DNA of 24,078 bases from the IMG/VR virus record IMGVR_UViG_3300003323_001438, positions 1 to 24,078 of that record; one strand, 5' to 3'. Made by a program: the position numbers and the translations under genes. The notes under the pieces were generated by a model. That model saw only the letters and a list, made by a program, of their open reading frames with translations, was not told the origin of the DNA and searched no databases. Source of the stretch: a virus. Position 1 is the stretch's first letter; each line of letters opens with the position of its first letter. This document shows, piece after piece, positions 1-24,078 of this stretch.

Positions 1-336
1 ATGATCCGTTTTATCCGAATGCTCGCGCTCATCGCCGCCCATCCGTGGCTATGGCGCAGGACCGACTCCTGGTCTAACGAGGACGCCACCGCCCTCGCGG
101 CCTTCCTGGCCACTCGCACGGGTTTGAAGTTCGCGATCCTGCTGCGCAATGCCTCGGTCGAGGCCAATGCAAACGCGGTCGCAAACAGCTCGGCGCACCT
201 CAACGGCACGGCTGCCGGAGTGATGGCCGCCATCCGCTACATCGAATCACTTTCACGCCCGGTCCCGGCGCAAGGGGACCACAACGGGGAGGCCGGAGAA
301 CAGGCCGCCGACATCCTCGATCATCTCAGGCCTTGA
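1..336 (+). CDS. Small phage-region protein of unknown function, possibly 5'-truncated
   Basis: Encodes 111 residues from an ATG on the first base of the window, so the true start may lie upstream. The N-terminus is hydrophobic and basic (MIRFIRMLALIAAHPWLW); the rest is Ala/Asn-rich and probably helical, with a stretch of repeated Ala-Asn pairs near residues 55-70. It stops 9 bases before the ATG of the capsid gene and is therefore probably co-transcribed with it. I recognise no family. A small gene directly upstream of a major capsid gene could be a head-assembly accessory, but nothing in the sequence proves it. Confidence 0.5.
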   Translation: MIRFIRMLALIAAHPWLWRRTDSWSNEDATALAAFLATRTGLKFAILLRNASVEANANAVANSSAHLNGTAAGVMAAIRYIESLSRPVPAQGDHNGEAGEQAADILDHLRP

Positions 337-345
337 TTCAATCGT

Positions 346-1337
346 ATGGGAAACGACACCACCACCACACAGGACACCACGCCGGACTTTACCGATGCCG
401 ACCTGAGCCAAATGGCCGCGAGCCTGGATGCGCAGGGCGGAATGGAATCAACGACTTCGCAGTGCAGAAGGATCTGCCGATGAACGCGGGCGCCACGGGC
501 GTGCGATTCTTCCGGCGGGTGCAGGCGAGCGATGCGAATGTGCAGACGCTTACCGAGGGCACGCCGATCAGCACCTTCACCGATCTCTCGTACACGGCGA
601 TCGACGTGGATCTCACGCAGATCGGCGAGGCGGCGAAGTTCACCGACATCCTGAGCTGGACGGGCCTGCTCGACGCGCTGAAGGACGGCATCGCCCTCAT
701 GGGCGAGGACTGCGCGCTGAAGGCGGACTCGGTCACGCGCAACGAGGTGGTGACGAATACGACCGCCGCGGGGCAGAAGCGCTATGCACAGGGCGCGGCG
801 AACTGGGCGGCCCTGGCCGCCGCATCCACGGCGAATGCCGTGATCGTGCGCACCGACTGGCTCGACGCCGTCACGCGGCTGAAGGTGAATCGCGCCCCGA
901 CCTTCGGCGGCTATTACGCGGCGGTGCTGCCGCCGCAGGTGTCGCGCGATGTGATGGAGGATGGCGACTGGATCGAGGCGAGCAAGTACGGCAACCCGAG
1001 CCAGCTCTTCAAGGGCGAGCTCGGCCGCATGGATGGCATCCGCTTCGTCGAGGCGACAAACCCATTCATCGAGAATGGCTCCGGCGGTGCGGAGGGCACG
1101 TATGCCGCATCGGGCAATATCTTCACCACCGTGATCACCGGCCAGGGCGGCTACGGAGTGACGAAGCTGAGCGGCTCTTCGCCGTTCAAGCCGCAGGTCA
1201 TCATTTGCAACAAGGCCGACAAGAGCGATCCGCTCAACCAGCTCATCACGGCGGGCTGGAAGGCGTACTACGCCGCCAAGCTGCTGAACACGAATTGGGT
1301 CTGCACGCTCCGCAGCAAGAGCGGGTTTGCAGGCTAG
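346..1337 (+). CDS. Major capsid protein, N4-gp56 family, with an apparent frameshift near the 5' end
   Basis: The main shell protein of the phage head. From about base 450 the frame reads continuously to TAG at 1335-1337 and has the hallmarks of N4-gp56 capsids: 'DLPMNAGATGVRFFRR', then 'LTEGTPISTF', an Asp/Ile-rich strand, 'KADSVTRNEVV', and a C-terminal 'KAYYAAKLLN'. The natural-looking N-terminus (MGNDTTTTQDTTPDFTDADL, ATG 346) lies in a different frame, which stops at 481-483. A -1 shift between about 430 and 455 joins them. The alternative TTG start at 333 in the downstream frame gives a His/Arg-rich N-terminus that looks like out-of-frame translation. Causes could be one missing base, a small deletion (the segment before 'NDFAVQKDLP' is short for the family), or true recoding. 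The family call is firm; the intactness is not. Confidence 0.82.
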
Positions 1338-1340
1338 CTG

Positions 1341-1356
1341 AGGGACGGCTGTCCCT
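1341..1356 (+). terminator. Short hairpin after the capsid gene
   Basis: AGGGAC-GGCT-GTCCCT forms a perfect 6 bp stem 3 bases after the capsid stop codon. No T-run follows, so it could be a weak or factor-dependent terminator or an mRNA 3'-end stabiliser rather than a classical intrinsic terminator. Confidence 0.3.
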
Positions 1357-1452
1357 GATTCGACGCGGAGAGGCGGAGACACGGGGACAGCCTAGCCGGC
1401 CCGGGAGGCCGGGAAGATTCGAGAGTTGGAACCAAGATTTTAGAAATTCGAT

Positions 1453-1818
1453 ATGAAGCAACAGATGAAAGACCTGGTCCTTGCGGCCTCCGTTCCGAAC
1501 GGAGATACGGCCGCGGGCCCGAAGGCACCGATGTACGACAGGATGAACACGCTTTGCGTTCCAGTCGAGGCGCTCGGCATGGATAGCGAGGATGGGAGCG
1601 GCTCCACTCCGCCGGAGGTCGGCGACGAGGTCGAGCTGACGGCAATGGGTCTGGTGAACCGGATCGAGAACGGCCAGGCCTATATCGTGGTCGCGACGGT
1701 GAACGACGCACCGGTCATCAAGAACCAGTCGGAGAATGCCGACGACGAAGACCAGGAATCGGATACCGATCTCGCCGACCTCGCGAAGCAGGCCGATCAG
1801 GAGAACGGGCTGCTTTAA
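1453..1818 (+). CDS. Acidic protein encoded after the capsid gene; unknown function
   Basis: Encodes 121 residues from ATG 1453, which follows an A/T-rich leader without a Shine-Dalgarno sequence. The middle (residues ~55-95, 'VGDEVELTAMGLVNRIENGQAYIVV') looks like a small beta-barrel or strand-rich domain. The C-terminal 30 residues are highly acidic (ENADDEDQESDTDLADLAKQ). Small acidic proteins directly after N4-gp56 capsid genes are common in such phages and could serve as head decoration or assembly factors; that role is inferred from position only. Confidence 0.55.
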   Translation: MKQQMKDLVLAASVPNGDTAAGPKAPMYDRMNTLCVPVEALGMDSEDGSGSTPPEVGDEVELTAMGLVNRIENGQAYIVVATVNDAPVIKNQSENADDEDQESDTDLADLAKQADQENGLL

Positions 1819-2175
1819 GGAGCGGCTGATTCATCCACAGATTTCGCAGATTTGCGCAGAGGAGGAAGGAACCACGGATAGCACGGATGGGCACGGATAG
1901 GGGAAGCGCAGGGAGCTGGGCTGGATGCAGGGCTCCGCGCGGAGCGCGGTCCTTATCGGGGTAGGATCCCGCAGCCGCGGGAATGAAAGTGCCGACTATT
2001 TTCCAGACAAAGGAACGGAACCACGGATGGCACGGATGAATCGGATAAATGCGGAGTAGGGAGTTGTATTCCCATCCGTGGAATCCGTGTGATCCGTGGT
2101 CGAGTTTCCTTGGCAATCCAATCTGCGGCAATCGGCGCAATCTGTGGATCAAACGAAATTCAAAACCAAAAACAT
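1819..2175. other. Intergenic stretch built from dispersed repeats
   Basis: No gene is supported here. It contains the 'accacggatagcacggat' fragment (~1870-1900), the palindrome TCCCGC-AGCC-GCGGGA at 1967-1982, and the first copy (2033-2150) of a 118 bp repeat that recurs exactly 400 bases downstream. Open frames on either strand read as low-complexity translations of these repeats. Confidence 0.6.
2033..2150. repeat. 118 bp dispersed repeat, copy A
   Basis: By eye it matches 2433-2550 at about 90%, running from 'cggatgaatcggataaa' through 'cccatccgtggaatccgtg' to 'tctgtgga'. It contains self-complementary parts (CCACGGAT against ATCCGTGG). Each copy ends shortly before the start of a small gene (2176 and 2562), so it lies in both 5' leaders. 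Confidence 0.8.
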
Positions 2176-2358
2176 ATGAGCAAACAGAAGATTAGACTCG
2201 CTGAAAAGCGGCTCAAGAAAGCGACGATCGCCGATCCCGGCGATATCACCACGGCGGACGCGACGGACCTGGCCAGTGCCGAGGCTCTCGCCAATGCCAC
2301 GAAGGCAAAGGTCAACGCTCTGCTCGACGCCATGCGCGCAGAGGGACTTATTGGGTAA
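2176..2358 (+). CDS. 60-residue protein resembling the tail of phage head-fibre proteins
   Basis: Starts at ATG 2176 after an A-rich leader (aaaaccaaaaacat). The first 17 residues are strongly basic (MSKQKIRLAEKRLKKAT). The rest, 'DATDLASAEALANATKAKVNALLDAMRAEGLIG', resembles the C-terminal segment of head-fibre and other capsid-associated proteins, where an Asp-Ala-x-Asp-Leu/Val motif precedes a helix ending in 'aL...GLI'. This is pattern memory, not a search result. A longer reading from GTG 2089 would translate repeat DNA and is rejected. Likely a small virion protein. Confidence 0.5.
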   Translation: MSKQKIRLAEKRLKKATIADPGDITTADATDLASAEALANATKAKVNALLDAMRAEGLIG

Positions 2359-2432
2359 TTCGACACGGCGACACGGCGACGCGGGGACATTCCAGCCACG
2401 CTGGGAGCGCGGGACTCAGGGAATTCGAACCT

Positions 2433-2550
2433 CGGATGAATCGGATAAATGCGGAGCAGGGAGCTGTATTCCCATCCGTGGAATCCGTGTGATCCGTGGT
2501 CAAGCTCCCTTGGAAACTCAATCTGCGCCAATCGGTGAAATCTGTGGACC
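2433..2550. repeat. 118 bp dispersed repeat, copy B
   Basis: Second copy of the 2033-2150 element at an offset of exactly 400 bases. It ends 11 bases before the ATG at 2562. About a dozen scattered differences from copy A suggest an old duplication or two separate insertions of the same element. Confidence 0.8.
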
Positions 2551-2561
2551 AGATCAAAAAA

Positions 2562-2828
2562 ATGCCTTCATACGAATACCAACTCATGAACGAAGCGACT
2601 GGGGAGATCCTGGCGACTTACATCGCCAATCTCCCGGTGGAGCAGCGCGAGCGGGTCGTCATCCGCCGGGTAAAGATTCCGCGCACTATCGCCATCGGAG
2701 GTTCGGTGGCGGCTCCTTCGCAAGCGAGCGAGGTGCTCGCCGGCTATCACCGGCAGGAGCGGAAGCTCGGCTCGAGGTTCAAAAGTGAGTTCACGGCGAA
2801 CCAGATCAAACGCGCCTGGCGTGACTGA
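2562..2828 (+). CDS. 88-residue basic protein of unknown function
   Basis: ATG 2562 follows an A-rich run (gatcaaaaaa) and is preferred over an upstream GTG at 2496, which would translate the 118 bp repeat. The protein begins MPSYEYQLMNEATGEI, which recalls the 'MPTYEY.C' opening of FmdB-type zinc ribbons, but there is no cysteine, so it cannot be a normal zinc ribbon. The second half is basic (RERVVIRRVKIPR; KSEFTANQIKRAWRD). No function is assigned. Its place among head genes suggests a phage gene, perhaps a degenerate derivative of that family. Confidence 0.5.
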   Translation: MPSYEYQLMNEATGEILATYIANLPVEQRERVVIRRVKIPRTIAIGGSVAAPSQASEVLAGYHRQERKLGSRFKSEFTANQIKRAWRD

Positions 2829-3122
2829 AAATTAAAGAACCGCGATCACGCGAATACCCACGAATAAGTGGAAGCTCTCAGCATTTAGGTGGAGCGGGTT
2901 GTCCCAACACGCTTTCGACAGGAATCACCCTGCGAAGCGGGCTAGAGCAGGGACAAAACGCATTGGGGATCCCGCAGCCGCGGGACGTTCCATCAGAGAG
3001 CTGCCGCTCCAGGAAACCATCCCGCGGTCGCGGGACCACTAGGCTTAAAACTTAATTATCGCCCGCGCATCCCACGCTTTGGCGCTGCGCGCCAATCTTA
3101 AAACTTAATTCTTAAAACTTCT
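2829..3122. other. Intergenic leader region with palindromes and A-rich leader motifs
   Basis: No gene is supported. It holds two REP-like palindromes (2970-2985 and 3020-3035), a perfect TTGGCGC-TGC-GCGCCAA hairpin at about 3078-3094, and repeated 'cttaaaactta' motifs (about 3045-3055 and 3097-3120) immediately before the ATG at 3123. Together these probably form the 5' untranslated region of the 3123 gene. Confidence 0.5.
2970..3035. repeat. Two REP-like short palindromes
   Basis: TCCCGC-AGCC-GCGGGA (2970-2985) and TCCCGC-GGTC-GCGGGA (3020-3035). The same two versions occur at 16491-16506 and 16559-16574, and the first also at 1967-1982. All are in intergenic DNA; the '-GCGGGACCACT' context after the GGTC version is shared. 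Confidence 0.75.
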
Positions 3123-3407
3123 ATGGCAGGACTATCAGGCGGGTCGGCTAACGACTCGGTGCAAACGGCTGCGACAGGCAGCAACTTCACGGCACTCAAC
3201 ACTCGCGTCTGCCGGCGCGTGCACATCTTCAACGACACCGGCGCGGATCTCGAAGTGCAGCAGGATGCCGCAGGTGTCGCAGTGCCGGTATATGCCGGCA
3301 CGTACTTCACGTTCAACGGCATCGAAAATTCCAACCAACTCGCCGTGCGTCGCAAGGACCAGGCGAACACACAAGTCACCGTCAAATACCGCTGGGAGTA
3401 TCGCTAA
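3123..3407 (+). CDS. Small beta-rich phage virion protein
   Basis: Encodes 94 residues from ATG 3123. 'RVHIFNDTGADLEVQQDAAGVAVPVYAGTYFTFNG' followed by 'NSNQLAVRRKD' and 'VTVKYRWEYR' predicts a compact beta-sandwich of the sort found in phage decoration and tail-accessory proteins. One base separates its stop (3405-3407) from the ATG of the spike gene at 3409, so the two are translationally coupled. Ser/Thr-rich residues 1-25 could be an attachment arm. The exact role is unknown. Confidence 0.6.
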   Translation: MAGLSGGSANDSVQTAATGSNFTALNTRVCRRVHIFNDTGADLEVQQDAAGVAVPVYAGTYFTFNGIENSNQLAVRRKDQANTQVTVKYRWEYR

Positions 3408-3408
3408 T

Positions 3409-5523
3409 ATGAAGCCACGCACATACACATACATTCTCGCTCTCGTTGCCGCTTTCGTCTGGCTGCTCATCGGAGTCATCGCTTTTGCCCAGACATCCGG
3501 AGGCAGCCTGTATCCGGGGGCTCAGACCATCACCAGCCGCGGCCTCATGTCACTCACGCCGCCCTCGGCCCAGAGCATTCTGCGCATCAATGCGGATGGC
3601 ACGAACTCCTATCTCGACTCGGCCGGACTGGCGAACTGGCTCGGCGTCACGACGGATGGGGCGTTGAATGCCTTTGCAGCCGATCCGACGAGCAATAGCA
3701 ATTTCTCGACGAGCCAATGGAAGCTGAGGATGAGTCTCGACCTAGTGCCGAATTTTCCGGCGGCGAGTCAGGCGCAGGCGAATGCGGGCGCGTCGAGTAC
3801 GTTATTAAGCTCGGACACCGGACGGGAAGCGATGTCTCTTCCTTATAGCTATAAGCTCAATGCGGTGGGCGCCACATATAAGGCCGAAGACTTGACGTGG
3901 ACGGCAGGTCGTACGGTTACGTGGTTCGGATTTCTTGATGATGCATTAATTACTCAGGATTATGAATGGCAAAATGCTTATGCTGGAAACTCCACTACGC
4001 CGCTGAATCTGGACAATATCAGTGATGTCGAAACCACGTCCGGAAGTGTAGCAATATCCAGTGAAGGCACGGCCGGAACGGTATCAATAACGACATCAAA
4101 CGCCGGATATTGGGATTTCACAATTGGCCCCTCGCACTTCAAAATGCCATTTTTCGGAATTGAAGCAGGTTTGTTGTCGCTTCCGACCAAGGGTACGACG
4201 GCCAATGTATTTGACTTGGGAGTTGAGGTCGTGCCTAAAAACACATCTCTCCAGTATCTATGCGTGCGATTCAACAAATTGAACAACGGGATTGGTATTT
4301 TTAAGCGCAATGGGGGCAGCGAAACTCAAACGGCTGGGGCGTCGATCGGAAGTGTACCCTATGCTATAGGATTTTCGGTTTCGGATAAGGTTGTGACCGC
4401 ATGGGTGCAACTGACATCAACTTCAAACTGGCAATATGTTTGCCATACGGAGATTGACCCTGTGGTAGATGGCATTAACCTGCGATCCGCGACGACGCTC
4501 GCAACGCTTAAACCATTTATAGGAGGTTATTTCGACGGTGTGGGCGGGACTGATGCGGTGAAACTTGGTCGTGTCAGAACTGGTTATTTACATGGTATTG
4601 GCATTGCAAATATGGAGATATGCCATAATACGGATGGAACTCCGTGGTTCGATGGATCGGAGGTTTATTTAATGGCTAATCGGACCTATCCAACTGGTGC
4701 ACAAGGAATTTCAGATTCGCAGGGATGTCTGATGGCATACAATATTTATAACGGTGGACTTCGGACCATTTCGACCTTTGCGTACAACCGATCCGGATCG
4801 ATTAATGGAGATAATTCTGGCCGTCTCGTTTATGACTCGAAGGATAAGCAGTTTATTCTGTTGGAGGGTAACTGGAGTGATTATGGATGGACTCCCGCGG
4901 TACCTATTATTACGTATTGTTATACGTTCGACTCGCTGCCGCAAGGTCCGGTGGTTGCCAGCGGGGGCGTCGCGCTGAATCTTCCGACGACGCACAGCTA
5001 TTACGATCCGGATATTCGCCGAAACGGCTCCGGGAGTTACGAAGTATCTGTAACGGAAACAGATGCCGCAACGTCGTGGTCGAGTACCGAACCAATGATC
5101 GCGCAGTGCTCGACTCTCACTGGAACTTATACCCTAATCGGAAGACCTACAGGGCTTACGGGCAGCCACGAGGGTTGCACGTATGTATGGGTGGGAGGTA
5201 CATGCCGCTTGATCGTCTCTGGATATTATGGCGGCCTCAATGACTATGCTGTCATCAATCCAGATACCGCTTCAGTTGTTGCGGCTTCAAAGGCGTTTGG
5301 CTGGACTCAATACGGTGTAATTACACACATGGGTTTCGTGCCGGTCTCGAATGCAAATGGAATACCCGGTACTAGCTATCTTTCGATTGAGCATAACACA
5401 TCCCGCTGGAGCGGGCAGTGGGATTACGGCGGCACATGGAGTCATGGACAACTCCGCACTGCGTGGGCGACTCAGGTCAATGCCGGACATGAGTTTGAGC
5501 TTCGGAGGTTGCCTTGGAAATGA
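3409..5523 (+). CDS. Tail-spike-like protein with signal peptide and GH43-like propeller
   Basis: Encodes 704 residues from ATG 3409 (an upstream start at 3265 would overlap the previous gene by 143 bases). Residues 1-28 (MKPRTYTYILALVAAFVWLLIGVIAFA) form a strong signal peptide or anchor with an AFA cleavage-like site, which is unusual in a tail protein. Residues ~30-100 ('GGSLYPGAQTITSRGLMSL', 'ILRINADG', 'LANWLG') resemble phage fibre stems. Residues ~150-400 look like a jelly-roll, carbohydrate-binding-type domain. Residues ~500-704 carry 'THSYYDPDIRRNGSGSYEV', 'STEPMIAQC' and 'HEGCTYVWVGGTCRLIVSG', the pattern of five-bladed GH43-type propellers, suggesting binding or cleavage of host surface glycan. 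The middle and end are clearly more A/T-rich than neighbouring genes, consistent with exchange of receptor-binding modules. Confidence 0.6.
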   Translation: MKPRTYTYILALVAAFVWLLIGVIAFAQTSGGSLYPGAQTITSRGLMSLTPPSAQSILRINADGTNSYLDSAGLANWLGVTTDGALNAFAADPTSNSNFSTSQWKLRMSLDLVPNFPAASQAQANAGASSTLLSSDTGREAMSLPYSYKLNAVGATYKAEDLTWTAGRTVTWFGFLDDALITQDYEWQNAYAGNSTTPLNLDNISDVETTSGSVAISSEGTAGTVSITTSNAGYWDFTIGPSHFKMPFFGIEAGLLSLPTKGTTANVFDLGVEVVPKNTSLQYLCVRFNKLNNGIGIFKRNGGSETQTAGASIGSVPYAIGFSVSDKVVTAWVQLTSTSNWQYVCHTEIDPVVDGINLRSATTLATLKPFIGGYFDGVGGTDAVKLGRVRTGYLHGIGIANMEICHNTDGTPWFDGSEVYLMANRTYPTGAQGISDSQGCLMAYNIYNGGLRTISTFAYNRSGSINGDNSGRLVYDSKDKQFILLEGNWSDYGWTPAVPIITYCYTFDSLPQGPVVASGGVALNLPTTHSYYDPDIRRNGSGSYEVSVTETDAATSWSSTEPMIAQCSTLTGTYTLIGRPTGLTGSHEGCTYVWVGGTCRLIVSGYYGGLNDYAVINPDTASVVAASKAFGWTQYGVITHMGFVPVSNANGIPGTSYLSIEHNTSRWSGQWDYGGTWSHGQLRTAWATQVNAGHEFELRRLPWK

Positions 5524-5565
5524 GCCTATCACCTCCATCTTAACACAGGAAACGCAACCTGCCTT

Positions 5566-5784
5566 ATGAGCGAAGACGAACGCAACTCAATATTGGACGA
5601 TCTGCGGATCGTGAAACGGTTCCTGGGATGGCTGCTGGCGGGGGTGGGGGCGCTGGCCCTCACGATGGTGACTGTGGCGATCTCGGATCACTTCCTCCTG
5701 CGGAATGTCTCGGATGACGTCTCTGCAATGAAGCCCAGGGTGGAAAAGCTCTGGTGGAACTCGGCGCTGAGCAAGTCGGAATAG
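5566..5784 (+). CDS. Small one-TM protein, lysis-associated candidate
   Basis: Encodes 72 residues: a charged N-terminus (MSEDERNSILDDLRIVKRF), one hydrophobic helix at residues ~20-40 (LGWLLAGVGALALTMVTVAI), then an amphipathic C-terminal part. It sits between the spike gene and a recognisable 3-TM holin, a typical place for an antiholin or accessory holin. The topology supports a membrane role; the lysis role is inferred from the neighbours. Confidence 0.55.
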   Translation: MSEDERNSILDDLRIVKRFLGWLLAGVGALALTMVTVAISDHFLLRNVSDDVSAMKPRVEKLWWNSALSKSE

Positions 5785-5838
5785 GAGCCGCACCAGACTT
5801 ACAAAGTTACAAACGTACAAACTGAAAACTCCAAAAAT

Positions 5839-6261
5839 ATGTCAGGAATTGACCCAATTACGGCGATCGCAAACGCATCCGACTCGCTGCTCGGAATCGT
5901 GAATAAATTCATCCCAGACAAGACGGCGGCCGCGACGGCGGCGTCGCAGATCCAGCAGGAACTCATCGCGCAGATCGGAGCGTCGGACACGGCGCAGGCG
6001 GCGACGAATACGGCGGAGGCCGGCAATCGCACGCTTTTCGTGAGCGGCTGGCGACCGGCTGTCGGCTGGGTGTGCGTGGCGTCGTTTGCCTGGATTTATC
6101 TGGGGCAGCCGGTGTTCTCATGCTTCTGGACGGCACTCACGCATCAGCCTGCGCCCGCGCCGGCGATCGACACGAGCGAGCTGATGTTCCTGCTCTCGGG
6201 GCTGCTGGGGCTGGGGGGATTGCGCACTTTTGAGAAGGTGCGCGGCGTCGCCGCTGTATGA
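5839..6261 (+). CDS. Holin of the 3-TM (gene-transfer-agent release) family
   Basis: Encodes 140 residues. 'NRTLFVSGWRPAVGWVCVASFAWIYLGQPVF' (residues ~62-95) matches the '.GWRP..GW.c....w......P' signature of the 3-TM holin family used for virion or gene-transfer-agent release; a further hydrophobic helix follows ('LMFLLSGLLGLGGLRTFEKVRG', ~112-135), a common ending in that family. The N-terminal ~60 residues are Ala-rich and helical. The stop overlaps the ATG of the next gene in ATGA (6258-6261), so the two are coupled. The leader contains the recurrent 'gacttacaaa' motif (about 5796). Confidence 0.75.
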   Translation: MSGIDPITAIANASDSLLGIVNKFIPDKTAAATAASQIQQELIAQIGASDTAQAATNTAEAGNRTLFVSGWRPAVGWVCVASFAWIYLGQPVFSCFWTALTHQPAPAPAIDTSELMFLLSGLLGLGGLRTFEKVRGVAAV

Positions 6262-6785
6262 GCGTCTGGAAATGGTTTCTCGCGGCCTTGTTTGGCGGCG
6301 TGGGTGCGGCTGTAGCTGCTGCGCCAAAAGTCGGCGCCCAAGGGACTGCGCGCCCTACCTTGCTAAAGGGGGACGGCACGTGGGGATGGGGGGCGGAGAT
6401 CGATGGGGAGGACATCGTGATAGCCAATGCGACGGCTTCGTGGTTCGGCGGGGCGAATGATCCTCAGGACAATGGGGAAACGGCGTCCGGCATATCGACG
6501 AAGGGAAATCCGGACCTGGTCGGCTTCGCGCTGCCGATGGACGGTTTTCCAACCGTGGCCAGCACGAAGGGCTCGCCGATCCCGAGGCTGCCGTGGAAGA
6601 CGCCGGTGACGGTCTCGCTAGGGGCCATTTCGGTGACGGGTCCGCTGATCGATCTGGGGCCGGCAAAGAGCGCCGGGCATCAGGTGGATCTCACGCAGGC
6701 GGCATTCAAGAAATTCGCGCCGCTCTCGCAGGGGCTGGTGCACGGCGTGACGGTGAGGATTCGAGGGGCAGGGTACGTTTCTTAA
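6258..6785 (+). CDS. Secreted RlpA-like double-psi beta-barrel protein
   Basis: Encodes 175 residues with a signal peptide (residues 1-22, MSVWKWFLAALFGGVGAAVAAA). The mature part has 'ATASWFGGANDPQDNGETASGIST' (cf. the 'aSwYg..f.G..TAsGe' opening of RlpA), 'PIPRLPWKTPVTVS' and 'GPLIDLGPAKSAGHQVDLTQAAF', corresponding to the RlpA 'V.INDRGP..........IDLS.AA' block with its conserved Asp. RlpA-type barrels act on septal glycan; phages carry similar domains as wall-active enzymes. Coupling to the holin (4-base overlap) suggests a role in lysis. Catalysis cannot be proven from sequence. Confidence 0.65.
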   Translation: MSVWKWFLAALFGGVGAAVAAAPKVGAQGTARPTLLKGDGTWGWGAEIDGEDIVIANATASWFGGANDPQDNGETASGISTKGNPDLVGFALPMDGFPTVASTKGSPIPRLPWKTPVTVSLGAISVTGPLIDLGPAKSAGHQVDLTQAAFKKFAPLSQGLVHGVTVRIRGAGYVS

Positions 6786-7103
6786 TTCGACGCGGGGACA
6801 CGGGGAAGCGGGGACGAGTCAGCCGCGCTTGGAGCGCGGGTCGAGTTCAGCGCGGGAGCGCGTCGTTCCTGGTCCTGTAGCGGCGGTCTGTGACCGTCGG
6901 ACGGTATCAGCAGAACCGCCTGCCAGGTGGGAAGTCTACCGACGCTCATAGAGCGCCGCTACAGGCAGGAGCACGAAACGCCTCGCGCAGTCCGGCGGCT
7001 GCCGGACGGCTACAGGAGTAGCGAGACAGTCATCCGGTAAATCCGAGTGATCCGTGGTCTTGCGGATCGTTCAAAAAGTCCGCGCGGTGCGCGGCAAATC
7101 GAC
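6786..7103. other. Intergenic stretch with palindromes and a dispersed repeat
   Basis: No gene is seen. It begins with a 'ttcgacgcggggacacgg' fragment shared with ~1357, ~2360 and ~16366. From about 6937 it is a near copy of 21311-21468. It includes the hairpin CGCTC-ATA-GAGCG and a 'ctacaggagtagcgagacag' segment. The ATG at 7104 has no Shine-Dalgarno sequence. Confidence 0.6.
6937..7103. repeat. Dispersed repeat upstream of FDQFD gene 1
   Basis: It runs from 'ctaccgacgctcatagagcg' to the ATG at 7104 and matches 21311-21468 with scattered differences and a small indel. The similarity continues into the coding sequence for roughly 100-150 bases, so leader and N-terminal module have been duplicated or exchanged as one unit. 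Confidence 0.75.
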
Positions 7104-10100
7104 ATGGGACAAAATTATTTCGATCAATTCGACACGATACCGGCGGAGCCAATCGCTGGGGAGGCCGAGGCTCCTGGCCTGCCTGCCTGGGGTACGGCCG
7201 AGCCGTGGACATTTCTGGATTGGGAAAAGTCGGCTCAGCAGGAGCTTCGCCCTCCCGGTGTGACTGAGGTCGCGCCACCCAGCGAACTGCCGGCCCTGCC
7301 TGCCAAATCGGGAGTGAACTTCTTCGATCAATTCGATGCTCCACCGCCCCGACTCCCTCTCCCGGACTGGATGACGAATCCCGCGCCGGCGAGCTGGGGA
7401 GACGCGATGCAGATCCTTGGGATCGGTAGTGCGCAAAATGATGTGCAGCCCGCCTCGGGCGGGCCGGCCAGTGGGATCGCCAGCGTCAGGCTGGCGCCAC
7501 CTCCCTCTCCGGCGATTCCTCCGGCAAGCCCTCCGCCAGCACCCAGGGTGCTCGATTCCCGGCTCATTCTGGGGATGAAGAATGCGTTCGGCGGGAATTA
7601 CGATCAGACCCGGCAGTGGTTCGCCGATAATGGCTATGGCAATCTCCTGCAGTCGAACTCGCCGTCGCAGCCATCGATGTTCGACCGCTATTGGTCGATG
7701 CTCGACGAATACGACCGGGACAAGCAGCAGGCGGACGATGCTCGGAAGGTGGGATTCGGAGAAGCTTTTGCTCGAGAGGGCTTGCGGGGGCTGGCGGGGA
7801 TTACAGAATACGAGAATCGGCTGCTGTCGCCGGCCTATTGGGGCCTCGATGCGACGAGCCGGGCGCTTACCGGATATGATCCAAACTTAAGCGCCATTCC
7901 CGATGCCGAAGCGGAACAGCGGAACTCGCTGGCAATTCAGCCATACGAGGAGCTTACGATTCCGGGGCAGATCGGGGCAGGATTCGGCGGGGCTCTGCCT
8001 ATGGTCATGACGGCGCCGATAGCTGGAGCGGCCCTGCCGGAGGAGGCTCTTACCACCGCGCCAGACGTCGCTCCGACATTGTGGAATACGACGAAGGCAG
8101 TGGCCGCACGCATCCCTCGCGGAATCTCAGCCATGATGCCCGCGGCTGCGCTGGCAGCGCAGGACACCGCAGACCAGGGCGGCTCCACAGCAGACCAGCT
8201 CAAGGCCGCATCTCTCACCGTGGCAATGGGCGCCGTGCCGATGCTGGCGGAGTCTGGCGCATCCAGCCTGCCATTGCGCATCGCCGAGCGCGGAGCGAAG
8301 TCCGGGGCGCTGGCAATACCTGCCAGCGCTTTGATCAGCAATCTCCAGAATCCCAGTCGCAGGACGACGGCGGGATTTACGGCGGACGACGTCATCTCGG
8401 CCATTCCACAGATAATTACGGGCGCTCTGACTGGTGGGAGAGAGCTGCCATTTCGCGGGACAGTCGGAGGGAGGCCATCGGTGGTGAATCCGGCTTTGCG
8501 TAATACGAACGCCTCCGCAGCAGGCGACGCATTCCTCGACCGCATGCGAGCGGCACTGGATCGGGATGCTGCGCGGAGGGCGAACAATGTTACGCCGCCG
8601 GGGGCGGAATCGTCGCCGGCAAATCCATATCGGAATGCCAATGGGAGTCTGAGGATACCTGAACGTGCTTCCAGTCGCACCGATCCGAATCTCGCGAGCT
8701 ACGAGGCGAAAATGAAGCGGATTGCGGATGATGCTCAACTGGCAGACGCGGCTTATGATCGGGTGCCGGATACCTTCGGAGGGAAAGTCATTGGGACGGA
8801 TCTCGCCCGGGAGCTTCTCGACGAATACGCAGCAGGCCGCGATGGCCGTATCAAATATGTGAACGCGACGGGCCGCGTGGCGCAGGCATATGCCAAGGAT
8901 CGGCTCTGGCGCGAGATCACGCATCCGGGCGGACGCGATCTACTGACGTTTACCGCAGGCGGCGTGGCTGCTGGGAAATCCACTGCGCTCACAAAAGCAA
9001 CGGTGGGCAACGCAGACCTCGTTTTTGATGGGACGCTGAGGGAGACGAAGTGGGCGATCGACACAATCGAGCTAGCGCGTGCCAACGGGTGGAAGGTGGA
9101 AATCTACTATGTCCAACGTCCGATGCCGCTCGTGATCCAGGGGGCAATCGATCGAGCCCAGCGTGAAGGCCGATGGGGAGCCATTGCTGATTTGCCGAAG
9201 ATTCATCGCGCCGCTCAGGAGTCGATCCTCAAAATCGCCGATGCGTTGAAAAGCGACCCCGGCGTGCAGATCCAATATTGGCTCAACGCTGGCACGCCCG
9301 AATATCCCATGCCGGCAAAAGCAATCGATCGGGCGGAAATTGACCCCGAGGGAGAATATTCTTATGCTGAAATTACCGATGACCAAGGACGAGCAAATCG
9401 AACTTCGACGCCAAAGAATGCGCAGCGCGTTCAGCGAGGCTTTCCTGCATATTGGCAAGGAGAAGTCGAGCGAGCCGTCGAAAGTGAGCGGGTGGAATCA
9501 CCAGAAGCAGGACAAGCTTACCCAGGAAGCTTTTCTGCATATTGGCAAAGAGAAGTCGAGCAAGCCTTCCGGCGAGCCGTCGAAAGCGGAAAGTACGATC
9601 CGGAAATCCTCGCCGGCCTCGCGCAAGGAAGTCCGGAATTAGAATCCATCCTGCACAGTGCGCGGGAAGTGCCCGGCGGATTGGACCGCATGCGGGCGGC
9701 GCTGGATGCGGATGCTGCGCGGGAGGAGAAAAGCGTCCATGCATCGGGAGCTGGGTCGTCCTCCTCGGATGATGGTATAGCCTCTGGCACAGCAATCGGA
9801 GATCTGGTACATTTCGAGCCGATTCCAAGCCATGAGCTCCCACTCGCAGAAGCCCTCCGAATCGAAGCCCTTGCGAGGGCTGTTCGAAAATCCAAAGAAA
9901 ACTCCGGAAATGATCCGGCGGGCGAGCGAATCGTATTTCAAGCGAATCGGGCACTGGGAGATCGATTTCGAGGAGGACGTGGCGCCGCAGCCCTCCGATT
10001 CATCGAAGACTTCGGAAGACTGACTGGCACTCGCGTCGTCTTCGTCGACTCCAACGAAGGGACGCCGTTTTTTTCCGGAGCGGTGGATCCCCGTGATCCG

Positions 10101-11147
10101 AACGCCATCTTCATTCACGTTCGTGGGAAGCGCCCGATCGATGCGCTCCTCGGGCACGAGTGGGGGCATACTCTCCAGAGGCAGGATCCTGCACTCTACC
10201 GGAGCCTGCAGCGCATCGCCTTTCGATATACCGGCGATTGGCGCTTGCGCGCCCGCACGTTCCGAGCCGGCGCTACATACCGCACTCCCAAACAGTGGGG
10301 CGTGGAGCTCACGAACAATTACCTCGGCGACGCTTTCATGGACCCCGACTTCTGGCGGGAGGTTCATTCCCACGTCGATTCCTCCTTGTTCCATCGCGCC
10401 TATCGATCGGTGCTCGACTGGCTCGATGAGCTGATGGCGAAAGCACGAGCCGGTTTTGGAACTGCGGAATTTGCCACGAATCTCGCGGCGCTTCGGCGGG
10501 AGTTTGCGAAGATGGTCGCCGAAGCCATACGGCGGAGTCCGTATCGCAACGGAGCGCTCCTCTCGAGGCTCGATCTTGATCGCATGGCTGCGACGCTCGA
10601 TGGCGATGCGGAAGTCCATTTTGCCCGCGTCGGACAAACTCTGCGCGAGGCCGATCGCACGATGGTCGAGGATGCGCCGGAGACACCGCTTCTCGACACC
10701 CGGGCGAGCAACGAGAAAATTGCCACGGAGGCGGCGAAAATCGTGAGTTCCTGGCCGGATACGATCAAGACCGCCGACGGCAGCACGATCAAGATGTTCG
10801 TCGCAGACCGCGGCTCGATGGCCGCAAGGGTGTTTCACCTGATTCGGGATGCGAATACGAAGGCAATTCATCTGACGAAAGCGGCCTGGCTCCCGCGCGT
10901 CGGCGAGACGCTCCGTAATGCACAGGTGCGATTGATCGATGCCCAAGAAGGCACACGAATTTATGTGCGGAAGTACAGGGGTGGGGTGAATCACGCCGTG
11001 GTGATACGACCAGACGGAACGGTCGAATCACAAAAGACATTTACCGGGAGTCTGACGACACAATTCCCGATCCAGAGTATATGGGATCCCCGAACTCGAC
11101 AGAAATATATGGAGGTGGACTGGGTCCGCCCCGATATAACGAACTGA
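7104..11147 (+). CDS. Large polyvalent protein: FDQFD N-terminus, zeta-type kinase, HEWGH metallopeptidase, PBECR-like nuclease
   Basis: Encodes 1347 residues. The start MGQNYFDQFDTIP is shared with the genes at 17611 and 21469, which supports ATG 7104. A second NFFDQFD lies at residue 72, followed by the conserved 'LPDWMTNPAPASWGDAMQ'. Residues ~260-470 are Ala/Gly-rich with hydrophobic stretches. A zeta-toxin-like P-loop kinase follows (GGVAAGKST, 619-627; 'VFDGTLRE'). A duplicated 'F.AYWQ.EVE' segment sits near 780-820 (90-base period in DNA). A zincin domain carries H1018-E-W-G-H1022 and a downstream 'GVELTNNYLGDAFMDPDFW'. The last ~150 residues ('RIYVRKYRGGVNHAVVIRPDG', 'QKYMEVDW') resemble phage Barnase/EndoU/ColicinE5/RelE-like nucleases. 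'DRMRAALD.DA' linkers separate modules. Such proteins are known from phages and conjugative elements and are thought to enter the recipient with the DNA. Confidence 0.8.
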   Translation: MGQNYFDQFDTIPAEPIAGEAEAPGLPAWGTAEPWTFLDWEKSAQQELRPPGVTEVAPPSELPALPAKSGVNFFDQFDAPPPRLPLPDWMTNPAPASWGDAMQILGIGSAQNDVQPASGGPASGIASVRLAPPPSPAIPPASPPPAPRVLDSRLILGMKNAFGGNYDQTRQWFADNGYGNLLQSNSPSQPSMFDRYWSMLDEYDRDKQQADDARKVGFGEAFAREGLRGLAGITEYENRLLSPAYWGLDATSRALTGYDPNLSAIPDAEAEQRNSLAIQPYEELTIPGQIGAGFGGALPMVMTAPIAGAALPEEALTTAPDVAPTLWNTTKAVAARIPRGISAMMPAAALAAQDTADQGGSTADQLKAASLTVAMGAVPMLAESGASSLPLRIAERGAKSGALAIPASALISNLQNPSRRTTAGFTADDVISAIPQIITGALTGGRELPFRGTVGGRPSVVNPALRNTNASAAGDAFLDRMRAALDRDAARRANNVTPPGAESSPANPYRNANGSLRIPERASSRTDPNLASYEAKMKRIADDAQLADAAYDRVPDTFGGKVIGTDLARELLDEYAAGRDGRIKYVNATGRVAQAYAKDRLWREITHPGGRDLLTFTAGGVAAGKSTALTKATVGNADLVFDGTLRETKWAIDTIELARANGWKVEIYYVQRPMPLVIQGAIDRAQREGRWGAIADLPKIHRAAQESILKIADALKSDPGVQIQYWLNAGTPEYPMPAKAIDRAEIDPEGEYSYAEITDDQGRANRTSTPKNAQRVQRGFPAYWQGEVERAVESERVESPEAGQAYPGSFSAYWQREVEQAFRRAVESGKYDPEILAGLAQGSPELESILHSAREVPGGLDRMRAALDADAAREEKSVHASGAGSSSSDDGIASGTAIGDLVHFEPIPSHELPLAEALRIEALARAVRKSKENSGNDPAGERIVFQANRALGDRFRGGRGAAALRFIEDFGRLTGTRVVFVDSNEGTPFFSGAVDPRDPNAIFIHVRGKRPIDALLGHEWGHTLQRQDPALYRSLQRIAFRYTGDWRLRARTFRAGATYRTPKQWGVELTNNYLGDAFMDPDFWREVHSHVDSSLFHRAYRSVLDWLDELMAKARAGFGTAEFATNLAALRREFAKMVAEAIRRSPYRNGALLSRLDLDRMAATLDGDAEVHFARVGQTLREADRTMVEDAPETPLLDTRASNEKIATEAAKIVSSWPDTIKTADGSTIKMFVADRGSMAARVFHLIRDANTKAIHLTKAAWLPRVGETLRNAQVRLIDAQEGTRIYVRKYRGGVNHAVVIRPDGTVESQKTFTGSLTTQFPIQSIWDPRTRQKYMEVDWVRPDITN
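7160..7252. repeat. GEGEAPAEP-type palindromic element inside FDQFD gene 1
   Basis: The right arm (7232-7252) is the inverted complement of a 'gccgaggctcctg ... ggccgagcc' left arm, which is interrupted by an in-frame insert encoding 'LPAWGT'. Equivalent elements lie in gene 2 (17670-17738, arms of 21 bases with one mismatch) and gene 3 (about 21526-21617). The element stays open in the gene frame and encodes 'AGE.E.P...AEPWT.LDWEKSAQQE.RP'. Confidence 0.7.
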
Positions 11148-11149
11148 GG

Positions 11150-11750
11150 CTACGCCAGTACGCACCTCAGGCGACTCCCCGCGACTCGATGGTCACTGGC
11201 CCTAATCGCGGGGAATTCCGAAGCGATGATCACGCTTCGTGGGGCAAAATTCAAGCGAAAGCGAGTTCCCGGAACCATGGACAGGCGGGGTCTGACCAAA
11301 TGAACTGAGACTACGCCAGTACGCACCTCAGGCGACTCCTCGCGACTCAATGGTTACTGGCCCTAATCGCGAGGAATTCCGCAGCTATGATCTCACTTTA
11401 TGGGCGAAATTCAAGCGGAAGCGAGGGTGAGGTACGACGTCGACCATAATGGTCAGAGGCTACGCCAGCACGCACCCCAGCCGACTCCCCGCGGCTGAAC
11501 GGTCACTGGCCCTCGCCGCAGGGCATTCCACGGCCATGATCGCCTTTCGTGGGCGAAATTCAAGCGGATGTGAGTTCCCGGAAGCGGGACAGGCGAAGTC
11601 TGAGCGAAAGAACTGAGACTACGCCAGTACGCACCTCAGGCGACTCCCCGCGACTCAATGGTTACTGGCCCTAATCGCAGGGCATTCCACGGCCATGATC
11701 GCCTTTCGTGAACGAAATTCAAGCGGATGTGAGGGTGAGGTACCGCTATG
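11150..11750. repeat. Four degenerate ~150-160 bp tandem repeats with a conserved hairpin
   Basis: Units begin with 'ctacgccag' at 11150, 11311, 11460 and 11619 (spacings 161, 149 and 159). Each has an 8-9 bp stem around a ~21 base loop 'ctcratggtyactggccctaa': arms 11177-11184/11206-11213, 11338-11345/11367-11374, 11487-11495/11515-11523 and 11646-11653/11675-11682. A second smaller hairpin follows around 'atgatc'. Base changes in the main stem are compensatory between units. The units do not keep one reading frame. The last runs into the colicin D gene at 11708. Confidence 0.8.
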
Positions 11751-12478
11751 CCGCGCCGTTTCGAGTCGACGGAAGGACGTTTCTCGTGAAGCTCATGGCC
11801 CAGCAATATGCCGGCGACGGGCATAAGTACTACGACCACCGCCTCACAAGAATAAAGGAGCTGACCGGGGAGCAGGAGCCCCCCGGCCAGAGAGCGGGCC
11901 CGTTCGCTCCCCGTCTCCGGGGCGACCTCAAAACAGCCCATGGGATAACCGTAAGGGAACTCCTACAGGGAGTCAAGATGAGCGACATCTCATCGACCCT
12001 GCCTCTGGTCGATCCAAATTGGGGCGATGACCATGCACGGCAGGTAAGCGATCCATTCATGGACCGCATGCGAGTGGCTCTGGATGGGGATGCAAAACTG
12101 CGAGGCGTCGAAGCGCCAGTAACCAGATCGGGTCGCGAACCGGAAACGTCATATTATCGAAATAGGAATGGCGAAATCATATTAGTAAAAATTGAGCCGA
12201 TGCAAATTCAAAAGAAATTCAAACATTCCATCGACTTCGGCATTCCGGAGAGCTACAATACCGATAGCTCGAAAGCTTTAGCTAAAATAATATCCCGGCA
12301 TATTTCTGATCCACATAACCAAATAATTGAAGGCACATATCGCGGGGTGCCTGTTGTGCATATTTTTGACCGACGAACAGGCATTGACGTTATTGTTGAT
12401 ACAAATGGAAAATTTGTCTCCGGGTGGAAATTGAATAAAAGTCAATTGCAAAATCTCCTCGCTCGAGGGGCTCTATAA
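11708..12478 (+). CDS. Colicin-D-type anticodon nuclease behind a polyvalent-protein linker
   Basis: Encodes 256 residues from a GTG at 11708; probably an orphan C-terminal piece of a larger effector, because no FDQFD or delivery region is attached. Residues ~8-50 are beta-rich ('RVDGRTFLVKLMAQQYAG', 'KYYDHRLTRIKEL'), then 'RELLQGVKMSDISSTL' and a 'PFMDRMRVALDGDAK' linker like those in the 7104 protein. The toxin domain (~145-256) has the colicin D pattern: K170-F-K172-H173, 'DFGIPESYN', 'IEGTYRGVPVVHI', 'FVS238-G-W240-KL', 'LLARGAL'. Known colicin D residues K608, K610, H611, S677 and W679 all have counterparts at nearly the same spacing. Colicin D cleaves the anticodon loop of tRNA-Arg. The domain is A/T-rich against its surroundings. 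Its stop lies 8 bases before the immunity gene. Confidence 0.82.
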   Translation: MNEIQADVRVRYRYAAPFRVDGRTFLVKLMAQQYAGDGHKYYDHRLTRIKELTGEQEPPGQRAGPFAPRLRGDLKTAHGITVRELLQGVKMSDISSTLPLVDPNWGDDHARQVSDPFMDRMRVALDGDAKLRGVEAPVTRSGREPETSYYRNRNGEIILVKIEPMQIQKKFKHSIDFGIPESYNTDSSKALAKIISRHISDPHNQIIEGTYRGVPVVHIFDRRTGIDVIVDTNGKFVSGWKLNKSQLQNLLARGAL

Positions 12479-12486
12479 CTAAATAA

Positions 12487-12762
12487 ATGGATATTTCGTA
12501 TTATCTCTCTTTAATTAGAGGCTTCATTGAAGGGGCGATCTCCATGTCGGAGTTCGAAAGTGATTATTTACGCACCTTTCTTGCGGATGATCGAGTTCTT
12601 CCGCGGGACATTTATCATATCCTTCATAAGCTATTTACCGATGTTGATGCATATTGCCAGGATGTTTCAATTCGAGGACCTGGAGATCTTGATGAAGCGG
12701 GTCTTTTAGCCTCGGCCCGTTCGGCTTATTCAGTATTGGCGAAAATTACGAAGGCGGCATGA
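12487..12762 (+). CDS. Colicin D-like immunity protein
   Basis: Encodes 91 residues, close to the colicin D immunity protein (about 87). The pattern 'YYLSLIRGFIEGAISMSEFESDYLRTFL' then 'IYHILHKLFTDVDAYCQD' and 'LDEAGLLASARSAYSVL' matches the all-helical bacterial self-protective colicin-like immunity family. It is acidic, as expected for a protein that mimics tRNA to block a basic nuclease. It starts 8 bases after the toxin stop, after an A/T-rich gap (ctaaataa), and shares the toxin's A/T-rich composition. Toxin and immunity therefore probably arrived as one cassette. Cytoplasmic. Confidence 0.75.
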   Translation: MDISYYLSLIRGFIEGAISMSEFESDYLRTFLADDRVLPRDIYHILHKLFTDVDAYCQDVSIRGPGDLDEAGLLASARSAYSVLAKITKAA

Positions 12763-12815
12763 GGCAGCTTCGAGGTGCAGCTCTGCTGATATGCCGTGGA
12801 AACTCGTCCCGAAGG

Positions 12816-12849
12816 CCGACTTTGTCGGGGTTAGCCGCGACAAGGTCGC
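12816..12849. repeat. Pair of CGAC-NNN-GTCG mini-hairpins
   Basis: CCGAC-TTT-GTCGG (12816-12828) and GCGAC-AAG-GTCGC (12837-12849). The same type recurs at 14448-14460, 16635-16647, 20049-20061 and 20070-20082, always outside genes, with a variable three-base loop. Pairing is kept while the outer base pair changes between C:G and G:C. Confidence 0.7.
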
Positions 12850-12881
12850 TTGTTAAAACTGCCGGGGCGCAGTGCACGGCT

Positions 12882-13042
12882 AGACCACCGCCTCACGGAG
12901 ATAAAAGAACTGACCGGAGGGCATAAGCCCCCCGTCCATGGAGGGACTGGCTCGCTCCCTGTCTCCAGGGCGACCCCACAGTCCCGCATGAATATCCGAG
13001 ATTTGCTGCGCGACGTCAAAATGGGCGACCTCTCATCGACGC
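12882..13042 (+). pseudogene. Orphan second copy of the effector linker
   Basis: The plus strand encodes 'DHRLTEIKELTGGHKPP...' and 'NIRDLLRDVKMGDLSSTL', paralogous to 'DHRLTRIKELTGEQEPP...' and 'VRELLQGVKMSDISSTL' in the colicin D gene (11834-12000). Nothing recognisable precedes it in frame except short leader DNA, and the homology ends at 13042, exactly where the minus-strand Thg1 gene stops. I read it as the stub of an effector gene whose toxic end has been replaced or cut off by the RNA-repair/hipBA segment. It is unlikely to make a functional protein. Confidence 0.65.
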
Positions 13043-13812
13043 TAAGCGCTTTGTTGCGCGACAAGACGGTCAATGAAATCGCTATATTCGTCCCTCGTCG
13101 GAAGCTCCAAATCCACTTTCAAGCCCTTTCGGAGGGCGGCTTCCATCCTGCTGGTGACAGGGTTGAATCCTTCTCTTTCCAAAGGTTCCCAATAAACGCC
13201 AATGCCTCGCTTCTGCCAATTTGGAAGATGGTCGAAAGCGACTCCGTACTCGCGAAAAAGAAGCGCGTTCTTATCTGCGATCGACATGCCTTCCAGCTGC
13301 GCGGTTGCATTCTTAACGCTCAAGCCGCTATCCCGCAGCTTCCAGTAACAGTGCGCATTGAGAGCGTTTCGATTTGCGTCCTCTTGCCGCCACCGAAAAT
13401 AATCGACGACCTTTTTAGCCGAAGGGAGCTGGGAAATCCGGCAGTCGAACGCGGCTATATCTCCGAGGCAGAGCGAAAATCTTGCGCTGGCCTCTCCGGC
13501 GAGGATGGAATTCAGCTTGCGAGTCTTTCGCGCGAATGAATTTTCCTGCGGGTGGAAGAGCAGGGAAATTTCATCGCTCTGGGTGTATCCGTACAAAACG
13601 TTGAACCCGCAGTTCATCAGATGCTTGACCGTCTCGACCATGAGATCCCGGAATCTTTCGTCGAAGGGCGCGGTGAATCGATGCACCTCCTTCGTCAAAC
13701 GGGTGAAAGAGCGTCCGTCAATACGAGCCGCCATATAAATACCGGGAGGCACGCAAAGATCATCGCCGGTTTCGAACACACGCATCGCGGCGTCGAGATC
13801 ATCAAACTTCAT
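13042..13812 (-). CDS. Thg1-like 3'-5' RNA polymerase (tRNA-His guanylyltransferase family)
   Basis: Encodes 256 residues using ATG 13812, chosen for the GGAGG nine bases upstream; an upstream start at 13833 adds 7 residues. Thg1 hallmarks: 'MAARIDGRSFTRLTKE' with metal-binding D32, 'RFTAPFDERFRDLM', and 'LYGYTQSDEISLLF' with D80 and E81 (human D29, D76 and E77). The HINNLYN motif of true G-1-adding enzymes is not conserved; 'NALNAHCYWKL' occupies about that place, which suggests a Thg1-like protein that repairs truncated tRNA 5' ends by templated 3'-5' addition. It overlaps the end of the kinase gene upstream by 11 bases, so the two form one operon. Such pairs are known from bacterial RNA-repair systems. 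Confidence 0.85.
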   Translation of the reverse strand: MKFDDLDAAMRVFETGDDLCVPPGIYMAARIDGRSFTRLTKEVHRFTAPFDERFRDLMVETVKHLMNCGFNVLYGYTQSDEISLLFHPQENSFARKTRKLNSILAGEASARFSLCLGDIAAFDCRISQLPSAKKVVDYFRWRQEDANRNALNAHCYWKLRDSGLSVKNATAQLEGMSIADKNALLFREYGVAFDHLPNWQKRGIGVYWEPLEREGFNPVTSRMEAALRKGLKVDLELPTRDEYSDFIDRLVAQQSA

Positions 13813-14386
13813 GTTTCCAAGCCTCCACGGCAAATTCGTGATGCCCGATCATTTTTACGTAATACAACTCGTCAAATCCCTCTTCCAGTATTGGTAGATT
13901 CAGCCTGGATGCGGTTCCCTTAATGGCGAGATCGGGAACCTTCGCTGGTCCTTCCCGCCGCGAGTTTCGGGCCAGCGCGTCCCGGATCTTTGATTGAAAA
14001 TAATAACCGGCGATCCGATAGCCTTTCCCTTCCAAAAATCGAAAGTACCTTCGCCGATCGGCAACGGAGGGATTGGTATTATCAATGACGAAAGACTTTC
14101 CGGCGTCGATACAAGCCCTGATCAAGAGACTTTCCCTATGGCGCGTCCGTAACGTGTCCAGATTGATACGAACATGGGTGTCCGCGAATTGATGCGCGTA
14201 GAAGATCGATTTTCCGACGGCCTGAATGCCGATAAAGATGATGGCGGAAGGCTTTACGGATTCGCTCAACCCTGTGCAGCACCCTTGGTTCGTTTCAGTG
14301 GGAATGTCCCTTTTGGAGCATGGATCAAGCCACATGGGTGGTGGACTGTTGGCGTTTGATCCTGCGGTTTTCGGATGTGGTTTCAA
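13802..14386 (-). CDS. PNK-like P-loop kinase, RNA-repair partner
   Basis: Up to 194 residues from a TTG at 14386; the true start is uncertain and may be the TTG or GTA region near residue 40, since recognisable sequence begins at 'KPSAIIFIGIQAVGKS' (P-loop GIQAVGKS, 53-60). Further marks are 'RINLDTLRTRHR' and the DNTNP motif (102-106) followed by 'RRRYFRFLEGKGY', as in T4 polynucleotide kinase-type 5' kinases. The likely reaction is phosphorylation of a 5'-OH RNA end, as left by anticodon nucleases. It lies upstream of, and overlaps, the Thg1-like gene. No RNA ligase is seen in the window, so sealing would need another enzyme. Confidence 0.72.
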   Translation of the reverse strand: MKPHPKTAGSNANSPPPMWLDPCSKRDIPTETNQGCCTGLSESVKPSAIIFIGIQAVGKSIFYAHQFADTHVRINLDTLRTRHRESLLIRACIDAGKSFVIDNTNPSVADRRRYFRFLEGKGYRIAGYYFQSKIRDALARNSRREGPAKVPDLAIKGTASRLNLPILEEGFDELYYVKMIGHHEFAVEAWKHEV

Positions 14387-14538
14387 GCTCCTTCTCGGGG
14401 CGACGACGATGACTGGTATCCGAGGTCACCCTTGTAAGGTTTGAGCCGCGACAGGGTCGCTCCCGCAAGGTCCTTGTCCCCAAAGCATCTTGCAGGGATG
14501 CAACGTTCACATATCCGAGAGGCGTGAAAGTTTGCGGG
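14387..14538. other. Short gap between hipA and the kinase gene
   Basis: Only a GCGAC-AGG-GTCGC mini-hairpin (14448-14460) and GC-rich repeat-like sequence are seen. A promoter for the minus-strand repair operon would be expected here, but I cannot assign clear -35 and -10 boxes. Confidence 0.4.
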
Positions 14539-15837
14539 CTAGATCCGCTCCAACCGGGTGAGCACCGCATTGCTCACAGAGGAGTGAATGGCCTCTGGAA
14601 AGCCGGAGGGAAGCTGATTTCCGACAGTCTCGATGGCGGCTTTTGCGCTGGCGGCGACTTCAGCCAGGACGTCGCCTGCCAGCGAGGAGGGCAGACCGGC
14701 GCGCACCGCAGTTTGAATGAAATGGCGCCCGTAAATGCGGTCTATCGTGTAGTGCCGATTGTCGCCTGCGAACATCGCCATCTTCATCTGCTTCTTATGA
14801 ATCTGGTGTTTGTCGAGGCTCGGCTGGGCCGAGAGCACATCGTAAAACGGCGTAAGCTGAAACGCCCCCTGCCGCTTCAGAAAAATGCTGAAGTTCTTGG
14901 CATGTCCGTCGGTTGCGCCGATCAACCAAAACAAAACCTGTGCCTTGAGAAATGCACGCTGATCTTCTGCCGGACAATCGCTTCCTTTCAATAGATTGAG
15001 AATATCAGCCATTCCGGGGCCGCCATCGTTTTGATATTTGCGCGTGGGAGGAATCGAAAGCGCCTGACAAAAATCCTCTTGAGGCAACCTCAACAGTCGC
15101 CCATCCGAACTCCAGTGTCGGTCGAAGCGTTTTACGACGAGCGCTTTTGCTTTGCCGAAGGACATCATTCGAGTCTCGTTTACGGGCAATCCGAAGGTGG
15201 CCAGAAGTTTCAGGCAGTAATATTCGTTTTCGATGCTGTCCGAGAGATCGATGCCGTTCGGCAATGTTCCCATCGGCGTCTTGAGAATATGGGTGGTGGG
15301 CGTCGTCCCCAGAGGTTTCAGCCAACGTCCGTCGTAGTGGAGCAGGGCCGTCTTTTCCTGAGCCCCGGCAACGGAAATGCGAAACGCATCATCTTCTCCC
15401 AAGCCCAGAGGTGCCTGGGCCAGGCACCTCAAGAGCTTATCGATCTCATCGTCGCCAATCGGTGCTCCCTCGATGCGCGACGTGTCGTATTCCGAATGGT
15501 CGTCATCGGGAACAAACTGCAACGCTCCAACGCAGTCGCGGCCGATTTCGGATAAGAGGCTGTAGCCATCGGTGCCGGCAGCGCCGACTCTTTCGGCAAC
15601 GCGAACGCGCAAATTTCCATCTGGCAAAAGATTGTCGAACACCGCGATCACGGGTTCGCCGCGATATATGTCCTCGCGCAGCGGCAGGGACAATGAGACG
15701 GGAATTTGCTCATCCCCCTCCAACCATGATGGTGAGTATTGAAATGAAATGGCCCCACCGGGATGCTTCGATAACTGTCCGACATGCTTATTATTGAGCA
15801 GGACGCGGAGCGGTACGTATCGGGAGCGGCGCGGCAT
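14539..15837 (-). CDS. hipA: HipA-type serine/threonine kinase toxin
   Basis: Encodes 432 residues, the usual HipA length. The N-terminal subdomain ('RVLLNNKHVGQLSKHPGGAISFQYSPSWL'), the autophosphorylation/P-loop segment 'RISVAGAQEKTALL' (S155), the ATP-binding lysine region 'VVKRFDR' (234-240), the catalytic loop 'GATDGHAKNFSIFL' (D310, N315) and 'YDVLS' (332-336) are all present, so the kinase should be active. E. coli HipA phosphorylates glutamyl-tRNA synthetase and halts translation. The start overlaps the hipB stop in TAATG (15835-15839), so antitoxin and toxin are co-translated. Confidence 0.93.
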   Translation of the reverse strand: MPRRSRYVPLRVLLNNKHVGQLSKHPGGAISFQYSPSWLEGDEQIPVSLSLPLREDIYRGEPVIAVFDNLLPDGNLRVRVAERVGAAGTDGYSLLSEIGRDCVGALQFVPDDDHSEYDTSRIEGAPIGDDEIDKLLRCLAQAPLGLGEDDAFRISVAGAQEKTALLHYDGRWLKPLGTTPTTHILKTPMGTLPNGIDLSDSIENEYYCLKLLATFGLPVNETRMMSFGKAKALVVKRFDRHWSSDGRLLRLPQEDFCQALSIPPTRKYQNDGGPGMADILNLLKGSDCPAEDQRAFLKAQVLFWLIGATDGHAKNFSIFLKRQGAFQLTPFYDVLSAQPSLDKHQIHKKQMKMAMFAGDNRHYTIDRIYGRHFIQTAVRAGLPSSLAGDVLAEVAASAKAAIETVGNQLPSGFPEAIHSSVSNAVLTRLERI

Positions 15838-16091
15838 TAGAGAAAGATTCGGCCAATAGTTTCGGAAGAGCTCTTCGACCGGGGAGCAACTTGAAATTCC
15901 AGGTCGAGAGCCGCCAATATGGAAAGCAATGTCTGCAGTCGAGTCGTCGAGCTTCCTGTCTCGACCAGGGATATGGTCTCCTGTCGCAGAGCCGCTTTCT
16001 CCGCGAGCATTCCCTGGGTCCAGCCGCGCTTTTTTCGGGCACGGCGGATCACATTCCCCAATTGGCGCGGATCGCGGACCAAGTCATTCAT
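15837..16091 (-). CDS. hipB: HipB-type antitoxin and repressor
   Basis: Encodes 84 residues. A Cro/C1-type helix-turn-helix occupies residues ~9-65 ('LGNVIRRARKKRGWTQGMLAEKAALRQETISLVETG'), followed by the beta-strand 'LDLEFQVAPR' that mediates dimerisation in HipB. It neutralises HipA and represses its own operon. It is first in the operon, and palindromic operator candidates lie just upstream (16114-16201). The C-terminal tail 'SSSETIGRIFL' is short, as in HipB. Confidence 0.9.
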   Translation of the reverse strand: MNDLVRDPRQLGNVIRRARKKRGWTQGMLAEKAALRQETISLVETGSSTTRLQTLLSILAALDLEFQVAPRSKSSSETIGRIFL

Positions 16092-16113
16092 GTAAGCGGA
16101 ATATGCGCCAGAC

Positions 16114-16201
16114 CCGATAAAACGTCAATATCGGAAATAACACATAAATCGATTTTATGCAATTTAGCTCATAAAATAGGTTTATCGGGAATAACCGTTA
16201 A
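16114..16201 (-). promoter_or_regulatory. hipBA promoter/operator region with two palindromes
   Basis: CCGATA-N9-TATCGG (16114-16134) is a perfect inverted repeat, and TTATCGG-N6-CCGTTAA (16182-16201, one mismatch) is a second copy of the same half-sites. Between them lies an A/T-rich stretch with CATAAA-N5-TTTATG (16143-16159), where the promoter should be. E. coli HipB binds TATCC-N8-GGATA operators, so the TATC-type half-sites are comparable. Cooperative autoregulation by HipBA is the likely function. Confidence 0.6.
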
Positions 16202-16271
16202 AGGCTTGTAAAACGTCAGCTGATCGCGCTCGCAGTGTGCCCTACCAATGGAGTGCAGCAGGCCTGCTGAA

Positions 16272-16307
16272 CATTCCTGAACATCATTGAACAGTGCTCC
16301 ACTAGAG
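16272..16307. repeat. 36 bp dispersed repeat, copy 1
   Basis: It matches 19768-19803 in 34 of 36 positions ('ctgaacatcattgaacag', 'gctccactagag'), same orientation. The two copies bracket the tail-collar gene, the interrupted FDQFD gene and its neighbour. Confidence 0.75.
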
Positions 16308-16372
16308 GGCGGGACTCCCGAGCGGCTATCATCCGAGCCACATGGAAGGAGCAGGTTTTTTTAAATTCGACG

Positions 16373-16436
16373 CGGGGACACGGGGACACGGGGACACGGG
16401 GACACGGGGACACGGGGACACGGGGACACGGGGACA
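16373..16436. repeat. Eight perfect tandem copies of CGGGGACA
   Basis: A 64-base array with an 8 bp period and no mismatches, followed by a partial 'cgga'. Single imperfect copies of the same 'cgcggggacacgg' theme occur near 1357, 2360 and 6786. Open frames across it (Pro-Arg-Val-Pro-Val-Ser repeats on the minus strand) are artefacts of the repeat. Confidence 0.95.
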
Positions 16437-16676
16437 CGGAGAGCGCGGGTCGAGTTCCGCGCGGGAGCGCGTTCCAAATGACGGGTAGGATCCCGCAGCC
16501 GCGGGACCGAAAGCGCCGCTACAGCCAGAAACACGAAACGCTTCGCTACAGGAATACGTCCCGCGGTCGCGGGACCACTCAACTTACAAACTTAACCCGG
16601 AGTTTTCACATGCCGTGAAAACCCGCCCGGAGGGCCGACTGTGTCGGGGTGAAACTTTCAAACTTACAAACCAAGC

Positions 16677-17447
16677 ATGGCCAACCAATTCACACGGGGA
16701 ACAACGTTCGGAACGCAGATCACGTCTGCGCAGGAATTCTATGATCTGATCGAGAAGGCGACGGCGAATCCGGACCTGATATCGAGTCAGTCGCAGGATG
16801 TGCCGGTGGGTGGCGACATGCTGCTCATGCTCCAGATCGCGAGCGGACTGCTGAAGAAGATCACGATCCAGTCGATCACGAGTCTCATCCTGCCGGTGGG
16901 TGTGGAGCTGCCGTATGGCGGGACGGCTGCGCCGGATGGTTGGGTGCTGGCCTACGGGCAGGCAATCAGCCGGGCGGCGTACGCGAGCTTGTTCAATCTC
17001 TACAATGCACAGGGGCTGCCGTACGGATCGGGCGACGGCTCGACGACCTTCAATGTGCCGGACTACCGGGGGCGTACGCCTTTCGGCAAGGATGACATGG
17101 GCGGCACGGCGGCCGGGCGGCTGTCGAATGCGCTCACGGGCGGCATCGACGGTCTCACGCTGGGAGCCACGGGCGGCGAGGCCGGCCATGCGCTCACGAT
17201 CACGGAGCTGGCCGCGCACGGTCACGCGCTGGGAGGTGCGGCGGTGACGGCGCTCACCTGCAATGGCTCGACCGCCGGCGGTGGCAGCGGCTCGCGACTT
17301 TCCTCCGTCTCGCTCTCGAACGGCGGAAACTACTCGAACAACGACAGCCCAAGCGGAATCAATGCGAATAGCGCGAACACGGGCAGCGGAAACGCACACA
17401 ACAACCTGCCGCCTGGAATCGTGCGGAACTGGATTGTGAAGGTCTGA
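16677..17447 (+). CDS. Phage tail-collar domain protein (fibre or receptor-binding)
   Basis: Encodes 256 residues from ATG 16677 after an 'aacttacaaaccaagc' leader. The central tail-collar signature is clear: 'GTAAPDGWVLAYGQAISRAAYASLFNLYNAQGLPYGSGDGSTTFNVPDYRGRTPFGKDDMGG' covers residues ~80-145 (the '.GWl.cdG..is...y..Lf...g..yG.gdG.ttF.lPDlrGR' pattern). The C-terminus has the His/Asn-rich tail typical of this group ('AAHGHALGG', 'NAHNNLPPGIVRNWIVKV'). Gly/Ser/Asn repeats at ~185-240 probably form the variable, surface-exposed part. It is likely a short tail fibre. Confidence 0.85.
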   Translation: MANQFTRGTTFGTQITSAQEFYDLIEKATANPDLISSQSQDVPVGGDMLLMLQIASGLLKKITIQSITSLILPVGVELPYGGTAAPDGWVLAYGQAISRAAYASLFNLYNAQGLPYGSGDGSTTFNVPDYRGRTPFGKDDMGGTAAGRLSNALTGGIDGLTLGATGGEAGHALTITELAAHGHALGGAAVTALTCNGSTAGGGSGSRLSSVSLSNGGNYSNNDSPSGINANSANTGSGNAHNNLPPGIVRNWIVKV

Positions 17448-17669
17448 TGTGGAGATCGGGAATGTGGAAATCAGGAACATGGGAAGACGGCAGGGGGGCG
17501 CTGAAGTCGAGGAATCCAAGTCCTGAGCGCAGATGGAGGAGGATGGGGAATCTGGAACTCAGGAAAGCCGGAAAGGGCAAATGACGCTGCGGCGCGCGGG
17601 CACAAGCAACATGGGAAAAAGTTATTTCGATCAATTCGATACAGTACCGACGGAGCCAATTGCTGGGGA

Positions 17670-17738
17670 GGGCGAGGCTCCTGCCGAGCCGTGGACATTC
17701 CTGGATTGGGAAAAATCGGCTCAGCAGGAGCCTCGCCC
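17670..17738. repeat. In-frame 21 bp inverted repeat inside FDQFD gene 2
   Basis: Arms 17670-17690 (gggcgaggctcctgc...) and 17718-17738 (...gcaggagcctcgccc) pair at 20 of 21 positions around a 27-base loop. It encodes 'GEAPAEPWTFLDWEKSAQQEPRP'. What looks like the left arm of another copy appears at the window end (24058-24078). Confidence 0.8.
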
Positions 17739-18307
17739 TACCGGTGGGACTGAGGTCGCACCGCTTGGCGACCTATCCGCAAGGCCTGCCAAATCGACGG
17801 GGAACTTCTTCGATCAATTCAATGTGCCTCCGGCTGTCTCCTCATTGCCCGACTGGATGAGAAATCCCGCACCGGCGAGTTGGCGAGACGTGACGCAGCT
17901 TATCGGGATCGCGCCCTCTGGAGGGAACGTTGCGCCACCTACGGGAGGGAGTTCGAACAGAGTGCCGATGGAGATTCCCTTCGACGGTGGCGGCTTTGAT
18001 TCCTTCGGCGCCCCGGCGAGCTCCATTTCACCGGCGGCTATGCCACAGCAGAGTTTGCCTCGGGCAGCGGATCCTTCGACGCCGCCCCTGGTGCCCACGC
18101 CGCAGCCGTATTCCGGGCCGGCCATGCAATGGAGCCCAGCGAAACGGAATGTGGGTCGCTCCCAAGCTATGGCCAATCCACCTTTACCGAGTTCACTGCC
18201 TGCTCCAGCTCCGCTGCCGACTCCGGAAGGGCCCGACGACGCATATAAAGCTCAGGTGGCCGGAAACTTCGGTGTAATGAAGCTGCTCCAGGCAAATAAT
18301 GCCTATG

Positions 18308-18527
18308 TTAGAGCCTGTTTGAAAAGTGCGGGAGGCCGCGCGAAGGCAGGGGGGGCCGGATGGCAAGGCGAGCCGAGCGCGCATCCCCCGTAGGGCTGTA
18401 AGGGAGGCTCAACGCCGCCAGATGGCCCTCCCTACCTTCGCCCGTAAGGGTTTGAACACCATTTTACATCACTCTTATCCCCTTCCATTTCCAACGCGGC
18501 CTTCCGGAGTTTTCAAACAGGCTCTTA
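18308..18527. mobile_element. 214 bp MITE with 30 bp terminal inverted repeats and TTA target duplication
   Basis: The element spans 18311-18524. The ends GAGCCTGTTTGAAAA... and ...TTTTCAAACAGGCTC match over 30 bases with three mismatches (18311-18340 against 18495-18524). TTA flanks both sides (18308-18310, 18525-18527). It has no transposase. The end sequence and TNA-type three-base duplication resemble IS5-family elements (from memory), so a related full IS elsewhere in the host would have mobilised it. An inner hairpin (AGGGAGG...CCTCCCT) is present. Because excision restores a perfect frame, the insertion is probably recent. Confidence 0.88.
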
Positions 18528-18964
18528 GAGCTTGGTCCGGGGCATATCACATCGATCCCGATCTTGTGCGAGCTGTAATCTTGCACGAATCGAGGGGATT
18601 TGGCGTGAACGGGGAATGGCTCGAGGCGTTGGGTTCTTATGCTTCGTCCATGATTAATAAAAATAGAGGGAGTTTTGGATACGCGCAGCTTGGCCCAATT
18701 CCCCGGCAGACTGCAGACCTCACGATTCCTCTGGCTCGCACAATGCCGGGCTCGATCAAAGGGGCTGCGATATGGCTTGCTCATTCAAGAGACGAGTTGA
18801 TAAATAGGTACGGGGTGCAAAACCCGACTCCTGCGCAGATAGCCAGCCAATATAATTCCGAAGCCCAGAAGGGGGATGTTGGCAGTTACGGAAAGGAAGT
18901 TGACTGGACCTACAGGCAAATCAAGAGCGGCCAATTGGGAGGATCGGAATAAGACCAGAAAAGT

Positions 18965-19525
18965 ATGGATTCGATTTCTTCAAATGCTCGATCGGAAAGA
19001 GCGAGACGGTTATTTATTCCTGCCGCGCTCGGAATCTCATTTCTAATACTTGCATTGCTGGGGAGTGGCATATTCGCATTCAATGCTCTCAAGATATTGG
19101 ACTTTAGAGAGCAAAGGGAATGCAATAAGCCAATCGGACCCTCGGAGGCTGTGGCGAGAGCTGGATATAATCTAGGACTCCCATCTGGAGCGCGAGATGT
19201 CCGCTTTCGTCTAAGGACGCAAACTCAGAATACGGATTTATTCATGTCCTACGCGGCATCTCCGGATGACATCCGGACTGCTATGGAAAAGGAGTTCTCT
19301 TTTTATCGTCCCGCTGGAGATCATGGAGAGCACGTCGAATGGGGGCGTTCGCAGATCGAAAGGAAGCAATTTTCTTTATCCATGTTAGTAATGGCTCCGC
19401 TCTGGTGGACGCCATTTTTTATTAAGCATGGATATTACGCTCGCGCCAGCGACGGAATAAACGAGGCCTGCTACTGGGTGGATACGGATCGGTCGATCGT
19501 GTTCTACTATGGGCACGCGGATTGA
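18965..19525 (+). CDS. One-TM protein next to the transglycosylase effector; candidate immunity protein
   Basis: Encodes 186 residues from ATG 18965, 12 bases after the end of the interrupted effector gene. A basic N-terminus (SNARSERARR) is followed by one membrane helix at residues ~16-40 ('LFIPAALGISFLILALLGSGIFAFNAL'), then a soluble domain that should lie outside the cytoplasm ('VARAGYNLGLPSGARDVRFR', 'WTPFFIKHGYYARASDGINEACYWVDTDRSIVFYY'). I do not recognise the family. Position and topology fit a membrane-anchored inhibitor of the wall-cutting enzyme upstream, by analogy with effector-immunity pairs; there is no direct evidence. Confidence 0.6.
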   Translation: MDSISSNARSERARRLFIPAALGISFLILALLGSGIFAFNALKILDFREQRECNKPIGPSEAVARAGYNLGLPSGARDVRFRLRTQTQNTDLFMSYAASPDDIRTAMEKEFSFYRPAGDHGEHVEWGRSQIERKQFSLSMLVMAPLWWTPFFIKHGYYARASDGINEACYWVDTDRSIVFYYGHAD

Positions 19526-19767
19526 GGCCCGTTGCCAGAGTAAGGACATTTCGAGCGAAGCGAGAAAGCACGGAATGCGCTGGCGATAACGCGGAAATTA
19601 ATCAGCCGACCAGGAGGGCGAGCCTGGGTGAGGACTTCGAACAAGAGAAAGAGCACGAATTCGCGAAGCTCGACTGCACCAGGGAGAAACCACGGATGGC
19701 GCGGATGAATCGGATAGGGCAAGCCATCCGGTAAATCCGAACCATCCGAGGTCGAACTTCCCGCCTG

Positions 19768-19803
19768 CATCCCTGAACATCATTGAACAGCGCTCCACTA
19801 GAG
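19768..19803. repeat. 36 bp dispersed repeat, copy 2
   Basis: It matches 16272-16307 with two differences, in direct orientation 3.5 kb apart, outside the tail-collar gene, FDQFD gene 2 and the membrane protein. Confidence 0.75.
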
Positions 19804-19870
19804 AACGGAGGGGCTGATCGATAGGATTGGGCAGTATGGAAGACGATGGGCCTTTTTCAATTCGACGCGG

Positions 19871-19943
19871 ATTCGAGCAAAGCGAGAAGTCCTGGGATGC
19901 GTGGGGGACATTCGAGCAAAGCGAGAAGTCCTGGGATGCGTGG
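19871..19943. repeat. 34 bp direct repeat pair
   Basis: 'attcgagcaaagcgagaag' followed by 'tcctgggatgcgtgg' occurs at 19871-19904 and 19910-19943 with no mismatch, separated by 5 bases. Perfect identity suggests recent duplication. Confidence 0.9.
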
Positions 19944-19987
19944 CCGCCCGGTAGCGCGGGGGAGTGGCATCGGCACCCATCTTAACC

Positions 19988-20166
19988 CGTAAATTTGCTG
20001 CAAAATTTACGTCCCGGAAACGCCCTTGGCGCCAAGGGCATTCCGGGAGCGACTTTGTCGCGGTTAACCCCGACAGAGTCGGCCCACGCCCGTAGCAGCT
20101 TCGCGGCAGTCCCGCAAACGCGGGACGGCCGGGCCTTCGGGCGGATTTTCACGGGAAGTGAAATCC
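19988..20166. promoter_or_regulatory. Cluster of six hairpins in the leader of the adaptor-like gene
   Basis: Consecutive stems: CGTAAATTT/AAATTTACG (19988-20011); CCCGGAA/TTCCGGG (20013-20047) enclosing the 16-base palindrome CCCTTGGCGCCAAGGG (20023-20038); GCGAC-TTT-GTCGC (20049-20061); CCGAC-AGA-GTCGG (20070-20082); GTCCCGC-AAAC-GCGGGAC (20109-20126); GGATTTTCAC/GTGAAATCC with one bulge (20143-20166). They could act as terminator, mRNA stabiliser or leader structure for the gene at 20201. No known riboswitch class is recognised. Confidence 0.6.
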
Positions 20167-20200
20167 GGGTTAACACTTACAAACTTAAAACTTTCATCAC

Positions 20201-21100
20201 ATGACCCTAATCGAACTATCCAATCTGGTGTGCCTGAAGGTGCATCGTAATGACGACGCGAGCATTGCGGAGGCGAAGGCTTATCTGCGCGCTCGCTACG
20301 AGATGATCTGGAACTCGTACCTCTGGCGCGACACGCTCTGCGAGGTGCTCATCCCGGCGAACGATGTGGACCAGGTAATGATCCTGCCGGGCATCGTGGA
20401 TCGCGTGGTGAATGTGCTGTGGGACGCCCGGCCGCTGGCCGTGGAGTCGCTGCAGATCGTCTATCGGGCAGAGCCGATGCGGATCAATGCGCCGGGTGAT
20501 CCCGGGAAATTTGCGATCCTCGCGCCATCCGGGGTCTCGGTCTCGCCGGATGATTCGCAGCTCCGCTTCACGGCGGACAGCGAGAATGCCTTTGGCAAAG
20601 TGAGCGTGCGCGGGCTGCGCGGGACGGAGGAGCTGAGCGAGACAGTCGCGCTCAATGGCATGGGATACGTCTTCACGGCGAACTCCTACACCGACGTCCT
20701 GTCGCTCTCGAAGGACTCGACCGATTACGCGCTGCACGTGACCGATGTGGCGGAGAATCCGCTGCTCGACCTTGATGCGGCGGAGACCTCGCGGGCATTC
20801 CAGCGCATCTCGCTCATCTCGCAGCCCGTCTCGACCGACAAAACGGTGAGCGTGCTGGCCAAGCGCCGGGTGAGGCCGCTCATCAATGACAGCGACGCGA
20901 CGGAGCTCTCCGGCATCGACAACGCGCTGCTCGCTCTCGGAATCGCCGACATGCTGGAGGGTCAGCGCCAATACGCCAAGGCCCAGGCCAAGATGCAGGA
21001 AGCCAGCTCGCTCGTGGACCAGATGACGTGCCTCGAGCGCGAGCAGAGCGCCAGCGTCCTGCGCATCGTGCCCAGCGTGGAGTGCTACGACTGGAAGTGA
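20201..21100 (+). CDS. Head-tail adaptor-like virion protein with an inserted beta domain
   Basis: Encodes 299 residues from ATG 20201. Residues ~1-95 ('DASIAEAKAYLRARYEMIWNSYLWRDTL', 'ANDVDQVMILPGIVDRVVNVLWDARPLAVESLQIVY') follow the pattern of podovirus/SU10-type adaptor proteins: helices, then '.W....', then an 'LP.....v..v..~~.pL' strand. The C-terminal 'DNALLALGIADMLEGQRQYAKAQAKMQEASSLVDQM' fits the long helix in which that family ends. Residues ~105-230 form a strand-rich insert. In phages with N4-gp56 capsids the adaptor normally lies near the capsid gene; here ~19 kb separates them. The call is by pattern, not search. Confidence 0.55.
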   Translation: MTLIELSNLVCLKVHRNDDASIAEAKAYLRARYEMIWNSYLWRDTLCEVLIPANDVDQVMILPGIVDRVVNVLWDARPLAVESLQIVYRAEPMRINAPGDPGKFAILAPSGVSVSPDDSQLRFTADSENAFGKVSVRGLRGTEELSETVALNGMGYVFTANSYTDVLSLSKDSTDYALHVTDVAENPLLDLDAAETSRAFQRISLISQPVSTDKTVSVLAKRRVRPLINDSDATELSGIDNALLALGIADMLEGQRQYAKAQAKMQEASSLVDQMTCLEREQSASVLRIVPSVECYDWK

Positions 21101-21468
21101 GTTCTTAGAATTCGAAGCGGTTTCGAAGTTCAGAAATTTCGGGGTTTTGAAGTTCCCACGTGCAGGGACGTGGATTCGAGCAAGAGGAAGAGCACCACGC
21201 CACAGGCGGGCACGGCGAGTACGAGAACGAGCTTGGACTCGCGCAGCTCGACCGCACCAGAGAGAAACCACGGATGGCACGGATGAATCGGATGTCTCGT
21301 CGGGAAAGGTTCTACCGACGCTCATAGAGCGCCGCTACAGGCAGAAGCACGGAACACTTCGCACAGCAGAGCGGCTACAGGAGTAGCGAGACAGTTATCC
21401 GGTAAATCCGAGCAATCCGTGGTCTTGCGGATCGTTCAAAAAGCCCGCGCGGTGCGCGGCAAATCAAC
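21101..21468. other. Intergenic stretch; second half duplicates 6937-7103
   Basis: No gene is seen. The first part has 'gattcgagcaagaggaagag' and 'ccagagagaaaccacggatgg' fragments shared with 19620-19700. From 21311 to the ATG at 21469 it is a near copy of the leader of FDQFD gene 1, including the CGCTC-ATA-GAGCG hairpin. Confidence 0.65.
21311..21468. repeat. Dispersed repeat upstream of FDQFD gene 3
   Basis: Partner of 6937-7103, from 'ctaccgacgctcatagagcg' through 'gtggtcttgcggatcgttc' to the ATG. Similarity continues into the coding region, so exchange of the whole leader plus N-terminal module between the two genes is possible. Confidence 0.75.
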
Positions 21469-22947
21469 ATGGGGCAGAATTATTTCGATCAATTTGACAC
21501 GATACCGACGGAGCCATTTGCTGGGGAGGGCGAGACTCCCTGCCTGCCTGCCTATGGCACGGCCGAGCCGTGGACACTTCTGGATTGGGAAAAGTCGGCT
21601 CAGCAGGAGCTTCGCCCTCCCGGGGTGACGAAGGTCGCGCCGACAGGCGGGCTCCCCGCGCTGTCTGCTCAATCGGCGGGGAATTATTTTGATCAATTCG
21701 ACGGGGACGCGGTGCTTGCGCCGCCTGGAGAGGGCAACTTCTTCGATCAGTTTGACACCTTGCCGGCGATGCGGCTCATGCCGCCGCCGGGAGTGACCGA
21801 GGTCTCTCCCTTGAGCGGGCTGACGAAAGGGATCGCAGACAGGATGCCCACGCCACTTGCTCCGCCGGAGCCGCTCCCTCTGCCGGATTGGATGACGAAT
21901 CCCGCGCCGGCAAGCTGGGGAGACGCGATGCAGGTCATCGGGATCGGGATGCCGCAAGACAACAGCGCACAGGCTCCACCGCAATCGATGCTGGCAAACC
22001 GCAGCCCCGCGCCGCTTCAGGCTCCGGCATCCCCATCGTGGGACGTGCCGGTCGTAGCCGGAGCGGCTGCGAGCCCTCTGCGCGAGAGCGGCTATTTCGA
22101 TTCGATCGACGCGGCGCCGCCTTACAGCGCCTCGGGGCAAACGCCCTCGCCATACAACCCTTTGTTCTTGGCCGATGCCGTTGCTCCCATGCCTATCTCG
22201 GCAGCCGGATCGTCCGATACGTTCGGCGGGATGGACATGTCCGGAAGGCTGTCGAATCTCGCAAACGGACGCGTCACAGGCGCTCTCGCGCGAGGTGGAA
22301 GGTCGCCGAGCCTTGGCGATGAGCGACCCGGTTACGGCGAGTCCCCAGGCATCGACATCTGGAACCCTCCACCGGGAGGCTACAGCTTGTACACGCTCCG
22401 ACCGAACCAGCCGCCTTCATACGGGATCGTCAGAGGAAAAGTGGTGGGCACCACCTTTTCCGGCCCGCATGACATTGATCCGGATACAGGAAAACCGAAC
22501 ACATCCGCATACACCAACAAAACAGTCGACCCGAACGCCCTCGGAATTTCCCTGCCATATGGCTTTCCCAGCTCGCTGGGCAAGCTCCCGGGAATCCTTT
22601 TCAGAATCACCAGCCTTTCCACTGGCAAATCGGTCGTCGCTCCGATAATCGACAAAGGTCCTCATGATACCAAGAGCCCATTCTGGAGGGAGAGTCCGCC
22701 GCCGAATGGAGTGTATGTTTCTCAAACACCGAATCATTCGAGGCTGGATATGACACCCGCCACGGCCAGGGCCATGGGGCTGCGGGTGAGCGAGTCGCTG
22801 AGCGAGGGGCCGATGCTCAACACTCCCAATAAGGACGAAGTATTTTACATCGAACAGGTTTATCCACTATTCAATGACCCATATGCGACTCGCATTGATA
22901 GCCCTGCTGTGCATGCTGTCCAGAGCCGGCCTCGCCGGAGGCATTGA
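21469..22947 (+). CDS. FDQFD gene 3: effector-like protein ending in a double-psi beta-barrel
   Basis: Encodes 492 residues. FDQFD-type motifs stand at residues 5 and near 73 and 92, plus a weaker YFDSID near 208; 'LPDWMTNPAPASWGDAMQVIGIG' lies at ~143-165. A long Pro/Ala-rich linker follows. Residues ~318-450 have an RlpA/endolysin-type barrel: 'VRGKVVGTTFSGP', 'VVAPIIDKGPH' (D395), 'RLDMTPATARAMGL'. Compare 'GPLIDLGP...VDLTQAAF' in the 6258 protein. A wall-acting role is likely. The last ~25 residues (ending QSRPRRRH) overlap the next gene by 74 bases and are basic, unlike the rest, which may mean a late frameshift or readthrough extension. There is no signal peptide, so delivery would need the virion or a secretion system. 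Confidence 0.7.
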   Translation: MGQNYFDQFDTIPTEPFAGEGETPCLPAYGTAEPWTLLDWEKSAQQELRPPGVTKVAPTGGLPALSAQSAGNYFDQFDGDAVLAPPGEGNFFDQFDTLPAMRLMPPPGVTEVSPLSGLTKGIADRMPTPLAPPEPLPLPDWMTNPAPASWGDAMQVIGIGMPQDNSAQAPPQSMLANRSPAPLQAPASPSWDVPVVAGAAASPLRESGYFDSIDAAPPYSASGQTPSPYNPLFLADAVAPMPISAAGSSDTFGGMDMSGRLSNLANGRVTGALARGGRSPSLGDERPGYGESPGIDIWNPPPGGYSLYTLRPNQPPSYGIVRGKVVGTTFSGPHDIDPDTGKPNTSAYTNKTVDPNALGISLPYGFPSSLGKLPGILFRITSLSTGKSVVAPIIDKGPHDTKSPFWRESPPPNGVYVSQTPNHSRLDMTPATARAMGLRVSESLSEGPMLNTPNKDEVFYIEQVYPLFNDPYATRIDSPAVHAVQSRPRRRH

Positions 22948-23419
22948 AACGACCGGCCTGCAAATCGATAAAGACGCTTGCCGGAATATATATAAGTTCG
23001 CGATGAACTCCAAGAATGGGACTCAAGGCGTCGAACTGGAAATGAACATGTCGCTGGATACACGGCCACACCATCCATTCGATGTGCGAGCCAATGCTGA
23101 AAAGACAATTGTGTGCTTCACGGAGAGTCCATCCCGCAATACATACAATATTGTATTAATTGAGCATAGGAAAGACGGGAGCGTGGTTGTCCTGCCGCAC
23201 TTTGGCAAGCAGGTGGTCGAACTGTTGAATGAAAACCATGTGGCATTCCGAAATACCAAAGATTCATTTTATCTAAAGGCTGTGGAAGATTCGAAGCGGG
23301 GGACGGTGCTGGACATTCGTAGCCCAAAAAAGGAATTCTGGTTCGAGGCATTGGATGTGAAACTCCTCGTCCAGCGGGATGGAAAAATCACGATCGCGGG
23401 CATCGAGAGGCCAAACTAA
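22874..23419 (+). CDS. Secreted protein, tandem paralogue 1; candidate periplasmic immunity protein
   Basis: Encodes 181 residues from ATG 22874 (or 178 from ATG 22883). The signal peptide 'MRLALIALLCMLSRAGLAGG' is clear. The mature part contains 'SRNTYNIVLIEHRKDGSVVVLPHFGKQVVELLNENHVAFRN', 'AVEDSKRGTVLDIRS' and 'RDGKITIAGIERPN'. It starts inside the end of FDQFD gene 3, so the two are coupled. The sequence is not recognised. An exported protein directly behind a wall-active effector gene is what an immunity protein to that effector would look like, but this is inference. More A/T-rich than the N-terminal part of gene 3. Confidence 0.65.
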   Translation: MTHMRLALIALLCMLSRAGLAGGIETTGLQIDKDACRNIYKFAMNSKNGTQGVELEMNMSLDTRPHHPFDVRANAEKTIVCFTESPSRNTYNIVLIEHRKDGSVVVLPHFGKQVVELLNENHVAFRNTKDSFYLKAVEDSKRGTVLDIRSPKKEFWFEALDVKLLVQRDGKITIAGIERPN

Positions 23420-23456
23420 AGTCGTCGCATATTGCCAAATTGGAGATAGCTTTTCG

Positions 23457-24008
23457 ATGAAAATAGCCAAAGTGAGAATTGCATGGACCGCTCTTATGTT
23501 TCTGGTGGCCGAAGTTGCCGTTGGCGGCGGCATCGAGATGGTTGGTGGGCGATATGACGAGAATCATAATAAAAATATATATAATCTCGGGATCGATCTG
23601 TCTGATGATGAGCTGAAATTCGATCTCAAATTGAAGATGCTGCTGGATAGTCAGCCTAATTATCCGCTCGGCGTGAAATTCAATGCCGACAAAACAATTG
23701 TGGGTTTCACGGGGAGTCCGTGCCGCAATACATATAATATCGTATTGATCGAGCTTCGTGAGGACGGGAGCCTGGTTGTTTTTCCGCACTTTACCGAGCA
23801 GGTGATCCAACTTTTGAAGGATAATCATGTGGCGTTCGAAAATCCCGCTTACGCATTTTATCTTAAAGCAATGGAAGATTCGAAGGGGGGAACGGTATTG
23901 GATATCCGCAGCTTCGGGGAAGAGCGCTATTTTAAACCACTGAATTTGAAACTCGTTATTCGTCGGGATGGAAAAATGACGATCGCGAGTATCGAAAGGC
24001 CGAAGTAA
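23457..24008 (+). CDS. Secreted protein, tandem paralogue 2
   Basis: Encodes 183 residues from ATG 23457 with a signal peptide (MKIAKVRIAWTALMFLVAEVAVGG). It shares 'RNTYNIVLIE.R.DGS.VV.PHF..QV..LL..NHVAF.N', 'A.EDSK.GTVLDIRS' and 'RDGK.TIA.IERP' with the preceding gene, so the two arose by tandem duplication. The N-terminal thirds of the mature regions have diverged most ('GGRYDENHNKNIYNLGIDLSDDELKF'). Duplicated immunity genes often protect against related effector variants; that is an analogy only. Seventy further bases to the window end hold no gene. Confidence 0.65.
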   Translation: MKIAKVRIAWTALMFLVAEVAVGGGIEMVGGRYDENHNKNIYNLGIDLSDDELKFDLKLKMLLDSQPNYPLGVKFNADKTIVGFTGSPCRNTYNIVLIELREDGSLVVFPHFTEQVIQLLKDNHVAFENPAYAFYLKAMEDSKGGTVLDIRSFGEERYFKPLNLKLVIRRDGKMTIASIERPK

Positions 24009-24078
24009 ACCGGTCGGCTTGCTGGTAAGCGTCGCTAACTCGAAAATTCGAAAAAATGGGGAGGCGAGCCTCCTGGCG

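Follow-up and report, generated by a model that had tools for sequence, protein, structure and literature searches.

A colicin D-type toxin and its immunity gene at a module junction in the polyvalent-protein locus of an uncultivated tailed phage

A colicin D-family (ColD) toxin and an ImmD-type immunity gene lie side by side in the late-gene cluster of an uncultivated tailed phage, in frame with a repeated junction between polyvalent effector modules. The window, that is the whole stretch of DNA analysed here (24,078 nt), comprises positions 1-24078 of a 28,560-base IMG/VR record. That the pair is a ColD-type toxin with an ImmD-type partner is nearly certain. For the locus as a whole we propose, with a probability of about one half, a ColD-family anticodon nuclease with ImmD-type immunity that was acquired horizontally, joined at an effector-module junction and is most likely delivered by the phage particle. 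Both protein families are known, as are ColD domains in virion-type proteins; the setting of the pair in a polyvalent locus is new, and peptide-seed scans of 2.9 million viral contigs returned no second ColD-ImmD pair on an LPD3-linker in such a locus. The known range of ColD tRNases (colicins, CDI, RHS, eCIS, MuF) is thereby widened to a polyvalent effector locus, where the toxin arrives with its own immunity gene.

Results

Identification of the toxin-immunity pair

The features of the locus are collected in Table 1. Both ORFs of the preliminary description were recovered at their coordinates and are separated by 8 bases, the toxin ORF lying within a stop-free frame of 259 codons. Using hmmscan against Pfam, we obtained a Colicin_D (PF11429) match for toxin residues 166-249, covering profile positions 1-83 of 84 (59.8 bits, E 3.4e-16; curated cut-off 25 bits), and a Colicin_immun (PF09204) match for the 91-aa protein (50.2 bits, E 4e-13; cut-off 22 bits); both matches are far beyond chance, and the proposed profile search came out in favour of the pair. 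Furthermore, phmmer matched the toxin to the colicin D crystal chain 1v74_A (8.7e-10) as well as to the nuclease chains of 1tfo, 1tfk and 5znm. Colicin_D was the only domain that the Pfam profile search found in the toxin ORF, with neither receptor-binding or translocation domains nor a Phage_Mu_F match, and PADLOC gave no match for either protein.

Table 1 Features of the toxin-immunity locus and the neighbouring polyvalent gene (positions in the window)
Feature	Position	Strand	Basis or content
Polyvalent protein, 1366 aa	7047..11147	+	FFDQFD-type N-terminal repeats, Zeta-toxin kinase domain, HEWGH zincin-like motif
Four tandem 157-bp repeat copies, from polyvalent ORF end to LPD3 remnant	11118..11743	+	Repeat family D1
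Toxin ORF, 256 aa	11708..12478	+	LPD3 remnant, linker and ColD tRNase domain; GTG start uncertain
LPD3 C-terminal half and inter-module linker	11741..12047	+	Homology to L004 of the related phage
Module-junction sequence encoding DPFMDRMRVALDGDA	12048..12093	+	32-nt core 12062-12093
Low-GC toxin-immunity cassette, acquired	12094..12762	+	GC step and end of homology to the related phage
Folded ColD domain, residues 146-256 (C-terminal 111)	12143..12475	+	AlphaFold and Foldseek; holds K169, K170, K172, H173, D176, S238, W240
ImmD-type immunity protein, 91 aa, four helices	12487..12762	+	Colicin_immun profile and model match to ImmD
Second, diverged LPD3-linker copy, 3' of the immunity gene	12883..13043	+	Nucleotide homology

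The motifs K170-F-K-H173, G209-T-Y-R-G and S238-G-W240 are all in place, and the spacing from His to Ser is 65 residues versus 66 in colicin D (H611/S677; numbering of PMC4964976 and PMC3482391), as had been noted before. In the alignment K169, K170, K172, H173, D176, S238 and W240 correspond to colicin D K607, K608, K610, H611, D614, S677 and W679, respectively. Among these, K607, K608, H611, D614 and S677 are reported as essential (PMC3482391), and K608, H611, S677 and W679 are among the residues critical for cytotoxicity (PMC4964976), so that every key colicin D residue has its counterpart; since PMC3482391 gives K607 and D614 as essential and both are present here, K169 and D176 join the residue list of the preliminary description.

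We saw no convincing start signal at GTG 11708, which falls within the last of the 157-bp repeat copies, and an in-frame ATG at 11978 is preceded by a better ribosome-site-like sequence. Promoter and terminator scans gave results at chance level, and Rfam and tRNA scans of the 24,078-nt window were empty.

Predicted structures

Both proteins were modelled separately. The AlphaFold model of the toxin (45 homologues) reaches a pLDDT of about 94-98 from residue 151 on, the linker being of low confidence, and Foldseek aligned it to 1v74_A with E 2.4e-7, TMt 0.76, rmsd 2.0 Å and 35% identity; all five PDB matches below E 0.001 were colicin D. The C-terminal 111 residues are thus modelled, confidently, as a colicin D-type tRNase. 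This superposition did not refute the predicted clustering of the catalytic residues. The immunity protein model has a pLDDT of 95.6 with ImmD as the first two PDB matches, the best being 1v74_B (probability 1.00, TM 0.75, E 2.3e-3).

Anatomy of the cassette

The only related phage that we found, IMGVR_UViG_3300037312_001873, defines the cassette boundaries. Its ORFs match LPD3 (1.8e-9 and 7.8e-14), and it carries LPD3 and the same linker, then stops at ...MRAALDANAKGRRPER, where the cassette begins in the window; the toxin is absent. Positions 11741-12086 of the window are 78% identical (nt) to L004 of this phage, whose full-length ORF matches LPD3, and the match stops at 12086. No LPD3 profile match was obtained within the window's own record, which retains only the C-terminal half of the module, whereas the homologues in the related phage do match; the N-terminal half is gone and four 157-bp repeats stand in its place. 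These repeats begin at the polyvalent ORF end, are 70-87% identical among copies and have neither a counterpart in the related phage nor an Rfam match. Thus, the "polyvalent-protein linker" of the preliminary description holds as polyvalent-module sequence in a late-gene cluster, refined to the C-terminal half of LPD3 plus an inter-module linker. Compared with L004, the LPD3-linker frame has a dN/dS of 0.33 (polyvalent core 0.19, collar protein 0.12); the substitution pattern indicates that this frame is under purifying selection, which argues against plain debris.

The toxin cassette starts in frame directly after the 32-nt junction, and the open frame crosses the join exactly. The 32-nt pattern occurs three times in the window (also at 8538 and 9684) versus zero expected by chance, and the encoded motif DRMRxALDxDA four times, the fourth at 10578, versus none in 534 kb of control loci; the junction repeats are 85-88% identical in nucleotides, and the three further motifs precede modules of the polyvalent protein. 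Cassette GC is 0.40-0.44 (about 0.42) versus about 0.60 in both flanks. The linker copy 3' of the immunity gene is 72% identical (nt) to positions 11834-12000 and about 74-75% to L004/L005. Together, these features fit the picture expected of a toxin-immunity cassette that was acquired and then joined on at the boundary of an effector module. A scan of IMG/VR with the junction DNA pattern gave 32 stretches, in which the motif stood beside FFDQFD-type repeats only in L110 and L130 (related contig); the sole further peptide match to the motif, L112, has no such repeats.

Phage context

Virion-type genes in the window encode a major head protein, a GTA-type holin, a tail collar protein and the polyvalent protein, whose kinase domain matches Zeta_toxin in Pfam (5e-9) and whose HEWGH motif was read directly from the translation. 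The toxin pair sits in this late-gene cluster on the virion-gene strand, in an ORF separate from the polyvalent protein and without its FFDQFD N-terminus. We rejected the idea that the toxin is made by readthrough from, or fusion to, the polyvalent ORF, as that ORF ends at 11147 and repeats occupy the gap to 11708. Scanning IMG/VR with the linker or aligning the polyvalent core led to the same single related contig, and a polyvalent-core scan of genome contigs gave nothing. No tyrosine integrase or other lysogeny gene was found in either phage record, both of which may be fragments.

Adjoining the toxin, minus-strand genes at 13042-16091, against the late-gene strand, encode a Thg1-type tRNA-His guanylyltransferase (1.6e-31), an AAA_33 kinase (1.8e-11), HipA (1.3e-53) and a HipB-like HTH protein. 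That genes for a tRNA-end enzyme and a kinase adjoin a tRNase gene could be due to chance or to a role in repair. In the related phage, DPBB and collar genes come directly after the LPD3 ORF.

Relatives of the ColD domain

A single-sequence scan of IMG/VR with the ColD domain alone returned no relative, and the ColD scan of genomes yielded 76 loci, 43 of which entered the alignment. D176 is conserved in 38/43 and W240 in 39/43, while position 238 is Ser in 35/43 and Thr in 8/43; K170, K172 and H173 are invariant in the 43 relatives but belonged to the search seed. In the tree, S-type pyocins and CDI proteins form a gammaproteobacterial clade that is split (99% SH-aLRT) from a broad clade with the window's toxin; the toxin's branch is long, leaving its exact place unsure. 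Judged by sequence, the toxin is thus a member of the wide ColD family of polymorphic toxins and not of the classical colicin/pyocin clade. The immunity protein is nearest (43-45%) to partners of ColD domains from the same broad clade (L040, L036, L095).

Delivery contexts of the relatives vary. One locus (L010) combines Pyocin_S with ColD, and the archaeon Halovivax carries an eCIS_core-ColD fusion (L030:3158-4291) with an adjacent ImmD-like gene, which suggests delivery by a phage-tail-like particle in haloarchaea. In cyanobacteria (L024, L026, L029, L041) the ColD domain is nearly solo, with 2-23 residues before the match, and is followed by an ImmD-like gene; short ColD and ImmD-like pairs without a delivery domain also occur in Chloroflexota (L025, L032). 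These solo pairs are candidate chromosomal toxin-antitoxin pairs. Additionally, ImmD-like sequences with no ColD toxin in the flanking DNA examined turned up in two further viral contigs of 57 and 150 kb (L100:6001-6195, L101:565-732); that of L100 resembles cyanobacterial ImmD and might serve a phage as an antidote against the solo ColD modules of its host. MT121968, at first sight a phage hit, was dropped because the match is the C-terminus of a CdiA-like hemagglutinin-repeat protein.

Discussion

With colicin D/ImmD (1v74, 1tfk, 1tfo, 5znm) the window's pair shares the tRNase fold, the aligned catalytic residues and an adjacent helical immunity gene, yet its domain is only 34-39% identical, lacks receptor and import domains, lies in a phage rather than on a plasmid and falls outside the classical clade. 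ColD in a virion-type setting is not new, and its novelty had been overstated: ColD fused to the phage head protein MuF, with MuF listed among trafficking modes, is described in PMC3482391, MuF toxins are described as a family of temperate phages (PMC5576092), and we re-found MuF-ColD in five IMG/VR contigs. Among our loci MuF-ColD is represented by L013-L017 and L090, with a Phage_Mu_F match in L015, L017 and L090. These proteins are likewise ColD toxins in phages with a small downstream gene, and head delivery was proposed for them; in contrast, the window's carrier is an LPD3-linker without MuF and its partner is of ImmD type, whereas Pfam gave no match for the two partners (129-131 aa) examined from MuF-ColD loci of IMG/VR. 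A MuF origin of the window's toxin was rejected, as it has no MuF domain.

The locus also resembles the phage polyvalent proteins and PBECR families, sharing with them (PMC5512222) the LPD3 module, of which the C-terminal half is left here, the zincin-like motif, the Zeta kinase, the late-gene context and mosaic modules. PBECR are phage-type BECR families, whereas the window's toxin is a bona fide ColD domain with its own immunity gene, a pairing that does not appear in the passages of PMC5512222 consulted. CDI/RHS orphan cassettes (e.g., relatives L007 and L020-L031) share the exchangeable C-terminal toxin with immunity, and the difference lies in the splice point, which in the window is the phage-specific DRMRxALDxDA junction.

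Our reading starts from the computed family, fold and active-site conservation of the toxin, the family and fold of the immunity protein, the cassette boundaries and the absence of the cassette from the related phage. A phage lineage would have gained the cassette by horizontal transfer and fused it, in frame, at a junction between effector modules of its late-gene polyvalent locus. The BECR-fold domain would cut the anticodon loop of tRNA without metal via H173, K169/K170, D176 and S238, and translation would stop; by analogy with colicin D, the toxin is likely RNase-active and may target tRNA, possibly tRNA-Arg, though its domain lies outside the classical colicin D clade. The helical 91-aa protein is expected to bind and block the toxin inside the producing cell, because both catalysis and blocking by a helical immunity protein are known of the colicin D family. 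We infer toxin-immunity binding as well as packaging: the toxin would be made late alongside the other polyvalent modules and be carried into the next cell by the phage particle or together with it, and immunity would spare the producing cell or a cell already carrying the phage.

Delivery by the virion, proposed in the preliminary description, is plausible yet somewhat doubtful. In its favour are the position among late and polyvalent genes, the MuF-ColD and eCIS_core-ColD fusions elsewhere, and the known packaging of P1 and N4 polyvalent proteins (PMC5512222); against it speak the separate ORF, unfused to the polyvalent protein, the loss of the N-terminal half of LPD3, the lack of a clear start signal and the existence of solo ColD pairs. 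More far-reaching, and in our view unlikely, is the idea that the locus is an effector rack, in which DRMRxALDxDA marks the module joins, toxin-immunity cassettes are taken in from bacterial polymorphic-toxin pools, the particle delivers the tRNase and rivals are shut down, while infected or carrier cells are spared by the phage-borne immunity.

The truncated LPD3, the unclear start, the recombination-grade identity of the junction repeats, the tandem repeats and second linker copy around the ColD module and a comparable arrangement on a Salmonella plasmid, with a short ColD and immunity pair after a hemagglutinin-repeat gene, would all suit a less probable reading, namely that LPD3-linker-ColD is a spare, possibly unexpressed module 3' of the main effector gene, with junction homology kept for recombination onto that gene and expression of the immunity alone sufficing, as in CDI/RHS systems. 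But the junction homology extends over 32-46 nt only, the frame is unbroken, its LPD3-linker part is under purifying selection, and we found no record with ColD swapped onto the main gene. Use within the infected cell, as a toxin-antitoxin or superinfection-exclusion module without export or delivery, is improbable: the ColD domain here is not solo but continues the reading frame of a phage effector-module junction, and the pair lies among the late genes, on the strand of the virion genes, even though solo or short pairs exist in cyanobacteria and Chloroflexota, a HipA/HipB pair lies 2 kb away, and the orphan ImmD-like proteins of the two other viral contigs would be expected if host ColD acts against phages. 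That the arrangement is an assembly chimera or a decaying insertion without function is very improbable; it comes from one metagenomic contig with a sharp GC step, repeats on both sides and no further copy found, but the reading frame runs precisely through the junction, linker sequence specific to the phage lies on both sides, and toxin and immunity are both intact, with every catalytic residue kept and confidently modelled folds.

The locus captures clearly how a toxin and its immunity gene have been attached at a recurring module junction, making effector gain by polyvalent loci testable, and a phage that carries immunity against a toxin able to halt translation would matter for phage-phage competition. 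The C-terminal domain of the polyvalent protein (10764-11147), without a Pfam match above cut-off, looks by eye like a BECR-type nuclease. NYFDQFD/NFFDQFD-type N-terminal repeats are common to three proteins of the window (7047, 17533, 21469), and near-identical DNA lies upstream of these (89% over 300 nt, 7007 versus 21372); this shared segment possibly serves packaging or targeting.
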